This document shows, in pieces, positions 1-64,000 of a DNA stretch of 64,000 bases. The notes beneath the pieces are model-generated. The model did not search any database and had not been told where the DNA came from. It saw only the letters and a list, made by a program, of their open reading frames with translations. Origin of the DNA: Chryseobacterium gleum (GTDB lineage: Bacteria > Bacteroidota > Bacteroidia > Flavobacteriales > Weeksellaceae); contig NZ_LR134289.1 in assembly GCF_900636535.1 (NCBI RefSeq), positions 4,295,001 through 4,359,000 on the forward strand, in the 5' to 3' direction. Position 1 is the first letter of the stretch. Every line of letters begins with the position of its first letter. The translations under genes and the position numbers were made by a program.

Positions 1-9
1 AATTTAATA

Positions 10-579
10 ATGAATAAATACATAAAAATTGCAGTAGCAGCAGTCCTTATTTTACTGGGACTTTATATGATGTTCTTCACGAGAAATCTTGGGTGGGGTA
101 TTGTTGTATTCCTTTTGGCTGCATTTCCAATCCTGCTATTCTTTAAAAATGAATATATCCTTTTGGCATTCTGGCAATTAAGAAAGCAGAATATGGAGAA
201 AGCCGGAGAATGGTTATCAAAAATTACAGACTATAAAACACAGCTTCATAAGACTCAATACGGATATTTTCACTATTTGTCTGGTTTGACCCAGGCTCAG
301 GATCACCCTGCAAAAGTAGAGCCTTTCATGAAAAAGGCATTGGAATACGGTTTGAATATGAAGCATGACAGAGCAATGGCTACTTTAAATCTTGCTGCAG
401 CCGCTATTTCCAAAGGGAGAAAACAGGAAGGGCAGAAGCTGTTGGAAGAAGCAAAGAGATTAGACAGTGCAGGAATGATGACTGATCAGATCAAAATGAT
501 GAAAGAGCAGTTGAAAATGCCAACGATGCAGAAACATATGCATAATCCTCATATGAGAAACAGAGGAAAATTCTTCTAG
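10..579 (+). CDS. Membrane-anchored helical-repeat protein, function unknown
   Basis: The 189-residue protein has two hydrophobic segments in the first 45 residues (about 7-22 and 28-45). A soluble helical part follows that resembles one or two tetratricopeptide-like repeats (about residues 50-150: short amphipathic helices, 'ATLNLAAAAISKGRKQEG'). The C-terminal tail is rich in Met, His, Asn and Arg. The N-terminal pair of helices resembles small DUF2892-like membrane hairpins, but that is a weak family match. It stands alone: a hairpin terminator follows, and the next gene converges on it. I cannot assign a function; a scaffold role at the inner membrane is only a guess. Confidence 0.7.
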   Translation: MNKYIKIAVAAVLILLGLYMMFFTRNLGWGIVVFLLAAFPILLFFKNEYILLAFWQLRKQNMEKAGEWLSKITDYKTQLHKTQYGYFHYLSGLTQAQDHPAKVEPFMKKALEYGLNMKHDRAMATLNLAAAAISKGRKQEGQKLLEEAKRLDSAGMMTDQIKMMKEQLKMPTMQKHMHNPHMRNRGKFF

Positions 580-593
580 TCACTTAAAAATAT

Positions 594-620
594 AAAGCAC
601 CCTTAGAGGTGCTTTTTTTA
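594..620 (+). terminator. Intrinsic terminator after the first gene
   Basis: An 8-bp stem (AAAGCACC / GGTGCTTT) with a 6-nt loop is followed by a run of T. It sits 15 nt after the stop codon, between two convergent genes. Confidence 0.8.
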
Positions 621-638
621 TATCTGTGAAGATTGATT

Positions 639-1271
639 CTACATTTCCGAACTGTGATCATGACCATAGAACTTTGGGATCTGCCAATGGTATTTGACAG
701 CAAATGTTCGTATGGCAACAATCAGTAAAATAGTGAAGACCTGCACAAAAGTATAGGAAAACGGTGCATACCTGGTCATCAGAAGAAATGCTGCTCCTCC
801 TACAATACATGCTGTAGCGTAAATTTCCTTTCTGAAAATCAATGGAATTCTGTTAAGCAGTATATCCCGGATTATCCCTCCGAAACACCCGGTTATGGTT
901 CCCAATGCAATACAGATCATGGGATGAATACCTGCATTTAAACCCTTCTGAACTCCGATAATAGTAAATAAGCCAAGACCAAAGCTGTCGAAAATAAACA
1001 AGGTTACCTTGAAATTTTTTTCAAGGGATTTGAAAACCATTGAAAAAATGCTGGTTACCAGAATCAGCCCACATGTGAGCAGATCATGCATCCAGAATAC
1101 AGGAATATCAAGAAGCAGGTCTCTTACAGTTCCTCCTCCCACAGAGGTTACAAATGCGATAATAAGTACCCCGAACGGATCCAGCCGTTTCTGCATCGCT
1201 GCAAAACTTCCAGACATGGAAAAGGCAATGGTCCCCAGGACTTCTATTGCAAAATTGAACTGTTCGTGCAT
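639..1271 (-). CDS. TRIC/UPF0126-type membrane channel protein
   Basis: This 210-residue integral membrane protein has about six to seven hydrophobic segments arranged as two similar halves. Each half carries the family signature: 'GGGTVRD' near residue 46 and 'GGIIRD' near residue 132. This duplicated glycine-rich/RD pattern is typical of the bacterial UPF0126 (YadS-like) family. That family is related to eukaryotic trimeric intracellular cation channels, and some bacterial members conduct K+. Length is normal for the family and the C-terminus is hydrophilic (His/Ser-rich). The gene faces the upstream plus-strand gene tail to tail. The exact ion is not shown by the sequence. Confidence 0.88.
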   Translation of the reverse strand: MHEQFNFAIEVLGTIAFSMSGSFAAMQKRLDPFGVLIIAFVTSVGGGTVRDLLLDIPVFWMHDLLTCGLILVTSIFSMVFKSLEKNFKVTLFIFDSFGLGLFTIIGVQKGLNAGIHPMICIALGTITGCFGGIIRDILLNRIPLIFRKEIYATACIVGGAAFLLMTRYAPFSYTFVQVFTILLIVAIRTFAVKYHWQIPKFYGHDHSSEM

Positions 1272-1280
1272 ATATTCAGG

Positions 1281-1310
1281 ATGAGTAATAAATAATGAGC
1301 AATGAGTAAT
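1281..1310 (+). repeat. Left inverted word repeat flanking the four-helix-bundle gene
   Basis: Repeated words of the type ATGAGTAAT / AATGAGCAATGAGTAAT lie just downstream of the four-helix-bundle gene. A similar string in opposite orientation lies at its start (1687-1720). Both strings read toward the gene and end in AATGAGTAAT. Confidence 0.6.
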
Positions 1311-1323
1311 AAAAATTATGCCA

Positions 1324-1695
1324 TTAAATTTGCGATAGCTTAAATTTATATGTCGTCATAACTTTTACAAGTTCTTCACATTCTGTTTTTAAATGTAAAA
1401 TTTTTTCCGGACTTACATATTCTAATTCTTCAATAATTTCAAGCCAAAGCTGAGTTTCATCAATTTCTTCGACTACGATACACATTTTAGCAAACTTTTC
1501 TTTATCTGATCTTGCTCTGGATACTGCTCTGTAATTGGCTGCCACAGAAGTTGCGGATCTGATAATTTGTTTCCTTATTATTGAAATATCATCCGAATAA
1601 GGTAATGAAGATAGCGCTCTAATGATAGCAATAGAAAAACTTTTGGTTCTTTCGCGGAAAATTTGGTTAAAATCTACTCTATCAAAATTACTCAT
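1324..1695 (-). CDS. Four-helix-bundle protein (S23 / 23S rRNA intervening-sequence family)
   Basis: The 123-residue protein has the S23-family look: an N-terminal 'DFNQIFRERTKSFSIAIIRALSSLP' helix and a central 'IIRKQIIRSATSVAANYRAVSRARSDKEKFAKMCIVVEE' block (residues about 41-79). A 'ETQLWLEIIEELEYVS' helix follows, then a C-terminal helix. Relatives fold as pentameric four-helix bundles. Some are encoded within intervening sequences of 23S rRNA, and others accompany diversity-generating retroelements (Avd). Here there is no rRNA gene or reverse transcriptase beside it. The start codon itself lies in a repeated word, and an inverted copy of these words follows the stop, so the gene looks like a small inserted unit between the TRIC gene and coaD. 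Its function is unknown. Confidence 0.85.
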   Translation of the reverse strand: MSNFDRVDFNQIFRERTKSFSIAIIRALSSLPYSDDISIIRKQIIRSATSVAANYRAVSRARSDKEKFAKMCIVVEEIDETQLWLEIIEELEYVSPEKILHLKTECEELVKVMTTYKFKLSQI

Positions 1696-1720
1696 TACTT
1701 ATTGCTCATTGCTTATACTT
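1687..1720 (-). repeat. Right inverted word repeat flanking the four-helix-bundle gene
   Basis: On the minus strand the words AGCAATGAGCAAT and AAGTAATGAGTAAT run into the first codons of the four-helix-bundle gene (Met-Ser-Asn is encoded by ATGAGTAAT). The outer edge touches the coaD stop codon at 1719. It is the inverted counterpart of 1281-1310. Confidence 0.6.
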
Positions 1721-2183
1721 ATCGCTCCACTCTCACGGATTCAGGAACCAATAATTCGTATTCACCTCCGTGATTAATGATCTCTCTTACAATACTGCTG
1801 CTGATGAAAGATTTTCCTGAAGAAGTCAGTAAGAATACCGTTTCCAGTTTTTTGTGGGCTAAAGTCCTGTTGGTATGGGCAATTGCTTTTTCAAACTCGA
1901 AATCGGCCGGATTTCTAAGACCTCTGATGATGTATTGTGCGTTTTTTTCAAAACAGTAATCCACAGTAAGTCCTTCAAAATAATCTACCTCCACATTGGG
2001 AAATTCAGCGACTGAATTCTGGATAAATTCCATTCTTTTTTCAAGAGGGAACATATATTTTTTCTGAGAGTTCTGTCCGATAGCGATAATTAATTTATCA
2101 AATAGCGGAGCTGCTCTTTCTATAATATCGTAATGTCCTAGTGTAATCGGGTCAAAAGACCCTGGGAAAACAGCAATTTTCAT
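1719..2183 (-). CDS. coaD: Phosphopantetheine adenylyltransferase
   Basis: The enzyme joins 4'-phosphopantetheine and ATP to give dephospho-CoA, the penultimate step of coenzyme A synthesis in the cytoplasm. The 154 residues match the usual CoaD length. The nucleotidyltransferase signature is plain: 'FPGSFDPITLGH' at residues 6-17 (the TxGH ATP-binding motif), 'RGLRNPADFEFE' near residue 90 and 'SSSIVRE' near residue 128. The stop codon overlaps the outer edge of the repeat at the four-helix-bundle gene. It follows ddl on the same strand after a pyrimidine-rich spacer, so the two may be cotranscribed. Confidence 0.97.
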   Translation of the reverse strand: MKIAVFPGSFDPITLGHYDIIERAAPLFDKLIIAIGQNSQKKYMFPLEKRMEFIQNSVAEFPNVEVDYFEGLTVDYCFEKNAQYIIRGLRNPADFEFEKAIAHTNRTLAHKKLETVFLLTSSGKSFISSSIVREIINHGGEYELLVPESVRVER

Positions 2184-2236
2184 GTTGTACGAGTTATGAT
2201 TTTGAGTAGTGAATTATTTGTTAAAAGTGTATTCAA

Positions 2237-2270
2237 TCTCTAACTTCTAACCTCTAATTTCTAACTTCTT
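2237..2270. repeat. Pyrimidine-rich repeated words between ddl and coaD
   Basis: Near-repeats of the word CTAACTTCT (with variants CTAACCTCT and CTAATTTCT) fill the spacer between ddl and coaD. This is a degenerate short-word island like those between nuo genes. Confidence 0.5.
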
Positions 2271-2271
2271 A

Positions 2272-3255
2272 TTATTTATTAAGCGCTTTTTCTACTTCAT
2301 TTCCACAAAGATCCATGATGGAAATTCCATAATGTTTTGCCTGCTGAGGGAGAATACTTGCAGGAGAGAACCCAGGGTTGGTGTTCATTTCCAGCATGTA
2401 AGGAATACCGTCCATCAGAATATATTCGCTTCTTGAAAAACCACTCATTCCTAATGAATTGTAAGCTCTTTTTGCAATTTCCTCCACTCTTTTTGTGGTT
2501 TCTTCGTCAATTCTAGCCGGTGTAATTTCTTCAGAAGCACCTTCATATTTTGCCTCATAATCGAAGAACTCATTGGTAGGAACAATTTCTGTGATTCCTA
2601 AAACAATGGTTTCTCCTTTAAAATCAATAACTCCTACAGATACTTCCATTCCGTTTAAGAAACTTTCGATCAGAATTTCATCATCTTCTTTGAAGGCAAT
2701 TTCAGTAGCAGCAATCAGCTCAGATTTTTCTTTTACTTTTGAAATTCCCAGAGAAGATCCGGATTGATTAGGTTTTACAAATAAAGGAAGCTTCAGCTCT
2801 GATACGATTTCATCTACATTAATGTCTTCACCTTTTCTTAAATAAATGCTTTTCGCAGAAGGAATCCCATATTTTGAAAGTACAGCCAGTGTATCTTTTT
2901 TATTGAATGTAAGCGCGCTCTGGTAAAAACCGCAGCCTGTATATTTTTGACCTATGGCGTCCCAGTATGCCTGAAGAATTCCGTTTTCTCCCGGTGTTCC
3001 GTGGATGATATTGAAGCAGACATCAAATTGTAAGGTCTCTCCATTATCCAAAGTCACAGAAAAATCACCTCTGTTGATGGCATATTTTTTATCATTTTCT
3101 CCTAAAAAATACCATTCATCTTTAAGAACTACTACTTTATATACGTCATAGAGATTTCTGTCCAGAGAATCATAAATCAATTGTCCGCTTTTTAAGGAAA
3201 CGACATATTCATCAGAATAGCCTCCCATTACTACGGCAACACTTTTTTTATTCAT
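2272..3255 (-). CDS. ddl: D-alanine--D-alanine ligase
   Basis: An ATP-grasp ligase that makes the D-Ala-D-Ala dipeptide for peptidoglycan. The N-terminus has 'VAVVMGGYSDEYVVSLKSG' (family GGxSxExxVSLxS pattern, here GGYSDEYVVSLKSG). The ATP-grasp core has 'KYGIPSAKSIYL', 'PLFVKPNQSGSSLGISKV' and the Mg-binding C-terminal 'EMNTNPGF' motif. The reading frame also offers an ATG at 3261 (two residues more). I chose 3255 because homologues usually begin MNKKSVAVVMGG. A promoter core lies at 3278-3285. Length (about 327 residues) is normal. Confidence 0.96.
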   Translation of the reverse strand: MNKKSVAVVMGGYSDEYVVSLKSGQLIYDSLDRNLYDVYKVVVLKDEWYFLGENDKKYAINRGDFSVTLDNGETLQFDVCFNIIHGTPGENGILQAYWDAIGQKYTGCGFYQSALTFNKKDTLAVLSKYGIPSAKSIYLRKGEDINVDEIVSELKLPLFVKPNQSGSSLGISKVKEKSELIAATEIAFKEDDEILIESFLNGMEVSVGVIDFKGETIVLGITEIVPTNEFFDYEAKYEGASEEITPARIDEETTKRVEEIAKRAYNSLGMSGFSRSEYILMDGIPYMLEMNTNPGFSPASILPQQAKHYGISIMDLCGNEVEKALNK

Positions 3256-3277
3256 AACCATATAGTATCAATTAAGG

Positions 3278-3285
3278 CAAATTTA
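3278..3285 (-). promoter_or_regulatory. Promoter core (TAAATTTG) upstream of ddl
   Basis: On the minus strand the sequence TAAATTTG fits the Bacteroidota -7 element TAnnTTTG, about 23 nt before the ddl start. No clear -33 TTG was seen. Confidence 0.5.
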
Positions 3286-3377
3286 ATCATTTTATATAAT
3301 GCAATACGGGAAATCGGCAAATTTTAAAATCAAAAATGAATTGTGTTAAATAAAAAGTCCATTCTAAAATTATTAGC

Positions 3378-3385
3378 TATATTTG
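3378..3385 (+). promoter_or_regulatory. Promoter core (TATATTTG) upstream of the PASTA gene
   Basis: TATATTTG followed by C matches the Bacteroidota -7 consensus. It lies 27 nt before the ATG at 3412 and inside the longer frame that would start with GTG at 3343. It therefore argues for the shorter protein. Confidence 0.55.
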
Positions 3386-3411
3386 CGGTTATAATTAAAG
3401 TATTTTTAAGT

Positions 3412-4512
3412 ATGCTTAAATCACTTTTCAATTGGAAAGTTTTACTGAATTTAGTAGTAGCCATCGGTGTTTTCGTTGGGTTGGTATGGCTCACATTTCG
3501 CTGGTTGGAGTACCATACTAATCATGGTCAGGAAATTCCTGTTCCCAATGTTGTAAACAAATCAGTACATGATGCTGTTAAAATATTAGACGATACAGGG
3601 TTGGAATATGAGGTAGACAGTGCCAATTACGATCCTAAATACAGACCATTTCAGGTTTTGCAGGTTTATCCTGCGCCAGGTTCCCGTGTAAAAGACGGAA
3701 GAACTGTAACGCTTAAAGTAAATCCCAGAACATGGGCTCCTATTGCTGTTCCGAATGTTATCAATAAATATTCCGGGCTGGCTTTCCAGAGACTGGATCA
3801 GGTAGGTCTTAAAATCGGTGATACAATTTATGAGCCTAGTATTCAGAAAGATGCTCTTTTAAGAATATTATATAAAGGAAATGCTGTAAATCCGGGTACC
3901 CGTTTACCAAGATTCTCAGTAATTGATGTCGTGGTAGGTTCCGGACCAATGAGAAATATTTCTATTCCTAACGTTGTCGGACTTACGGTAAAAGAAGCAA
4001 GAGCTGTCATTACCAAGAGTATGTTTGAAGTAGGATTGGTAGAACATGAAGATGGCAGTAATGATGAATCTGATATCATTTATTATCAGGATCCTGCTGC
4101 CGGAGATGTTCGTGACCAGGGCATGCAGATTGACCTTTGGGCAAGTAAGAAAACTCCTGCTGAATTAAGAGCTAAAGTGGAACAGCTGAATTCTATCTAC
4201 CGTATGAAAGTAGATACTTCACTTCCTCCGGTACGATATGAAGAAGTTCATAGCGAGCCAAGTTATGAAGCTCCCGCAGTGCCTGCTCCTGCCCCAAGAA
4301 GAGAAACCCCAAAGCCTGAAGTACCGAAAACAGAGACTCCTAAAACTCAGACTACAGCTGTTAAACCAGCTGCTTCAACAGCAGAAAAGCCTAAAACTTC
4401 TGCAGGGAATGGTACTCATGCTACGGCAAATAATACAGCCAAGCCGGCTGCATCCACAACAACACAACAGCCTGCGCAAAAGCCGAAAGCCAAGAAGGTT
4501 GTCGTAGAATAA
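3412..4512 (+). CDS. PASTA-domain membrane protein
   Basis: The protein has one N-terminal membrane helix (about residues 10-31, 'VLLNLVVAIGVFVGLVWL') followed by three PASTA domains. These begin at 'IPVPNVVNKS', 'IAVPNVINKYSG' and 'ISIPNVVGLTV'. The C-terminal tail (last ~100 residues) is low in complexity and rich in Pro, Lys, Thr and Ala. PASTA domains bind muropeptides or beta-lactam-like ligands in Ser/Thr kinases and PBPs, but no kinase or transpeptidase domain is present. A longer frame begins with GTG at 3343. I chose ATG 3412 because a promoter core lies between the two starts and the membrane helix follows directly. It is divergent from ddl and upstream of an RluA gene. A cell-envelope role is inferred. 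Confidence 0.88.
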   Translation: MLKSLFNWKVLLNLVVAIGVFVGLVWLTFRWLEYHTNHGQEIPVPNVVNKSVHDAVKILDDTGLEYEVDSANYDPKYRPFQVLQVYPAPGSRVKDGRTVTLKVNPRTWAPIAVPNVINKYSGLAFQRLDQVGLKIGDTIYEPSIQKDALLRILYKGNAVNPGTRLPRFSVIDVVVGSGPMRNISIPNVVGLTVKEARAVITKSMFEVGLVEHEDGSNDESDIIYYQDPAAGDVRDQGMQIDLWASKKTPAELRAKVEQLNSIYRMKVDTSLPPVRYEEVHSEPSYEAPAVPAPAPRRETPKPEVPKTETPKTQTTAVKPAASTAEKPKTSAGNGTHATANNTAKPAASTTTQQPAQKPKAKKVVVE

Positions 4513-4535
4513 GATCAGATTAATATCAAAAATAC

Positions 4536-4566
4536 AGGCTTCAACTGCAAATGTTGAGGCCTTTTG
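4536..4566 (+). terminator. Hairpin terminator after the PASTA gene
   Basis: A 10-bp stem (AGGCTTCAAC / GTTGAGGCCT, one G-T pair) with a 7-nt loop precedes TTTTG. It lies just upstream of the RluA-family gene, so that gene may depend on read-through or on its own promoter. Confidence 0.65.
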
Positions 4567-4585
4567 TGTAAAAAAATATAAAACA

Positions 4586-5659
4586 ATGTCAGAAGATAAC
4601 GACGATTTTTTAGATGAAGAATTATTAGATTCCAACAGTATTGAAAACATCGATATTGATGAGGAAAATAAAGGATTGTATGAACATCTTAATATCACTG
4701 TTGACAGCAAACAGGAACCTTTAAGAATCGATAAGTTCCTTTTAATATACAGACAGAATTCTTCAAGAAATAAAATTTCACAAACCTGCAGAGCCGGAAA
4801 CGTGATCGTGAACGGAGTTGCAGTAAAGCAGAATTACCGTGTGAAGCCCGGCGATCAGATCTCTGTACTGCTTGCGCACCCTCCGAGAGAGAATGTCATT
4901 ATCCCGCAGGATATTCCTGTGAATATTATTTATGAAGATGATGACCTTGTTGTTGTGGATAAGGAAGCAGGAATGGTGGTGCATCCGGGATTCGGAAACT
5001 GGGACGGAACATTGGTGAATGCGCTGGCGTATCATTTTGAAAAGAATGGTGAGAAATCCGATCTTGACAGGGTAGGGCTTGTTCACAGGATTGATAAAGA
5101 TACATCAGGACTGCTGGTCATTGCCAAGAATGAATATGCTCTGAGCTTTTTGGCAAAACAATTCTTTAACCGGACCACGAAGAGGTTATACTGGGCTTTT
5201 GTATGGGGAAATCTTCAGGAAGATGAAGGAACCATAAGAGGCCATATCGGAAGGCATCCTAAAAACAGGATGCAAATGTCTGTTTATGAAGACGGCAGCC
5301 AGGGAAAACACGCAGTAACGCATTATAAAGTGTTGGAAAGATTCAAATACATGACCTGGGTAGAGTGTAAGCTGGAGACGGGAAGAACACACCAGATCAG
5401 AGCGCACTTCAGACATATAGGGCATACTTTGTTTAATGATGAAAGATATGAAGGACATACTCCTTTAAGAGGGGTAAATCTTCCGAAATACAAGCAATTT
5501 ATTAAAAATGTTTTTGAAATTTTGCCAAGACATGCCCTTCATGCACATACCCTCGGATTTATACACCCAACAACAAAGAAGGAATTATATTTTGAGAGCC
5601 CAATGCCCAAAGATATGGCGGATGCTGTAAAAAAATGGAGAAATTATTTGGAAAACTAA
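4586..5659 (+). CDS. RluA-family 23S rRNA pseudouridine synthase (RluD-like)
   Basis: This cytoplasmic enzyme converts uridine to pseudouridine in large-subunit rRNA. After an acidic N-terminal extension (about 35 residues) comes an S4 RNA-binding domain ('RNKISQTCRAGNVIVNGVAV'). The catalytic domain then carries the RluA motif 'HRIDKDTSGLLVIAKN', in which the Asp of RxD is the nucleophile. 'ETGRTHQIRAHF' and 'RHALHAHTLGF' complete the family pattern. The 357-residue length fits RluD-type enzymes with an extra acidic head. Domain order (S4 then synthase) favours RluC/RluD specificity, but the exact target uridines cannot be read from sequence. Confidence 0.93.
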   Translation: MSEDNDDFLDEELLDSNSIENIDIDEENKGLYEHLNITVDSKQEPLRIDKFLLIYRQNSSRNKISQTCRAGNVIVNGVAVKQNYRVKPGDQISVLLAHPPRENVIIPQDIPVNIIYEDDDLVVVDKEAGMVVHPGFGNWDGTLVNALAYHFEKNGEKSDLDRVGLVHRIDKDTSGLLVIAKNEYALSFLAKQFFNRTTKRLYWAFVWGNLQEDEGTIRGHIGRHPKNRMQMSVYEDGSQGKHAVTHYKVLERFKYMTWVECKLETGRTHQIRAHFRHIGHTLFNDERYEGHTPLRGVNLPKYKQFIKNVFEILPRHALHAHTLGFIHPTTKKELYFESPMPKDMADAVKKWRNYLEN

Positions 5660-5679
5660 AAATATATTGAGAATTTTTT

Positions 5680-5687
5680 TATATTTG
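5680..5687 (+). promoter_or_regulatory. Promoter core (TATATTTG) upstream of porP/sprF
   Basis: TATATTTG matches the Bacteroidota -7 element. It lies 24 nt before ATG 5711 and only 6 nt before the alternative TTG start at 5693, which supports 5711. Confidence 0.55.
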
Positions 5688-5710
5688 TTGAATTGAAATC
5701 AAGATTTGTT

Positions 5711-6661
5711 ATGAGAAAACTATATGCTATCGTATGTTTAGCTCTTTTGTCAAATGCATACAAAGCACAAGAATCACTACCATACTATCAGCAATATCTT
5801 TTGGATGGTGAGTTCCTGTTCAACCCAGCTCAATACGGAAAAACAGATTACGTACAGCTCAACGCCAATTATCAACAACAATTTTCAAAATTCAGTAATT
5901 CTCCGAATGTACAGTCAATCGGGATCAATGCGAATATCTTTGATAGAGTAGGTGCTGGTATTTCCGTATTCAGAGACAGTAACGGACCGATCTCTGCGGG
6001 TGGTATTACGGCTGGTGCTTCATATTTTATTCCGCTAAGTAGCGAAGGAGACAGAAAAGACCAGTTCTCTTTTGGTACAAGTGTTAACTTCTATAACATG
6101 AATTTTGACTATTCAAAAATCAATACTGAAGAAGGAGGTGACCCGTTATTAAGAGGGGAGGAAAGTAATATCTTCATGGTATATGCGAACTTCGGTTTGG
6201 CTGCTACCTACAGAGGTTTATTCGGAGGTGTTTCCGTAAATGACATTGCATTAAGTAATGATGCTTCTATCGTAAACAACTACGAACCTTCTCCAATTAA
6301 ATTCTTCCTAAACTTAGGATACAACTGGAACATTGCTGATAATATTACAATTGCACCGTCAGCATTGATCAACCTTAATACAAACTCAACAAGAATGATC
6401 GACTGGAACCTGATGGCGACATTCTCCAATGATATCAACGCATTCTCTTTCGGGGTAAGCTACAGAACGGTTCAGAACAGATTTGACAATCAGGACCTGA
6501 GTATTTCTCCAATTGTAAAAGTAAGATTCAATAAATTCATGATCGGAGCTACCTATAACCTTGGATTATCTGATATCCAAAGTTATGGAGGAAACAGCTT
6601 CATGATTGGTCTGGGATATAACTTCGACAACTTTATTAATGTGAGAGGATTTAGATACTAA
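5711..6661 (+). CDS. PorP/SprF-family type IX secretion outer membrane protein
   Basis: The protein has a signal peptide (MRKLYAIVCLALLSNAYKAQ) and then a beta-barrel pattern of alternating Gly/aromatic strands, ending in an aromatic-rich 'GLGYNFDNFINVRGFRY'. The opening 'LPYYQQYLLDGEFLFNPAQYG' is the hallmark of the PorP/SprF family, whose members support type IX secretion and gliding or anchor T9SS substrates. A TTG at 5693 would add six residues ahead of the signal peptide. I prefer ATG 5711 because of the promoter core. No other T9SS component adjoins it, so it may serve a particular substrate rather than the core machine. Confidence 0.9.
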   Translation: MRKLYAIVCLALLSNAYKAQESLPYYQQYLLDGEFLFNPAQYGKTDYVQLNANYQQQFSKFSNSPNVQSIGINANIFDRVGAGISVFRDSNGPISAGGITAGASYFIPLSSEGDRKDQFSFGTSVNFYNMNFDYSKINTEEGGDPLLRGEESNIFMVYANFGLAATYRGLFGGVSVNDIALSNDASIVNNYEPSPIKFFLNLGYNWNIADNITIAPSALINLNTNSTRMIDWNLMATFSNDINAFSFGVSYRTVQNRFDNQDLSISPIVKVRFNKFMIGATYNLGLSDIQSYGGNSFMIGLGYNFDNFINVRGFRY

Positions 6662-6684
6662 TCAATTTAATTTAAATAAATTTG

Positions 6685-6712
6685 AGCTCTGAAAAATTTC
6701 AGAGCTTTTTTT
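6685..6712 (+). terminator. Strong terminator ending directly at the hemW start codon
   Basis: The stem AGCTCTGA / TCAGAGCT with an A/T-rich loop is followed by a run of seven T. The last T-run bases are next to the hemW ATG at 6713. Confidence 0.8.
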
Positions 6713-7837
6713 ATGATATACATTCACATTCCGTTCTGTAAGCAAAAATGCAGTTATTGTAACTTTCATTTTTCAACATCCCTGAATTTTAAGGATGAAA
6801 TGCTTCGTGCCATGAAAACTGAAATATTGCTGAGAAAAGATGAATTGCAAAACAAAAATCTGAAATCCCTTTATTTCGGAGGCGGAACCCCTTCTATTCT
6901 TTCTGTGGATGAAATCAGTTCTTTAATAGATGAAACATTACGTTATTTCAGCTTTGAAAAAGATATAGAAATTACACTGGAAGCCAATCCTGATGATCTG
7001 GATAAAAACTTTTTAAAACAGCTTGCGGGAACACCCGTAAACAGGCTTTCCATCGGTACACAAAGTTTTTTTGAAGAGGATTTAAAATTAATGAACAGAG
7101 CTCACAATGCGTCAGAGGCCGAAAGCTCTATCAAGCGCGCCCAGGATTTCGGCTTTGAAAACCTTAGTATTGATCTGATCTATGGTTCGCCCACTTCCAA
7201 TCTTGAGATCTGGAAAGAAAACCTTAACAAAACTATCGCTTTAGAAGTTCCTCATATTTCGTCGTATGCTTTGACCGTAGAGCCTAAAACTGCTTTGGAA
7301 AACTGGATTGCAAAAGGAAAGGTAAAAAGTCCTAAAGAAGAAGAACAAAATAAAGAATTCTATTATTTATCAGACTTTTTAAAAGATCATGGTTTTGAAC
7401 ATTACGAAGTTTCCAATTTTGCAAAACCCGGTTTCTATTCTCGGCACAATTCCTCATACTGGAAGTATCAAGAATATCTGGGAATAGGCCCTTCGGCACA
7501 TTCCTACAACGGATTTGATGTCAGAAGCTGGAATGTTGCCAACAATCAGCAGTATATTAAGAAGCTTAATGATAAATTACTGGCTAAGGAAGAAGAAATT
7601 CTTTCTATGGAAGATCAGTTTAATGAAATGATCATGATCGGCCTGCGTACCATTTGGGGAGTAGATATTGAAAGTCTGAAAACCAAATTTTCGGATAGAC
7701 TTCTGGAACATTTTCAAACGGAAATCAAACCAAAAATGCAAGAAGGTATTTTAATCATTGAAAATGATCATTTGAAAATTCCGGAGAAGCATTGGTTTAT
7801 GGCAGATGGAATTGCTTCAGATTTGTTTATTGTATAA
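6713..7837 (+). CDS. hemW: HemW-type radical SAM heme chaperone
   Basis: A radical S-adenosylmethionine protein related to oxygen-independent coproporphyrinogen oxidase. The iron-sulfur motif is at the N-terminus: Cys9, Cys13 and Cys16 in 'HIPFCKQKCSYCNF'. The rest shows the HemN/HemW core ('LYFGGGTPSIL', 'EANPDDLDKN', 'RLSIGTQSF', 'ISIDLIYGSP'-like) and the C-terminal HemN domain ('HYEVSNFAKPG', 'YLGIGPSAHSY'). At 374 residues it has HemW rather than HemN length. HemW proteins bind heme and hand it to membrane proteins. The ATG touches the T-run of the preceding terminator, so either the transcript is leaderless or expression depends on read-through. Confidence 0.92.
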   Translation: MIYIHIPFCKQKCSYCNFHFSTSLNFKDEMLRAMKTEILLRKDELQNKNLKSLYFGGGTPSILSVDEISSLIDETLRYFSFEKDIEITLEANPDDLDKNFLKQLAGTPVNRLSIGTQSFFEEDLKLMNRAHNASEAESSIKRAQDFGFENLSIDLIYGSPTSNLEIWKENLNKTIALEVPHISSYALTVEPKTALENWIAKGKVKSPKEEEQNKEFYYLSDFLKDHGFEHYEVSNFAKPGFYSRHNSSYWKYQEYLGIGPSAHSYNGFDVRSWNVANNQQYIKKLNDKLLAKEEEILSMEDQFNEMIMIGLRTIWGVDIESLKTKFSDRLLEHFQTEIKPKMQEGILIIENDHLKIPEKHWFMADGIASDLFIV

Positions 7838-7871
7838 TGTCTGCATGTATACAGTATGCCATAAAATTCAC

Positions 7872-7879
7872 TATTTTTG
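7872..7879 (+). promoter_or_regulatory. Promoter core (TATTTTTG) upstream of murI
   Basis: TATTTTTG fits the TAnnTTTG -7 element and overlaps the alternative TTG start at 7877. Translation should therefore begin at the later TTG, 7898. Confidence 0.5.
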
Positions 7880-7897
7880 TATAAAATTTCAACTCAT

Positions 7898-8728
7898 TTG
7901 AAAACGAAAAAACAAGATTATTCACATCTTTCACCAAGCCAGCCTATCGGAATTTTCGACAGTGGAGTAGGAGGTCTTACCGTTGCCAAAGAAATCAAAA
8001 GACTTCTTCCTAATGAAGATCTGATTTACTTTGGAGATACAAAGCACCTTCCTTACGGAGAAAAATCCAGGGAAGCCATCATTGAATATTCTACAAAGAT
8101 TACCAATTTTCTGCTGGAACAGAACTGCAAAGCAATTGTAATTGCCTGTAATACGGCAACCGCTAATGCTTTGAATGAAGTAATGCAGTCTGTTGCAGGA
8201 AGAGTGCCTGTAATAGACGTTATCAATCCTGTAGCTGAAAAAGTATCTTACGAAATCCACAATAATGTTGGAGTTATTGCAACTAAAGCGACTGTAAATT
8301 CAGGACTGTATAAAAAGAGTATCCGCAAGCATAATAAATGGATCAAAGTGGACGAGTTGGCAACACCATTGCTGGTACCTGCCATTGAAGAAGGTTTTAA
8401 AAACCATCCGATTACCCATGCTATTATTTACAATTATTTAAGCAACAGTAAGCTTAAAAATATTGAAACGTTGATTCTGGGCTGTACCCATTATCCTCTT
8501 TTAATAGATGAAATCAAGCAGTATTACGGAAACAGGGTACGGGTAATAGACTCTCCAAATATTGTTGCCAATCATCTGAAGATTATCATGGATAAGTACC
8601 ATCTTTTAAACGAGAACAATCCCAAACCGAATTATCATTTCTATCTTTCAGATCTTACCAAGAATTTTGAAAAGATCTCTAAAAAGTTCTTCGGGAAAAC
8701 AATTGATTTAGAATTGAAAGTATTATAA
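7898..8728 (+). CDS. murI: Glutamate racemase
   Basis: This cytoplasmic enzyme interconverts L- and D-glutamate for peptidoglycan. Both catalytic cysteines are in their motifs: 'VIACNTATANAL' in the first half and 'LGCTHYPLL' in the second. 'GIFDSGVGGLTV' and 'YFGDTKHLPYG' complete the family signature. The frame can start with TTG at 7877 or TTG at 7898. I chose 7898 because the promoter core overlaps the earlier codon. The resulting ~276 residues are normal for MurI. It is followed by a strong terminator and stands alone. Confidence 0.95.
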   Translation: MKTKKQDYSHLSPSQPIGIFDSGVGGLTVAKEIKRLLPNEDLIYFGDTKHLPYGEKSREAIIEYSTKITNFLLEQNCKAIVIACNTATANALNEVMQSVAGRVPVIDVINPVAEKVSYEIHNNVGVIATKATVNSGLYKKSIRKHNKWIKVDELATPLLVPAIEEGFKNHPITHAIIYNYLSNSKLKNIETLILGCTHYPLLIDEIKQYYGNRVRVIDSPNIVANHLKIIMDKYHLLNENNPKPNYHFYLSDLTKNFEKISKKFFGKTIDLELKVL

Positions 8729-8731
8729 ATA

Positions 8732-8765
8732 AAAAGTCTGCCTCACATCGAAGCAGACTTTTTTC
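8732..8765 (+). terminator. Intrinsic terminator after murI
   Basis: A 10-bp stem (AAAAGTCTGC / GCAGACTTTT) with an 11-nt loop, followed by T. It lies between murI and the convergent nitroreductase gene. Confidence 0.85.
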
Positions 8766-8807
8766 TTAGTGTCATGGGGGAAATAATTTGTGAAACTTGT
8801 GTTTTAA

Positions 8808-9407
8808 TTATGCTTCCACAATTACTTTCTCAGCATTCAGTCTTTTTTTTGGATTGAATTTAGGCTGATTGGCATCTGTCTCGTCTCTTTCCCCGATCGC
8901 TACTGCGAATAAGGTTTCATATTTTTCATTATTCAGCACGGCATCATATCCATCAGGTTCAATTCCTTCCATTGGAGTGGAATCTATACCCATGGCAGCA
9001 CAGGCAGATAAAAGTACTCCCAATGACAAATACACCTGATGACGCAGCCAGGATTTTACAGCCTCTTCACCTTTAGGTTTTACCATCGTCCGGTAATAAT
9101 TAACAGCACCTTCCGGAAGATTTTCTTCTATTTGTTTTTCAAAGTTCTCTATATCTTTGATCACCTGGAAAACAATGATGTAGTTGCTTTCCAATACTTT
9201 TTCCTTATTAAAATAAGATTTGTCCCCTAATTGCTGCTTCAGCTCCGGATCATTTACAAATATAAAATTCCATGGCTGGCTGTTGATAGAAGACGGACTG
9301 AGGTTTAAAATTTGTTTAAGCTCTGCAACCTGCTGTTCAGTAACTTTTCCCTGTGGGTTATACTTTTTTACAGTATACCTGTTTTTCATTTGCTCTAAAA
9401 AGTTCAT
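8808..9407 (-). CDS. NfsB-like nitroreductase / NAD(P)H-dependent oxidoreductase
   Basis: This 199-residue FMN flavoprotein of the nitroreductase superfamily has 'KNRYTVKKYNPQGKVTEQQV' at the N-terminus (FMN phosphate contact). 'LSPSSINSQPWNFIFV', the classic substrate/FMN loop, follows, and 'GIDSTPMEGIEPDGYD' lies near the end of the fold. Such enzymes reduce nitro compounds, quinones or similar electrophiles with NAD(P)H. It is divergently transcribed from an HxlR-family regulator gene, and both starts are preceded by the same 18-nt sequence. The regulator therefore probably controls it in response to an electrophile. The physiological substrate is unknown. Confidence 0.92.
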   Translation of the reverse strand: MNFLEQMKNRYTVKKYNPQGKVTEQQVAELKQILNLSPSSINSQPWNFIFVNDPELKQQLGDKSYFNKEKVLESNYIIVFQVIKDIENFEKQIEENLPEGAVNYYRTMVKPKGEEAVKSWLRHQVYLSLGVLLSACAAMGIDSTPMEGIEPDGYDAVLNNEKYETLFAVAIGERDETDANQPKFNPKKRLNAEKVIVEA

Positions 9408-9491
9408 AATTTTATACTATCATTTTTATAGTTACAAAATTAATTTAAGTTTCCTAACTTTGCAATAACGGTAAAAAATGATAGTATAAAA
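9408..9491. promoter_or_regulatory. Divergent promoter/operator between nitroreductase and hxlR-type gene
   Basis: A perfect 18-nt inverted repeat brackets the intergenic DNA. TTTTATACTATCATTTTT at 9410-9427 is the reverse complement of the sequence at 9474-9491. Each copy lies immediately before a start codon (2 nt from the nitroreductase ATG, 0 nt from the regulator ATG). The left copy also contains ACTAT-N7-ATAGT (9416-9432). Between the copies lie two -7 elements: TAACTTTG at 9455-9462 (plus strand) and TAATTTTG at 9442-9435 (minus strand). The minus-strand element has a TTG 20 nt upstream. This is a plausible HxlR operator pair that would block both genes. Confidence 0.75.
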
Positions 9492-9839
9492 ATGTATACC
9501 ATAGATAATAAATCCTACCCGTGCTGTACCAGTGTTACGATGAAATTTATAGGAGGCAAATGGAAAGCAGTAATTTTACACCATTTGATTGATGGCGCTA
9601 AGCGATATAATGAATTAAGAAAGTCAATTCCTACCATTACAGAAAGAACCCTCAGCCTACAGCTAAAGCAACTGGAAGAAGATGGAATTGTTGACCGAAA
9701 AGTTTTTACAGAGAAACCTCCTTTAGTGGTGGAATATGAATTAACAGACTTCGGAAGAACCTTATTGCCTGTTCTGGAAGCCATTACAAAATGGGGTGAA
9801 GAAGCTCCGGTTATCTCAAAAAAAATAATCAGGAATTAG
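9492..9839 (+). CDS. HxlR-family transcriptional regulator
   Basis: This 115-residue winged-helix protein has the HxlR/DUF24 signature: 'YPCCTSVTMKFIGGKWKAVILHHL' at residues 8-31, 'RYNELRKSIPTITERTLSLQLKQLEEDGIV' (recognition helix) and 'VEYELTDFGRTLLPVLEAI'. Two adjacent cysteines (about residues 10-11) sit where HxlR-type redox or electrophile sensors such as YodB and HypR have their reactive Cys. It is divergent from a nitroreductase, the classic arrangement for a quinone/diamide-type sensor and its target. The stop region overlaps the 3' end of the convergent rsmD by 4 nt. The ligand is not known. Confidence 0.93.
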   Translation: MYTIDNKSYPCCTSVTMKFIGGKWKAVILHHLIDGAKRYNELRKSIPTITERTLSLQLKQLEEDGIVDRKVFTEKPPLVVEYELTDFGRTLLPVLEAITKWGEEAPVISKKIIRN

Positions 9840-10408
9840 AGTTCCTGATTATCTTCTTTATTCGGTTCAAAAAAACTGAAACTTACGTTTCCGTATTTTC
9901 GGGTGTCTATTAAATTAGGGTGATCGAATTTCATACGGCTTTGGTGCTCTACAATCAGAACTCCATTTTCTTTCAGGTATTTATTGTTTAAGACCAGAGA
10001 GATAAGCTCGTGATATTTTTTCTCTTCCATTTCGAAAGGCGCATCAGAGAAAACAATCTCAAATGACTTTTTATTTCTGAATTTTTTAAGCCAGTCAAAA
10101 ACATCTCCTCTCTGTACATTGATCTGGAGTGCCATATCAAGCTCGGAAGCAGTAGCGTTGATGAATGCCGTATGCTTTGGATTCATTTCCACAGAAGTTA
10201 TATTCTGACCTCCTCTGGAAGCAAATTCCAGGGTAATAGAGCCAATTCCGGCAAAAAGATCAAGCACGGAGATCGACTGCATATCGTATTTGTTTTCCAG
10301 AATGCTGAATAAAGCCTCTTTCGCAAAATCGGTGGTAGGTCTTACTTCAAAGTTCTTGGGAGCGGCAATTTTTTTGGCTTTCCATTTGCCTGATATTATT
10401 CTGAACAT
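9836..10408 (-). CDS. rsmD: 16S rRNA (guanine(966)-N2)-methyltransferase
   Basis: An S-adenosylmethionine-dependent methyltransferase of the RsmD family. It has 'RIISGKWKAKKI' at the start, 'VRPTTDFAKEALFSIL' (substrate region) and motif I 'VLDLFAGIGSITLEFASRGG' near residue 65. Motif IV reads 'SDAPF' where many RsmD enzymes have DPPY/DPPF, a small departure worth noting. 190 residues is normal. It lies just downstream of a DUF3822 gene on the same strand, a pairing common in Flavobacteriia. Its 3' end overlaps the convergent regulator by 4 nt. Confidence 0.92.
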   Translation of the reverse strand: MFRIISGKWKAKKIAAPKNFEVRPTTDFAKEALFSILENKYDMQSISVLDLFAGIGSITLEFASRGGQNITSVEMNPKHTAFINATASELDMALQINVQRGDVFDWLKKFRNKKSFEIVFSDAPFEMEEKKYHELISLVLNNKYLKENGVLIVEHQSRMKFDHPNLIDTRKYGNVSFSFFEPNKEDNQEL

Positions 10409-10486
10409 ATTTTTGTTAGAGGTTAGGTGGTAGATTATAGGTGGCAGGTGAATGTGTTTTAATTTCTATTACCTTTTGCCTGCAAC

Positions 10487-11203
10487 CTAATTAAGTATAA
10501 AATTCTTGTTGGGAATGTTGTCAAAAACAATTTTCAGGTTTTTAACAAACTTCTGAAGTTCAGAAATAAATGTTTCATTTTCCGTAGTTTCTCCATAAGC
10601 ATAAAAGCTGGTTTCATTAATTCCGAAACCGATTTTGCTTAATGTAAACATAATGAAGTAAAGAAAATCTACTTCTGAATTGACATCCAGATTATTATAA
10701 AGAATAATTTTCTTATTGTCAATCGCAAAAAATTCACACTGATTATGATAGAGGTTGATGTGAATTTCTTTACTGGTTTTATTATTGATTGAGCTTAAAA
10801 ACTTTTCACCTGAGAAATTAAAATGGGCAGGCACGGCAAGTTCCTTTATTTTTTTATAATAGCTTTTCGGGAAAGTATAATAAAACTGAATATTGAATTT
10901 TTTGTTGATGGAGAGCATCAGTTCCTCCTTCTCTCTGTCAGCCGGAGCATTGAAGGCAATCAGATCAAATCCTGCATCATGCTCGGAAAAACCTTCCGGC
11001 ATCAGGGTAAAGTGATTAAATGCTGAAATCACATGGATTTCTTCATAGCGCTGCTTGATAAGAACTTCGTCCAGCTTCTGTTCAATAAGATTGGCTGGTG
11101 TCTCTTCAGTAACGAAATAAGACTTTTCCTCCAGGATGTTTTTGTTTTTAACAATCTGGCAGATTAATCCGTCTTTGGTAAAAAGTAAATTAAGTACGTT
11201 CAT
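10487..11203 (-). CDS. DUF3822-family protein
   Basis: This 238-residue cytoplasmic-looking protein belongs to the DUF3822 family of Bacteroidota: it opens 'MNVLNLLFTKDGLICQIV', contains 'EIHINLYHNQCEFFAIDNKKIILYNNL' and ends in a short polar tail. Relatives have been described as having an actin/RNase H-like fold. I see no nucleotide-binding signature certain enough to state an activity. It lies directly upstream of rsmD, separated by a spacer with TTAGAGGTTAGG-type words, and downstream of the Smr gene. The conserved neighbourhood with rsmD is the only hint of a role, perhaps tied to ribosome or RNA biology. Confidence 0.82.
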   Translation of the reverse strand: MNVLNLLFTKDGLICQIVKNKNILEEKSYFVTEETPANLIEQKLDEVLIKQRYEEIHVISAFNHFTLMPEGFSEHDAGFDLIAFNAPADREKEELMLSINKKFNIQFYYTFPKSYYKKIKELAVPAHFNFSGEKFLSSINNKTSKEIHINLYHNQCEFFAIDNKKIILYNNLDVNSEVDFLYFIMFTLSKIGFGINETSFYAYGETTENETFISELQKFVKNLKIVFDNIPNKNFILN

Positions 11204-11221
11204 ATTTCAATTCCTGCAAAT

Positions 11222-11740
11222 TTAGTGAAATTCTACCATTACCGCACCTGATTGATGGTGAAGTATTTCCTTATTATAAAAATCAATATTGACCTGGCTT
11301 TCCAGTACATCCCGAACCATCCGCTGTAAAGTACCATCACCAATACCATGAACAATTTCCAGCCTCTTCAGGTTATTTTTCCTGCAAAACTCCAGTACTT
11401 CAATCAGTTTTTCCTTTTGAATAAACAGTCTTTCAAAGCTGTCATAGTCATTGGGATTCTTTACCAAATTATGAAAATGCAGGTCCAGAACCAAATGATT
11501 TTTCTGATGTTTCTTAGAAATAATTTTTTTGGGTTCTGCTTTCCTTAAAATTCTTATATTTTCATACAGATCAGCATCTTTCGGAACCAGCTTTTCTTTG
11601 GGATACTGATGGGTAAAGCCATATTCATCTTTAAAAACGACAATATTTCCCTTCACGGAAGTTACTATTCCGCTTAAATCTTCGTCTACTACCGAAACCT
11701 TATCGCCGATTTTCATATTTTCAAGTCTCCTCTGAGTCAA
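11222..11740 (-). CDS. Smr-domain protein (MutS2-type small nuclease domain)
   Basis: The 172-residue protein starts with a small beta-barrel-like segment ('MKIGDKVSVVDEDLSGIVTSVKGNIVVFKDEYGFTHQYP'). It ends in a Smr domain with 'LDLHFH' near residue 90 and 'VHGIGDGTLQRMV' near residue 140. In Smr proteins the LDLH and HGxG motifs form the nicking or RNA-cleaving active site, and both are intact. The MutS ATPase part of MutS2 is missing, so this is a stand-alone Smr protein as commonly seen in Bacteroidota. ATG codons exist at residue 1 and at residue 9 (MKIGDK). I kept the longer form. Confidence 0.85.
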   Translation of the reverse strand: MTQRRLENMKIGDKVSVVDEDLSGIVTSVKGNIVVFKDEYGFTHQYPKEKLVPKDADLYENIRILRKAEPKKIISKKHQKNHLVLDLHFHNLVKNPNDYDSFERLFIQKEKLIEVLEFCRKNNLKRLEIVHGIGDGTLQRMVRDVLESQVNIDFYNKEILHHQSGAVMVEFH

Positions 11741-11828
11741 TTATTGTACAAAGGTAGAAAGTAAAAGATATAGAAAACAAACTCCTTTACTCTCAAACTC
11801 TCAAACACTCCAACTTTTACGTGCTTTA

Positions 11829-12326
11829 TCACACCCTCGGCCCCAATTCAATAACTTCCAGATCCCTGATCTCTTCACCATCTACTACAAAGCGCATCAT
11901 TGTTCTTACTTTATGCCAGCCCTGTTTTCCACACGCACCGGGATTGAGGTGAAGAAGCTTGTTTTTCTCATCGTACATTGCTTTCAGAATATGAGAATGT
12001 CCTGAAATAAATAACTTCGGGGGCTGTTCTGCAATTTCTTTCTTCGCAAGAGGTGAGTATTTCCCGGGATATCCTCCGATATGAATCATCAGAACTTCCA
12101 GTTTTTCACAAAAGAAACGGTTAACCTCGGGAAACTCTGCCTGAATTTTGGAATTATCAATATTTCCGTAAACTCCCTTCAGAGGTTTTATTTTTTCAAG
12201 CTGTTCAATCACATCCAGACTTCCGAAATCTCCACAATGCCAGATTTCATCGGCCTGAGAAGCATATTCCAGGATCCTGTGATCAATATAGGAGTGAGAG
12301 TCGGAGAGGAGAAGGATTTTGGTCAT
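11829..12326 (-). CDS. YfcE/MJ0936-type metallophosphoesterase
   Basis: This calcineurin-like phosphodiesterase of 165 residues shows the metal ligands in order: 'LLSDSHSYID' (Asp/His), 'WHCGDFGS', 'GNIDN' (GNxD/H), 'MIHIGGYPG' and 'SGHSHILKA' (GHxH). Small members of this group hydrolyse phosphodiesters such as bis-p-nitrophenyl phosphate with Mn2+, and true substrates are rarely known. The start codon overlaps the stop of the upstream secreted-protein gene (TAATG), so the two are translationally coupled. Length is normal for the family. Confidence 0.92.
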   Translation of the reverse strand: MTKILLLSDSHSYIDHRILEYASQADEIWHCGDFGSLDVIEQLEKIKPLKGVYGNIDNSKIQAEFPEVNRFFCEKLEVLMIHIGGYPGKYSPLAKKEIAEQPPKLFISGHSHILKAMYDEKNKLLHLNPGACGKQGWHKVRTMMRFVVDGEEIRDLEVIELGPRV

Positions 12327-12775
12327 TATCTAAAGGTTCTTTCAGTAATATTTTCGTGATATTTATCTTTGAATATGGCTACACGCTCAGGATTAAGTTC
12401 CCCGTCGTGATTGATCACTCTTTCTTTCAGTAACCATTTTACCAGTTTTTCCATTCCTTTTTTCGAATTCATAAAATTGGATATTTTGGTCATATCCGTC
12501 GATTCTACTTTTGTTTTTTCAGTAAGAAAATTCAGGATAAAATAATCATCATTTACATACCTTGGCGTTTCATTATCCATATACCGGTAAAGAAGAACTT
12601 CTTCATCATCTTTCATAGAGAAAAAGGAATACTGGGCTACATTGATCTTTTCTGCTTTCAGAATCTGTTTCCCATCCAGTAAAACTTTATCATCTTTAAT
12701 GGATACGTCCTGGGAAAAATATAAATTACAGCTTATCATCAGTAAGAAGAAAGCCAATAATCTGTTTAGTGTCAT
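12326..12775 (-). CDS. Secreted protein of unknown function
   Basis: The protein has an N-terminal signal peptide (MTLNRLLAFFLLMISCNLYFSQ) with likely cleavage after the Ser-Gln, followed by about 125 polar residues. I recognise no domain. A start 39 nt further upstream (12814) is possible, but a TATATTTG promoter core lies inside that stretch, so ATG 12775 is preferred. The stop overlaps the ATG of the downstream phosphoesterase. It contains 'INVAQYSFFSMKDDEEVLLYRY' and 'FLTEKTKVESTDMTKISNFMN', which suggests a compact periplasmic domain. Confidence 0.7.
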   Translation of the reverse strand: MTLNRLLAFFLLMISCNLYFSQDVSIKDDKVLLDGKQILKAEKINVAQYSFFSMKDDEEVLLYRYMDNETPRYVNDDYFILNFLTEKTKVESTDMTKISNFMNSKKGMEKLVKWLLKERVINHDGELNPERVAIFKDKYHENITERTFR

Positions 12776-12794
12776 TTTACTATTTTTAAGATTG

Positions 12795-12802
12795 CAAATA
12801 TA
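12795..12802 (-). promoter_or_regulatory. Promoter core (TATATTTG) upstream of the 12.3-12.8 kb operon
   Basis: Read on the minus strand, TATATTTG followed by C matches the -7 element and lies 19 nt before the start at 12775. Confidence 0.5.
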
Positions 12803-12830
12803 AAGAAGCTTCATAAACTGAGTCGGGCTC

Positions 12831-13295
12831 TTAATCTGTAATATTTTTTGTTTTTCGGATAGAATCCATTTTCTTTTCTATATCCGCACTGAAAACCTTT
12901 TTTAGTTTCAGCTGATTCTCCGTAAGTTTTGTAATAACAAAAGTGCCTGTCATATTGGTATTGGAAGGAAATACAATGGTCACTGTAGAATCTGAAGCTT
13001 TTTTCCAGCTTCCGATGTAGCGGTCTGCCTTTTCGTTTTTAGTCACAGGTTCTTCCAGAGCATCATATTTTAAGGTAGATTTGATCAGATTTCCTGTGAT
13101 CTTTCCGTTTTTCTGAAATCTGATTCCTTCTCTTCTGGCCTCAAAACCATCCTGTTTTTCATAAGTATAAATATAGGTGTCCATTTTATTCAAATTCCAG
13201 GTTTGTAACAGCAATGGATTGGCTGTTTTGTCCTGAGCTTTAATTGTGGTGGCAGCAAAAAGGGAGAAAATACAGATACAAATAGGCTTTTTCAT
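12831..13295 (-). CDS. Secreted lipocalin-like protein of unknown function
   Basis: A signal peptide (MKKPICICIFSLFAATTIKAQ) precedes about 134 residues with the feel of a small beta-barrel: 'LLQTWNLNKMDTYIYTYEKQDG', 'GIRFQKNGKITGNLI', 'YIGSWKKASDSTVTIVFP' and 'FVITKLTENQLKLKKVF'. This 'W..' start followed by gradual 'itkLtenqL.l' strands is common in small Bacteroidota lipocalin-like proteins, but the match is by eye only. The frame opens at 13343. I chose ATG 13295 because the signal peptide begins there. It is divergent from the serine hydrolase gene. Confidence 0.65.
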   Translation of the reverse strand: MKKPICICIFSLFAATTIKAQDKTANPLLLQTWNLNKMDTYIYTYEKQDGFEARREGIRFQKNGKITGNLIKSTLKYDALEEPVTKNEKADRYIGSWKKASDSTVTIVFPSNTNMTGTFVITKLTENQLKLKKVFSADIEKKMDSIRKTKNITD

Positions 13296-13357
13296 GAATA
13301 CAACTGATTTATTGTAAAGTTTTAACGCGGCTAAAATTAGCATCGCTTATTATTTAG

Positions 13358-13365
13358 TAAATTTG
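13358..13365 (+). promoter_or_regulatory. Promoter core (TAAATTTG) upstream of the serine hydrolase gene
   Basis: TAAATTTG fits the -7 element 19 nt before the ATG at 13384. Confidence 0.5.
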
Positions 13366-13383
13366 GGAAAATTAAAATAAACA

Positions 13384-14928
13384 ATGAAACAGAAACTTTC
13401 TTTTTTCATTTTTCTTTTAACTGTAGGATTGGTCAATGCGCAGGTAGAAGAAAAAAAGCTGGACGAACTGATCCAGAATACCCTGAAAACTTTTGATGTA
13501 CCGGGAATGTCGGTGGGAATTGTAAAAGACGGTAAAGTGATCTATTCCAAAGGGTTTGGTGTGCGTTCTCTTACCAGCAAACAGCCAATGGATGATAATA
13601 CGTTGGTAGGAATTGCTTCCAACTCAAAAGGTTTTACGTGTACGGCATTAGCAATCCTGGCAGATGAAGGAAAGTTGAACTGGGACGATAAAGTTTCAAA
13701 ATATATTCCTGAGTTTCAAATGTATGATCCCTACGTTTCTCAAAATGTAACGATCAAAGATCTTATTACCCACAGAGCAGGATTAGGACTTGGCCAGGGA
13801 GATCTTATGTTCTTTCCGGAAGGAGGAAATTTAACGGTTAACGATATCGTTCACAATGTGAGATATCTGAAACCCGAAAATCCTTTCAGAACGAAACTGG
13901 ATTATAATAACATCATGTTCATTGTGGCTGGAGAAGTGATTCACAGGATCTCCGGATTAAGCTGGGCTGAATTTATTGAGCAAAGAATTATGAAACCTGT
14001 AGGAATGACCTCAAGTTTTGGAAGCTACAACAGAGCAAAATCTGTAGCGAATAAAATTGATGCGCACGCACCTGTAGAAGGAAAAGCAATAGCTGTTCCT
14101 CATGACTGGAACGAAACCGCCAATGCTGCAGGAGGAATTATGAGTAACATTAAAGACATGACTACATGGGCTGAATGCCTTCTAAATAATTTCACTACTA
14201 AAGATGGAAAAAAACTGGTTTCAGATAAGAATGCTCAACAATTGTGGAGTTTACAGATTCCGGACAGAGTAGCGGCAAAAAATCCTTATGATACCAGTTT
14301 CTACGGATATGGTTTAGGGTGGTTCTTAAGTGACGTTAAAGGGCACAAGCAGGTACAGCATACGGGAGGATTAATCGGAACGGTTACCCAGTTTACTTTA
14401 ATTCCGGATATGAAACTGGGAATTGTAGTATTGACGAACCAGCAATCTGGAGCAGCTTTCAATACCATTACGAATACGGTAAAAGATTCTTATCTTGGCG
14501 TAGCAGACAGAAACTGGCTGAAAACCTATGGAGAAAGAATGTCTAAAATGGAGGCTGAATTCAATAAACAAAAGAAAGATGCTTATGCTAAATCTGAAGC
14601 ATTTAAAAAAGAAAAAGGACTGCAGCCCAAAGCAGAACAGTTTACAGGAACATACAATGATGTATGGTTTGGTGATGTAGAAATTGCACAACAGGGAGAT
14701 ACCTACAGAATTTCGTGCAAGAATTCTCCAAGATTAAAAGGAGAGCTGCTTCCTTACTCCAATAATTCATTCATTATAAAGTGGGATGACAGAAGCTATG
14801 ATGCTGATGCTTATATTATTTTCAGTTATGATGAAAACGGAAAGGCAGAGTCTGCAAGATTGAAGGCAATTTCAGATGTAACAGACTTTAGTTTTGATTT
14901 TGATGATCTGGATCTGAAGAGAAAATAA
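13384..14928 (+). CDS. Secreted serine hydrolase, class C beta-lactamase/ESTHER-like fold
   Basis: This 514-residue exported enzyme has a signal peptide (MKQKLSFFIFLLTVGLVNAQ). Its catalytic domain follows the penicillin-binding/class C beta-lactamase plan: SxxK in 'ASNSKGFTC' (Ser near residue 77), YxN as 'LDYNNIMF' (near residue 174) and HxG as 'QHTGGLIG' (near residue 327). The last ~110 residues ('FTGTYNDVWFGDVEIAQQGDTY...') resemble DUF3471, a C-terminal beta domain often fused to such enzymes. Family members include esterases, D-aminopeptidases and beta-lactamases, so resistance cannot be inferred. It is monocistronic and followed by a long hairpin. Confidence 0.92.
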   Translation: MKQKLSFFIFLLTVGLVNAQVEEKKLDELIQNTLKTFDVPGMSVGIVKDGKVIYSKGFGVRSLTSKQPMDDNTLVGIASNSKGFTCTALAILADEGKLNWDDKVSKYIPEFQMYDPYVSQNVTIKDLITHRAGLGLGQGDLMFFPEGGNLTVNDIVHNVRYLKPENPFRTKLDYNNIMFIVAGEVIHRISGLSWAEFIEQRIMKPVGMTSSFGSYNRAKSVANKIDAHAPVEGKAIAVPHDWNETANAAGGIMSNIKDMTTWAECLLNNFTTKDGKKLVSDKNAQQLWSLQIPDRVAAKNPYDTSFYGYGLGWFLSDVKGHKQVQHTGGLIGTVTQFTLIPDMKLGIVVLTNQQSGAAFNTITNTVKDSYLGVADRNWLKTYGERMSKMEAEFNKQKKDAYAKSEAFKKEKGLQPKAEQFTGTYNDVWFGDVEIAQQGDTYRISCKNSPRLKGELLPYSNNSFIIKWDDRSYDADAYIIFSYDENGKAESARLKAISDVTDFSFDFDDLDLKRK

Positions 14929-14947
14929 ACTTTTTTAAGGAAGAATA

Positions 14948-14999
14948 AATAAATCCATATTATTTTATAACTTTAAATGTAAAATAATATGGATTTATT
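14948..14999 (+). terminator. Long perfect inverted repeat, probable terminator
   Basis: Two 20-nt arms (14948-14967 and 14980-14999) pair perfectly around a 12-nt loop and are followed by GTTTTG. It lies 19 nt after the serine hydrolase stop. The stem is unusually long and AT-rich for a plain terminator. Confidence 0.6.
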
Positions 15000-15048
15000 G
15001 TTTTGTAAATGAATGTGTTGTGTTGGTTGTGAATTAACTATTATAGCT

Positions 15049-16257
15049 ATGGAAAACAAATTTTTTACAATCACTTTTATACTTCTTTTCTTTTCAACAG
15101 GATGCTTGGAAGTGATATCTGCACAAAAGCGGATTCCTGTTATAAGGGCAACAAGTGATAAGAGTATTATTTATGATGGAACCCATGTTAAAGTAAATTG
15201 GAAACTGGATCCCAGAATAAAACCTGATATCTATTATACCAATTTGCCCTATAAAAAAAGCAAGATAGTACTGATTACAGATCAGGGAAAACAAAGTTTT
15301 AATACTCAGTATGGGAAAAGCTATGATTTAATAGTGCTGCTTAATGAGAAAGACAGTTGCTTCGTTCGTATTATGGCTAAAGAAGATCCTTCCTTTATCT
15401 CTCTTAAACAAAATGAAAATAAACCTTCTCCTCTGGAAATCCCCTTTACAATAACAGGGTCCAGAATTTATTTTAAAGGACTTCTGAATGAAAAAGAAGA
15501 AGTAAATATACAATTTGATCTGGGAGCTGGAACATCATGTGTTAATAAACTTTCTTCAGAGAAACTTCAACTTTCTTTTACAGATAAAACAACAATAAGT
15601 AATACACAAGGGGTAAATGAAGCTCGTAAAAGTTCTGGAAACAAATTACAAATTGGAGATGCGGTTTGGAGAGATGTTCCTCTTACTGAAGTGGGAAATA
15701 TGAAACAGGATGAAGACTTGATTGTAGGGAATGGCTTTTTCAGGGATAAAATTATTGAGATCGATTACGATAGGAAAATGATGGTCATTCATAATCAATT
15801 ACCTGCTAAAGCTAAAGAGTTTAAGAAGCAGGAAGTATTCTATGAACAAAACCGTCCAAAATTCAAAGTTGATTTTACTCAGGACAATAAAAAATATTCT
15901 TTTTGGTTTCTTTTTGATACAGGAAGAGAAGGAACGATGCTTATTGGGGATGATTTTACAAGCCAAGGGGAAAACTGGAAAAATCTGAAAGAACTGCAAA
16001 TGGTGAATGAAAGAAAACTAATTCGGCTCAATGCTTTTATGGCAGGAAGAGAATTTAAAGATATTGTAACAAATGCTGCAGATCCTTTAAAACCGACAGG
16101 CCGACCAACTTTATTCGGAAATCAGATTCTCAGTCAGTTTAATGTAATTTTGGATAATAAAGAGGGAATACTTTATTTAAAACCCAATAACAGAATTAAT
16201 GAACCTTATATGAACTATAATCGGTATCTGAAAGAGATATCTAATAAAAAGGAGTAG
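15049..16257 (+). CDS. Exported protein with two retropepsin/pepsin-like aspartyl domains
   Basis: A hydrophobic N-terminus (MENKFFTITFILLFFSTGCLEVISAQ) is a signal peptide, possibly a lipoprotein signal with Cys19. Two similar halves follow. The first has 'IQFDLGAGTSCVNKL' and later 'LIVGNGFFRDKIIEIDYDRKMM'. The second has 'WFLFDTGREGTMLIG' and later 'TLFGNQILSQFNVILDNKEGILYLKP'. Each resembles a clan AA aspartic protease lobe (D-T/S-G followed by a hydrophobic-GN motif). The first lobe has DLG rather than DTG, so it may be impaired. An in-frame ATG at 15013 would add 12 residues with three Cys ahead of the signal, so I chose 15049. Proteolytic activity is an inference. Confidence 0.75.
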   Translation: MENKFFTITFILLFFSTGCLEVISAQKRIPVIRATSDKSIIYDGTHVKVNWKLDPRIKPDIYYTNLPYKKSKIVLITDQGKQSFNTQYGKSYDLIVLLNEKDSCFVRIMAKEDPSFISLKQNENKPSPLEIPFTITGSRIYFKGLLNEKEEVNIQFDLGAGTSCVNKLSSEKLQLSFTDKTTISNTQGVNEARKSSGNKLQIGDAVWRDVPLTEVGNMKQDEDLIVGNGFFRDKIIEIDYDRKMMVIHNQLPAKAKEFKKQEVFYEQNRPKFKVDFTQDNKKYSFWFLFDTGREGTMLIGDDFTSQGENWKNLKELQMVNERKLIRLNAFMAGREFKDIVTNAADPLKPTGRPTLFGNQILSQFNVILDNKEGILYLKPNNRINEPYMNYNRYLKEISNKKE

Positions 16258-16267
16258 AGAATAACTT

Positions 16268-17161
16268 TCAGGGTAGTAGGTTGATATCCTTTTCAGCAAG
16301 AGAGAGCTCTGAATTAAGATGATGCTTTTCAAAGAACCCTTTTAATTCAAGCAATCTCTTTTTGTTGTTATAAGGAATGCTGGAGTTGAGTTTTCTCTGG
16401 CAGAGTGAGCAGGCTCTTGCATAATGAAAATCAGTTTCGGAAAGAGTATTGGTTCCGTTCATTACACAATTGGCATTGAGACAGTGAGTGATTCCAAACA
16501 TATGTCCGATTTCATGAGAACTGATCTTCATAAGCCTTAACAGACTTTCATTAAAATTAGAATCTGTTAAATGTCCATTTGCAAATCTGTATATTGAAGT
16601 AACTCCAACGCCGTTTTCATAGGATGCTAATCCAAAAACATAGTTCCATTCAGGTATCGGGTAAAGGTCTCTTTCTGTAATTCCCATGAACACTACTGCA
16701 TCTTTGGGTTTTCTTTTGATTAAAAAACTATCCAATACATAACCCGCCCATATTTGTTCCTGCCCTTCTTTTGAAATTCTTTTAACCTTTTTAGGGAAAA
16801 TGCTGTTAGGTAAAACAGGAAGTATCTTTGTTTCCAGCTGGAAATATATTTTTAAATATTCTTTTGTAAGGGCTATTTCTTTTTTCTGCAGATCATCAAA
16901 TGTTCCGATGGGTTGAAGGTAAATCGTATTTTTTCCACGTGTGGGCTTTATCTTTTTTGATTTCTTAAAATCTTCAAATGTCTGAAAATGTTCATCATGA
17001 TTATACCGCCAGCTTCCGGGTTTTGGGGACGCAGAAAGCTTTATATCATTCAGTGCAATAGATTCAAAATAAGTTCTCTTCTGTTTCTGGCAGGAGAAAA
17101 GAAGAACGGATAGGACAGCATAAAAAAACAGAAAAGTAAAGTTATATTTTCCCGGGCTCAT
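16268..17161 (-). CDS. Archaemetzincin-type zinc metalloprotease, lipoprotein
   Basis: The protein carries a lipoprotein-type signal (MSPGKYNFTFLFFYAVLSVLLFSC, Cys at residue 24). It then has the archaemetzincin signature 'SSHEIGHMFGITHC' followed by 'NCVMNGTNTLSE' and 'CSLCQRK'. This is the HExxHxxGxxH zinc site plus the Cys4 structural zinc typical of AMZ proteins. A motif Met follows in 'CVMNG'. A further ATG at 17194 exists, but 17161 starts directly at the signal and overlaps the end of the sixA-like gene by 20 nt. Membrane anchoring means it acts in the periplasm or on the cell surface. Substrates of archaemetzincins are poorly known. Confidence 0.85.
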   Translation of the reverse strand: MSPGKYNFTFLFFYAVLSVLLFSCQKQKRTYFESIALNDIKLSASPKPGSWRYNHDEHFQTFEDFKKSKKIKPTRGKNTIYLQPIGTFDDLQKKEIALTKEYLKIYFQLETKILPVLPNSIFPKKVKRISKEGQEQIWAGYVLDSFLIKRKPKDAVVFMGITERDLYPIPEWNYVFGLASYENGVGVTSIYRFANGHLTDSNFNESLLRLMKISSHEIGHMFGITHCLNANCVMNGTNTLSETDFHYARACSLCQRKLNSSIPYNNKKRLLELKGFFEKHHLNSELSLAEKDINLLP

Positions 17162-17618
17162 AAAAGAACAGAAGTTTCTTTTTGGCTCCGTCAAATTCTG
17201 ACCACGATTGGCAGTCTACTTCAAAACCGGCAACTCCGCAGGTGGGAAAATGGAAAATATCCTCAGAAATGGAATTGGCAAAATTGGAAATTCCGTTATT
17301 GTGAGAGAAGAGCGCAACGGAATTCAGATTGTCATCCAGGTCATAAATTACAGATTCAAAGCTTCTTTCCGATGGGTTATATAGTTTTTCATCAGTAGAA
17401 CAATCTAGCTGATAGGTCTGATTAAAAATCTTACAGGTATTCAGTGCGCGTACCGCAGGGCTGGACACAAAATAGTCAATGGAAATATTATTGCTTTTCA
17501 GAAATCTGGACATGTGCATAGCATCCTCCAGACCCTTGTCTGCCAAAGGTCTGTCAAAGTCCTCCGTTTCCTCCGGCCAGTCGCTTTTCGCATGTCTTAC
17601 GAGGATGAGTTTCTTCAT
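17142..17618 (-). CDS. SixA-like histidine phosphatase
   Basis: This 158-residue member of the histidine phosphatase (phosphoglycerate mutase-like) superfamily has the 'LVRHAKSDW' N-terminal RHG-type motif with the catalytic His at residue 8, 'RPLADKGLEDA', 'SSPAVRALNTCKIF' and 'ALFSHNNGISNF' (second catalytic His). Length and layout match SixA, which dephosphorylates phosphohistidine in two-component or phosphotransfer proteins. The target here is unknown. The 3' end overlaps the start of the archaemetzincin gene on the same strand, so they are probably cotranscribed. Confidence 0.9.
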   Translation of the reverse strand: MKKLILVRHAKSDWPEETEDFDRPLADKGLEDAMHMSRFLKSNNISIDYFVSSPAVRALNTCKIFNQTYQLDCSTDEKLYNPSERSFESVIYDLDDNLNSVALFSHNNGISNFANSISEDIFHFPTCGVAGFEVDCQSWSEFDGAKKKLLFFYEPGKI

Positions 17619-17718
17619 ATAATTGTTTTTTGGAAGATTAAAATTATAAAAAAAATAATGGAATAAAACATGATTTACATAAAAAAACTGCGTTATGAAT
17701 AAAATCAGTAAATTTTAC

Positions 17719-17726
17719 TAAATTTG
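17719..17726 (+). promoter_or_regulatory. Promoter core (TAAATTTG) upstream of ruvX
   Basis: TAAATTTG followed by CA lies 7 nt before the ruvX ATG (17734), so the transcript would have almost no leader. Confidence 0.45.
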
Positions 17727-17733
17727 CAGACTT

Positions 17734-18150
17734 ATGGGACAAATCCTTGCAATAGACTACGGAAAGGCTCGTTGTGGCATCGCTGCAACAGATGACATGC
17801 AGATTATAGCCAGCGGACTGGAGACTGTAGAGAACCGTTCTTTGATGGAATTTTTGAAAAAATATTTCAGTGAAAACAAGGTTGATGAGGTAGTCATTGG
17901 GCTTCCCATAGATTTGAAAGGAAATATTTCAGAAGTGGAAACCGATATTTTAAAATTCATTGAAGAATTTAAAAAAGAATTTTCGGATATTGCAGTTCAC
18001 CGCTTTGATGAAAGATTTACCTCAAAAATGGCTTCATTTTTTATTTCCCAAAGTGGAAAGAATAAGAAGAAGAGGCAGGAAAAAGGATTAATAGATAAAG
18101 TAAGCGCAACTATCATATTGCAGAATTTTTTAGAACAAAGATTAAGATGA
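17734..18150 (+). CDS. ruvX: Holliday junction resolvase-like / pre-16S rRNA nuclease (YqgF)
   Basis: This 138-residue RNase H-like protein has the family motifs 'ILAIDYGKARCGIAATD' (first catalytic Asp near residue 6), 'VVIGLPIDLKGNISE' and 'FDERFTSKMA'. 'KGLIDKVSATIILQNFL' carries the last acidic residue. YqgF/RuvX proteins process the 5' end of 16S rRNA in E. coli and have been proposed as Holliday junction resolvases. The stop overlaps the start of def (ATGA, 4 nt), so the two form an operon. Confidence 0.93.
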   Translation: MGQILAIDYGKARCGIAATDDMQIIASGLETVENRSLMEFLKKYFSENKVDEVVIGLPIDLKGNISEVETDILKFIEEFKKEFSDIAVHRFDERFTSKMASFFISQSGKNKKKRQEKGLIDKVSATIILQNFLEQRLR

Positions 18151-18719
18151 TTTTACCGATAAGAGCTTTTGGGGATCCTGTTTTGAGAAAAGTAGGAAAA
18201 GATATAGACAAAGATTATCCCGGATTACAGGAACTGATAGATAATATGTTCGAAACCATGTACAGTGCAAATGGCATAGGTCTTGCTGCGCCACAGATTG
18301 GTTTGGATATCCGTCTGTTTGTAATAGATGTGACACCTCTTGCAGAAGATGAGGATTATGAAGATATTAAGGATGAGCTGGCAGAGTTTAAAAAAGTTTT
18401 CATCAATGCTCAGATTCTTGAAGAATCAGGTGAAGAATGGAAGTTCAATGAGGGCTGTCTTTCTATTCCGGATGTAAGAGAAGATGTGAAAAGAAAAGGC
18501 ACAATCGTTATTGAATATTATGACGAAAATTTTGTGAAACATACAGAAACTTTTTCCGATATTAGAGCCCGCGTAATTCAGCATGAATATGACCATATTG
18601 AAGGGATTCTGTTTACTGACCACCTGAGTGCTCTGAAGAAGAAACTGGTGAAAGGTAAGCTGACAAAAATCTCTCAGGGTGATGTAAGCATCGGTTACAA
18701 AATGAGATTTCCAAAATAA
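18147..18719 (+). CDS. def: Peptide deformylase
   Basis: This metalloenzyme removes the formyl group from nascent proteins in the cytoplasm. The three family motifs are intact: 'GIGLAAPQIG' near residue 44, 'EGCLSIP' near residue 105 (Cys metal ligand) and 'QHEYDHIEGILF' near residue 148 (HExxH-type, with two His ligands and catalytic Glu). 190 residues matches Bacteroidota Def. It is translationally coupled to ruvX by a 4-nt overlap. Confidence 0.97.
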   Translation: MILPIRAFGDPVLRKVGKDIDKDYPGLQELIDNMFETMYSANGIGLAAPQIGLDIRLFVIDVTPLAEDEDYEDIKDELAEFKKVFINAQILEESGEEWKFNEGCLSIPDVREDVKRKGTIVIEYYDENFVKHTETFSDIRARVIQHEYDHIEGILFTDHLSALKKKLVKGKLTKISQGDVSIGYKMRFPK

Positions 18720-18794
18720 TTTAAACAAGGATTAAAAAGAATAATAAAAAGCAAAAAGCTAGTGCTGATTGCAGAATTTACAAAAAATAAAATT

Positions 18795-19355
18795 ATGCTG
18801 TTAGAAAAAATAATTTCAATTTCTGGAAAACCAGGACTTTTCAAATTAGTTTCTCAATTAAGAAACGGATTCATTATTGAAGATGTTACCTCAAAGAAAA
18901 AAGTAAGCATTGGAAACTCAAGCCAGGTAAGTTTACTGGACAATATTGCCATGTTTACATTCGAGAAAGAAGTTCCTTTGTTTGAAGTATTTGAAAATAT
19001 TGCTAAGAACAATGATTATAAGGAAACAATTTCTCACAAATCTTCTGAGGCAGAACTGAAAGATTTCATGCTGGCGTCTCTTCCTAACTATGATACAGAA
19101 AGAGTATATTCTTCTGACATCAAGAAATTAGCTCAGTGGTACAACATCCTTCAAAAAGCTGGATATATTACTCCTGAAAGCTTTGTAAAAGCAGAACCTG
19201 AAACTTTAGAAGGTGAGCCTGCAACAGAAGAAGTAAGCATTGAAAAAGAAGCTAAGAAAGCGGCTCCAAAAACTGAAAAGCCAGCTGCTCCAAAAGTAAA
19301 AGCGACTTCAGCTGCAAAATCAGCTCCGAAGAGCACACACAGAAAACAAGGATAA
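18795..19355 (+). CDS. DUF5606-family protein
   Basis: The frame opens with GTG at 18762, but the conserved start of this Bacteroidota family is 'MLLEKIISISGKPGLFKLVSQLRNGFIIEDV'. I therefore start at ATG 18795. The N-terminal ~130 residues form a conserved domain ('KKKVSIGNSSQVSLLDNIAMFT', 'LPNYDTERVYSSDIKKLAQWYNILQKAG'). The last ~45 residues are a low-complexity Ala/Lys/Pro tail. It follows def by 75 nt and is closed by a strong terminator, so the operon may be ruvX-def-DUF5606. The function is unknown. The basic tail would allow nucleic acid contact, but that is speculation. Confidence 0.85.
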   Translation: MLLEKIISISGKPGLFKLVSQLRNGFIIEDVTSKKKVSIGNSSQVSLLDNIAMFTFEKEVPLFEVFENIAKNNDYKETISHKSSEAELKDFMLASLPNYDTERVYSSDIKKLAQWYNILQKAGYITPESFVKAEPETLEGEPATEEVSIEKEAKKAAPKTEKPAAPKVKATSAAKSAPKSTHRKQG

Positions 19356-19376
19356 TTCATTCTGAATTAAAAATAT

Positions 19377-19411
19377 AAAACCTTGTCTGGAATTTCCGGA
19401 CAAGGTTTTTT
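19377..19411 (+). terminator. Intrinsic terminator after the DUF5606 gene
   Basis: The stem AAAACCTTGTCTGG / CCGGACAAGGTTTT (one G-T pair) has a 5-nt loop and is followed by T6. Confidence 0.85.
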
Positions 19412-19451
19412 CGTTTTTTCAGACAAAAGATAATTGCATGCTAATATTTTC

Positions 19452-19484
19452 AAACCTAACAGGTTTTCGAAACCTGTTAGGTTT
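19452..19484. repeat. 33-bp palindromic element, copy 1
   Basis: Two perfect 15-nt arms (AAACCTAACAGGTTT and its complement) surround the loop TCG. A second copy with identical arms and a different loop lies at 36252-36284. Confidence 0.85.
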
Positions 19485-19534
19485 ACCGCCTAATTTATCC
19501 TAAATTCTGCACTCCGTAACTTTTACTTCCAACG

Positions 19535-19567
19535 TTTGTAATGATGCCCGAATAACCCTTACATTTG
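19535..19567 (+). promoter_or_regulatory. Promoter of mazG (TTTG-N21-TACATTTG)
   Basis: TTTG at 19535-19538 and TACATTTG at 19560-19567 are 21 nt apart and match the Bacteroidota -33/-7 pair. The predicted transcript starts near 19574, after the alternative TTG codon, which supports ATG 19593. Confidence 0.65.
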
Positions 19568-19592
19568 TATAAGATTGAATTTCCCATTATTT

Positions 19593-20360
19593 ATGAATAC
19601 GAAACAGGAGAAACTAGAAGCATTCGGAAGATTACTGGATATTATGGACGATTTGCGTGAAAAATGTCCGTGGGATCAGAAGCAGACGTTAGAATCCCTT
19701 CGTCATCTTACCCTTGAAGAGACCTATGAACTTTCAGATGCTATTTTGCAGAACGATTTACAGGAGATAAAGAAAGAACTGGGCGATGTCCTGCTTCATC
19801 TTGTTTTCTATGCTAAAATCGGTTCTGAAAAAGAAAGTTTTGATATTGCAGATGTTATCAATTCTTTGAATGAAAAATTGATCTTCCGCCATCCCCATAT
19901 CTACGGAGATACTGAAGTAAAAGATGAAGAAGAAGTGAAGCAGAACTGGGAAAAATTAAAACTGAAAGAAGGGAATAAGTCTATTTTAGGAGGTGTTCCG
20001 AAAAGTCTGCCAAGTCTGGTAAAGGCTTACAGAATCCAGGATAAGGTAAAAGGAATCGGTTTTGAGTTTCATGATGCAGAAGATGCCTGGAAAAAGGTAG
20101 ATGAGGAGATTCAGGAGTTTCATGCTGAGACAGATCTGGATAAAAAAGAACAGGAACTTGGTGATGTTTTTTTCTCTTTGATTAATTATGCCAGGATTTC
20201 AGGAATCAATCCGGATTCGGCTTTAGAAAGAACCAATCTTAAGTTTATTTCAAGGTTTCAAAAGATGGAAGGACTTGCAGAGGAACAGGATCTGAAACTT
20301 GCAGATCTGTCTCTGGAAGAAATGGATGTTCTTTGGGAAAAAGCGAAAAAACTTTCATAA
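19593..20360 (+). CDS. mazG: Nucleoside triphosphate pyrophosphohydrolase
   Basis: MazG hydrolyses (d)NTPs to NMP and pyrophosphate in the cytoplasm. The protein has the two tandem MazG domains of the long form. The first contains 'CPWDQKQTLESLRHLTLEETYE' and 'KKELGDVLLHLVFYAKIG', the second 'VDEEIQEFHAE' and 'KEQELGDVFFSLINYAR'. Both thus keep the EExxE and ExxD metal-binding pairs. A TTG start at 19575 would add six residues. ATG 19593 is preferred because the promoter places the transcript start next to the TTG codon. The ~255 residues are normal. Confidence 0.95.
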   Translation: MNTKQEKLEAFGRLLDIMDDLREKCPWDQKQTLESLRHLTLEETYELSDAILQNDLQEIKKELGDVLLHLVFYAKIGSEKESFDIADVINSLNEKLIFRHPHIYGDTEVKDEEEVKQNWEKLKLKEGNKSILGGVPKSLPSLVKAYRIQDKVKGIGFEFHDAEDAWKKVDEEIQEFHAETDLDKKEQELGDVFFSLINYARISGINPDSALERTNLKFISRFQKMEGLAEEQDLKLADLSLEEMDVLWEKAKKLS

Positions 20361-20416
20361 TTCCCGATTGGAACAATTAATGCTTCTTACATTCAATTAC
20401 AAAAAATAAAAATAAT

Positions 20417-21289
20417 ATGTTACGTTTTCTTATGTTACCTGCATTGCTTTTAATGAGCTGTAATCCAAAAGCTCAGAATTCCTCTGCTAAAGAAGATAAA
20501 CTAAAAATACAGTTCTCCTTACCTAAAAAGTTGAAGGAGGTTTCCGGAATTACTTTGTCAAAAGATAAGAAAACGATCTGGGTAATTGAAGACAGAGGAA
20601 ATAAAAATGCAATATACGGCTTGAGTGATCAGGGAGATATGCAGGCAAAAATTCCGGTAGAAAATGCAGAAAATACAGACTGGGAAGATATCATTTCTGA
20701 CCCTGAAGGAAATATTTATATTGGAGACTTTGGAAATAATGATAATAACAGACAGGATCTGGCAATCTTAAAAACAGATTTAAAAGACAGTCGACAAACT
20801 GTTACCAAAGTTGTTCAGACAACAAAATTTCATTATCAGGGACAGACGGAATTTCCTCCGAAAAAATCATATCTGCTTTATGACTGTGAAGCTTTTGTTG
20901 AGATGAATGGAAATTTCTACCTGTTTACTAAAAACAGAAGCAAAGGCTTCGACGGAACTTTCCTTGTATTCCAGGTGCCTAATAAAGCTGGCGATTTTGA
21001 AGCAAAGCTGGTAGGAACATTGAAACTTCAGGGAGGTTATAATGATGCAGCCATTACATCTGCCACTATCAACAGTACTAAAGATAAAATTGTATTGATG
21101 ACCCATAAAAATGTTCATGTTCTTACAGGATTTACAGCTGATGATTTTAATTCAGCCAAGATTCAGAAAATTCCATTGAATCATAATTCCCAGAAAGAAG
21201 CTGTTGTTTTCCTAGATGATAAAACATTAATGATTGCAGATGAGAAAGTGAAAGATGAAGGGGGAAATGTGTATACTTTTTCTTTATAA
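20417..21289 (+). CDS. Lipoprotein with a beta-propeller-like fold
   Basis: A type II signal (MLRFLMLPALLLMSC, Cys15) marks a lipoprotein. The remaining ~275 residues look like a six-bladed propeller of the SdiA-regulated/SMP-30-like kind, with repeating 'G.tls.dkktiWviEDRGNKNAIYGL', 'NTDWEDIISDPEGNIYIGDFGNND' and 'GYNDAAITSATINSTKDKIVLMTH' segments. 'WEDI' followed by 'GNIYIGDFGNN' is common in such Bacteroidota proteins. No catalytic residues can be pointed to. It follows mazG by 56 nt and is closed by its own terminator. Confidence 0.78.
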   Translation: MLRFLMLPALLLMSCNPKAQNSSAKEDKLKIQFSLPKKLKEVSGITLSKDKKTIWVIEDRGNKNAIYGLSDQGDMQAKIPVENAENTDWEDIISDPEGNIYIGDFGNNDNNRQDLAILKTDLKDSRQTVTKVVQTTKFHYQGQTEFPPKKSYLLYDCEAFVEMNGNFYLFTKNRSKGFDGTFLVFQVPNKAGDFEAKLVGTLKLQGGYNDAAITSATINSTKDKIVLMTHKNVHVLTGFTADDFNSAKIQKIPLNHNSQKEAVVFLDDKTLMIADEKVKDEGGNVYTFSL

Positions 21290-21300
21290 AAAATAAATAA

Positions 21301-21330
21301 AACCCCGAAGAGAAAATCTGCGGGGCTTTT
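21301..21330 (+). terminator. Hairpin terminator after the lipoprotein gene
   Basis: A CCCCG / CGGGG stem with flanking A and T runs, 12 nt after the stop. It lies between convergent genes. Confidence 0.7.
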
Positions 21331-21369
21331 AAATATATGAAAGTATTAAAGTGATTGACGTTTTATAGA

Positions 21370-22092
21370 CTAGGGAGTAAGGTAAGAAATATGAATATTA
21401 CCACTTGATAATCTGAAATCCTGAGTATACCGGCAGCGTATTCTGAAGGTCTCGCCTGCATTAAAAAAGTTAATGGATGAAAGATTATGATTCAATCCTG
21501 TCGTACGCTCACCATGACCGGTAGATATGCCTGCAAGTGTTGTAAGTGCCGGAGAAACCTTTTGTATATAAGAATTGGCTGTACCTGCCGTCTGTCCGGA
21601 TGGATTTAAATTAAGATCATAGGTTGCATAAGGCACAATATTATAGAACCCGGGCTTTACTACTGTGAAAAGTCCAGTGGTTGAATTATATGTTAAATAA
21701 GCTGTATCAATTTTATTACTTACATTAAAAACATACGTCTGTGAATAACTTTCGTGAGTACTTACCGGAGTAGAATGTGTTCCCGTATAGCTACCACTTG
21801 CCGGACTGATATCAGTCTTGTTTCCAACAAATACTACCTTCAGAAAGTTTTCAGATTCAATGGTCTTCCAAACCGGTGCATTACCTGCTCCGTTTGACAT
21901 TAAGACCTCACCTTTGTTTCCGGAATTTCCTTTTGTTCTGTCATCTCCTCCTACATTAAGATCTTTAACAACCTGAAGGGAACCGTTGACATGCAGTGTA
22001 TTTTGAGGTGTTGATGTTTTAATCCCTATCTGTGCATTTAAGTTTACGAATATGATAAATAATACCATATACAATAGCTTCTTTTTCATCAT
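21370..22092 (-). CDS. Secreted protein with a C1q/TNF-like jelly-roll domain
   Basis: A signal peptide (MMKKKLLYMVLFIIFVNLNAQ) is followed by the short Bacteroidota surface motif 'IGIKTSTPQNTLHVNGSLQV' and a Gly/Asn-rich linker. The C-terminal ~140 residues read as a jelly-roll: 'YNSTTGLFTVVKPGFYNIVPYATYDL' and 'FFNAGETFRIRCRYTQDFRLSSGNIHISYL'. These are strands typical of bacterial C1q-like domains. The frame opens at 22116, but a promoter (22114-22141) overlaps that codon, so ATG 22092 is used. No enzymatic activity is expected; a surface or fibre-like role is inferred. Confidence 0.75.
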   Translation of the reverse strand: MMKKKLLYMVLFIIFVNLNAQIGIKTSTPQNTLHVNGSLQVVKDLNVGGDDRTKGNSGNKGEVLMSNGAGNAPVWKTIESENFLKVVFVGNKTDISPASGSYTGTHSTPVSTHESYSQTYVFNVSNKIDTAYLTYNSTTGLFTVVKPGFYNIVPYATYDLNLNPSGQTAGTANSYIQKVSPALTTLAGISTGHGERTTGLNHNLSSINFFNAGETFRIRCRYTQDFRLSSGNIHISYLTP

Positions 22093-22113
22093 TTGCTGAT
22101 TTTTTTGTTGCGG

Positions 22114-22141
22114 CAAATATAAAATGTTTTTAAAATGTCAA
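22114..22141 (-). promoter_or_regulatory. Promoter of the C1q-like gene (TTG-N17-TATATTTG)
   Basis: On the minus strand TTG (22141-22139) is 17 nt from TATATTTG (22121-22114), a full Bacteroidota -33/-7 pair. Confidence 0.65.
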
Positions 22142-22199
22142 ATTTTTAAATAATTGATAATCATATTAAACTATGTGTGTTTTTGACTTATATAGCTGA

Positions 22200-22229
22200 A
22201 AATATGGCTTTTATTTAAAAGCCATATTT
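22200..22229 (-). terminator. Terminator hairpin after the phosphoesterase-barrel gene
   Basis: Perfect 13-nt arms (22200-22212 and 22217-22229) have a 4-nt loop and T-rich flanks on both sides. It lies in the AT-rich gap 22142-22405, where I see nothing else. Confidence 0.65.
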
Positions 22230-22405
22230 ATTTTATCATTAAAAAATGTGAGTTGAAAATTTGAAATATTAAATTTTATTTAAATTGGATTTTTTTAATA
22301 TTTATTTTAAATTATACTTTAAAATCTTATTAAACAGTACTTTATATTAATTTAAATTTTAATCCAAAAGTAAGTTTGGAATAATTTCTTTACAGACGAA
22401 TCTGT

Positions 22406-25400
22406 TTAAAACTTCATTCCTATCCCTGCAGATAGTCTTCCGCCATCTGAACCATAGAAATAATTTAACCTTGCAGACATCATTTCTACAATACTCAGCC
22501 ATACCCCGGCACCGGCTGACTGATGCCATTTTCTGGAATTTTCATTATCATTCCAAACCCGTCCGACATCATATCCGATAAGAATCCCCATGTTTGCCGG
22601 AGCAATATTATTTCTTATTCTTCCAAAGTCCCATCGGATCTCAGAATTATTTGTAAAATAGGACCTTCCTGAGAATCTTTCATTTCTGAAAGCTCTCATT
22701 CCGTTGTTGCCGCCGATAGCAGCAGCCTGGTAGAACTCAAAGTTATTATTATTTATCCACATAACATTGCTGGCGTTGGCAAATACAAATTTTCCTTTTT
22801 TATCAATTCTGTGATCAATGGCAAGTCTTCCTTTTAGAGTCACAAAGTTTTTATTAAAATCAGAAAGGGTTGCTTTCCAGTCTGCATTAAGCATAAATTC
22901 CAGCCCAAGAGTAGGGAAGGCTGCGTTATCAGCATTTTTATAGCCAAATGTATAATTGGCTCCCACAAACTGCTGGCTATTAAATACACCAGGTCTTACA
23001 TCCGGAGACTGATTGATGAAGCGGTCAGCTTTTCTCTGTACTTTATTATCTTCAAAAGTCAATTGAAACTGATGGCTGAGATTCATCCAGCTTTTCTGTG
23101 AGATGGAAGGAGAAAAGTTGAATTTGGAAATTCTGGCTCTGTTGTATTCCCTTTCGGTATTTTCTTTATCATAATCACTTTCATTGGAAAGTCCGAAGAA
23201 GTTCTGAGAAAATCTTGGAGTCGTATAAAATGCATCAAGATTGATATCCCAACCTGAGATGGCTTTTTTAAATACACCTTTATACGTAAGGCTGAATCCT
23301 GCTGTGGCGGTGTAAAAATTAGCTTTTAAGCTATGTCTTTGAGTAAAAGGATCGCGGATAAAATTGTTTACCGTATAATTAGCCAGAACGCCTACAATAA
23401 CACCGTCATCTGGGTTGTAATCCAGATTTGGATATCCTGCTACAGAATTATATTTAGGATGTTTATAATTATAGCTGTTAATGTCATAATCATCCGTAAT
23501 ATTCTTGGTTGCATTACTGGCATTATAGGTGTTTTTCTGAGATTTAAAATCATAAATCTTCACTTTTCTTCCATCACCCACAGTATAGGTGTCATGATTA
23601 TATCCGCCGATCAGCCTGATATTCATCTTTGGATTTCCTGTTCCCGTTACTTCATAGATGTCATCATCCTCCAGTCCATAGATCCACAATTCTTTTGTTT
23701 TCGAATCATGATAAGTCTTTTCAAAAACCAGCTCATTCTTATCTTTATTCTTACCCAGCTTATATTGCTGCACAAGTACAGAATGTCCGTTTTTCGTAAT
23801 GACAAACTTATCAGGATTTACAGTTCCTGCCAGAGGTACTTTTTTCTGCAGTACATCATAATACTGAGCTGCATAGGTCTGAAGCTTTGTTTTTCTTATT
23901 TTCAGCTTTCTCTGAATTTCCGCAATGGTATCGTCCTGTACTTCTTTCGGAAGATTATGGAATGCGTCATCAATATCTGCATCGGTAAGATGCTCCTGTA
24001 TGTATTTTGCCTGAGCTTCCCATTCACCCTGATCTGCTCCTTTCAAGAAAACAAGATCCATTGGGTAAGGTTCCATGGCAAGCCATTTCACACTGCTGAT
24101 ATCTTCTGTAAAGGTTTTCATATGGCGGATGGCAGGAACATTCATAATAAGTTTAAATGCGGCACCGTCATATTTACTGAAGGCCTGGTCCCTGTCTTTC
24201 GGAATAGGCTTATAGATTACTTTATCGCCTTCTTCATATTCTGCCCATTTCCATTGGTCTGAATGTCTGTCCCAGTCACCGATAAGCATATCAAATAATC
24301 TTGCTCTGATATAAGATTCTCTATCTACAGAATATTTATTGCTTTTGCTGAGGTTTTTTAATACATCATCTGTAGAGACAATATCTTTTGCATTGTCCAG
24401 ATAAGCCAGTGTTTTCGGATCGGAAGAAAAACGTTCTTCGATCATGTACATCTCATCCCCGTAGTTTTCATTATACCTTCCCAAAGCTTGCTGCTTAGGA
24501 ATGTAATACAGTTTTGGATTACTGTGGAAAATGCCAAGCTTTTCCGACATGTTTCCAATCGTAAAAGGGGTAAACGGATGATTGGTTGTGTAAAAATCCA
24601 GCAGGAATTTTTCAGGAAATGTATCGGCAAGCTCTTCTCCTAATGTACTTTTCTGGAAAGCCATGTTGTTAAGGAAACGGATCGCACTTTTTTTCACACC
24701 GCGCATAACAAACTCCTGTCCGTCTGCAGACTTCAGACGTAAACTGTTTGATTGGTTTCCTCCTCCTTCTCTGAAAGGAATATATCCTCCGTTCAGTTCT
24801 GAAAGATTAGCGGTTGGAGCTTCAATCGGGATTCCATAATATTTTCTGTAATGATCTCCCCAGAGCCATCTGTAAAATTTTCTTTTTTCTGTAAGCTGTA
24901 CGGGATAAATAGTGGAAGAGAAAGTTGCCGGAAATGAATTGGGAAAGTTATTCACAAATACATCCGGTTTTGAAATCACGGAAACATGTGTCAGTTTTTG
25001 AAGCCGGGCATCCCGGGTTGAAAAATACTCAACATCTGTGCTTTCGTCTTTTCTGAAATTTAAAACAGCAAAACCACTGCCTCCGTAGGAGAAGTCTGTT
25101 TTTTCTACAATAGTGGATGGATCTGTTTTAGAGCCAGCACCACTGATGATCTGCCTCAGGTTTCCATCTTCATGATATTGAAGGTTATGATCATGACCTG
25201 ATACGAAAATAATATTTTCCTTATCCTGTACAATACTTTTCAGCCGGTTGGCGAGATCTGCATAATGTTGATTGTTAATATCTTCCGGACTTGCTCCTGA
25301 TGAGCTCCTTAAAATATTGATCACACTTGCAACCACAGGAACAGGGACTTTACTATTTAAAGGAAACAGGTGAGATTTAGCAGAGGTAAAACCTGCATGA

Positions 25401-26122
25401 GTTCCGCTGCTTATGATAGGATGATGTAAGGCAACAATTATTTTTTTACCTTGATTTTTAATAATAAGGTCCTTAAACTCTGTAAAAAAATCTTCGCGGG
25501 TTTTGATATTACAGTTTTTGTTGATTCCAGGATAATTATCCCAGTTGGCGATCACCCATTCTGTATCGATGGCAATTAGCTTAATGTCTTTAGAAACGTT
25601 GATGTCATCAATAGGACAGCCGTTTTTCGGTAGAAAAGCTTTTTTATCATCGAGATATTTTTTTACCAGCCCTTCCTGAGCATTTAAACCCTCCAGCCCG
25701 TTATACCAGTCGTGATTTCCAGGAATGACTAATGTTTTTCCCTTAAAGTTTTTTGTAATGGCTAACTGGTTTTCCAGCTTCTGTTTTGCTAATGCATAAT
25801 CTTTGTCTGTTTCTTTGGGCATTCCGTTAGGATAGATATTGTCTCCCAGAAAGATCAGCATGGAATTGCTATCTGCTGAATCCAGTTTGCTTTTCAGTAA
25901 ATTCAGAGTTTTTTGTGCCTGAGGTTCATCTGCATTTCCTGCATCTCCAATCAGAAAAAGTTTAAAATCGTTTTCTGATTTTATTTCGGAATCTTTTACT
26001 TCAAATAAGTTTTTGCCCTTTTGTACGTTATATGTAGCACAGGAATACAGGACTCCTGCGGACATTACTGTTCTCAGAACAATAGAAGTATTTTTAAGAT
26101 GAGTTTTAAAGGATAAATTCAT
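22406..26122 (-). CDS. Metallophosphoesterase fused to a BamA/TamA-like outer membrane barrel
   Basis: A 1238-residue exported protein with a lipoprotein-like start ('SAGVLYSCATYNVQKG', Cys near 28). Residues about 50-380 are a calcineurin-like phosphoesterase with 'LFLIGDAGNADEP' (Asp), 'IFLGDNIYPNG' (GD), 'VIPGNHDWYNG' (GNHD), 'IVALHHPI' and 'FVSGHDHNLQYH' (GHxH), close to purple-acid-phosphatase-like enzymes. A middle region (about 400-800) contains 'MIGDWDRHSDQWKW' and 'KPIPKDRDQAFSKYDG', which resemble kinase-like catalytic loops. The last ~350 residues form a barrel ending 'GSDGGRLSAGIGMKF', as in surface antigens of the BamA/TamA type. It is divergent from the HD gene, with only 26 bp between the starts. 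Confidence 0.88.
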   Translation of the reverse strand: MNLSFKTHLKNTSIVLRTVMSAGVLYSCATYNVQKGKNLFEVKDSEIKSENDFKLFLIGDAGNADEPQAQKTLNLLKSKLDSADSNSMLIFLGDNIYPNGMPKETDKDYALAKQKLENQLAITKNFKGKTLVIPGNHDWYNGLEGLNAQEGLVKKYLDDKKAFLPKNGCPIDDINVSKDIKLIAIDTEWVIANWDNYPGINKNCNIKTREDFFTEFKDLIIKNQGKKIIVALHHPIISSGTHAGFTSAKSHLFPLNSKVPVPVVASVINILRSSSGASPEDINNQHYADLANRLKSIVQDKENIIFVSGHDHNLQYHEDGNLRQIISGAGSKTDPSTIVEKTDFSYGGSGFAVLNFRKDESTDVEYFSTRDARLQKLTHVSVISKPDVFVNNFPNSFPATFSSTIYPVQLTEKRKFYRWLWGDHYRKYYGIPIEAPTANLSELNGGYIPFREGGGNQSNSLRLKSADGQEFVMRGVKKSAIRFLNNMAFQKSTLGEELADTFPEKFLLDFYTTNHPFTPFTIGNMSEKLGIFHSNPKLYYIPKQQALGRYNENYGDEMYMIEERFSSDPKTLAYLDNAKDIVSTDDVLKNLSKSNKYSVDRESYIRARLFDMLIGDWDRHSDQWKWAEYEEGDKVIYKPIPKDRDQAFSKYDGAAFKLIMNVPAIRHMKTFTEDISSVKWLAMEPYPMDLVFLKGADQGEWEAQAKYIQEHLTDADIDDAFHNLPKEVQDDTIAEIQRKLKIRKTKLQTYAAQYYDVLQKKVPLAGTVNPDKFVITKNGHSVLVQQYKLGKNKDKNELVFEKTYHDSKTKELWIYGLEDDDIYEVTGTGNPKMNIRLIGGYNHDTYTVGDGRKVKIYDFKSQKNTYNASNATKNITDDYDINSYNYKHPKYNSVAGYPNLDYNPDDGVIVGVLANYTVNNFIRDPFTQRHSLKANFYTATAGFSLTYKGVFKKAISGWDINLDAFYTTPRFSQNFFGLSNESDYDKENTEREYNRARISKFNFSPSISQKSWMNLSHQFQLTFEDNKVQRKADRFINQSPDVRPGVFNSQQFVGANYTFGYKNADNAAFPTLGLEFMLNADWKATLSDFNKNFVTLKGRLAIDHRIDKKGKFVFANASNVMWINNNNFEFYQAAAIGGNNGMRAFRNERFSGRSYFTNNSEIRWDFGRIRNNIAPANMGILIGYDVGRVWNDNENSRKWHQSAGAGVWLSIVEMMSARLNYFYGSDGGRLSAGIGMKF

Positions 26123-26148
26123 AAATTTACATTAACAAAATTTCAGGA

Positions 26149-27324
26149 ATGAACATTCTAGACAAAGCTAAAAATTATGTTGAAATCTTATTCAAAGATA
26201 AGTTATCTTCGGTATATTTTTATCATAATTTTATCCATACTGCCTATACGGTAAATAAGGCTGAAGAAATTATGAAGAACACCCCTGTTTCTGAAGAAGA
26301 TCAGGAGAAAGTTCTCGTTGCGCTATGGTTTCATGATACAGGGTATATAGAGTGTGCTCTGAATCATGAGGAGCGAAGTGTGGAAGTAATGAAGGCTTTT
26401 TTGCAGCAGGAAAATTATCCTGAAAGTTATATTGCTGATGTTGAAAAGCTGATTCTGGCTACGAAAATACACTATGAACCTCAGAACTTACTGGAAAAAA
26501 TTGTAAAAGATGCAGATTTTAGTCATTTTGCAGGACATGATTATACTGATATTTCAGATGCTTTGAGAAAGGAATGGGAGCTGACCAATGTAAGATGTTT
26601 TTCCAATGAAGAATGGAATGCGGGAAATCTTGATATGCTGAAAAACAAGCATACTTTTTATACTGATTATGCCAAAGAAAACTGGGAGCCTTTGAAAAAG
26701 AAAAACATCAAAAAGATAGAAAAGAAACTGGAAAAAGAGGAGGAAAAAAAGGAAAGTAAAAAGGATAACTCAGAAGGTAAAAAAGACAAAGAAAAATCAG
26801 ACAGAAGTGTAGATACCTTATTCAGGGTAACACTTAATAACCATACAAGATTGAGCGATATTGCAGACAGTAAAGCCAATATTCTTTTATCTGTAAATGC
26901 CATTATTATTTCAGTGTGTCTTTCCGTGTTGGTTCCGAAGCTGGATGCTCCTAAAAATTCACACCTGATTCTTCCGAGTTTTATTTTACTGTTGTCAAGT
27001 GTACTGACCATTATCTTTGCAATTCTGTCCACAAAACCGAATGTGACAAAAACTACATTTACTTCTCAGGATATTGTCAACAGAAAAGTGAATCTTCTTT
27101 TCTTCGGAAACTTTCAGCAAATGTTATTCGATGACTATCACAACGCCATGAAAGACCTGATCAAAGACAGGGATTACATCTACGATTCTATGGTGAAAGA
27201 TTTATATTATCTTGGAAAAGTTCTTAACAGAAAGTATAAACTTTTATCTATTACCTATAAAATTTTTATGGCAGGAATTATTATTTCTGTTTTATCCTTT
27301 GGAGTGGCTTTTCTAAGTCTTTAA
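26149..27324 (+). CDS. HD phosphohydrolase fused to a Pycsar-type membrane effector domain
   Basis: The N-terminal ~190 residues form an HD domain: 'YHNFIHTAYTV' (His26/His30), 'LWFHDTGYIE' (His62-Asp63), 'NHEERS' (73-78), 'IHYEP' (His108) and 'VKDADFSHFAG' (Asp121/123). A strongly charged Lys/Glu linker (about 184-224) follows. The C-terminal ~165 residues carry the DUF5706/PycTM signature 'NNHTRLSDIADSKANILLSVNAIIISVCLSV', with membrane helices near 250-266, 275-296 and 370-390. PycTM proteins are membrane effectors of cCMP/cUMP-triggered anti-phage systems. No pyrimidine cyclase is encoded beside it here. The HD domain may degrade a nucleotide signal that controls the membrane part; this is an inference. 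Confidence 0.88.
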   Translation: MNILDKAKNYVEILFKDKLSSVYFYHNFIHTAYTVNKAEEIMKNTPVSEEDQEKVLVALWFHDTGYIECALNHEERSVEVMKAFLQQENYPESYIADVEKLILATKIHYEPQNLLEKIVKDADFSHFAGHDYTDISDALRKEWELTNVRCFSNEEWNAGNLDMLKNKHTFYTDYAKENWEPLKKKNIKKIEKKLEKEEEKKESKKDNSEGKKDKEKSDRSVDTLFRVTLNNHTRLSDIADSKANILLSVNAIIISVCLSVLVPKLDAPKNSHLILPSFILLLSSVLTIIFAILSTKPNVTKTTFTSQDIVNRKVNLLFFGNFQQMLFDDYHNAMKDLIKDRDYIYDSMVKDLYYLGKVLNRKYKLLSITYKIFMAGIIISVLSFGVAFLSL

Positions 27325-27366
27325 TAGCATTCAAGATCAATTTTCTTGAAAATCAAATATAAATAC

Positions 27367-27393
27367 ATCCGGAATTCTTGTTCCGGATTTTTT
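27367..27393 (+). terminator. Terminator between the HD-Pycsar gene and the GAF gene
   Basis: The stem ATCCGGAA / TTCCGGAT with a 6-nt loop is followed by T6. The T-run touches the stop codon of the convergent GAF gene. Confidence 0.8.
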
Positions 27394-29704
27394 ATTCCTG
27401 TGGAAGAGTAAAAGAAACCCTCAGTGCCAGCAATCCTGTAATTCCCTGAAGATCTTCAACCCTCAAAAATTCTACATCATGTTGTAAAACCCCCTTTTTC
27501 TGAAGTTTTGAAATGTAGTCGAGATATTCCTTCTGGTTTTCCATTCCGAAATAGACAATGGTGATTTTTCCGGGCGCTGTAATACGTTCCGAAGAATCTT
27601 TAATATGGGCTTTATCCAGACGCTTCTTGATAATCTCATAATAAGAATTGTACGCTCCGTCTACATCAAAGCGCTTTTCATCCATTCTGAAGCGGATATC
27701 TATTTTTTCATTGTAAACAAAGATGAGAGAGGCAATATCCAGCTGTATAGGAAGATCCTTTTTGAAAGACTGGAAATCAAGTTCCATTTTACAGATGGTT
27801 TTCAGCTGCCAATATCTCAGCTTATGAACAACTTTAGAAGTATAGTGAAGATCAGGCGCAATGGTAGGGCCAATGTACAGATTATGCTCTACACCGTCTG
27901 ATTTGAACCTTTCATAATAATGCGGGAAAATTTCCTGAGCTTTTACCTGGCTTTCGTCCAGCATATCTGCCAGCTTACGGTTAACCAGCGTAATAGAGTC
28001 ATCCAGTTTTTTTCTATAGCTGTAAAACAGCTCAGTTGATGAAAAGATCTGGGAAAAATAATCTTTGATCTTTGACTTTATGGCTCTGGAGGTTTTAATT
28101 TCCAGCTTCCCCTGTAAAAAAGGATGAATTTCTTCCCTCAGCAATCTCTGAAAACGTTGTTCCGTATCAGCTTTTATTTCATTGTTGAGTTCATTTTCAA
28201 AAACATCCAGTGCCAGCAGAAACTTTTCTGAATCTGAATTAGTAAGCGTTAAAATTTCGTTCAGTGATTCAATCTGCTGGTTAAGGTCCTGCAGCATCAG
28301 ATTAAAACGTTTTTCTGATGAAGAGCGGATATCTGAAACCCCAAACAATGGAGTCAGATTTTTAAATGAAATCTGTTTTAAAGTATATATCTTCTTTCCC
28401 AGTGATGCCGTAAAATATTTTTCAGCTTCATTTCTGAACTTCCACACTACACTGTCATGGATGGTGGTATATTCACGCTGTATAATGGCTTCTATCTGAT
28501 AGTTTTTCTCAAAATAGAATCTGTTCAGGGAGAAAAGAACCATATCGGTGAAAAATTCAAGTTTTTTAAGTTTTAAGCCATTAAAGCTGCCGGCAATAGG
28601 AGACGTAAATTCCATGATGGCCAGAAGCTCACCGTCTTTCATGATAGGTATTACCATGAAACTGTTGACATTATTATCCTTTAAAATACTGAAAGAAGGC
28701 AGTTTTTTAACACTTTCATCAAGATTGTTGACATTGGAAACAACAACAGGTTTTGAATTATGATTAAGGTTATTAAAAGTGCTCTTACGGATTTCTTCAT
28801 CAAAGGCATTGATCCAGAAATCGAGAATATGATTAGTGAGAAGGCTCTCGTAAATCGGAAGTTTATCCAGCTTCTGTTCCTTCTTGTTGAAGGTCATCAA
28901 TCCAAAGCTTAGTTCCGGAACATCAAAATAGGATTTAAAGATTTCGGTAAGATTTTCATTAGGATTCAAATCTTCGGGATCAATTTCGATCATGCTTGAT
29001 TTCAAATCAGAAAGAGCCACTTCAGAAGTGCAGTCTACCAGTGAAATAATCGTAAATCCTTTTAAGATCCAGGATTGAGAAGGAAAGTATTTTTTCCACA
29101 GTTTAAAATCGTCCAGATTTTCCAGAAGCATGTCCAGAATATCATCGGATGGAATCTTAGCGTCTTCTGTAGGGATAATTTCAGTAAAATCTGAATTAAC
29201 AGTAATCTTGTAATGCTTCATGATTCCCTGTTTGTTGGGAATATCATAATAAAACGGGATTGTACTTTTAATATCCTTTTTGAAATAGCTCTGAAGAATC
29301 AGGCAGCAGCAGAACACATAAAATTCATTATCTGAAATATTTCTCAGCTCTATTTCGAAGTCTTTCCCTGCATCTTTCAGAATGTCTTTAAACCTTTCGG
29401 TATAATTGAAGGTAATATTGGAAAGAGGAATGCTGGCTGCTTTTATCTCATTTTTGGTAAGTCCGGTCGGGAAAAGATCGGCAAGAAGAAGCCTGATGAG
29501 GTCTTCATATTTTTCGAGGAGCGCTGTGTCCTGAAAACCTTCCCTGAACTCTTTAAAGTTTTTTGTACTCTCAATCAAAGACTCTGCATAGTTCACCCTG
29601 TATTCCAGTCTGTCATTATACCGGATATGCTCCAGAACATCCAAATATTTTTTGAATGATATATAAACCTGAAAAGGGGAGTCTTTTTTATAGAGATTAG
29701 CCAA
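27392..29704 (-). CDS. Large GAF-domain protein of unknown function
   Basis: The protein is 770 residues, with no signal peptide or membrane segment, so it is cytoplasmic. A GAF-like domain lies around residues 255-395 ('KPVVVSNVNNLDESVKKLPSF', 'NSFMVIPIMKDGELLAIMEFTSPIAG', 'FTDMVLFSLNRF'). It is flanked by a long N-terminal helical region and by C-terminal helical segments ('QQIESLNEILTLTNSDSEKF'). The C-terminus ends in an alpha/beta part ('RIDxRFRMDEKRFDVDGAYNSYYEIIKKRLDKA'-like). It lacks any HTH, kinase or GGDEF output domain. Similar long GAF proteins occur across Flavobacteriia. It is monocistronic and convergent with the HD-Pycsar gene. I do not know its function. Confidence 0.75.
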   Translation of the reverse strand: MANLYKKDSPFQVYISFKKYLDVLEHIRYNDRLEYRVNYAESLIESTKNFKEFREGFQDTALLEKYEDLIRLLLADLFPTGLTKNEIKAASIPLSNITFNYTERFKDILKDAGKDFEIELRNISDNEFYVFCCCLILQSYFKKDIKSTIPFYYDIPNKQGIMKHYKITVNSDFTEIIPTEDAKIPSDDILDMLLENLDDFKLWKKYFPSQSWILKGFTIISLVDCTSEVALSDLKSSMIEIDPEDLNPNENLTEIFKSYFDVPELSFGLMTFNKKEQKLDKLPIYESLLTNHILDFWINAFDEEIRKSTFNNLNHNSKPVVVSNVNNLDESVKKLPSFSILKDNNVNSFMVIPIMKDGELLAIMEFTSPIAGSFNGLKLKKLEFFTDMVLFSLNRFYFEKNYQIEAIIQREYTTIHDSVVWKFRNEAEKYFTASLGKKIYTLKQISFKNLTPLFGVSDIRSSSEKRFNLMLQDLNQQIESLNEILTLTNSDSEKFLLALDVFENELNNEIKADTEQRFQRLLREEIHPFLQGKLEIKTSRAIKSKIKDYFSQIFSSTELFYSYRKKLDDSITLVNRKLADMLDESQVKAQEIFPHYYERFKSDGVEHNLYIGPTIAPDLHYTSKVVHKLRYWQLKTICKMELDFQSFKKDLPIQLDIASLIFVYNEKIDIRFRMDEKRFDVDGAYNSYYEIIKKRLDKAHIKDSSERITAPGKITIVYFGMENQKEYLDYISKLQKKGVLQHDVEFLRVEDLQGITGLLALRVSFTLPQE

Positions 29705-29922
29705 GAGCTGAATTTTAAAAGTAAAGTTATGAAAAAAGCTGAATATTACTAGGATAGCTATGTTATTTTATTGTGCATAATTTAACGGTACTTCCTGAAA
29801 TTTTACAACATATTTTGTATTTTTTTGTTGTTTTTTAAAAAGATATATAACTAAATTATTGATTAATATATTTTATAGCTTTTGGGGACAATAAATATTA
29901 TTTTTAATCTAAAATAAAAACA

Positions 29923-29951
29923 AAAAAGCACAACTTAAAGTTGTGCTTTTT
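29923..29951 (-). terminator. Terminator of the nuo operon
   Basis: The stem AAAAAGCACAAC / GTTGTGCTTTTT with a short loop lies 20 nt beyond the nuoN stop. The gap between here and the GAF gene (29705-29922) is very AT-rich, and I see no gene in it. Confidence 0.8.
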
Positions 29952-29970
29952 GATATTGTGAATTCAGATA

Positions 29971-31350
29971 TTACATTCCGAACATTCTTGCGAAAAGATC
30001 CGGGAAAATTCCCAGGATGATAATCAAAGCAATAACCACTACTGCAATGATGTTGTAAGTAAGGGTTACTTTTTCTGATGATTTGAATGTTGACTCTTTA
30101 AAAAAGAACATTGCGATGATCAGTCTTAAATAGTAAGCGATAGACAGGGCAGAACCTAATACTGCTACCAATACAAGGAAAGCTGCACCATTCATAGCCT
30201 GGGAGAATAAAGCAAATTTCCCCATAAACCCAGCTGTTAAAGGAACTCCTGCCATTGAAAGCATAGAGATTGTTGCTGCTGTTGCTAATAAAGGTTCAGT
30301 TTTCGCCAATCCTTTGAATGCTCCGAAAGAAGTTTCTCTCTTTAATTTCTCTACCCAGATCAGACACATGAAAACACCTACTGTAGATAAAGAATAAGCA
30401 AATAAATAGAATGCCAGGTTATAAGTAGAAAGGCTTGTCATTCCGAAGAATACCAATCCGATATATCCTGCGTGAGATACTGAAGAGTAAGCTAACATTC
30501 TTTTTGCATTTGTCTGAGCAAGACCCATAACGTTTGCTAAAAGTAAAGTAATGATTAGGAATACTCCTAAAACATTGATCCATTCGTGCGTAACTCCGGT
30601 AAAACCAAGCGTCATCAATCTGAACAGGGCAAAGAATCCGGAGATCTTTACCACACTCGCCATGAAAGCTGTGATTAATGATGGTGAACCTGCATATACA
30701 TCAGGACTCCACATATGGAAAGGGGCTAATGCTACTTTAAATGCCAATGCGCAAAGAATCAATAATACTCCTAAGATGAACATTACATTTCCTGAATTGG
30801 CTATTCCAAAATCATGAATCTTGTAAAGATCAAAACTTCCCGCACTTCCATAGATGAATGCAATACCGAACAGTAAAAAACCTGTTGCAAAAGCCCCCAT
30901 AAGGAAATATTTGATAGAAGCTTCGTTTGATCTGAGATCCGTTTTATTAGCTCCAGCCATTACATATAATGGAATAGAAAGGATTTCAACTCCTAAGAAC
31001 ATCGTCACCAGGTTCTGATATCCGAAAAGGATAATCCCTCCGCATAATGCAAACAGCATTAATGCATATAATTCTGACTGGTGGCTTCTGTGATTGCTGA
31101 AAGCAAAACCTCCAAGGAAGAATAATAATAAAGTCGTTACGATTGATATTTTAGTGAATAATGCAGTATTGCCACTGTACTCATACATATGCTTGTAATG
31201 ATCGAAGAACGAACATTCCGGCATAAAACTTACGTACAATGCGATGATTAATCCCAAAATCCCAATGTATCTTGCGAATTTTCCTTGTTCAAAAACTCCT
31301 GAAAATAACGCAATAACTGCCGTTAGGAAAACAATAATTAAAACACTCAT
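29971..31350 (-). CDS. nuoN: NADH-quinone oxidoreductase subunit N
   Basis: An antiporter-like membrane subunit of respiratory Complex I with about 13-14 hydrophobic segments over 459 residues. It has the conserved proton-channel lysines in 'RSNEASIKYFLMGAFATGFLLFG' and 'NAKRMLAYSSVSHAGYIG'. The 'VALAPFHMWSPDVYAGSP' and 'AGVPLTAGFMGKF' loops are diagnostic of the NuoL/M/N family. It is the last gene of the operon, 16 nt after nuoM and followed by the operon terminator. Confidence 0.96.
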   Translation of the reverse strand: MSVLIIVFLTAVIALFSGVFEQGKFARYIGILGLIIALYVSFMPECSFFDHYKHMYEYSGNTALFTKISIVTTLLLFFLGGFAFSNHRSHQSELYALMLFALCGGIILFGYQNLVTMFLGVEILSIPLYVMAGANKTDLRSNEASIKYFLMGAFATGFLLFGIAFIYGSAGSFDLYKIHDFGIANSGNVMFILGVLLILCALAFKVALAPFHMWSPDVYAGSPSLITAFMASVVKISGFFALFRLMTLGFTGVTHEWINVLGVFLIITLLLANVMGLAQTNAKRMLAYSSVSHAGYIGLVFFGMTSLSTYNLAFYLFAYSLSTVGVFMCLIWVEKLKRETSFGAFKGLAKTEPLLATAATISMLSMAGVPLTAGFMGKFALFSQAMNGAAFLVLVAVLGSALSIAYYLRLIIAMFFFKESTFKSSEKVTLTYNIIAVVVIALIIILGIFPDLFARMFGM

Positions 31351-31366
31351 TTCTTAAAATATCAAA

Positions 31367-32860
31367 TTAACTTACCATTGATTGGTAGATAAACTTCACC
31401 GAACTACTCACCATTTCAATTACCGGTTGTGGGAAAATACCTAGTAAAATCACAAAAACCGCTAAACTTGCCAATACAGAAAATTCTACACCTGATAAAT
31501 CTTTTGCTGTACTTAGAACTGCTGCATCTCCTTCACCAAACATTGCTTTTCCGTAGAATCTCAATAAATACACCGCACAAAGAATTACTGTGAGACCAGC
31601 AATTACTGCTGCTGTTCCGTTAAAATCATAAACTGATTTCAACAAAATAAATTCCCCGATAAATCCATTCGTTAATGGAACTCCCATAGAACCTAATATA
31701 ATAATCAGGAACAACACTGCAAATTTAGGTGCTACTTTCGCTAAACCACCCATTTGTCTGATGTCTCTTGATTTAAATCTCTTGTATAAAATATCACAAC
31801 AGTAGAATAATCCCACTACGTTAATACCGTGAGCAAAAGTCTGTACCAAAGCTCCTTCAGCACCTTCTACGTTGAACGTTCCTCTGAGAGTAACTACTGC
31901 AGAAGCAAAGATACCCGCTACCATCAATCCTACGTGAGAGAAAGATGAATAGGCAATGATTCTCTTCATATCCGTCTGGATGATGGCAATCAAAGCTCCG
32001 TGAACAATACCCACAATAGCAAGGATGATTACAATCTGTCCGGAAATTCCGGCAATCGGAATCGGAGTGATTGGAAGTAAGTAACGCATTACACCATATA
32101 CTGCCATCTTAAGCATGATTCCTGATAATAACATCGATCCCTGAGTGGGAGAGTAGGTATAGGTATCAGGTTGCCATGTATGGAAAGGGAACACCGGTAA
32201 TTTCACTGCAAATGCAAAGAAGATGAACCAGAATACCACAGTCTGCTGCGTTTCGTTCAGTTGTGCATTATATAGATCTGTTAAAGCGAATGATGCAGAG
32301 TGATTGTACACATAGATCAGTCCGGCTAACATAAATAATGATCCAACAAATGTATATACGAAGAATTTCGTAGTGAATTCGAACCTTTTATTTTCTTGTC
32401 CCCACAGTCCGGCAATGAACCAAATTGGAATCAAAGTTACTTCCCAGAAAATGTAGAATAACAATCCGTCTAGAGAAGTGAACACTCCTACAAGCCCGAA
32501 CTGCATCAGCAGAATCAATCCGTAGAATGTATTTCTGTAGCTTACATTTTCGTTGAAAGATGATAAAATGATGATTGGAGCCAGAATATTGGTCAGTAAT
32601 AAAAGCAGCATACTCATTCCGTCAACACCGAAATGAAGCGTACTTTTAATAAATTGAGACCAAGGATAAGTGATTTCGTACTGAAGCTTACTGTCTACTG
32701 TCGGTCCAAAATTGAAATCCGAAAGCATATAGAAGGTAAGGAGCATCTGTACCAATGCAATTCCAAGCGCCAAATATTTGCTGGAACTATTCTTCCAGGC
32801 AAAAACTAATCCCGAACCTACTAGAGGTAATAGTAATAATGTTAATAACAAACAAGACAT
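31367..32860 (-). CDS. nuoM: NADH-quinone oxidoreductase subunit M
   Basis: A 497-residue antiporter-like proton-pumping subunit of Complex I with about 14 membrane helices. It has 'LFYIFWEVTLIPIWFIAGLWG' (conserved Glu in helix 5), 'KLPVFPFHTWQPDTYTYSP', 'DMKRIIAYSSFSHVGLMVAG' and 'GVPLTNGFIGEF'. It is separated from nuoL by 2 nt. It ends in a hydrophobic segment as usual. Confidence 0.96.
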   Translation of the reverse strand: MSCLLLTLLLLPLVGSGLVFAWKNSSSKYLALGIALVQMLLTFYMLSDFNFGPTVDSKLQYEITYPWSQFIKSTLHFGVDGMSMLLLLLTNILAPIIILSSFNENVSYRNTFYGLILLMQFGLVGVFTSLDGLLFYIFWEVTLIPIWFIAGLWGQENKRFEFTTKFFVYTFVGSLFMLAGLIYVYNHSASFALTDLYNAQLNETQQTVVFWFIFFAFAVKLPVFPFHTWQPDTYTYSPTQGSMLLSGIMLKMAVYGVMRYLLPITPIPIAGISGQIVIILAIVGIVHGALIAIIQTDMKRIIAYSSFSHVGLMVAGIFASAVVTLRGTFNVEGAEGALVQTFAHGINVVGLFYCCDILYKRFKSRDIRQMGGLAKVAPKFAVLFLIIILGSMGVPLTNGFIGEFILLKSVYDFNGTAAVIAGLTVILCAVYLLRFYGKAMFGEGDAAVLSTAKDLSGVEFSVLASLAVFVILLGIFPQPVIEMVSSSVKFIYQSMVS

Positions 32861-32862
32861 TA

Positions 32863-34776
32863 TTATTGTAATAAAAAGTTAACAATTAATATAATTCCCA
32901 CCGCTAAAGACATGATAAGGATATATGTCTCTACATTTCCGTTCTGTACACGCTTCATAGCTTTTCCGCTGTCTTCAGCACCATCACCTACAAAGTTTAC
33001 GAAACGGTCTAAGATACCCTTATCAAACATTTTTCCTCCGCGTCCTAATCCTTCAACAGTTTTTACAATCAATGCGTTGTAAAGTTCGTCTACATATAAT
33101 TTCTTAGCAGAAAGTCTCTCCCATCCGGTATAGCTTTCTTCTGCCACAGCCATTTTTTTCTTTTTCACGTAGGTATTTCTTACGATAAACCAAACAGAGA
33201 AGAACATAATTACTGTAGCTGCCAATAAGATCATTTCAGTGTTGAAAGGTACTCCTGAAAGAGTAGCTTCCATCTGGCTATAGCTTTGTTCTGTAAGAAC
33301 TGGCTTTAACCATTCCATCAGTTTGGCATAGTGACCATGACCGATGAAGTGAGGCAGGTTAATAAAACCTCCGATTACAGAAAGAACAGCCAATACGATC
33401 AATGGTAATGTCATATTTGAAGGACTTTCGTGTAAGTGGTGTTTTTGTTCTTCAGTACCTCTGAATTCTCCGTGGAATGTAAGATAGTACAGTCTGAACA
33501 TATACGTTGCAGTGATTGCCGCTAAAACAAATAGGATTACCCAGTAAACAGGGTTTTTAGCGAAAGCTGCTACTAAAATTTCGTCTTTTGAGATCATCCC
33601 TGATAATAAAGGGAAACCTGAAATAGCTAATGTTCCGATCAGGAATGTAGCGTGCGTAAGAGGAATATATTTTTTAAGACCTCCCATGAAACGCATATCC
33701 TGCTCGTTACTCATAGCGTGGATTACAGAACCTGCGCCTAAGAATAATAAAGCCTTGAAGAATGCATGCGTCATTACGTGGAACATTGCTGTTGTATATG
33801 CTCCAAGACCTAAAGCAATGAACATAAATCCAAGTTGTGAAACAGTAGAGTATGCCAATACTTTTTTGATATCGTTCTGACGAAGTGCATAGAATCCCGC
33901 CAAAGCTGCCGTTAAGAATCCGATGAATAAAATTACTCCCTGTACGGTAGGCGCCAAAGTAAATAAGAAGTTAGATCTTACTACTAAATAAATACCTGCA
34001 GTTACCATCGTTGCCGCGTGAATTAACGCTGATACAGGAGTTGGCCCGGCCATCGCATCCGGTAACCATGTATATAATGGAACCTGAGCTGATTTACCGG
34101 TAGCACCGATGAATAAACTCGCTGTGATAAAGATGATCACTGTTCCGTCTAATTCAAATTTTGAAGCGTTTTCTGCTACAGAAAGATAATCTACAGCATT
34201 GGTCTGAGAAGCGATCATGAAGATACCGATCAATAACGCAAGGTCACCAATTCTGTTCATGATGAAAGCTTTTCTTGCTGCTTTACCGTATTCCTCGTTG
34301 GTATACCAGAACCCGATCAACAGGTAAGAACAAAGACCTACACCTTCCCATCCGATGAACAGAATAAGGTAGTTGCTTCCCATTACCAAAAGTAACATGG
34401 AGAAGATGAAAAGATTCAGGTAAGTAAAAAACTTGTAGAATCCTTTATCATGACTCATATATCCGATAGAGTATAAGTGGATCAGTGAACCGATACCCGT
34501 GATGATCATAACCATCATTAAAGAAAGCTGATCAATCTGGAATCCAAAATTGATCTGAACTCCGTTTACTCTAAACCATTCAAAAGCTTTTACAATGACA
34601 GGCTGACTTTCGGAATTGAAATTCATGAAAAGGCTTACCGCGATACAGAAAGATCCGAAAACTACCGCAGTAGCCAGAGATCCAACCAATATTTTTGGAA
34701 GATTTTTTCCGAACAGCCCGTTAATAAGAAACCCTAAAAGTGGTAAAAGTACTATTGCATATACTAGATTCTCCAT
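32863..34776 (-). CDS. nuoL: NADH-quinone oxidoreductase subunit L
   Basis: A 637-residue distal proton-pumping subunit of Complex I. 'FIGWEGVGLCSYLLIGFW', 'GATGKSAQVPLYTWLPDAMAGPTPVSALIHAATMVTAG' and 'NDIKKVLAYSTVSQLGFMF' are the antiporter-module motifs. The C-terminal ~120 residues contain the amphipathic lateral-helix region and the last membrane helix. Gaps to nuoK and nuoM are 2 nt each, so translation is tightly coupled. Confidence 0.97.
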   Translation of the reverse strand: MENLVYAIVLLPLLGFLINGLFGKNLPKILVGSLATAVVFGSFCIAVSLFMNFNSESQPVIVKAFEWFRVNGVQINFGFQIDQLSLMMVMIITGIGSLIHLYSIGYMSHDKGFYKFFTYLNLFIFSMLLLVMGSNYLILFIGWEGVGLCSYLLIGFWYTNEEYGKAARKAFIMNRIGDLALLIGIFMIASQTNAVDYLSVAENASKFELDGTVIIFITASLFIGATGKSAQVPLYTWLPDAMAGPTPVSALIHAATMVTAGIYLVVRSNFLFTLAPTVQGVILFIGFLTAALAGFYALRQNDIKKVLAYSTVSQLGFMFIALGLGAYTTAMFHVMTHAFFKALLFLGAGSVIHAMSNEQDMRFMGGLKKYIPLTHATFLIGTLAISGFPLLSGMISKDEILVAAFAKNPVYWVILFVLAAITATYMFRLYYLTFHGEFRGTEEQKHHLHESPSNMTLPLIVLAVLSVIGGFINLPHFIGHGHYAKLMEWLKPVLTEQSYSQMEATLSGVPFNTEMILLAATVIMFFSVWFIVRNTYVKKKKMAVAEESYTGWERLSAKKLYVDELYNALIVKTVEGLGRGGKMFDKGILDRFVNFVGDGAEDSGKAMKRVQNGNVETYILIMSLAVGIILIVNFLLQ

Positions 34777-34778
34777 TC

Positions 34779-35108
34779 TTATCCTCTTAATTTATTAAAT
34801 ATACTCACATCTACAGAACGGGTGTTTCTATACAGCATAGCAATAATTGCCAGACCTACCGCTACTTCAGCAGCAGCTACCACCATAATGAAGAAAACTA
34901 AAAGTTGTCCGTCGCCGTTGCCTTTGTATGCTGAAAAGGCTGCCAATAAAAGGTTTACAGAATTCAGCATAAGCTCTACACAGCCCAGAATCACAATAGC
35001 ATTTTTTCTAAGCAATACTCCCATTACTCCCAGACAGAACAATACTGATGAAAGAATGATGAAGTAGTCCAAAGGGATGCTTTGTATAAATGTATTTACT
35101 TCTCCCAT
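34779..35108 (-). CDS. nuoK: NADH-quinone oxidoreductase subunit K
   Basis: This 109-residue protein has three membrane helices. The second helix carries 'VILGCVELMLNSVNLLLAAFSAY' with the conserved buried Glu. The third has 'FFIMVVAAAEVAVGLAIIAML' with the second conserved Glu. Both glutamates are part of the proton path of Complex I. It sits 2-4 nt from its neighbours nuoJ and nuoL. Confidence 0.96.
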   Translation of the reverse strand: MGEVNTFIQSIPLDYFIILSSVLFCLGVMGVLLRKNAIVILGCVELMLNSVNLLLAAFSAYKGNGDGQLLVFFIMVVAAAEVAVGLAIIAMLYRNTRSVDVSIFNKLRG

Positions 35109-35112
35109 AATT

Positions 35113-35610
35113 TTATAAATCTTTTTTACCGATTAATACCGCGCCTACAATACCTGCCAGAATTAGGATGGAAGCAAGCTCAAACGGTAAAACATATTCA
35201 TTAAACAAAAGTCTACCCAGGTTTTTCGTAAGACCAACCCCTCTGTCTACATTTTCAACAACGATGTGATTGTCCTGAATCCCTCTGAATACTCCTAAAA
35301 CTCCAATTAATAAAAGCCCCGCAGTAAAAACTCCAACAAATTTTAAAGTATTGTTCTTCTTACTTTCGTCTGCTTTATTAAGATTAAGCATCATTAAGAT
35401 GTAAAGGAAAAGTACCATGATGGCACCTGCGTATACTATAATCTGGATAATTGCAAGGAACTGTGCATTGAGAAGAATGTACATTCCCGCAATTGAAAAC
35501 ATTGTAACAATTAATGACAAAATAGCATATAAAGGATTTTTTGCAAATACAAAGTAAACCGCACTTGCCACTGCTAAAAACGCCACCAAGAAAAATAAAA
35601 ACTGATCCAT
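35113..35610 (-). CDS. nuoJ: NADH-quinone oxidoreductase subunit J
   Basis: A 165-residue membrane subunit of Complex I with five hydrophobic segments. It includes 'FLAIIQIIVYAGAIMVLFLYILMMLNL', the conserved segment that undergoes pi-bulge change in the complex. The start overlaps the nuoI stop by 1 nt and the end is 4 nt from nuoK. Confidence 0.95.
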   Translation of the reverse strand: MDQFLFFLVAFLAVASAVYFVFAKNPLYAILSLIVTMFSIAGMYILLNAQFLAIIQIIVYAGAIMVLFLYILMMLNLNKADESKKNNTLKFVGVFTAGLLLIGVLGVFRGIQDNHIVVENVDRGVGLTKNLGRLLFNEYVLPFELASILILAGIVGAVLIGKKDL

Positions 35611-36167
35611 TATTTTACCGCATTTTTTTGTTTCTCGGATTGTCTTGTCGTGATATCAATCCTTTCATTTATTTTTTCAACTAATTTATCTTTTCCGTAA
35701 ATGAAAGAACCTCTGTTGGTTTCTACGTCCACCAATCTGTCAGTAAGGTAGATGGCAGATTTAGGACAAGCTTCTTCACACATACCACAGAAAATACATC
35801 TCAGCATATTGATTTCATATACTGAAGCATATTTTTCTTCTCTGTAAAGATGTTTTTCCTCTTTAGTTCTTTCAGCAGCAGTCATCGTAATGGCTTCTGC
35901 AGGACAAGCTACCGCACAAAGTCCGCAAGCTGTACATCTTTCTCTGCCTTCCTCGTCTCTTTTCAGAACGTGCTGGCCTCTCCAGATGGTGGTTCTTGGC
36001 TTCTGTACTTCCGGATATGAATATACTGCGGGAGCACCCTTTATCACGGTTCTTACAGCATGCTTAAATGTAATCCCCATTCCTGTAAAGATGGCAGGAA
36101 GGTAGATTTTTTCAGCAAGGGTCATTTCTTTATTGGAAACAACTTTTGATCTGTTAGTTAATTTCAT
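35610..36167 (-). CDS. nuoI: NADH-quinone oxidoreductase subunit I
   Basis: The subunit carries two 4Fe-4S clusters (N6a, N6b). It has the twin motif 'CTACGLCAVACP' (near residue 80) and 'CIFCGMCEEACP' (near residue 125), each CxxCxxCxxxCP. It passes electrons from NuoG toward NuoB and sits at the membrane-arm interface. 185 residues is normal. Its stop overlaps nuoJ, while upstream it is separated from nuoH by a 124-nt spacer with repeats. Confidence 0.96.
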   Translation of the reverse strand: MKLTNRSKVVSNKEMTLAEKIYLPAIFTGMGITFKHAVRTVIKGAPAVYSYPEVQKPRTTIWRGQHVLKRDEEGRERCTACGLCAVACPAEAITMTAAERTKEEKHLYREEKYASVYEINMLRCIFCGMCEEACPKSAIYLTDRLVDVETNRGSFIYGKDKLVEKINERIDITTRQSEKQKNAVK

Positions 36168-36251
36168 TTAATTATAGATATTAGATGTTAGACACCAGAT
36201 TTTAGACTAATCTTGTCTGTTATCTTAATTTTTAATATTCAATATTCACAC

Positions 36252-36284
36252 AAACCTAACAGGTTTTTAAAACCTGTTAGGTTT
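36252..36284. repeat. 33-bp palindromic element, copy 2, in the nuoH-nuoI spacer
   Basis: It has 15-nt arms identical to those of 19452-19484, but the loop is TTA instead of TCG. It lies in a 124-nt spacer inside the nuo operon, next to TTAGATGTTAGACACCAGA-type words (36174-36210). Confidence 0.85.
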
Positions 36285-36291
36285 AGATAAT

Positions 36292-37356
36292 TTAATTTCC
36301 AAACGCTAAAATTACAGCACCTGTAATTAACAGGTTTACCAATGCCATTGGGATTAATGTTTTCCATCCTAAGTGCATTAACTGGTCATATCTGAACCTT
36401 GGAAGGGTCCATCTGATCCACATGAAGATCAGAATTCCAATTACTGTTTTCGTAAGGAATGCTACAATACTTAAAATCCCTGCAGTGTTTTCACCCCAGT
36501 TCTGAGTTACCCATTCAATACCAGGATAGTTATAACCTCCGAAGAAAAGAACTACCATGAAAGCGTTTGAGATAAACATGTTCACGTATTCCCCGAACAT
36601 ATATAAACCTAACTTCATAGAAGAGTATTCTGTAGAATATCCTGTTACCAATTCAGATTCACACTCAGGTAAATCGAACGGGTGTCTGTTGGTTTCTGCC
36701 AAGGCGGCTACAAAGAAAACAAGGAAGGCAACCGGCTGGTAGAAAATATTCCAGTTCAATCCGGAAACCCAAGGAATTACACCCCATAATTTGCCGGTAG
36801 TCTGACTTTCAGTGATTTCTTTTAAGTCTAAGCTTCCTGACATCATAATGATAGAAAGAAGCGCTAATCCCATTGCCAATTCATAAGAAATCATCTGAGA
36901 AGAAGCACGGATAGCACCTAATAATGAATATTTGTTGTTCGAAGCCCAACCTCCGATCATGATTCCGTAAACTCCGATGGAAGCCATTCCGATGATGAAA
37001 AGTACTCCAACATCGATGTTTGCCACCTGAAGATCAAAAGAAGTACCTGCAATATTTAAACTTTTACCCCAAGGAATAACAGCTCCTGTAATCAATGAAA
37101 TAAACATTACCAAAGCTGGTCCTAATACGAAAAGGAATTTTTCTGCATTGGCAGGTGTAAAGTCTTCTTTGAAGAAAAACTTTCCACCGTCAGCAAGCGG
37201 CTGCAGCAATCCGAAAGGTCCCGCTCTGTTCGGACCAATTCTATCCTGCATGATAGAGGCTACTTTTCTTTCTGCCCAGGTAGAGTAGGCGGCAATCGTC
37301 AGTGATAGCAGGAAAAGTGCTAGTACAAGTATAAGTTTAAATGTAAGTAAATCCAT
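36292..37356 (-). CDS. nuoH: NADH-quinone oxidoreductase subunit H
   Basis: This 354-residue membrane subunit forms the quinone-entry site. It has 'ERKVASIMQDRIGPNRAGPFGLLQPLADG' near residue 29, 'AALAETNRHPFDLPECESELVTGYSTEYSSMKLGLYMFGEY' near residue 215 and 'WIRWTLPRFRYDQLMHLGWKTLIP' near the end, all hallmarks of NuoH. About eight to nine membrane helices are visible. It lies 177 nt downstream of nuoG. Confidence 0.96.
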   Translation of the reverse strand: MDLLTFKLILVLALFLLSLTIAAYSTWAERKVASIMQDRIGPNRAGPFGLLQPLADGGKFFFKEDFTPANAEKFLFVLGPALVMFISLITGAVIPWGKSLNIAGTSFDLQVANIDVGVLFIIGMASIGVYGIMIGGWASNNKYSLLGAIRASSQMISYELAMGLALLSIIMMSGSLDLKEITESQTTGKLWGVIPWVSGLNWNIFYQPVAFLVFFVAALAETNRHPFDLPECESELVTGYSTEYSSMKLGLYMFGEYVNMFISNAFMVVLFFGGYNYPGIEWVTQNWGENTAGILSIVAFLTKTVIGILIFMWIRWTLPRFRYDQLMHLGWKTLIPMALVNLLITGAVILAFGN

Positions 37357-37380
37357 TTTTTATTTTAAATGTTTGAAGAT

Positions 37381-37530
37381 GGGAGCTGGAAGCTGGAAGT
37401 TTATCACGTCGTGGCATCAACTCTTCATCACATTACCAAATTTTTTATATATTATTAAAACAGCTAAAATTAAAACTGAAATTTAGGGTATTTATTAAGC
37501 TCCCAGCTTCCAGCTTCCTAACTTCCAACT
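37381..37530. repeat. Inverted word repeats in the nuoG-nuoH spacer
   Basis: AGCTGGAAGCTGG occurs at the left end (about 37384-37396) and as its reverse complement at the right end (about 37503-37516). The copies are set in strings of GGAAGCTGGGAGC-type words. The AT-rich DNA between them holds no gene. Confidence 0.6.
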
Positions 37531-37533
37531 ATT

Positions 37534-38532
37534 CTATTTTTCGTCTTTTTCACTGATTTCTTTCGCCATCGGATTGTCTAAGACTCTTAGCTCATCTTTT
37601 GGCTTTTCGTAGTGGTTCAATGAAATTACAGAGTGTCTGTCGATATGTCTAGGACCTTCGATATTCCAGTCTGATAATGACTTTCTCTCAAAACGACATG
37701 TATCACAGATGAATTCTTCCACTTCGCCCCACTGGTCTTTTCTTGCGGTAACTCTTACAATTTCGTCACCTTTCATCCAAACTACAGCTTTACCGGAACA
37801 TTTATCACATTTGCAGGAAGCGTTCATAGGTTTTGTAAACCATACTCTGCTGGCAAAACGGGCCGTTCTGTCCGTTAATGCTCCAACCGGGCAAACATCA
37901 ATAACATTTCCGATGAAGTCATTATCCAAAGCTTTATTTAGGTATGTTGAAATTTCAGCATGATCTCCTCTGAAAAGGATACCGTGCTCTCTTTCACCTG
38001 TCAATTGATTGGCTGCCAATACACATCTTGCACAAAGAATACAACGGTTCATGTTCAATTTGATATGTGGACCAAGGTCATCGGCTTCGTAAGTATTTCT
38101 TTCGAATTCTGTTCTTGTATTTTCTACACCGTGCTCATAACCTAAATCCTGAAGATGACATTCTCCGGCCTGGTCACAGATAGGGCAGTCCAGCGGGTGG
38201 TTTACCAAAAGGAATTCGGTAACCGCTTTTCTTCCTTCCTGAGCTTTCTCAGAAGTAAGGTTTTTTACTTCCATCCCGTCCATTACATTAGTTCTGCAGC
38301 TTGCTACCAGTTTTGGCATAGGACGCGGATCTGCTTCAGATCCTTTAGAAACTTCTACCAGACAAGTTCTGCATCTCCCTCCACTGGTCTCTAATTTGCT
38401 GTAGTAGCACATAGCAGGAGGTACAGATTTACCACCGATTTGTCTTGCAGCTTCAAGGATAGAAGTTCCTGGCAACACTTCAGTAGTCTGTCCGTCTATA
38501 GTTATTTTGAATTTTTTAACTTCTTCGCTCAT
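37534..38532 (-). CDS. nuoG: NADH-quinone oxidoreductase subunit G, short form
   Basis: This iron-sulfur subunit has 332 residues, far shorter than the 700-900 of enterobacterial NuoG. Visible motifs in order are the 2Fe-2S ferredoxin domain ('CYYSKLETSGGRCRTCLVEV' and 'SCRTNV'), the His-Cys cluster ('HPLDCPICDQAGECHLQD') and a 4Fe-4S motif ('CILCARCVLAAN ... VCPVGALT'). A fourth Cys set follows ('CKCDKCSGKAV ... CDTCRF') that corresponds to the start of the lost molybdopterin-like domain. Short NuoG proteins are usual in Flavobacteriia. It lies 41 nt downstream of the barrel gene. Confidence 0.94.
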   Translation of the reverse strand: MSEEVKKFKITIDGQTTEVLPGTSILEAARQIGGKSVPPAMCYYSKLETSGGRCRTCLVEVSKGSEADPRPMPKLVASCRTNVMDGMEVKNLTSEKAQEGRKAVTEFLLVNHPLDCPICDQAGECHLQDLGYEHGVENTRTEFERNTYEADDLGPHIKLNMNRCILCARCVLAANQLTGEREHGILFRGDHAEISTYLNKALDNDFIGNVIDVCPVGALTDRTARFASRVWFTKPMNASCKCDKCSGKAVVWMKGDEIVRVTARKDQWGEVEEFICDTCRFERKSLSDWNIEGPRHIDRHSVISLNHYEKPKDELRVLDNPMAKEISEKDEK

Positions 38533-38536
38533 ATTG

Positions 38537-38570
38537 TATGCTTTAAGCTTTATGCATTAAGCAATAGGCT
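38537..38570. repeat. Repeated words between barrel gene and nuoG
   Basis: A string of GCTTTAAGCTTTATGCATTAAGC-type words with partial self-complementarity fills the 41-nt spacer. Confidence 0.4.
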
Positions 38571-38573
38571 TTG

Positions 38574-39449
38574 TTATTTATATTTCTTAGTATTAAATGT
38601 ATATCCGATTCCTGCAAGGACCTGTCCGAAAACGAAATCCTGTTGGGCTTTGTCCGGCTTATTATTCAATGTAGTCTTGATATCCCACATATTGATGTAA
38701 CCCGCTTTTCCTTCTAATCTTACCATTACATGGTCCCAAAGAACAAGGTTAAGACTGGCTCTTACGTCTGTACCCATACCTGCCACGTGAAAACGGTCGC
38801 TTCTTTCATTTCCGAAAAGCTTTACATTACTTTTCGGGAACATGAATCCGATACCGGCTCCATAAGACCAAACCAGATCAACATTTTTCTTATTGATCAG
38901 ATTCTGATATCTTTCAAGACCTAAATTTTCATAATTAAGTCCGTCAGTATGTTCAAAAGTAAGGAACTTCTCATCTGCCAGGTTCACCTGTCCGTTTTGC
39001 ACCATTGCTGCATATTCAGGGTCTGAAATATGGCCTTTGAAATTTACGGTCTGGTTTTGATCCATCACATATTTCATGTGGTCTATTCCTAAAACCAGGG
39101 CTAAGTTATCTTTAATAAAATATCCCGCTCTGAAGTTGTACTGAACCACTGTAAACCATCCCGGATTGATATAAACAATACCAAATTTGGTAGGTCTGTC
39201 CTGTGCAGATACATTATTCAGCTGAAAGTCGTAGCCATTTCCTGTGAAACGGATATCAGAGTTACTGAAAGCCGCTCTGTTCCATCCGAAGAAAACGAAC
39301 ATCTGACCTTTTTTGCTTAAAGGTTCCGGTTTCTTTCTGGAAACCAATGCCCCTTTATCTGAACTTCTATCTATTAAAGAATCCTTCTCTTTATTTTGTC
39401 CGAAAACAAAACTCGACATCATTAAGCCGACAACCAACAATTTTTTCAT
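38574..39449 (-). CDS. Outer membrane beta-barrel protein inside the nuo operon
   Basis: A signal peptide (MKKLLVVGLMMSSFVFGQ) precedes about 270 residues of barrel-like strands: 'MFVFFGWNRAAFSNSDIRFTG', 'WFTVVQYNFRAGYFIKDNLALVLGIDHMKYVMD', 'VWSYGAGIGFMFPKSNVKLFG' and 'VFGQVLAGIGYTFNTKKYK', ending near the C-terminus with an aromatic strand. The frame opens at 39548, but that part overlaps nuoF, and the signal begins at ATG 39449, only 5 nt after the nuoF stop. It is not a Complex I subunit by any motif. Its place between nuoF and nuoG implies cotranscription; its function is unknown. Confidence 0.85.
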   Translation of the reverse strand: MKKLLVVGLMMSSFVFGQNKEKDSLIDRSSDKGALVSRKKPEPLSKKGQMFVFFGWNRAAFSNSDIRFTGNGYDFQLNNVSAQDRPTKFGIVYINPGWFTVVQYNFRAGYFIKDNLALVLGIDHMKYVMDQNQTVNFKGHISDPEYAAMVQNGQVNLADEKFLTFEHTDGLNYENLGLERYQNLINKKNVDLVWSYGAGIGFMFPKSNVKLFGNERSDRFHVAGMGTDVRASLNLVLWDHVMVRLEGKAGYINMWDIKTTLNNKPDKAQQDFVFGQVLAGIGYTFNTKKYK

Positions 39450-39454
39450 TTCAA

Positions 39455-40813
39455 CTATGCGTTCTTTTCTACAGCCGGGATAGGATCTGCATAATGTGCC
39501 AATCCATAATTTTGTGTCTGAGACAGCTCTGGGTTTTTCACGTGCCACTCAAATTCATCTCTGAAGTGACGGATCGCTGCTGCAACCGGCCAGGCTGCTG
39601 CATCACCCAACGGACAAATCGTATTTCCTTCGATTTTTCTCTGGATATCCCAAAGCAGATCGATATCTTCCATTTTTCCTTCTCCTTTCTCGATTTTCTT
39701 TAAAATCTTGTACATCCATCCCGTTCCTTCACGGCAAGGAGTACATTGTCCGCAACTTTCATGATTGTAGAATCTTGCCAAAGTCATGGTATGTTCTACA
39801 ATACACTGGTCTTCATCCAAAACGATGAAACCTCCTGAACCCATCATGGTTCCGGTAGCGAAACCACCGTCTGCCAATGACTCATAGTTCATATATCTTG
39901 GCTCTCCGTTCACAGTTCTCAGCAATAGATTTGCAGGAACAATCGGAACAGAACTTCCTCCAGGGATACAAGCCTTTAATCTTTTACCATCTTTAATACC
40001 ACCGCAATATTCATCAGAATAGATAAATTCTTCTACAGTGATTGTCATATCGATTTCGTATACACCAGGTTTGTTGATATTTCCACAAGCAGAAATCAGC
40101 TTGGTACCTGTGGATCTTCCCACCCCGATTTTAGCGTATTCAGCACCTGTAATATCAATGATCGGAACCACTGCCGCAATAGACTCAACGTTGTTTACCA
40201 CCGTTGGTCTCTCCCAAAGACCTTTTACAGCCGGGAATGGTGGTTTTAATCTTGGGTTACCTCTTTTTCCTTCAAGGGATTCAAGCAATGCAGTTTCTTC
40301 ACCGCAGATGTATGCTCCACCACCTCTCTGTACGTAGATTTCAAGATCGAAACCGGTTCCTAAAATATTTTTACCTAAAAATCCTGCTGCTTTGGCTTCT
40401 TCAATAGCTTCTTCAAGGATATCCGGAATCCATGAATACTCTCCACGGATGTAGATATAAGAAGTATTGGAACCTAAACAGTAAGAAGAAATCAGCATTC
40501 CCTCGATCAGTAAATGAGGAAGGAATTCCATCAGATATCTGTCCTTGAATGTTCCGGGCTCAGATTCATCCGCATTCACAACAAGGTGTCTTGGAACACC
40601 TTCAGGTTTTGCCAGAAAGCTCCATTTCATTCCTGTCGGGAATCCAGCTCCACCACGACCTCTTAATCCTGAAGCTTTTACTTCTTCAAGAATTTCGTCA
40701 GGAGTCATTTTCAAGGCCTTTTCAGCTGCTGTGTAACCTCCTTGTTTACGGTAGGTTTCAAAGTAACGGATACCTTCTATATGTGCGTCTTTAAGTAAAA
40801 GTTTTTTACTCAT
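39455..40813 (-). CDS. nuoF: NADH-quinone oxidoreductase subunit F
   Basis: This 452-residue NADH-binding subunit carries FMN and the N3 4Fe-4S cluster. 'GLRGRGGAGFPTGMKW' (NADH site), 'NADESEPGTFKDR' (FMN site) and 'GGGAYICGEETALLESLEGKRGNPRLKPPFPA' are all present. The cluster ligands are in 'SCGQCTPCREG ... TICPLGDAA'. It lies 102 nt downstream of nuoE, in a spacer with repeated words. Confidence 0.97.
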   Translation of the reverse strand: MSKKLLLKDAHIEGIRYFETYRKQGGYTAAEKALKMTPDEILEEVKASGLRGRGGAGFPTGMKWSFLAKPEGVPRHLVVNADESEPGTFKDRYLMEFLPHLLIEGMLISSYCLGSNTSYIYIRGEYSWIPDILEEAIEEAKAAGFLGKNILGTGFDLEIYVQRGGGAYICGEETALLESLEGKRGNPRLKPPFPAVKGLWERPTVVNNVESIAAVVPIIDITGAEYAKIGVGRSTGTKLISACGNINKPGVYEIDMTITVEEFIYSDEYCGGIKDGKRLKACIPGGSSVPIVPANLLLRTVNGEPRYMNYESLADGGFATGTMMGSGGFIVLDEDQCIVEHTMTLARFYNHESCGQCTPCREGTGWMYKILKKIEKGEGKMEDIDLLWDIQRKIEGNTICPLGDAAAWPVAAAIRHFRDEFEWHVKNPELSQTQNYGLAHYADPIPAVEKNA

Positions 40814-40814
40814 T

Positions 40815-40860
40815 GTTATTTGCTTATTGCAATTGGCTTTTGGTGCCTTGCATTAATTAT
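40815..40860. repeat. Repeated words in the nuoE-nuoF spacer
   Basis: Words such as TTGCTTATTGC, AATTGGCTTTTGG and CCTTGCATTAATTA make up this spacer. The neighbouring 40880-40912 is built of AAATCTAAAATTTAGAG-type words. Confidence 0.4.
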
Positions 40861-40915
40861 GATTAAACGTTAAGTGAATAATTTAAAATCTAAAATTTAG
40901 AGTTTAAAATTTCTA

Positions 40916-41425
40916 TTAGTCTAAAGCAACCTGTCCCTGTCTGCAAAGATCAAGGATTTCGTCTACTTTTTCTATCGTTAAATTTTCATGAAAGAATTTT
41001 CCCAACTGCATCATCGGTGCGTATCCACATGCTCCAAGACATTCAGCAGGTTTCAATGTGAACATCCCGTCTTCAGTAGTCTCTCCGTCTTTAATGTTCA
41101 GCTTGGTTCTTATATGATCCAGGATTTTTTCGCTTCCGCAAACCATGCAAGGTCCTGTTCTGCAAACTTCCAGAACATATTTACCTACCGGCTTCATATT
41201 GAACATCGTATAGAAAGTAGCCACTTCATATACTTCGATCGGTTTGATACTTAACAGTCCGGCAACATAATCCATTACAGGAACATCTAACCATCCTCCG
41301 AACTCTTTCTGTGCCAGGTGAAGTACAGGAAGAAGAGCAGACTTCTGTCTTCCTTCAGGATATCTTGCGATAATTTTGTGTACCTGTGCTAAACTTTCCG
41401 GTTTAAAAGCTATTGTTTCGCTCAT
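40916..41425 (-). CDS. nuoE: NADH-quinone oxidoreductase subunit E
   Basis: A 169-residue thioredoxin-like subunit with the N1a 2Fe-2S cluster. Its four ligands lie in 'VCRTGPCMVCG' and 'AECLGACGYAPMM'. 'YEVATFYTMFN' is the conserved family segment before the first Cys. It works with NuoF in the NADH dehydrogenase module. The spacers to nuoD and nuoF are each about 100 nt. Confidence 0.95.
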   Translation of the reverse strand: MSETIAFKPESLAQVHKIIARYPEGRQKSALLPVLHLAQKEFGGWLDVPVMDYVAGLLSIKPIEVYEVATFYTMFNMKPVGKYVLEVCRTGPCMVCGSEKILDHIRTKLNIKDGETTEDGMFTLKPAECLGACGYAPMMQLGKFFHENLTIEKVDEILDLCRQGQVALD

Positions 41426-41440
41426 TTTTTTTAATGTATT

Positions 41441-41525
41441 ATTGTACAGTGTACAATTTACTAATGACTTATTTATTTGATCATTGTAAAATCATGAATA
41501 CATTTTACAATGGTACTTTTTACAA
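41441..41525. repeat. Self-complementary words in the nuoD-nuoE spacer
   Basis: ATTGTACA-G-TGTACAAT (41441-41457) is a near-perfect palindrome. It is followed by TTTACTAATGAC and further TACATTTTACAATGG/TTTTTACAATT variants up to nuoD. Confidence 0.45.
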
Positions 41526-41528
41526 TTC

Positions 41529-42752
41529 TTATGCGTCTAATTCTCCCGCAATAATATTCATACTACACATCGTTACAATGGCATCTGAAATTACAGAACC
41601 TGTAATCATTTCAGGGTATGCCTGATAGTAGATGAAGCATGGTCTTCTGAAGTGAAGTCTGTAAGGGCTTCTTCCTCCGTCACTCACAAGATAGAAACCT
41701 AATTCTCCGTTTCCACCTTCTACAGCATGATAAACTTCTCCTTTCGGTACATCAGTTTCTCCCATTACGATTTTGAAATGGTAGATCAATGCTTCCATTT
41801 TTTGATATACATCTGCCTTTTCAGGAAGATAGAAATCAGGAACATCCGCATGGAATGGTCCTTCCGGAAGATTTTCGTATGCTTGTTTGATAATTTTGAT
41901 GGATTCCCAGACTTCCTGTTGACGAACCATGAAACGGTCGTAAGTATCTCCTGAAGTTCCTACAGGAATAATAAAGTCGAAGTCCTGGTATGAAGAATAA
42001 GGCTGTGCAACTCTTACATCGTAATCTACCCCTGCTGCACGTAAGTTTGGACCTGTGAAACCGTAGCTTAATGCTCTTTCGGCAGAAATAGCTCCTGTAC
42101 CGATGGTTCTGTCCATGAAAATCCTGTTTCTTTCTAATAAAGTACAGAATTCTTTGAATCTTGGAGGGAATGTCTTTAAGAAATCTTTGATCAGCTCATG
42201 GAATTTAGGAGTGAAATCTCTTTCAAATCCTCCGATTCTTCCCATATTGGTTGTCATTCTGGCTCCGCAGATCTGCTCATACATATCGTAAATACGCTCT
42301 CTTTCGATGAACATATAGGTAAGACCTGTAATCGCTCCTGAGTCCATCCCGGTTACCCCGTTACAAATCAGGTGGTCACCGATTCTGGCAAGCTCCATCA
42401 GGATAACACGCATATAATCTACACGTTTTGGAACTTCTACGCCGATCAGTTTTTCTACTGTCATATGCCAGCCCAAGTTATTGATTGGCGCAGAACAGTA
42501 ATTCATACGGTCTGTAAGGGTAGTGATCTGAGAATAGTTTCTTCTTTCAGAAATTTTCTCAAATGCTCTGTGGATATATCCCACTGTTTGTTCAGCATGA
42601 AGGATTCTTTCTCCGTCCATCGTTAAGATATTCTGGAAAATCCCGTGAGTAGCAGGGTGGGTAGGTCCTAAGTTCAGGGTATATAATTGCCCGTCAATCT
42701 GTTCCTTACTTTCGTACTGGTTTAGTATATTAGATAATGAGTTATCTTTCAT
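41529..42752 (-). CDS. nuoD: NADH-quinone oxidoreductase subunit D
   Basis: This 407-residue protein is the 49-kDa-type subunit that forms the quinone pocket with NuoB and NuoH. 'LGPTHPATHG' (N-terminal loop with the conserved His), 'EQTVGYIHRAFEKISE' and 'TGMDSGAITGLTYMFIERERIYDMYE' are present. The C-terminal 'LHFRRPCFIYYQAYPEMITG' and final 'SMNIIAGELDA' match family ends. It is not fused to NuoC, whose gene is separate 62 nt upstream. Confidence 0.96.
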   Translation of the reverse strand: MKDNSLSNILNQYESKEQIDGQLYTLNLGPTHPATHGIFQNILTMDGERILHAEQTVGYIHRAFEKISERRNYSQITTLTDRMNYCSAPINNLGWHMTVEKLIGVEVPKRVDYMRVILMELARIGDHLICNGVTGMDSGAITGLTYMFIERERIYDMYEQICGARMTTNMGRIGGFERDFTPKFHELIKDFLKTFPPRFKEFCTLLERNRIFMDRTIGTGAISAERALSYGFTGPNLRAAGVDYDVRVAQPYSSYQDFDFIIPVGTSGDTYDRFMVRQQEVWESIKIIKQAYENLPEGPFHADVPDFYLPEKADVYQKMEALIYHFKIVMGETDVPKGEVYHAVEGGNGELGFYLVSDGGRSPYRLHFRRPCFIYYQAYPEMITGSVISDAIVTMCSMNIIAGELDA

Positions 42753-42755
42753 AAT

Positions 42756-42812
42756 GATTGCTTTTAGCTATTTGCTTCTGGCCATTGGCTAGCTGCCATT
42801 GGCCATTCGCTT
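42756..42812. repeat. Repeated words in the nuoC-nuoD spacer
   Basis: The direct repeat CCATTGGC occurs twice around TAGCTG in a string of TTGCTTTTAGC/TTTGCTTCTGGCC-type words. Confidence 0.45.
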
Positions 42813-42814
42813 TT

Positions 42815-43309
42815 TTATCTTCCGAACATACTATCGTTCTTGTCGGTTCTTGTACCGTCTTCAAGGCGATATTCTTTCAACATTGGGTGGTATCCAAGAT
42901 CTTCCATATTCAGAATAGGTCTGAGATCCGGGTGTCCTTTAAATTTAATCCCATAGAAATCATACGTTTCTCTTTCCATCCAGTTTGCTCCCGCATATAG
43001 ATCCGTAAGGGAATCTACCTCAATATTTTCTCTGGACATGAAGATTTTCAGACGTAATCTGAAATTGGTCATCATATTATGTAAATGGTAGACAACACCT
43101 ATTTCCTTTTCCGGGAACTCAGGATAATGAATTCCGCAGATATCTGTAAGGAAATTGATTTCCAGAGATGAATCTTTAAGATAGTGAATGATTTTCTTAA
43201 TATCTTCTTTCTTTACTTCTATCGTCAGCATTCCATAAGGCTCAGAGCTTGAAATGACAGATTCCGGAAATTCTCTGGTGATAGCTTCTAATACAAATTC
43301 GTTTGTCAT
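42815..43309 (-). CDS. nuoC: NADH-quinone oxidoreductase subunit C
   Basis: A 164-residue 30-kDa-type subunit of the hydrophilic arm. It contains the conserved 'LYAGANWMERETYDFYGIKFKGHPDLRPIL' segment near the C-terminus and 'FLTDICGIHYPE' in the middle. It is 5 nt downstream of nuoB. The C-terminal tail is basic and polar. Confidence 0.95.
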   Translation of the reverse strand: MTNEFVLEAITREFPESVISSSEPYGMLTIEVKKEDIKKIIHYLKDSSLEINFLTDICGIHYPEFPEKEIGVVYHLHNMMTNFRLRLKIFMSRENIEVDSLTDLYAGANWMERETYDFYGIKFKGHPDLRPILNMEDLGYHPMLKEYRLEDGTRTDKNDSMFGR

Positions 43310-43314
43310 TTCCG

Positions 43315-43875
43315 TTAGTTGCTTATGTTGTAAGAATCTAATAATTTCTGATACTCAGGCATGTCTCTTCTTCTGATGCTTTCGCTTTCTGCCAGAGCCT
43401 GTACCTGCATTACTCCTTCAATGATCTGTTCAGGTCTTGGAGGACATCCCGGAACGTAAACATCTACCGGAATAATTTTATCAATTCCCTGAAGTACAGA
43501 ATACGTATCAAAAATACCACCGCTGGAAGCACAGGCTCCAACTGCTACCACCCATTTTGGCTCAGCCATCTGAGTGTACACTTCTTTCAGGACTGGTCCC
43601 AATTTCTTTGATATAGTTCCGCAAACCATCAGCATATCTGCTTGTCTTGGAGAGAAAGAGTTTCTTTCCATTCCAAATCTTGAAGCATCATAAGTCGGGT
43701 TCAGGGTAGCCATAAACTCGATACCACAACAAGAGGTTGCAAATGGTAACGGCCAAAGTGAAAACTTTCTTGCCATCCCGATTACACTGCTCAGTTTCGT
43801 TGCGAAAAACCCTTCTCCTTCATAGCCTTCAGGAGCAGGTGCATCTGTTCTTATTACTGGTTTTTTATCTGACAT
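43315..43875 (-). CDS. nuoB: NADH-quinone oxidoreductase subunit B
   Basis: This 186-residue subunit holds the terminal N2 4Fe-4S cluster. It shows 'FATSCCGIEFMA' (tandem Cys ligands), 'VCGTISKKLGP', 'AVGACASSGGIFDTY' and 'VYVPGCPPRPE', which supply the other ligands. It donates electrons to quinone. It lies 98 nt downstream of nuoA and 5 nt upstream of nuoC. Confidence 0.97.
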   Translation of the reverse strand: MSDKKPVIRTDAPAPEGYEGEGFFATKLSSVIGMARKFSLWPLPFATSCCGIEFMATLNPTYDASRFGMERNSFSPRQADMLMVCGTISKKLGPVLKEVYTQMAEPKWVVAVGACASSGGIFDTYSVLQGIDKIIPVDVYVPGCPPRPEQIIEGVMQVQALAESESIRRRDMPEYQKLLDSYNISN

Positions 43876-43973
43876 TTTTAGTAAATATTTAAAGATTAAA
43901 ATATTTAAGATTAAAAAATAAGATCTTGAAAATCTTCAATTTACTTAAATACATTGAATCTTTTAATTAAAAT

Positions 43974-44345
43974 TTATTTATCCCAATCTAATGCACCGCG
44001 TTTCCATACATAGAAAAACGCCATGAAGAAGATGGCTACGAACGTAAGTACGGCAAGGAATCCTTCCATACCGAATTCTCTGAAGTTTACAGCGTAAGGA
44101 TAAAAGAATACGATTTCAATATCGAATAGTACGAACAATACCGCAGTCAGGAAGTACTTGATAGAAAACGGTGTTCTGGCGTTTCCTTCTACAGGAACCC
44201 CACATTCCCAGCTTTGGTTTTTTACAGAGTTTCCTTTTTTCTGCTGTGGGCCTAAGAAATGTGCACCAAGCAAAGAAACCGCTACAAATCCTACTGCTAC
44301 ACCAGCCTGGATAAGGATTGGAATATAACTTTCAGGTAAATTCAT
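43974..44345 (-). CDS. nuoA: NADH-quinone oxidoreductase subunit A
   Basis: This 123-residue membrane subunit has three helices and the family core 'WECGVPVEGNARTPFSIKYFLTAVLFVLFDIEIVFFYPYA'. The Cys-containing loop contacts the quinone site. As the first gene of the operon it follows a promoter core at 44369-44376, 24 nt upstream. Confidence 0.96.
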   Translation of the reverse strand: MNLPESYIPILIQAGVAVGFVAVSLLGAHFLGPQQKKGNSVKNQSWECGVPVEGNARTPFSIKYFLTAVLFVLFDIEIVFFYPYAVNFREFGMEGFLAVLTFVAIFFMAFFYVWKRGALDWDK

Positions 44346-44368
44346 TTTTGCATTATTATCTCAATTTG

Positions 44369-44376
44369 CAAATTTA
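44369..44376 (-). promoter_or_regulatory. Promoter core (TAAATTTG) of the nuo operon
   Basis: TAAATTTG followed by C on the minus strand lies about 24 nt before nuoA and is the only good -7 match in front of the 15-gene operon. The rest of the gap 44377-44599 is AT-rich and shows no gene. Confidence 0.5.
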
Positions 44377-44599
44377 GCGAATAAACAAGAAAGCATGAAA
44401 TTTATCAGCTTAAAAGTAGGATGAAAATGAGTTAAATCAGTAATTTAGAATCAATAAAAATTAGCTTTTTGTCTTCGTTTTTTTGCCTGGTTTTTTCCCG
44501 TTTTTTGTAGCGAATATGAAAAAATACATTCTGTCAGGTATATTGAGGGTATTTTGAATGATTACTACCAATCAAAATAACTTGTTAAAAGCACTGCTT

Positions 44600-44776
44600 T
44601 TATTTTTTCATTTTTTTCAAGAGAGTGTAAGCCATAAATGAAATATACCCAAAAAGAATACTGGCAAAAAGAATATTTATTACTGTATTTGTTTTATCAT
44701 CCGGTGACTGAAAAAAGAAATTGTAACTGATAAATCCTACAATTAAAATAGCAAATATGATAAGCTGTGGTTTCAT
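44600..44776 (-). CDS. Small two-helix membrane protein
   Basis: A 58-residue frame from ATG 44776 to TAA 44600 encodes a protein with two membrane helices. It begins MKPQLIIFAILIVGF, then has a polar loop 'QSPDDKTNT', a second helix 'NILFASILFGYISFMAYTLL' and a basic end 'KKMKK'. Sense codon use is like its neighbours, and the two-helix positive-inside layout is coherent, so I regard it as real though it is short. It lies 43 nt downstream of the GNAT gene on the same strand and is probably cotranscribed. I cannot give a function. Confidence 0.68.
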   Translation of the reverse strand: MKPQLIIFAILIVGFISYNFFFQSPDDKTNTVINILFASILFGYISFMAYTLLKKMKK

Positions 44777-44819
44777 AAATTTTTAGATTTTAAATTATTA
44801 CCTGGCACAAAATACAGCA

Positions 44820-45950
44820 TCAGTTATTGATTTCCATAGAATAGGTTCTTCTTCTCTTATGATTTACCGGATTATAATCCTGCCATAACAGCTGAATACT
44901 TTTGTTTTCTTCCAGTTCAGGGTTGGTTTCCAGATATTTGACTCCTTTTTTTCTGAATATATCCCAGATTTCTTTGAAGATGATAGAAGTCACACCTCTT
45001 CTCTGATAATCCGGATGAATTCCGATCAGATAGAAGTTGGCTCTGTCATTCTTCTTTCCTGCTTGTAAGAAATGCCACCAGCCAAAAGGAAGCAGTTTTC
45101 CACCAGATTTTTGAAGGGCTTTGGAATAAGAAGGCATCGTAATCGCAAAAGAGATCAGATTGTTATGCTCATCAGCAATGCATACAATAAAATCTTTGTC
45201 AATGAGTTTGAAATATTTCTCTTTATAGGTTTTACGCTGTTCGTCGGAAATAGGAGTGTAGGTGGAAAGGTGTTTGTAAGTTTCATCCAAAAGATCAAAC
45301 ATAGGATCCACATACTGAATGATTTCTTCCTTTGTTTTGAATTTTAAAACTTTCAGCTTGTATTTTTCGGAAATAAGCTGATTAAATTTATGGATTTTTT
45401 CAGGCAGGGTTTCAGGGAAGATGATTTCAAATTCTACCCATTCTTTTTCTTTGGTCAATCCCAGGTTTTCCAGATGTTTCGGATAGTATTCGTGGTTGTA
45501 AATTCCGATCATTGTAGCCAACTGATCGAAGCCTTTTATCAGCATTCCTGCTTTATCAAGATTGGTAAACCCCATAGGGCCTTCAATTTTGTCAATATTT
45601 TTTTCTCTGGCATAATCAACCGCTTTCTGAATTAATGCTTTTGAAACTTCAGCATCATCAATAAAGTCGATCCACCCAAAGCGTACTTTTTTAATTCCTA
45701 ACTCTTTCTCTTCTTTGTGGTTAATAAGAACAGCAATTCTCCCTACAATTTTATCATTCCTGTAAGCGAGATATTGTCTGGCCTCCGAATATTGAAGGGC
45801 AGGATTTTCATCAGCATTCCAAATGTTGATTTCGTCATTAATAAAGGACGGAACATAGTAAGGATTGTTTTTATACAGATCCATTGGAAATCTTACGAAT
45901 TGCTTCAGCTGACCCGCAGTTTTTACTTCAATAATTGAAATTGTAGACAT
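44820..45950 (-). CDS. GNAT-fold N-acetyltransferase-like protein
   Basis: This 376-residue cytoplasmic protein has two GNAT-like halves. The first has 'YLAYRNDKIVGRIAVLINH' and 'GWIDFIDD'. The second has the acetyl-CoA-binding 'FYLIGIHPDYQRRGVTSIIFKEIWDIFRKKGVKYLETNP' pattern (Q/RxxGxG/A-like motif A). Such long GNAT-like proteins are common in Bacteroidota, and their substrates are unknown. The gene has a TATATTTG promoter core upstream and a small membrane-protein gene downstream. Confidence 0.83.
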   Translation of the reverse strand: MSTISIIEVKTAGQLKQFVRFPMDLYKNNPYYVPSFINDEINIWNADENPALQYSEARQYLAYRNDKIVGRIAVLINHKEEKELGIKKVRFGWIDFIDDAEVSKALIQKAVDYAREKNIDKIEGPMGFTNLDKAGMLIKGFDQLATMIGIYNHEYYPKHLENLGLTKEKEWVEFEIIFPETLPEKIHKFNQLISEKYKLKVLKFKTKEEIIQYVDPMFDLLDETYKHLSTYTPISDEQRKTYKEKYFKLIDKDFIVCIADEHNNLISFAITMPSYSKALQKSGGKLLPFGWWHFLQAGKKNDRANFYLIGIHPDYQRRGVTSIIFKEIWDIFRKKGVKYLETNPELEENKSIQLLWQDYNPVNHKRRRTYSMEINN

Positions 45951-45973
45951 GTTTTTTGAGAAGAATTAAAGGA

Positions 45974-45981
45974 CAAATATA
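45974..45981 (-). promoter_or_regulatory. Promoter core (TATATTTG) upstream of the GNAT gene
   Basis: The -7-type sequence TATATTTG on the minus strand lies 24 nt before the start at 45950. Confidence 0.5.
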
Positions 45982-46055
45982 AATAATAATATCGTATACT
46001 TTGGCACAGTTTTTATTTGATTATGGGTAAAATTTAAACACAAAATTTATATAAA

Positions 46056-46766
46056 ATGGTGGGTTATTATATCATTATTGGTATTTCAATGTTGGTGAGC
46101 TGGTGGGTTTCTTCCAGATTGAAATCGAAATTTGAATATTATTCCAATGTACGCCTTCGAAATGGCCTTTCGGGGAAAGAAGTAGCGGAAAAGATGTTGA
46201 GAGATAACGGGATAAATGATGTTCAGGTAATATCAGTACCCGGGCAGTTGACGGACCACTATAATCCGGCAGATAAAACAGTTAACCTTTCTGAGGCAGT
46301 TTATATGCAGAGAAACGCAGCGGCAGCGGCAGTAGCAGCTCACGAATGCGGCCATGCAGTACAACACGCGGTAGGATATTCTATGTTGAATTTACGTTCA
46401 AAACTGGTTCCTATTGTTAATATAAGTTCCAATCTGATGCAGTTTGTTCTGATTGCGGGCATCGCAGTAATGGCAGCATCAAGAACAATTGAGAATCCCA
46501 ATGGAAATACGACCGTTCTTGCCATCGGAGTTGCCATGTTTGCTGTGACAACGCTTTTTGCTTTTGTAACACTTCCGGTGGAATATGATGCGAGTAACAG
46601 AGCGATGAAATGGCTTAAAGATACAGGAACAGTAACTGCAGAAGAATTTGTTGGGGTACAGGACAGTTTGAAATGGGCGGCGAGAACCTATGTGGTAGCT
46701 GCTTTAGGGTCACTGGCACAGCTTCTGTACTGGGCATCTTTGCTCCTTGGAGGAAGAAGGGATTAA
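46056..46766 (+). CDS. Membrane zinc metallopeptidase, YugP-like
   Basis: This 236-residue protein has an N-terminal membrane helix and two further hydrophobic segments near residues 125-145 and 150-172, plus a C-terminal one. The zinc site 'AAHECGHAVQHAVGYS' (HExxH near residue 95) places it in the neutral zinc metallopeptidase-2 (YugP-like) family, whose substrates are not known. 'GLSGKEVAEKMLRDNGI' and 'TDHYNPADKTVNLSEAVY' are typical of it. The last 4 nt overlap the convergent YigZ-type gene. Confidence 0.92.
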   Translation: MVGYYIIIGISMLVSWWVSSRLKSKFEYYSNVRLRNGLSGKEVAEKMLRDNGINDVQVISVPGQLTDHYNPADKTVNLSEAVYMQRNAAAAAVAAHECGHAVQHAVGYSMLNLRSKLVPIVNISSNLMQFVLIAGIAVMAASRTIENPNGNTTVLAIGVAMFAVTTLFAFVTLPVEYDASNRAMKWLKDTGTVTAEEFVGVQDSLKWAARTYVVAALGSLAQLLYWASLLLGGRRD

Positions 46767-47368
46767 TCGTTAAATTCAAATGAAACATACTGCATCTCGG
46801 AAAGTTTTTCCGAGATGCTTTCTTTTTGGGCTAGTTTCAGTGATGCGGTAAGGATACAGTTTTCATTGGCGTCGAAATTCAGGACTTTGGCGTCAAATTT
46901 TGAAAGCAGGGTGAAAATAGTGTTCTGTTGATTGAAATTAAACCGGATCTCAATTTCTGTTTCCAGCTCACGGGTAATAATATTGGCTTCCTCCAATGTA
47001 ATCTTCGCAGATTCTTTGTAAGTTTTTACCAGTCCGGAAACTCCCAGTTTGGTTCCTCCATAATAACGAACAACAATTACAAGTACATTCGTAATTTCAT
47101 TGGCCAATAATTGGTTGTAAATAGGTAACCCGGCACTTCCGGAAGGTTCGCCGTCATCATTGGCCCGATAGTTTTCACCATTCAATCCCATTCTGAAAGC
47201 ATAGCAATGGTGGGTCGCTTTCGGATGTTCTTCCCTGATCTTTTCCAAAGCTGCCTTTAACTCTTTTTCATTATTTACCGGGTAAGCAAATCCGATAAAC
47301 TTGCTTCCTTTTTCTTTTAAAAGAGTGTTTTCTATGGGTTTTTCTATGGTTTTGTACTCAAACGTCAT
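46763..47368 (-). CDS. IMPACT/YigZ-family protein
   Basis: Homologous to the YigZ/IMPACT family, whose N-terminal domain has a ribosomal S5-like fold and whose bacterial members may influence translation or RNA handling. Motifs are 'GSKFIGFAYPVNNEKELKAAL', 'HHCYAFRMG', 'NDDGEPSGSAGLPIY' and 'VIVVRYYGGTKLGVSGLVKTYKESA'. The C-terminal DUF1949-like half is present. The frame opens at 47434, but a TACTTTTG promoter core (47392-47399) lies in it. ATG 47368 (MTFEYKTIEKP) fits homologues, leaving about 201 residues. Confidence 0.9.
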   Translation of the reverse strand: MTFEYKTIEKPIENTLLKEKGSKFIGFAYPVNNEKELKAALEKIREEHPKATHHCYAFRMGLNGENYRANDDGEPSGSAGLPIYNQLLANEITNVLVIVVRYYGGTKLGVSGLVKTYKESAKITLEEANIITRELETEIEIRFNFNQQNTIFTLLSKFDAKVLNFDANENCILTASLKLAQKESISEKLSEMQYVSFEFND

Positions 47369-47391
47369 CGTGTATTCCGGCTTTATGGATG

Positions 47392-47399
47392 CAAAAGTA
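47392..47399 (-). promoter_or_regulatory. Promoter core (TACTTTTG) upstream of the YigZ-type gene
   Basis: TACTTTTG on the minus strand lies 24 nt before ATG 47368, inside the longer frame. Confidence 0.45.
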
Positions 47400-47462
47400 T
47401 TAAATGCTTCACTATTTTGCATCACGATCATCAATTAAGCTGTCTATTCTGACGGCTTAATT

Positions 47463-48488
47463 TTATTTTTGTCTGTAAAATGAGACGGTATTATCTCTGA
47501 AATTTTCAAGTCTATCGGCTGTGTAATTAAATTCAGGTGCCTTTGTTCCGTTTTCCAGTTTAAGGTTTTCATTTTTAATTACTATGGCTTCATCCCAGAG
47601 GTTGGCATCGATAAACTGTTGGAGTGTAAAGCGACCGCCTTCAATGATGATGGACTGTATCTGTTCTTTGTACAATGCTTTCATTAATTCCGGTAGAAAA
47701 TCATCCTTGTTGATCTTAATGAACTGGATATGATTTTCAATGCCTTCTTTTACCGAGTTTAAAACCAGAGTTTTTGCGTCATTGTTGTAAATGTTGAAAT
47801 GAGCCGGAACTTTTAAGTCAAAGTCGATTAAAATTCTTACTGGGTTCACTCCTTCTGCATTTCTTACGGTAAGGCTAGGATTATCATTCAAAGCGGTTTG
47901 TGTTCCTACTAAAATAGCATGTTCATCGGCTCTCAGTTGATGAACAAATTGATTCACAAGGGTGTTGGAAACAGCAGTTGGTTTAAAATCCTTATCCAGA
48001 AATCCATCACCGGATTCTGCCCATTTTAAAATGATATAAGGCCTTTTCTTTTCGTGATAAGTGAAAAATCTTTTGTTGAGTTCGATACATTCTTTTTCCA
48101 GAATTCCTGAAACGGCTTCAATGCCTGCCTCCTGAATAATTTTTTTTCCTTTGCCGTTCACTTTATCATGAGAATCCATCGCTCCGATCACCACCTTTTT
48201 AAATCCGAGTTCTCTAATTTTTAAAGCACAAGGTGGAGTTTTTCCGTAATGCGCACAAGGCTCCAGGGATACATAAATTGTTGATTCCGGGATAAGATCC
48301 TTATTTTTAACTGAATTGATGGCATTGATTTCAGCATGGTTTTCCCCTGCCTTATGATGGTATCCTTCACCAATAATTTCCCCGTTGTGGACAATCACAC
48401 TCCCTACAAGAGGATTGGGGTATGTTTTACCGAGTGCTTTTTGGGCCAGTTCTATGCATCTTTTGATATAAAGTTCGTCGTTGTTCAT
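47463..48488 (-). CDS. ribD: Bifunctional riboflavin deaminase/reductase
   Basis: This enzyme catalyses two steps of riboflavin synthesis: deamination of the pyrimidine and reduction of the ribosyl side chain. The deaminase domain has zinc ligands in 'NHAEINAI' and 'PCAHYGKTPPC'. The reductase domain has 'RPYIILKWAESGDG', 'DEHAILVGTQTALNDNPSLTVR' and 'IIIEGGRFTLQQFIDANLWDEA'. 341 residues is usual. It stands alone here, without the other rib genes. Confidence 0.96.
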   Translation of the reverse strand: MNNDELYIKRCIELAQKALGKTYPNPLVGSVIVHNGEIIGEGYHHKAGENHAEINAINSVKNKDLIPESTIYVSLEPCAHYGKTPPCALKIRELGFKKVVIGAMDSHDKVNGKGKKIIQEAGIEAVSGILEKECIELNKRFFTYHEKKRPYIILKWAESGDGFLDKDFKPTAVSNTLVNQFVHQLRADEHAILVGTQTALNDNPSLTVRNAEGVNPVRILIDFDLKVPAHFNIYNNDAKTLVLNSVKEGIENHIQFIKINKDDFLPELMKALYKEQIQSIIIEGGRFTLQQFIDANLWDEAIVIKNENLKLENGTKAPEFNYTADRLENFRDNTVSFYRQK

Positions 48489-48550
48489 ATTGTAAAAAGA
48501 AAAAGCGAAGACAAATTACTTTGCTCCGCCTTTATGTATTTTGTTATGTA

Positions 48551-50353
48551 TTATTCTCCGCTGATAATGTTGTGGAGATTTTGTTTTAACGTTTCCAGAT
48601 GAGCTTTTTTCTCATCAATGGTATTGTAAGTATCCTTTAAAAGAGGATTTTCTCTTGACGGCTTGTTGAAGAAAGAAAGGTTGTTTTCCAGCTTCACGAT
48701 TTCTGCTTCAAGATCAGAGATCTGATTTTTGATCTTTCTCGCTTTGTCGGTAAGCTGATTTTCAGATAAGCCTTCTTCTTTCAGCTCAAGCTCATTGATC
48801 TTGTTTATTTTCAATTTCTCTCTTAATGTTTTATTGAATTCAGAGTTGATTGAAATTTTATCTCTTGGAACTTTTCCGATATTATTCCATGAAGTTTTGA
48901 TCTGCTCAATTCTTTCGATGCTTCCTTCGTCATTGGAAACTTCCTTCAGTTCATCAAGAAGAGCTTTTTTGTTTTTATAGTTCTCCTTCCAGTTGTCGGT
49001 TGAAGTATTGCTTTTCTCTCTGTAATTGTTGAAGAATGCGTTACATGCATCACGGAACTCATCCCAGATCTTATTGGTCATGCTTTTTGGTACGTGACCA
49101 ATTTTTTTCCAGTCTTCCTGAAGCTTTTTGAATAGAGGTACCGAGATATCCCATTCCTCATTGTTCATATTGTCCTGAGCGGTCTGAATCAATTTCAGTT
49201 TTTCTTCAAGATTGGCTTGCTGAGATCCTTTCAACGATTTATAATAATTGTTTTTCGTTGTATTAAAAGCTCTTAGTGTTGTTTTGAAGTCATTCCAGTT
49301 CTGGTTGGAAAGTTTTCTTGGAACACTTCCTGTTTTCAAAAAGTCAGATCGCAGGTCTTCCACTCTTTTGATGGCATTTTGCCAGTAATTGTGGTTAGGT
49401 GTTTCTGAAGGCTCGGATAGTTTTTTGATTTCAGCAATGATCTGATTCTTCTTTTCAAGGTTTTCGTTCTGTTCTTTTTCAATAGAAGCAGAAAGTTCAG
49501 ATTTCCTTTCGTGAATTTTGTTAGAGATTTCTTTGAATTCTTCCCATGTTTTTTCACGGAATTCTTCTGCAACGGGTTCAGCTTCTTCTTTCCAGAGTTT
49601 ATGAAGGTATTGAAGTTCATTCAGTGCTTTCTGGATTACCGGTTCGTTTTCCAGTTCTTTGGCACGGGCAATGATATGCTCTCTTTTTTCCAGGTTATGG
49701 CTGTATTCCTGCTCCAGAAATTCTTTGTTCAGATCCAGCATCTGGTAGAACTGATTCAGGTGATGGAAATAGTTATTATTAAGAATTTTAAATTCAGATT
49801 TTGCAACCTGTCCGGCCTTTGACCAGTCTTCTTTTATCTCACGGATGGATTTGAAAAGATTGATTCCCGGCTCCGAGCTGGTATAAAGATTTTTAAGTCT
49901 TTCAATAATATTCTGGCGGTGTTCAAGGTTTTTCTTCTGTTCTTCTTCCTGTCCTTTCTGGAAGTCGTCATGTTTTTCCTTGAAAATATTGACTAATGCA
50001 GAATACTTAGCCTGAGAAGGGTGTTCGTAGCTGAAATTTTCAGCAGCGTTTCCGGCTTCTATGTATTCGTGCTTTTTGTCCTCCACTTCATCATGGATGT
50101 AATGACTTGCTTTTTCCTTCAGTTGGTTGAATCTTTTGAAGTTTTCACCGGCATTAGGAGTGTTGATGATTTTTTCCATTTCCTTTAAAGCATCGGCAAG
50201 AGAGATCTCTTCCTCTTCATGTTCTTCCAGGTGTTCTGCATCATCTTCATGCGGGTTTGCATCATGAGAAACCGCGTTTTCTGATGTGTCCTGAGATACT
50301 TCGTTAGGATTTTTCTTTTCTTCGTTTTCAGAAAGATTGTTTTCTGTAGTCAT
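48551..50353 (-). CDS. DUF349 repeat protein
   Basis: A 600-residue, very charged, mostly helical protein. An acidic N-terminus (about 60 residues) is followed by repeated DUF349 helical pairs, seen as the recurring pattern 'Lk.eWk.ig.vpr' (for example 'LQEDWKKIGHVPKSMTNKIWDEFRDACNAFF' and 'IKTSWNNIGKVPRDKISINSEFNKTLREKLKI'). The C-terminus is a coiled coil ('IKNQISDLEAEIVKLENNLSFF'). The DUF349 family is widespread in Bacteroidota, and its molecular function is not known to me. It is closely followed by ribD (62 nt), but no functional tie is seen. Confidence 0.9.
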   Translation of the reverse strand: MTTENNLSENEEKKNPNEVSQDTSENAVSHDANPHEDDAEHLEEHEEEEISLADALKEMEKIINTPNAGENFKRFNQLKEKASHYIHDEVEDKKHEYIEAGNAAENFSYEHPSQAKYSALVNIFKEKHDDFQKGQEEEQKKNLEHRQNIIERLKNLYTSSEPGINLFKSIREIKEDWSKAGQVAKSEFKILNNNYFHHLNQFYQMLDLNKEFLEQEYSHNLEKREHIIARAKELENEPVIQKALNELQYLHKLWKEEAEPVAEEFREKTWEEFKEISNKIHERKSELSASIEKEQNENLEKKNQIIAEIKKLSEPSETPNHNYWQNAIKRVEDLRSDFLKTGSVPRKLSNQNWNDFKTTLRAFNTTKNNYYKSLKGSQQANLEEKLKLIQTAQDNMNNEEWDISVPLFKKLQEDWKKIGHVPKSMTNKIWDEFRDACNAFFNNYREKSNTSTDNWKENYKNKKALLDELKEVSNDEGSIERIEQIKTSWNNIGKVPRDKISINSEFNKTLREKLKINKINELELKEEGLSENQLTDKARKIKNQISDLEAEIVKLENNLSFFNKPSRENPLLKDTYNTIDEKKAHLETLKQNLHNIISGE

Positions 50354-50427
50354 AGCAAATCTTTTATGTGAGTGGCGTTAATATCCTTTAAATATAGCTG
50401 TAAGGCCAATTAAAGCACTAATTTATG

Positions 50428-51165
50428 TTATTTTTTTTGAAAATTCCAAATTTCCCAGGCTTTTTCTGCTTGCTGTTCAAGCATATAATACCCATTTACT
50501 GTTTTTGCTCCTTTTTCAGAGGCATTGAGGATGAATTGGGTGTAGTTGGGATTGTAAATCAGATCAATAACCAGATGATCTGACGAAAGTCCGTCAAAAG
50601 GAAAGTTGAGACAGTCTTTAACATTTGGAAAGGTGCCTACCGGCGTACATTGAACAATAATTTTATGTTCTGAAACTGTTTCCTTATCAAGGTTTTCAAA
50701 ATTGATTTCTGTACTTCTGGAAATAGTTATTGAAGGAATATTGTGTTTATCAAGTGCATACTTGACTGCTTTTGCGGCTCCTCCGTTTCCTAAGATGAGT
50801 GCTTTATCCTGTGAAGGTTTTTTGTGTAAAAGAAGTGTCTTTTCAAAACCGAAAGCATCCGTATTATAGCCTGTCTTTTTACCATCATGAATAAGAACAC
50901 AGTTAACAGCGCCTATTTTTTCGGCTTCATCACTTAATTCATCAAGAAAATCAATTATTTTTTCTTTATAAGGAATGGTAACATTAAATCCTAACAGCTC
51001 CGGAGAAGCAAAAAGATTTTCTACTTCATTGATTTCGTTCAGATCAAAAATGTCGTAGGAAAAGTTCTTCAGCATGAGCTTCTGGAACTTATTTTCGAAG
51101 AATTTTTTAGAAAAGGAATAAGAAATATTTCGTCCTATTAATCCTAATTTTTTGTTGGAATCCAT
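50428..51165 (-). CDS. aroE: Shikimate dehydrogenase
   Basis: This 245-residue NADPH-dependent enzyme of aromatic amino acid synthesis reduces dehydroshikimate. Substrate-binding residues are in 'GRNISYSFSKKFF' and 'GFNVTIPYKEKI' (conserved Lys). The nucleotide-binding loop is 'LGNGGAAKAVKYAL' and the C-terminal 'DLIYNPNYTQFI' and 'NGYYMLEQQA' complete the pattern. It is slightly shorter than E. coli AroE, as in other Bacteroidota. A terminator lies just upstream, so it is transcribed separately from the endonuclease gene. Confidence 0.94.
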   Translation of the reverse strand: MDSNKKLGLIGRNISYSFSKKFFENKFQKLMLKNFSYDIFDLNEINEVENLFASPELLGFNVTIPYKEKIIDFLDELSDEAEKIGAVNCVLIHDGKKTGYNTDAFGFEKTLLLHKKPSQDKALILGNGGAAKAVKYALDKHNIPSITISRSTEINFENLDKETVSEHKIIVQCTPVGTFPNVKDCLNFPFDGLSSDHLVIDLIYNPNYTQFILNASEKGAKTVNGYYMLEQQAEKAWEIWNFQKK

Positions 51166-51177
51166 ATATCAAAAATA

Positions 51178-51207
51178 AAAAAAAGACCGGATAAATCCGG
51201 CCTTTGG
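51178..51207 (-). terminator. Terminator after the endonuclease gene
   Basis: On the minus strand an AAAGGCCGGAT / ATCCGGTCTTT stem with a very short loop is followed by a T run. It lies 20 nt beyond the endonuclease stop and just before the aroE start. Confidence 0.75.
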
Positions 51208-51227
51208 TTTTAAATATTTTTTAATAA

Positions 51228-53018
51228 TTAATCTACAATAAATTTAGTAGAGAAACTGTCTGTTTTCAGGATGTAAGTTCCTTTTACCATACCTTTAAGG
51301 TTAATCTTGTTTGAATGTCTGAAAGGATTAGCAATTGTTTCAATTAATTTTCCAGAAAGGTCATAGATGTCAGCTTTTGAAATTTTGCTGAGATTTTCTC
51401 CTTTTACGGATAATTCATTATTTCTTACCGGGTTAGGGTAAACTGTGAATTCTGATTTACCTTTTTGGTTTTCAGCAGTAGCTAACGTACTACCGAAACA
51501 TGTCCAACTCAGATCATCCATAGCAACTCTGTCGCTACTGTTTGGGTTTACGATTTTAATCGTTACATCACCGCTTACATTTACATTGATGGTAGTCGTT
51601 GTTACGGTACTGCTGTATGGGATGGTTCCTACTGTAACATCATTTATCAATACGTTGAGGTTACCATTGTTACCGTTGTATTTTCTCTGTGTGGTCAATG
51701 TCAGAGACTGAACACCGCCTGAAATAACAGAACTTGTTAAAGATCCTTTAGTACAAACAGCTTTACCATTAATGGTTTCGTCGGTTCTTGCCGAAGTGGC
51801 TGTCCAAGTGATATTATTGTTTGTCCATGTTCTTGTGGCATATGAAGACGGTGAAGATGAGCCATCCAGCATGGTGCTGAAATCTTCCGTTCCGCAGCTT
51901 CCGCCTCCTGCAGGTCCGTCAAGAGTTGTCTCTGTAGCTGTTGTACTTTGTGGAGATGAATTTCCTGCTGCATCTTTAGCAATTACATAGAATGTATATT
52001 GGGTAAGCGGAGATAATCCTGAAATTACAGTAGAGGTAGTTGTGCCTGATACGGTAGCTTTTAGGGCACCGTTTGCATAAACAAGATAAGATGCTATTCC
52101 TATGTTATCCGTAGCAGCCGTCCAGCTTACGGTGATAGAGTTTGAAGTAGGATTGTTGGCTACAACGTTTGTTGCGGCCGTAGGAGCCTGTGTATCAATA
52201 ACCGGAGTTCCCCAGATCTGAGTAACATATTCAGGGTGATCAATGAAAGGGTTTCTGTTTCCCTGATACGTATAAGATGCATTATTTCTTGCAATTTCTT
52301 CTGGAGATACAGGATCCATAGCATTCCATGCTAAATACTGGTTAAGTGCCCATGGCTGCAGTCCAGGGTATGCTGTGTTGGCAAGCATGTCTCCAGTAGA
52401 GAAATTGGGAAGGTTGTCTTCATATCTTGTCACAAAATAAAGGATCATTCTGGCAATATCACCTTTAAATGCATCAATTGGCTCAAATACTGTTCCCGAA
52501 TATCCCGGAGATACCGATGTTCCTAATTTTGATCCGTTTTTAGATAAGAAAGAAATGTTACCAACTACTCCGTACGGATAATTTGATCTCATTCCGTTTA
52601 CTTTTCCATCGGTAGGACGGATAAAGTGTATGTCAGCGACCATAGGAGAAGCACTGTTGAATAAACTTTGTGGAATAACATGTTCTCTGTTATAGCATTG
52701 CCCTTCTGTAGAGTATGTTCCACACTGGTTAGTTCCTAATGTATAGCTGTATTGATCAGGTCCATTGGGATTTTCAGAATAAATATCCAGAATGGTTCCG
52801 TCATTTTCGTAAAAATAATCACGGTCAGTTGTTGCATAGCCTGTCCATAAACCGCCATAGCCATGATCTACATGTCCATTGCTGATAATGTTTTTAAGAG
52901 CTGTTTTAAGAGCAGCACCTGTTAATCCTGGCGATTGATTATAATATCCTGCCGGAGCCTGTGCCAAAGCGCTTATGAAAGTCACGCTTACAAGAAAAAA
53001 AGATAAAATTTGTTTCAT
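51228..53018 (-). CDS. Type IX-secreted endonuclease I-family nuclease with FN3 domain
   Basis: A 596-residue exported protein in four parts. These are a signal peptide (MKQILSFFLVSVTFISALAQ), an endonuclease I (EndA/NucM-like) domain to about residue 270, a fibronectin type III domain (about 275-365) and a lectin-like beta region (about 375-510). The C-terminal type IX sorting signal is 'FTVYPNPVRNNELSVKGENLSKI ... DLSGKLI ... KGTYILKTDSFSTKFIVD'. The nuclease site has 'CYNREHVIPQSLF' (NREH catalytic His) and 'DIHFIRPTDGKVNG'. It is probably a secreted DNase for feeding, competition or biofilm use. It is monocistronic. Confidence 0.93.
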   Translation of the reverse strand: MKQILSFFLVSVTFISALAQAPAGYYNQSPGLTGAALKTALKNIISNGHVDHGYGGLWTGYATTDRDYFYENDGTILDIYSENPNGPDQYSYTLGTNQCGTYSTEGQCYNREHVIPQSLFNSASPMVADIHFIRPTDGKVNGMRSNYPYGVVGNISFLSKNGSKLGTSVSPGYSGTVFEPIDAFKGDIARMILYFVTRYEDNLPNFSTGDMLANTAYPGLQPWALNQYLAWNAMDPVSPEEIARNNASYTYQGNRNPFIDHPEYVTQIWGTPVIDTQAPTAATNVVANNPTSNSITVSWTAATDNIGIASYLVYANGALKATVSGTTTSTVISGLSPLTQYTFYVIAKDAAGNSSPQSTTATETTLDGPAGGGSCGTEDFSTMLDGSSSPSSYATRTWTNNNITWTATSARTDETINGKAVCTKGSLTSSVISGGVQSLTLTTQRKYNGNNGNLNVLINDVTVGTIPYSSTVTTTTINVNVSGDVTIKIVNPNSSDRVAMDDLSWTCFGSTLATAENQKGKSEFTVYPNPVRNNELSVKGENLSKISKADIYDLSGKLIETIANPFRHSNKINLKGMVKGTYILKTDSFSTKFIVD

Positions 53019-53097
53019 TTTTTAAAATTGGGGCGTAAAGGTACGAAAAAATGAAACTGAAGTATATTAATTGTATGTAATATATGAAGTTAATATA

Positions 53098-54303
53098 TTA
53101 GTTTTTAGTAATATATTCTTTGCTGATTTTTGAAAATAACCATGAAATTGCAATTCCGAACAGGGAAGCTGTGAGTGCTACGATAAGATAATTTTTGCCT
53201 ACAATTTTTACCGGGAACGGCAATACCTCATTAGCTCTGAAGAATTCTGTATAAAGCTGGAAGTAGCAAAGTGCTGTTCCAAGAATCAATCCTGTAATTA
53301 CGCCGGAAACAACAATAAGGAGTCCGGTATAGAAATAGGTCATTCTTAAATGACTTAAAGGGAAGCCCAGTGATATCAATGATTTTGCCTGCTCTTTTTT
53401 ATCAAGTTGAAGGATAATAATTGCTCCGGCAAGATTAAAGGTGGTAATAAAGATAACCAGTGCAAAGATCAGGTAAATAAAAAGTTTTTCAGTATTGATC
53501 ATTTTCCAGAAAGCAGCATTTTCTTCTTCCTTGGTTTTGATCTCAATATTTTTTCCGATTGAAGAAAGCAAGCTTTGTTTTACGGCATCTGCATTTTCCG
53601 GATTTTTCAGTTTAATAACAATCTGATAAGCTGATTTTTTGGGAAGGCTAAGTAGCTCTTCTGCAAGTTCGATGGGAGAGATAATGTAATTGTCCAGCTG
53701 ATCTTTCCCAGGGAAAACTCCTGTTACCAGAATATCTCTTTTATTATAAATGTCTTCTTCCTTACTGATGATCCCCGTACCCGGTTTGGGCATAAAGATG
53801 GTTGCATAATGATTGGAGGAATCTACAGGAATTGAAAGTCTGTTATCCAGGCTGTTTTCCATCAATACCTCATTAGAATATTTGAAACTCGGATAAGTTC
53901 CGTAGAATACTTCTTTATTAATAGGATTTACGTTGACATAAGCAGAATCAACACCTCTTAAATAGGCAATATCACCTTTTCCATTGAAGCTGATGTATAC
54001 TTTTTCTTCAATAACACGGGAGAAACTGCTGATCTCTTTATTCTTACTCAGAATCCGAGTAACATTATCCAGATTTTTGATCGTTTTTCCCGAAGTGCTT
54101 TTTAAAGTAAGATCTGCATGCAGATTTGAAATAAGATCCTTGTTCAGGTCTTCAAGTCCTGAAAAGACGGAAATAATGACGAACATTGCAGCCACAGCAA
54201 CCGTCATGGCACCCACAGCCAGCCACGTAATGAACGTAACGGCAGTACTTCCCTTTTTAGCCAAAAGGTATCTGGATGCTATGTAAAATGCAATATTCTT
54301 CAA
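53098..54303 (-). CDS. FtsX-like ABC transporter permease (LolE-type)
   Basis: This 401-residue inner membrane protein has one N-terminal helix, a long periplasmic domain (about 55-270) and three C-terminal helices, the FtsX/LolC-LolE plan. 'FYIASRYLLAKKGSTAVTFITWLAVGAMTVAVAAMFVIISVFSGLEDLNKDLI' is the start typical of LolE-like permeases, which help move lipoproteins to the outer membrane. No ATPase gene adjoins it, so its LolD partner would be elsewhere. It is 3 nt from rbfA and probably cotranscribed. Confidence 0.88.
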   Translation of the reverse strand: MKNIAFYIASRYLLAKKGSTAVTFITWLAVGAMTVAVAAMFVIISVFSGLEDLNKDLISNLHADLTLKSTSGKTIKNLDNVTRILSKNKEISSFSRVIEEKVYISFNGKGDIAYLRGVDSAYVNVNPINKEVFYGTYPSFKYSNEVLMENSLDNRLSIPVDSSNHYATIFMPKPGTGIISKEEDIYNKRDILVTGVFPGKDQLDNYIISPIELAEELLSLPKKSAYQIVIKLKNPENADAVKQSLLSSIGKNIEIKTKEEENAAFWKMINTEKLFIYLIFALVIFITTFNLAGAIIILQLDKKEQAKSLISLGFPLSHLRMTYFYTGLLIVVSGVITGLILGTALCYFQLYTEFFRANEVLPFPVKIVGKNYLIVALTASLFGIAISWLFSKISKEYITKN

Positions 54304-54306
54304 GAT

Positions 54307-54666
54307 CTATAAAACAGGATTGTCGCCTTCGCCTCTTAATTCTCTTTCCAGTCTTTCAACATCATCAAGAGCGGTATCCAGGTAAAAGTTAAGCTGTGGA
54401 ATAATACGCACCTGCTTTGCCATCTTCTGGCCAATAAAGTTTCTGTATTGAGGCTTGTTTTCTTCAATTTCCTTCATTACAGCAGTACGGAATTCCTGTG
54501 GGAAAATGCTTAAATAAATCTTGGCAATTCCTAAGTCAGCAGTTACTTTTACATCTGAAACAGATACCAATATGCTCTGTTTGCTTTCTGCAGCCTGTTT
54601 GCGGAAAAGCTCCGCGAAGTCTTCCTGAATGATCTGTGCTACTTTTCTTTGTCTGTTACTTTCCAT
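54307..54666 (-). CDS. rbfA: 30S ribosome-binding factor
   Basis: RbfA assists late maturation of the 30S subunit. The 119 residues show the KH-like fold pattern 'RQRKVAQIIQEDFAELFRKQA', 'VSVSDVKVTADLGIAKIYLSIFP' and 'RNFIGQKMAKQVRIIPQLNFYLDTALDDVERLE' of the family. It is followed 3 nt later by the FtsX-like gene, with a promoter core 8 nt upstream. Confidence 0.95.
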   Translation of the reverse strand: MESNRQRKVAQIIQEDFAELFRKQAAESKQSILVSVSDVKVTADLGIAKIYLSIFPQEFRTAVMKEIEENKPQYRNFIGQKMAKQVRIIPQLNFYLDTALDDVERLERELRGEGDNPVL

Positions 54667-54674
54667 AATTTCTG

Positions 54675-54682
54675 CAAATTTA
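54675..54682 (-). promoter_or_regulatory. Promoter core (TAAATTTG) of rbfA
   Basis: TAAATTTG followed by C on the minus strand ends 8 nt before the rbfA start, so the transcript would be nearly leaderless. Confidence 0.4.
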
Positions 54683-54759
54683 GTACTTTTGTTTGAATTG
54701 ATACTTTGAAATTCGACTGTAGTATCAAATTTACGATTTAATTATATTGATTACTATTT

Positions 54760-55158
54760 ATGAAGCTAGAACATATTGGTATTGCCGTAAAATCTTTAGG
54801 CGTTTCTGATGAACTTTTTGCGAAATTATTAGGGAAAGAATCCTATAAAAAAGAAACTGTGGAAAGGGAAGGTGTTGTGACTTCTTTTTATGAGACAGGA
54901 GAAAGTAAAATCGAGCTTCTGGAAGCCAGTAATCCTGAAAGCCCAATCTCAAAATTTATTGACAAAAAAGGGGAAGGGATCCATCATCTGGCTTTTGGAG
55001 TTGAAAATATCCTGGAGGAAGTAGAAAGATTAAAAAAAGAAGGATTTCAGTTTATCTCCGAAGAACCGAAAGAAGGTGCTGATAACAAATTAGTTGTATT
55101 CCTTCATCCAAAGTCTACCAACGGCGTACTCGTAGAACTTTGCCAAGAAAAGCGATAA
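54760..55158 (+). CDS. mce: Methylmalonyl-CoA epimerase
   Basis: A 132-residue vicinal-oxygen-chelate protein that epimerises methylmalonyl-CoA. The metal ligands lie in 'KLEHIGIAVKSL' (His), 'GIHHLAFGVENI' (His) and 'VLVELCQEK' (Glu). 'SKIELLEASNPESPISKFIDKKGEGIHHLA' is the standard family segment. It takes part in propionate or branched-chain degradation and B12-dependent reactions. It stands just before the tRNA, on the same strand. Confidence 0.95.
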   Translation: MKLEHIGIAVKSLGVSDELFAKLLGKESYKKETVEREGVVTSFYETGESKIELLEASNPESPISKFIDKKGEGIHHLAFGVENILEEVERLKKEGFQFISEEPKEGADNKLVVFLHPKSTNGVLVELCQEKR

Positions 55159-55164
55159 AAAATT

Positions 55165-55193
55165 TTGTAGTGAAAGAAATTTTACTATTTTTG
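55165..55193 (+). promoter_or_regulatory. Promoter of the CAT tRNA (TTG-N18-TATTTTTG)
   Basis: TTG at 55165-55167 and TATTTTTG at 55186-55193 are 18 nt apart, a full Bacteroidota -33/-7 pair, 27 nt before the tRNA. Confidence 0.65.
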
Positions 55194-55220
55194 CAAACAC
55201 AAAATTTAACCAAGTTTTGA

Positions 55221-55294
55221 GGTCCTATAGCTCAGTTGGTTAGAGCACCTGACTCATAATCAGGTGGTCCCTGGTTCGAGCCCAGGTGGGACCA
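55221..55294 (+). tRNA. tRNA with CAT anticodon (Met elongator or lysidine-modified Ile)
   Basis: A complete cloverleaf folds by eye. It has acceptor GGTCCTA / TGGGACC (one G-T pair), D-arm GCTC / GAGC, anticodon stem CCTGA / TCAGG with loop CTCATAA (anticodon CAT), and T-arm CCTGG / CCAGG with TTCGAGC. The discriminator is A, and the CCA end is not encoded. CAT serves Met elongator tRNA and also tRNA-Ile2 (lysidine), and sequence alone does not let me choose. A terminator follows. Confidence 0.92.
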
Positions 55295-55303
55295 CAGAAA
55301 ATC

Positions 55304-55335
55304 AACCGCTTACAGAAATGTGAGCGGTTTTTTAT
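55304..55335 (+). terminator. Terminator after the tRNA
   Basis: The stem AACCGCTTAC / GTGAGCGGTT (one G-T pair) has a 6-nt loop and is followed by T6. It separates the tRNA from the convergent RiPP operon and may serve both. Confidence 0.85.
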
Positions 55336-55353
55336 TTTTTACAATATTCAAAT

Positions 55354-56205
55354 TTATTTTTTCAGAGAATGACCTCTATTGGTTTTATAAAAGCGGAATA
55401 AGTGATCATAAATTACCATTTCAAATAGTCTTTGATGGGAAGTAAACAACCGGTTAATATGCATATGAAAAATGCTTTTCAAGAAATCTTTTAGTTTTAT
55501 TTCTAATAAATCATCTTTTTCCAATTTTGAAAATTCTTCAGGCTTTAATGCAATTTCAGTGATATTACTTTTTATTAAATTTCTGATTTCTTCATATTCC
55601 TCAGAGGTAATAAATTCAAAGTAATGAGGATAAAACTCATTATACTTTTTCTTTAACTGATTATTTAAGTTCTTATCTGCATTGAATTCTGATTTGAAAG
55701 CATTTTCAGAACGCTTTGCGAACTCTATTTTCTCTTCAGGAGATAGGTTGAATGCTGATAAAATTTGATTTATGTAAAATAAAGAAGTAATGATCTTTTC
55801 TTCATCACTGTATTCCAGAAAGTTTAAAATCAATTGGCTGCTTTTAAAAAAGAGGTCTTCAGCGTATTCTATCGTGTTTTCACCATAACGCTCAAGTTCT
55901 CTTGAGTAGGTATCCATAATGATAGAAGCGACTTCTCCCGATTCCAGATAGTCCTTAAATAAGGAATTGATCATTCCCAGGATCATACTACAGGCAGTTA
56001 TATTTTTAAGGTTTAATCTTATTCTCAGGTGGGGTTTAGGATCGTTATATCGTATAAAAAACCATTGATCAATAAGGTTTTGAATTTGTAATTGTTCAAC
56101 TAATGGTTCTATAACTTCCTGTAAAATAGTATCTGAAGTTTTGATCCCGGTGTAAACTTTGAAATAAAGCCATTCACTGCCCGGATGAAATTTTCTGGTT
56201 ATCAT
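55354..56205 (-). CDS. Lantibiotic dehydratase elimination-domain protein (SpaB C-terminal / thiopeptide type)
   Basis: The 283-residue protein matches the stand-alone C-terminal domain of LanB dehydratases, which removes glutamate from glutamylated Ser/Thr to leave dehydroalanine or dehydrobutyrine. The conserved opening 'GSEWLYFKVYTG' and 'QWFFIRYNDPKPHLRIRL' (Arg52, His59, Arg61, Arg63) are clear. 'IMDTYSRELERYG' and the C-terminal 'HMHINRLFTSHQRLFEMVIYDHLFRFY' follow. It is 5 nt downstream of the glutamylation-domain gene, so the dehydratase is split into two proteins as in many thiopeptide-type and Bacteroidota systems. It is the last gene of the operon. Confidence 0.9.
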   Translation of the reverse strand: MITRKFHPGSEWLYFKVYTGIKTSDTILQEVIEPLVEQLQIQNLIDQWFFIRYNDPKPHLRIRLNLKNITACSMILGMINSLFKDYLESGEVASIIMDTYSRELERYGENTIEYAEDLFFKSSQLILNFLEYSDEEKIITSLFYINQILSAFNLSPEEKIEFAKRSENAFKSEFNADKNLNNQLKKKYNEFYPHYFEFITSEEYEEIRNLIKSNITEIALKPEEFSKLEKDDLLEIKLKDFLKSIFHMHINRLFTSHQRLFEMVIYDHLFRFYKTNRGHSLKK

Positions 56206-56210
56206 CTTAT

Positions 56211-58406
56211 TTATAGATCTTTATAAAGAGAGAAAACGAATTGATGAATATAATCTGACTGATCATTATACAGGAACTCCTCAATAAAAATTAGTTTCTC
56301 ATTTTTTACGGATGATAAAAACATTTGAATTAAATCGTAATTTTTCAGGTTGACCGCCAGTGTATTATCTCCTTTTACCCACTGTATCCATTGTGGAATT
56401 TGTTTTAATTCTCTCCACTCTTCAATATTTTGAAACAGAAGATCTCTTTTACCAGATTGAAGAATGGAATCAAAATAATGAATTTGTTCTGGATCAATTT
56501 TCCACTGTGCTTTAGACAGAATTATATTTTGATATTCAATTCTTGGAAGGAAGTCATAAATTTGGGATAATCCCCCCCAGCTAAATGATAAATAAGGTTT
56601 TACATTCTGATTATTATAATCGCATAAAAAATGGTAGACAGGTAAAGAGTTGTTTAAATAATTATGGGCATTCGTAAGATGAGGAATAATTTCTTTATTG
56701 TGCTTCTTTGACCTTAGAAATAACTGGCTATTCTTTATGGACAGGTACAAGTCTTCCACAAAAATTTGATTGTCTTTTTCTAATGCAGAGCTCGCCAGAT
56801 AAGGAATTTCATATTCTCTTATAGAAGGTCTTCTGATCACATTTCCAATTCTGGATTCGGGTAAGTGTACAATTTCTGCTAAAATTTTGTCCGGATTAAG
56901 TTCCTGTTCTTTTTCAGCAATGGCTTTCACCAAATCTTTTATAGATGATTTTTCTGAACAGAATCTGCCCAATAATTTTCCGGCATTTCCACCGGCAGAT
57001 TTTAAAAATAATTTTTCCTGCTGATTTTCTGAAATGATTTCGGCCATAACAGACAATGTATCTGGCAGTTGATTCCACTGTTCCTCAAAACCATTAAAAT
57101 CATCATCAGTTAAATGTATTACATGATCTTTATTCCAATAAGCTTTTTGTAATTTCCGATTGAGAATAATGTGTACCGGATTAAGATTTACCCGAATTTC
57201 TTTTTTCTGATTAGAATAGGGCAGGATTAAATCTTCAATATAAGGATGAACCCCTTTGGCCGGAATATCTTGTAAATAGCCAATTCCTATTTCCGGATCT
57301 AAAGCATAAGATAATGGAACTTCTTCGTTTTCAAATCTTTCATAAAAGGCTTTTTTGAATTTTTCTAAAGCAGATTCTTTGTAAGGAACAGCAATTTTAT
57401 TCAGAAAAGAGATTCCTTTCTTCAGTTCTTTTTTCCATTGATAGGATAAATTTGTTTCATCTTCAAAATAAAGATCTGTCTGAAAAAGATATTTCTTTTC
57501 ATATTGTACATTCAGCTTTTTGATGAGTTCCTCAATTTCAGAATATGCTTCTGCCGTATTTCCAAAATGTAAATCAAGTTCACTGATCTTGTTTTTAATA
57601 GCCACTAAAATATCTTTTTCCTGATATCTGCCAATTTTGTTTAGCATGTAAATTAATCGTTCCAGAAAATCTCCTCCCGAAACTGTAGGATTAATTTCAC
57701 TTATCAAAACCTGATTTCCGATAAGCTCATCAATAAATTCCCGGGCTTCTTCAAAAGATATATCTTCATGAACGAGAAAGGTGGCAAGCTGGTCAATTGT
57801 TTTACCTGTTTCTGAAAATTGTAGTATAAGTTCCAACTCTTTGGAAAATGGAGCGGAAGAAATGATGTAATCTCTTTTTCCTCCTGTATTTTCATATTCT
57901 ACAAAGCGAATTTTATTTCCAACCTTATGAATACTGTTGTTAGGAAAAAAAGAGATACTGTTTTTAATGGCCGGAATTAAAAGAATCTGCTCTGATAGTG
58001 CCACTAAAAAATGCATATCCAGCTTTGTATCTCTTACTTTTGTAGGCTCTGAGAATATCGGAAATAGAGTCTCTTTTTCAAATTTTCCTGTACTTACTCC
58101 TGAAAATAAACCAAATGGGGTACAGCGGGTACTTGAGCGGTTATAATATTTAAATAATGAAATCTTTGTTTTTTCATTTGGTAAATTAGACGTTGTATGT
58201 TCACGATCCGTCAATTTCTCTATCTCATCATATAAGGAAAGAGAAGCTAAATAAATGGCTTCTCTAAAAATTGTATGGTTGCAATATTTTTCTAAAGATC
58301 CATTGGTGATGTTTTCACCAGAGAAATGATCCTGAAATTCTTTGTAGGAAAAAATTGGAGATCTGACAACAAATGTGTCAAAAAACTGAAATGGAAAACG
58401 TGGCAT
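56211..58406 (-). CDS. Lantibiotic dehydratase glutamylation-domain protein (LanB N-terminal type)
   Basis: The 731-residue protein matches the N-terminal LanB domain, which transfers glutamate from glutamyl-tRNA to Ser/Thr of a precursor peptide. Its start 'RFPFQFFDTFVVRSPIFSY' and 'NRSSTRCTPFGLFSGVSTG' (Arg94; T96-P97-F98-G99) are the usual LanB opening. 'YLQDIPAKGVHPYIEDLILPY', 'GNAGKLLGRFC' and 'PYLSFSWGGLSQIYDFLPRIEYQNIILSKAQW' lie further along. The elimination domain is absent and supplied by the next gene. It shares 1 nt with the hydrolase stop upstream (TAATG). No LanC-type cyclase is encoded in the cluster, which matches a Cys-free precursor. Confidence 0.92.
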   Translation of the reverse strand: MPRFPFQFFDTFVVRSPIFSYKEFQDHFSGENITNGSLEKYCNHTIFREAIYLASLSLYDEIEKLTDREHTTSNLPNEKTKISLFKYYNRSSTRCTPFGLFSGVSTGKFEKETLFPIFSEPTKVRDTKLDMHFLVALSEQILLIPAIKNSISFFPNNSIHKVGNKIRFVEYENTGGKRDYIISSAPFSKELELILQFSETGKTIDQLATFLVHEDISFEEAREFIDELIGNQVLISEINPTVSGGDFLERLIYMLNKIGRYQEKDILVAIKNKISELDLHFGNTAEAYSEIEELIKKLNVQYEKKYLFQTDLYFEDETNLSYQWKKELKKGISFLNKIAVPYKESALEKFKKAFYERFENEEVPLSYALDPEIGIGYLQDIPAKGVHPYIEDLILPYSNQKKEIRVNLNPVHIILNRKLQKAYWNKDHVIHLTDDDFNGFEEQWNQLPDTLSVMAEIISENQQEKLFLKSAGGNAGKLLGRFCSEKSSIKDLVKAIAEKEQELNPDKILAEIVHLPESRIGNVIRRPSIREYEIPYLASSALEKDNQIFVEDLYLSIKNSQLFLRSKKHNKEIIPHLTNAHNYLNNSLPVYHFLCDYNNQNVKPYLSFSWGGLSQIYDFLPRIEYQNIILSKAQWKIDPEQIHYFDSILQSGKRDLLFQNIEEWRELKQIPQWIQWVKGDNTLAVNLKNYDLIQMFLSSVKNEKLIFIEEFLYNDQSDYIHQFVFSLYKDL

Positions 58407-60631
58407 TAATTAAGTGAAATAGGAATTTCTATAAAACTGTTATTGTAAAATTTTATTTCCACAGGAACTGCAGCATCCTTGATGGTTTCTTCGCTCACAT
58501 CTTTTCCGGTTCCATAGTTGATCTGCATAAGCGGATTTTTTATAACTCCCAGGACCAAGACAAGTGTACTGCCTTTTTCTATTTTTTTGCTTACAAATTC
58601 ATTATTGACAGCAGCTATATCCGTTTGTTTATTTTCACGCAGCAATTTTCTTTTCTCTGAGCTTTTAGCATAGCTTGCTCTTCCATAATAGGTGGATAAC
58701 AGAAAATATTTACCTTCTTTGGTCTTTTCATAAAGTTTCATATATACATCAACATCTTTTTTATTAACAGATAATTTCAGATTACCCACAAAATTTCCTG
58801 TAAATTCCACTGGTTTTTCAAATGGCTCTGATGAAAATACAACAGCGTCTGGACTGTAAATTTTACTATCGAGCACGTTATCTTTTTGCTTAAAAAGCTC
58901 ATCTGCATTGGTACGGTCTTTTAAATCTACCGTAAGTGGTGTGAAGTCTTTATCTCTATCTTTTGTTAGAGAAAGCTGATGTTGGTTTGTGATATAGAAT
59001 TTTAATTTATTTTTATCAAAATCATCAATGCTGGAGGTACTTTTCCATTCATTGGTTCCCATTACCTGATAATTAATTTTATCTTTTAAGAAAGTTGGTT
59101 TTAATTTACCCTTCAGAATATAATCAAACCATTCCATTGTTATATTTGTGATATCCATATTGGCCACAGAATCAATTGTATATCCTTTTAGGTTATTTTT
59201 AATATACCCCTGGGATCCTGAATGATCATAAGGTCCGATAATCAAATAATGATTGGCGCTTTTGTTGTATTTATGGTGATTTTTGAAATAGTATAAGGCT
59301 CCCAGCTGATCAGAATCATAATATCCCGTAATAGTTAAAACCGGGATGTTGATATTAGAATATTCCTTTTTGTAAGGTATCATTTTCTGCCAATAGCTGT
59401 CAAATGCCGGATGCTTTAACCAGCGCTGAAATATTATATTTTTTTTACCTGCAATAGAATCCAACTTGTTAAATGCCTCACCACCTTCATACCATTTTTT
59501 AAAAACAGAATTCCAATGATCTTCATCTTTGAAGCCTGCATCAAGCATTTTATTATTGGTAACATAGTTAATCCAACGAAGAGAATAAGAGGCAAAAATG
59601 TTATTATTCATAGGGAAATCTACTACGCCAATTCCTACAGAAGCCTGTGGAATAATAGTTTTTAGAGCTGGATGAAAATTTTTAGCGGCTGCCCATTGGC
59701 TGAAACCCAGATAACTGCCTCCAACCATTCCTACTTTGCCATTGCTCCAGGACTGTTTCGTAATCCAGTCAATGACCTTATTAATATCTTCCTGCTCATG
59801 TTCAAAAGGTTCTATGGCAGCGTTACTCGCATATTTTCCTCTGGGATATATGTAAACAGAATGATAACCATAGCTTGCTTGTACTTTTTGATCATTGGCA
59901 TCTTCTGCATCAGGATAGATGGAATTGACCAGGATGGTAGATTCCGGAGTAGCAATTTTTTTATTTAAAACAACTCTTATACTTATATTATTATTGATTA
60001 ATAAACTGTCTTTTACCTCAAAGTTCCTGGAGTCGAGCTCTTTTAAATAATTTTTAGCGATATCAAATGTAGGTCCTGTTATATATGAGTTATAACTTCT
60101 GCATAGCTGTAAAGCTTTTTTCAGATCTATGCTGTCTTTGTTCTCAAAATCATTTTTAAGAGTAGCCAGAATTTCCTTTTTTGTTTTCTCGGTATCACCA
60201 TTGAAATAACGTGGAAGAATGATCTGTGTTTTTATAGGAAGACTTTCATATTTTTTCAGAAATTCTTCTTTATATTTTTCCTGAAAATTTTTGTATGAAT
60301 TTTTATTTTTTTGAGCATTTATGTAAATTTCATACTGTGTTCCCATAGCGTATGAAATAATAGGATTACTTGTTCTGTAAACACTGCGTACTGAATCAAG
60401 TTGACTTAAAGCAGTATCATAGTTTTGTGCTGCCATACTCACTCTGAAAAGATTATCATACTTTACCGCCTTGTCTTTTTCTTTATAATTCTTTTGTATT
60501 TCAGAATTTAAATAAGAAATTAAAGGCTGCAGTTTTTCAATATTGTATTCATTAAAATGTTTAATACTTATTTTCTGAGAAAAAGAAATATTGAATGTAA
60601 GGAAAAATGATAGGGTTAACAGGTACTTCAT
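58406..60631 (-). CDS. Exported CocE/NonD (S15-type) hydrolase in the RiPP operon
   Basis: The 741-residue protein has a signal peptide (MKYLLTLSFFLTFNISFSQ) and then about 180 helical residues of unknown type. An alpha/beta-hydrolase of the X-Pro dipeptidyl-peptidase/cocaine-esterase group follows: 'GMVGGSYLGFSQWAAA' with nucleophile Ser306, 'TGYYDSDQLG' with Asp439/441 and 'GPYDHSGSQG' with His470. The C-terminal ~200 residues form the jelly-roll domain of the family. Its place directly after the precursor gene suggests it trims, releases or degrades the peptide in the periplasm, or gives self-protection; these are inferences. Confidence 0.88.
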   Translation of the reverse strand: MKYLLTLSFFLTFNISFSQKISIKHFNEYNIEKLQPLISYLNSEIQKNYKEKDKAVKYDNLFRVSMAAQNYDTALSQLDSVRSVYRTSNPIISYAMGTQYEIYINAQKNKNSYKNFQEKYKEEFLKKYESLPIKTQIILPRYFNGDTEKTKKEILATLKNDFENKDSIDLKKALQLCRSYNSYITGPTFDIAKNYLKELDSRNFEVKDSLLINNNISIRVVLNKKIATPESTILVNSIYPDAEDANDQKVQASYGYHSVYIYPRGKYASNAAIEPFEHEQEDINKVIDWITKQSWSNGKVGMVGGSYLGFSQWAAAKNFHPALKTIIPQASVGIGVVDFPMNNNIFASYSLRWINYVTNNKMLDAGFKDEDHWNSVFKKWYEGGEAFNKLDSIAGKKNIIFQRWLKHPAFDSYWQKMIPYKKEYSNINIPVLTITGYYDSDQLGALYYFKNHHKYNKSANHYLIIGPYDHSGSQGYIKNNLKGYTIDSVANMDITNITMEWFDYILKGKLKPTFLKDKINYQVMGTNEWKSTSSIDDFDKNKLKFYITNQHQLSLTKDRDKDFTPLTVDLKDRTNADELFKQKDNVLDSKIYSPDAVVFSSEPFEKPVEFTGNFVGNLKLSVNKKDVDVYMKLYEKTKEGKYFLLSTYYGRASYAKSSEKRKLLRENKQTDIAAVNNEFVSKKIEKGSTLVLVLGVIKNPLMQINYGTGKDVSEETIKDAAVPVEIKFYNNSFIEIPISLN

Positions 60632-60670
60632 AAAAATAAAAAATCAGTAATTTTTCTCAAAATTACTGAT
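60632..60670 (-). terminator. Attenuator-like hairpin between precursor and hydrolase genes
   Basis: Perfect 12-nt arms (60659-60670 and 60643-60654) have a 4-nt loop. On the minus strand they are followed by TTTTTTATTTTT right up to the hydrolase ATG. It would end most transcripts after the precursor and let a fraction read into the enzymes. Confidence 0.75.
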
Positions 60671-60688
60671 AAAATGTTAAAATAGTCA

Positions 60689-60859
60689 TTAATTTTTTAC
60701 TGTCACATCCAGAGTATCTAATGTTTTGTCTAAGACCGTATCATTACCATCATTCAAAAGCATTTGATCACCTCCTCCGGAGCTAATCCCTCCTTTTATT
60801 TTAGACATTTGAACTTTGTTTAGGGATAATCTTTTTTCTGTTTTTTTAATTTTTTTCAC
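60689..60859 (-). CDS. Short GG-leader RiPP precursor peptide, Cys-free core
   Basis: A 56-residue peptide that I start at GTG 60859. The leader (24 residues) has the Bacteroidota class I lanthipeptide look 'KRLSLNKVQMSKIKGG', ending in Gly-Gly. The 32-residue core contains 'ISSGGGDQMLLND' and 'DTVLDKTLDTLDVTV': Ser2, Ser3 and four Thr, six Asp, no Cys. A longer frame from TTG 60901 (70 residues) overlaps the promoter and is rejected. Being first in the operon before a split LanB pair, it is the likely substrate. Without Cys it cannot form lanthionine, so dehydroamino acids or another modification are expected. Confidence 0.85.
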   Translation of the reverse strand: MKKIKKTEKRLSLNKVQMSKIKGGISSGGGDQMLLNDGNDTVLDKTLDTLDVTVKN

Positions 60860-60898
60860 TGCTAAAGTAGTTTTAAGATTTTTAAATAAATTGAAGTA

Positions 60899-60929
60899 CA
60901 AAGGAAATTCTATTCCTGTAAATAAAGAA
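60899..60929 (-). promoter_or_regulatory. Promoter of the RiPP operon (TTC-N20-TTCCTTTG)
   Basis: On the minus strand TTC (60929-60927) is 20 nt from TTCCTTTG (60906-60899). Both elements are off-consensus by one base, as expected for an activated promoter. The transcript would start near 60893, after the TTG codon and about 34 nt before GTG 60859. Confidence 0.6.
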
Positions 60930-60934
60930 TTTAT

Positions 60935-60960
60935 ATATACCGAAATTGATAAATTTCGGT
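60935..60960. promoter_or_regulatory. Palindromic box 1 upstream of the RiPP promoter
   Basis: The palindrome is ACCGAAATT-GATA-AATTTCGGT (60939-60960). The 25 nt at 60935-60959 match box 2 (62862-62886) at 22 positions. Its centre (60949.5) lies 20.5 nt upstream of the first -33 base. Confidence 0.75.
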
Positions 60961-61007
60961 GAGATTTACATGTAAAATATTAATTTTCAGCATTTTGTAA
61001 TTTTGTT

Positions 61008-62738
61008 TTAATTGAGTGCTTTTATATAATAAGAAGGAAGTGTTCCTGTTATTTTTTTGAAGGCATTCGTGAAAGACTCAGCATTGTTGTAGCCAATATC
61101 ATCAGCAATAGCAGCAATGGTATGCTTTCTTATTTTTTCGTTAGATTTTAATTCTTCAACAATATAGTTGATCCTAAGCTCGTTCAGATATTGGGAAAAG
61201 TTTTTACCCTTTAATTCATTGACTAGTTTTGAGAGATAATCTCTGTTAGTATCAAATTCTTTTGACAGAGAATCTAAAGTAATGTTTTTATTTAGAAAAC
61301 TATTAGTCTTTTCAAACTGTTCTATTTTATCAATGAGTATTTTAAATTTTGGATTAGAAGAAAGGTCACTTTTCGTAGCTTTTTCCTTTCTTTCAATGGT
61401 AATGGAAGGATTATCTGTAATGGGAGTTTCAGTCTTTTGCTCTTTTTCCAGCACAGGGGTACTCAAAGGTTTTTCTGATAATACTTTTGCCTGCTTTTCG
61501 TATTCTTTTATTTTCTTCCTATTTTTCCTGATTACAAATATGAAAGCTAAAGTAATCAGAAGCAAACACGCTATCAGCCAGGCATTCTGATGGTTCAGTC
61601 TTTCAATTACACTTACCTTTTCTTTCATAAGCAAAGGGGTGTCATATTTTTTCAGAATTTCTTTTGAAAGATTTTTTCGGTTCACAGCTATTATACTGTC
61701 ACTATACATCAGGTTGTCAATGTATTTTAGCTGGTTTTTTAAATCGCCTTTCTTTTTATAAAAGTCTATCAGAATTTCATATCCCTCTCTTTTTATAGGT
61801 TCAAAACTGTTAAAGGTAAAAGAAATTGAATCTGCCTTTTTAAAAAATTCTATAGCTTCGTTTTCACTGCGGGTTGCATATTTTATTTTTCCCAGATAGT
61901 AATATAATACTCCCAGATTACTATAATCTTTATTTGTTATCAATCCTTTTTCTACTTCCAGCAGGATTTTATAAGACAGCGAATAATCTTTTACATAAAA
62001 GAGGCTAATCCCTTTTATCATAAGCAGATAGCTGTAATAAGAATAATTATTGTATTTCTTACATTCTGTAAGCCCCAGATCTGCAAATTCAATACCTTTT
62101 TTATAGTCCTTACATTTGGTATAAATATTAGCTAAAGAAAAAATAGAAGCAATATAGTTTTTAGCATCTACATTGTTGTTTTTTATTTTATCTTTTTCAT
62201 ACTTATAGTATTTCAAAAAGAGAGGGAGTGCTTCCTGATATTCTTCTGTAGCTGTTTTTAGGATGGCAATAAGCTTGTTTATATAAAAAAACTGTTCTTT
62301 ATTGTCAGCCCTGTTGTGATTAATAGCTATAGTATATTTATCTAAAGCTTCTTTGTATTTCCCTTCATTGTTGAATAAAATACCTTTTAATATATAAGAT
62401 TTTGCCGGGTAATCGTAGTTATTAACGTTTTTTGAGGCAGAGATGAGTGAGTCTGCAAAGGGATGCCCGTTTTCATTCTTCAGATTTTTTACCCGCGCTA
62501 TATTATAATATCCATCAAACAGGATGTCCCTATTATTTTCTTTCTTTCCTTTTAATAGAATGTAATTGGCTAAAAGCTCAGCTTTATCGTTGTCAACCTG
62601 GAATACTTTATTGTAAGCATCATTAATATACTTATAACTTTTATTCTTTAACGAGTCTGGAATTTTTATTCCCTTTATGCTTTGAGAAAAGAAAAAAACA
62701 GGGAAAACGGTTAAAAAAATTAAATGAAACTTCTTCAT
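61008..62738 (-). CDS. TPR membrane protein with AraC-type DNA-binding domain
   Basis: This 576-residue regulator has a signal peptide (MKKFHLIFLTVFPVFFFSQ) and a periplasmic domain (about 20-385) of TPR-like helices ('YNIARVKNLKNENG', 'SLANIYTKCKDYKKGIEFADLGL', 'YYYLGKIKYATRSENEAIEFFKKADS'). One membrane helix follows ('AWLIACLLLITLAFIFVI', about 393-410), then a cytoplasmic AraC-type HTH at about 475-576 ('LDSLSKEFDTNRDYLSKLVNEL' and 'IADDIGYNNAESFTNAFKKITGTLPSYY'). Such Bacteroidota proteins link an outer signal to gene control. It lies between two copies of a palindromic box, one at the precursor operon and one at the receptor gene, and is the likely binder. Confidence 0.9.
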   Translation of the reverse strand: MKKFHLIFLTVFPVFFFSQSIKGIKIPDSLKNKSYKYINDAYNKVFQVDNDKAELLANYILLKGKKENNRDILFDGYYNIARVKNLKNENGHPFADSLISASKNVNNYDYPAKSYILKGILFNNEGKYKEALDKYTIAINHNRADNKEQFFYINKLIAILKTATEEYQEALPLFLKYYKYEKDKIKNNNVDAKNYIASIFSLANIYTKCKDYKKGIEFADLGLTECKKYNNYSYYSYLLMIKGISLFYVKDYSLSYKILLEVEKGLITNKDYSNLGVLYYYLGKIKYATRSENEAIEFFKKADSISFTFNSFEPIKREGYEILIDFYKKKGDLKNQLKYIDNLMYSDSIIAVNRKNLSKEILKKYDTPLLMKEKVSVIERLNHQNAWLIACLLLITLAFIFVIRKNRKKIKEYEKQAKVLSEKPLSTPVLEKEQKTETPITDNPSITIERKEKATKSDLSSNPKFKILIDKIEQFEKTNSFLNKNITLDSLSKEFDTNRDYLSKLVNELKGKNFSQYLNELRINYIVEELKSNEKIRKHTIAAIADDIGYNNAESFTNAFKKITGTLPSYYIKALN

Positions 62739-62754
62739 ATTTCTAAATACACTG

Positions 62755-62762
62755 CAAATTTA
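62755..62762 (-). promoter_or_regulatory. Promoter core (TAAATTTG) of the TPR-AraC regulator gene
   Basis: TAAATTTG followed by C on the minus strand lies 16 nt before the regulator ATG. Confidence 0.5.
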
Positions 62763-62861
62763 TGAATTATCATCGGATTTTTATCATGGAAGTATAAATG
62801 GTTGTTTATCAGTTGTGTATTGATCTCTTTTAATCGTGAATTTGTAAATTTTTGGAAAAAG

Positions 62862-62886
62862 ATATACCGATATTGATCAATCTCGG
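62862..62886. promoter_or_regulatory. Palindromic box 2 upstream of the receptor promoter
   Basis: CCGATATTGATCAATCTCGG (62867-62886) is a palindrome with one mismatched pair. It matches box 1 at 22 of 25 positions (ATATACCGA-x-ATTGAT-x-AAT-x-TCGG). Its centre (62876.5) lies 20.5 nt upstream of the first base of the TTG at 62897. Confidence 0.75.
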
Positions 62887-62896
62887 ATTACTAATC

Positions 62897-62927
62897 TTGT
62901 AGACCTTAGGTATAATCATGATGTTTG
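62897..62927 (+). promoter_or_regulatory. Promoter of the TonB-dependent receptor gene (TTG-N20-GATGTTTG)
   Basis: TTG at 62897-62899 is 20 nt from GATGTTTG (62920-62927), which differs from the -7 consensus in the first base. The predicted start is about 14 nt before the ATG. Confidence 0.55.
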
Positions 62928-62948
62928 CATCAGAAATATTGAAAGTAA

Positions 62949-64000
62949 ATGAGGAAAATAGTAATATGTGTAAGTGTTTTGCTTCCGTTGTTTGGTTTCT
63001 CTCAAGAGAAGAAAGATTCCATTAAAACAGTTATAGAAAAACAAATTGCAGAAATAAAAGTGAATGGTAAAAAACCTTTTTTTGAACAAAAGGATGACCG
63101 TTTTGTTTTTAATGTTGAAAATAGCGATTTGGTTGTAGGAAATCACATATCTGAAGTTCTCTCTCAAACACCATTGTTAAAAGTAGATGATAATAAAATA
63201 ACTCTTCTGGGAACAAACGCCTCTGTTTACATCAATGACAGAAAATCAATTCTTAAAGGCAAAGACTTAATACAATATCTTAATGCTATGCCGGCTTCTA
63301 ATCTGGTAAAGATAGAGCTGATTACCAATCCTTCCTCAAAATATGATCTGGAGGATGCCATGATTATTAATCTGAAGCTGAAGAAGCTGGAAACAGATGG
63401 ACTGAAAGGAAGTTTTACCATTACAGATAAACAAAACAGAAAAAACAGCCAGCAGACGAATATTGCTTTAAATTATCATAAAAACAGATTTTCAAATAAT
63501 ACCATGTTGTTTTTTGAAAATAATAATGACCTGCAAAGAAACAGTATTGATAACTATAGCTCAAAATTCAGCAGAAATCAGATTATAGGAAGTACGCTGG
63601 TTAAAGAAACCAACTTTGGAGGAAATACAGGTTTTGATTATGAGCTTAATGAAAGAAGCAGCATAGGAGGTATTCTGGAATATTATCACAAAACACCGGA
63701 ATCTTCCCTTGAAAACAGGAATATCTATTATGATACTACAGGAGGAATTTTTGAAAACAGAACGGTAAATACACAAAATGATAAGCTGAACCTTTTCGGA
63801 GGAAATATTTATTACAGTTTTAATGATGATAAAAAATCCAAGCGATTGGATATCAACTTTGATTATTATACCCATCACAGAGATAATACGACAGAGTTTT
63901 TTAATTTGACAAACCCATATTCTAATTTAATATATAATGATTATCAGAAGGACAATTATACGGTAAGAGTAGATTACTCCAAAACTTTAGAAAAACTAAA
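62949..64000 (+). CDS. TonB-dependent outer-membrane receptor-like protein (partial)
   Basis: The frame starts at ATG 62949 and is open at the window end (about 350 codons seen). A signal peptide (MRKIVICVSVLLPLFGFSQ) is followed by a plug-like domain: 'DRFVFNVENSDLVVGNHISEVLSQTP', 'KITLLGTNASVYINDRKSILKGKDL', 'MPASNLVKIELITNPSSKYD'. Outer-membrane barrel strands then begin ('GGNTGFDYELNERSSIGGILEYYHK'). No carboxypeptidase-like N-terminal domain is present. It matches the 'outer membrane beta-barrel family' group of TonB-dependent proteins. It is divergent from the regulator, shares a palindromic box with the RiPP promoter and so may import, secrete or resist the peptide. Confidence 0.88.
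   Translation, partial: MRKIVICVSVLLPLFGFSQEKKDSIKTVIEKQIAEIKVNGKKPFFEQKDDRFVFNVENSDLVVGNHISEVLSQTPLLKVDDNKITLLGTNASVYINDRKSILKGKDLIQYLNAMPASNLVKIELITNPSSKYDLEDAMIINLKLKKLETDGLKGSFTITDKQNRKNSQQTNIALNYHKNRFSNNTMLFFENNNDLQRNSIDNYSSKFSRNQIIGSTLVKETNFGGNTGFDYELNERSSIGGILEYYHKTPESSLENRNIYYDTTGGIFENRTVNTQNDKLNLFGGNIYYSFNDDKKSKRLDINFDYYTHHRDNTTEFFNLTNPYSNLIYNDYQKDNYTVRVDYSKTLEKL

What the first reader, a model, noticed from the sequence alone, without database searches (positions are those of the whole stretch)
55354..60960. RiPP operon with split dehydratase, Cys-free core and no cyclase or exporter
Seen: a 56-residue GG-leader precursor with LSLNK/KIKGG leader motif and a core with six Ser/Thr, six Asp and no Cys. 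It is followed by an exported S15-type hydrolase, a LanB glutamylation protein and a LanB elimination protein, then a terminator. Known: LanB pairs dehydrate Ser/Thr through glutamyl-tRNA, and lanthionines need Cys and usually LanC. Inference: the product is a linear or otherwise crosslinked dehydroamino-acid peptide, a class distinct from lanthipeptides. The DTVLDKTLDTLDVTV stretch, with Thr spaced 3-5 residues apart and Asp between, looks like a processive substrate. Export and leader cleavage must be supplied in trans, or the exported hydrolase takes part.
Basis: partly seen in the sequence, partly recalled or inferred. Interest (0 to 1): 0.88.

Follow-up and report, generated by a model that had tools for sequence, protein, structure and literature searches.

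The report
Cyclase-free dehydrated-peptide signalling operon
A Chryseobacterium-like bacterium carries a small gene set that appears to make a chemically altered peptide without the usual ring-closing enzyme, and the way its relatives swap the peptide, its processing enzyme and a membrane sensor together suggests a self-sensed chemical signal rather than an ordinary antibiotic.

Summary
In detail: on the minus strand lie a 56-aa GTG-started precursor, an exported S15/CocE-type hydrolase, LanB-N and LanB-C; the genome has no LanC domain. It is not a one-off: 89 of 173 genus genomes carry a LanB-N at least 48% identical. In the loci read, the order is TPR-TM-AraC regulator, GG precursor, exported serine peptidase (S15 or prolyl oligopeptidase), LanB-N, LanB-C. 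These LanBs form one clade apart from LanC-linked LanBs with mostly Cys-rich precursors. Clade-set cores have 0 or 1 Cys (45 and 32 of 77). LanB catalytic residues are conserved.

Peptidase type switches 14 times on the LanB tree; a core motif follows it. A palindrome upstream of the precursor goes with regulator type; a second copy lies between regulator and TonB receptor. The predicted TPR domain resembles pheromone receptors, among other TPRs. Best reading: a linear dehydroamino-acid autoinducer circuit, exported in trans. Dehydration, export and sensing are inferred.

The parts
60689..60859 (-). precursor peptide, 56 aa, GTG start, leader VKKIKKTEKRLSLNKVQMSKIKGG (or to the following SSGG), Cys-free core with NDTVLDKT
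   Evidence: precursors found in 74 of 81 loci; NCBIfam lanthipeptide-leader model only 10.7 bits, cut-off 22
60642..60671 (-). hairpin plus T-run between precursor and hydrolase; likely attenuator favouring precursor mRNA (inference)
   Evidence: conserved in 7 of 7 close loci; a hairpin with T-run found after 11 of 24 S15-linked, 0 of 49 POP-linked and 1 of 4 unassigned precursors; 1 of 77 shuffles. Not reported by the consensus scan
58406..60631 (-). S15/CocE-type serine hydrolase with signal-like N-terminus, predicted N-terminal helical repeats, S306/D439/H470 invariant in an alignment of 27
   Evidence: triad assigned by position in the cocaine-esterase alignment plus recall
56211..58406 (-). 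LanB-N, glutamyl-tRNA-dependent glutamylation protein; key NisB residues conserved
55354..56205 (-). LanB-C, glutamate elimination protein; equivalents of NisB R784 and H961 conserved
61008..62738 (-). putative sensor-regulator: signal-like N-terminus, TPR repeats, one TM segment (385-403), C-terminal AraC HTH
   Evidence: a regulator longer than 540 aa lies upstream in 71 of 81 loci
60941..60958 (.). palindromic putative operator CGAAATTTATCAATTTCG upstream of the precursor
   Evidence: binding not tested
62868..62885 (.). second copy of the palindrome (2 mismatches) between the regulator and the divergent receptor gene
   Evidence: binding not tested
62949..64000 (+). divergent OMP_b-brl_3/TonB-dependent receptor gene (708 aa, runs beyond the window); possible member of the regulon (inference)
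   Evidence: an ORF 94-98% identical is upstream of the regulator in 5 of the 7 close loci L096-L102
55304..55329 (+). hairpin terminator between LanB-C and tRNA-Met (55221-55295 +)

Best explanation
This is a LanC-less class-I-type RiPP operon that makes a linear dehydroamino-acid peptide used as a self-sensed signal. Proposed steps: (1) the split LanB pair glutamylates and eliminates core Ser/Thr in the cytoplasm; (2) a C39-type ABC exporter encoded elsewhere cuts after the GG leader and exports the core; (3) the cassette's exported serine peptidase (S15 here, prolyl oligopeptidase in most relatives read) trims the core in the periplasm; (4) the mature peptide binds the periplasmic TPR domain of the membrane-bound AraC regulator, which acts on a palindrome upstream of the precursor and on a second one between its own gene and the divergent receptor gene. 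Shown here by sequence: gene order, conserved catalytic residues, absence of LanC, predicted topology, palindrome-regulator correspondence, peptidase-type switching. Inferred: dehydration, export route, trimming, DNA binding, peptide sensing.
Confidence: 0.5

Rival explanations
1. Narrow-spectrum bacteriocin: the dehydrated peptide kills close relatives; the exported peptidase activates it or protects the producer, and the TPR-AraC regulator responds to stress or competitors.
For: Variable cores behind a conserved leader, up to three clade LanB rows in one genome (G050) and bacteriocin-like GG-peptide clusters elsewhere in the genome fit antagonism as well as signalling.
Against: Regulator, precursor and peptidase co-vary in POP-type loci and a palindrome also sits upstream of 21 of 29 R-type regulators. 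In the gene-order listings I saw no further gene recurring at all sites, but the flanks were not annotated systematically, so an immunity gene is not excluded. A peptide could both kill and signal.
Confidence: 0.3
2. Small lanthipeptides: the single Cys of some members forms one thioether ring without LanC or with a LanC from elsewhere; Cys-free members such as the window's are a derived product.
For: 32 of 77 cores have exactly one Cys, and six S15-linked ones share DTT..C. 52 of 89 clade genomes encode a LanC-like domain somewhere.
Against: The window genome has no LanC domain. One-Cys cores are not enriched in LanC-positive genomes (15 of 43 cores there, 17 of 34 in LanC-negative ones). No clade operon read has its own LanC.
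Confidence: 0.1
3. Relic: a lanthipeptide cluster that lost LanC and exporter and is decaying.
For: A few broken members exist (L158 precursor; LanB rows with stops).
Against: Clade LanB-N in 89 of 173 genomes, mostly intact frames, invariant catalytic residues, conserved palindromes.
Confidence: 0.04

Closest known systems
Class I lanthipeptides of Bacteroidota (split LanB, LxLxKx5L leader, GG site; PMC7268733 passages; pinensin as named there)
   Same: leader motif, split glutamylation/elimination proteins, GG site
   Different: no LanC in operon or genome, no Cys in the core, exported S15/POP peptidase and TPR-AraC regulator in the operon
Chryseobacterium ChmABC (PMC9993889 passages)
   Same: genus and LanB-dependent dehydration that worked best with native GluRS/tRNA-Glu
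   Different: ChmABC has LanC and a Cys-containing core; here neither
Goadsporin- and thiopeptide-type split LanB (PMC10676384 passage)
   Same: dehydration by a split LanB outside lanthipeptides
   Different: those follow YcaO azole formation; YcaO was not searched for here
FlaP-type prolyl oligopeptidase in class III lanthipeptides (PMC10885120 passage)
   Same: POP linked to a dehydrated RiPP, as in POP-type relatives of this locus
   Different: here the enzyme is predicted to be exported and alternates with an S15 enzyme
RRNPP peptide-pheromone receptors (Rap, NprR)
   Different: here TPR is predicted periplasmic, joined through a TM helix to a C-terminal AraC HTH; LGN and other TPRs match as well or better

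Membership tests
class I lanthipeptide | LanB glutamylation and elimination proteins with conserved residues | tested here: met
   PF04738/PF14028 and invariant NisB-equivalent residues; activity not tested
class I lanthipeptide | LanC cyclase | tested here: not met
   PF05147: no match in G000; none in clade operons read
class I lanthipeptide | Cys in the core | tested here: not met
   window core has no Cys; relatives 0 or 1
class I lanthipeptide | (methyl)lanthionine in the product | not testable with these tools
   needs mass spectrometry
class I lanthipeptide | recognised leader model (NF038153) | tested here: not met
   10.7 bits against a cut-off of 22; none of eight relatives' precursors reaches it, best 19.2
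goadsporin/thiopeptide-type RiPP | split LanB | tested here: met
goadsporin/thiopeptide-type RiPP | YcaO heterocyclase | not tested
   no YcaO model was searched
PEARL (amino-acid-adding LanB) | LanB without elimination partner (recalled definition) | tested here: not met
   LanB-C adjacent with conserved residues
peptide-pheromone receptor of RRNPP kind | TPR fold | tested here: met
peptide-pheromone receptor of RRNPP kind | cytosolic soluble receptor (recalled definition) | tested here: not met
   predicted central TM in 71 of 71 regulators
peptide-pheromone receptor of RRNPP kind | binds its cognate peptide | not testable with these tools
   binding assay needed

The most novel reading that the evidence does not exclude
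A Gram-negative autoinducer system whose signal is a ring-free, LanB-dehydrated ribosomal peptide, with exchangeable 'signal types' (precursor + processing peptidase + TPR-TM-AraC sensor + operator) plugged in front of a constant dehydratase pair.
Probability: 0.4. Interest if true: 0.87.

Novelty: new variant of a known kind. Interest (0 to 1): 0.74.

Why it matters
Mining that starts from LanC, such as the lanC screen of PMC3091789 (passages), cannot find these clusters, yet their LanB-N is in 89 of 173 genomes of the genus. If the signalling reading is right, it gives LanB dehydration a role outside antibiotics and makes peptide communication in Bacteroidota directly testable: each operon names its own signal, protease, receptor and DNA site, and natural cassette swaps supply ready-made specificity experiments.

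Tried and rejected
Thr/Asp spacing as the defining feature: the conserved part is only T[VI][VLI][DEN] in S15-linked cores (16 of 24; 0 of 49 POP-linked). The C39 gene beyond the receptor as this operon's own exporter: it belongs to a radical-SAM cluster, though export through it is not excluded. Terminator reading of the upstream palindrome: of 44 R2-type precursors 43 lie beside a divergent regulator, yet a palindrome sits at the same distance in most, and changes in the window subclade are not compensated (by eye). Ribosomal S4e and DUF7356 hits of the precursor (E about 0.01-0.02) taken as chance. LanC elsewhere in the genome as an explanation of one-Cys cores: no association. No precursor above 20 bits in 7 of 81 loci. 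Pro content also differs between peptidase types (in 11 of 24 against 46 of 49 cores), but its paired test is weak, and Cys shows no clear link. BLAST with two LanC sequences missed the LanC of L201, so I repeated the check with a profile of 18 LanCs; it found 17 of 20 control loci and no new LanC in the clade loci. Literature: ten searches of the held library listed no paper that I recognised as describing this LanC-less clade or its regulator cassette; several listings were cut short, I read passages only of PMC9993889, PMC7268733, PMC10676384, PMC4341554, PMC10352776, PMC10885120 and PMC3091789, and most subscription papers are not held.
Full report
WHAT IS THERE. The window lies in a 5.6-Mb single-contig genome; all 35 loci found in the named genome collection are Chryseobacterium. 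Upstream on the same strand is a regulator with a signal-like N-terminus, TPR repeats, a TM segment and a C-terminal AraC domain, and beyond it a divergent outer-membrane/TonB-type receptor gene.

IS IT REAL AND RECURRENT. LanB-N rows at least 48% identical to the window's number 99 in the (length-capped) listing, in 89 of 173 genus genomes (counted from that listing). I read 80 of these 99 (the window plus 79 fetched loci) and one further locus at 42% identity (L152), 81 in all; 19 rows were not fetched. In the 81 loci a peptidase gene of S15 (23) or POP (51) type lies directly upstream of LanB-N in 74, a LanB-C longer than 240 aa follows in 79, and a regulator longer than 540 aa lies upstream in 71. 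Seven loci from other genera of the family show the same order; the family search found LanB-N at E up to 1e-100 in 111 of 320 genomes and 5 of 33 genera, a cut-off that also admits some LanBs outside the clade. A leader profile finds 77 precursors above 20 bits in 74 of the 81 loci; the profile was seeded from precursors of this set, so this is a collection, not an independent test.

NO CYCLASE, FEW CYSTEINES. The genome has no LanC-like domain. LanC-like domains occur in 84 of 173 genus genomes and in 52 of the 89 clade genomes. A LanC profile finds none in the fetched stretches of 78 of the 80 clade loci; L123 and L130 have one on the opposite strand next to another LanB; L152, outside the clade, has one. 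Of the 77 cores 45 have no Cys, 32 have one, none has more; all have Ser or Thr. As a contrast I fetched 20 LanB loci outside the clade, chosen when the coordinates already showed LanC beside many of them, so they are not a blind sample: 17 of 20 have LanC, and 15 list at least one small leader-like ORF with GG and two or more Cys (16 counting L205, whose site is AG); L194, L196 and L197 (short contig) have no LanC. On a tree of 102 LanB-N the LanC-less set of 80 is one side of a branch with SH-aLRT 100 (quick method, no bootstrap, with warnings about long branches among the outer rows).

ARE THE ENZYMES INTACT. Profiles of 31 LanB-N and 30 LanB-C match solved LanB structures including NisB and MibB (the name MibB for 5ehk is recalled). 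Positions matching NisB Y80, R83, R87, T89, D121 and W616 are Y87, R90, R94, T96, D130 and W635, all invariant; those matching R784 and H961 are R61 and H247, also invariant. In passages of PMC4341554 mutation of Y80 or H961 abolished dehydration, R83, R87, R14 or W616 impaired it, and T89, D121 or R784 had small effects; so the weight lies on the first group. Equivalents of R14, R786 and R826 (R15; R63, R106) are by recall. The S15 hydrolase matches cocaine esterase and alpha-amino acid ester hydrolases by sequence and by model, with S306, D439 and H470 invariant in an alignment of 27. A POP-type relative (L103) matches prolyl endopeptidases.

CASSETTE AND CONSTANT PART. Peptidase type (S15 or POP) changes 14 times on the LanB tree; 7 independent switches lie on well-supported branches. 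The core motif T[VI][VLI][DEN] is in 16 of 24 S15-linked and 0 of 49 POP-linked cores, and in those pairs it goes with S15 in 5-6 of 7 and never against (p 0.03-0.06). The motif was chosen after seeing the sequences. In the other-genus loci a related NDTIKDKT, VTIKDKT or NDTVLDKT is seen in 3 of 3 S15-type and 0 of 4 POP-type precursors, but only one of the three fits the motif as written. In 42 POP-type loci, distances correlate regulator-peptidase 0.62, regulator-LanB-N 0.25, LanB-N-LanB-C 0.70, precursor-regulator 0.57; regulator-peptidase given LanB is 0.595, reached by 0 of 2000 permutations. Against this, in 18 S15-type loci regulator-LanB is 0.88, so there the parts move together; core-peptidase given LanB is 0.70. 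The leader also tracks regulator and peptidase more than LanB, so this is co-inheritance of the cassette and not a sign of core-receptor fit alone. One locus (L154) has a POP-type operon with a 53% LanB at the window's own chromosomal site beside tRNA-Met.

REGULATION. In close relatives a near-palindrome CGAAATTTATCAATTTCGG sits about 90-100 bases upstream of the precursor start. With up to 4 of 19 mismatches it is upstream of 20 of 20 S15-linked precursors with an R-type regulator, 13 of these outside the subclade it was read from; 4 of 7 POP-linked ones with an R-type regulator; 0 of 43 with a divergent R2-type regulator; 1 of 1 with a same-strand R2-type regulator (L116); and 5 of 6 precursors with no assigned regulator or peptidase type; that is 30 of 77. 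77 plain shuffles gave no fewer than 5 mismatches. R2-type precursors have their own palindrome at the same position (29 of 44 with at least 8 of 9 arm matches, 3.5 expected from two-base block shuffles). In the window's genome the pattern (18 bases, up to 2 mismatches) occurs at three places: before the precursor, between regulator and receptor gene, and once at 3451112; the reversed control pattern gave one hit on each strand. Upstream of R-type regulators a site with up to 4 mismatches is found in 21 of 29. These are sequence correspondences; binding is not shown.

EXPORT. C39 domains occur in 169 of 173 genus genomes and in all 89 clade genomes. The C39-HlyD-VKOR locus of the window's genome has relatives near some clade operons: DUF3810 (name recalled), its neighbour, in 21 of 81 loci, and a C39 transporter in 9 of 81, five at 83-94% and four at 33-40% identity. 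C39-HlyD lies downstream on the same strand in two genomes of another genus, in one of them after a LanC-type operon. This makes export by a C39 transporter encoded elsewhere plausible, not proven.

MECHANISM AND VERDICT. I take the operon as a LanC-less split-LanB RiPP system whose product is most likely a linear dehydrated peptide acting as a self-sensed signal. The gene set, lack of cyclase and conserved enzymes are firm. The linear dehydrated product is likely. The signalling role is the best single reading but not far ahead of a bacteriocin reading. No paper listed by my ten searches was recognised as describing it; PMC7268733 (passages) reports the leader motif and split LanBs, and PMC9993889 (passages) a Chryseobacterium lanthipeptide with LanC.

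Noticed in passing
L034 5128-10976 (window-equivalent 65127-70975, beyond the window): A separate radical-SAM cluster directly after the receptor gene: five Cys-containing small ORFs in a row, most with GG, a radical SAM protein, a 305-aa protein without Pfam match and a C39 ABC exporter.
   Followed up: partly
L035 4602-13331: C39 exporter locus with HlyD-like (name recalled) and VKOR/thioredoxin proteins and a Cys-rich GG peptide; some clade operons in other genomes sit near its relatives.
   Followed up: partly
L194 (G063): A LanB outside the clade without LanC, with an R2-type regulator, a Cys-free short precursor-like ORF and HlyD- and C39-like genes downstream.
   Followed up: no
L154: A POP-type allele with a 53% identical LanB-N occupies the window's own chromosomal site beside tRNA-Met.
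   Followed up: partly
L158 (around 2.3 kb upstream of LanB-N): The precursor reads as two pieces in this genome; described only.
   Followed up: no
window 58406-60631: The S15 hydrolase has an N-terminal region of predicted helical repeats (about residues 35-203) not covered by a Pfam model above cut-off.
   Followed up: partly
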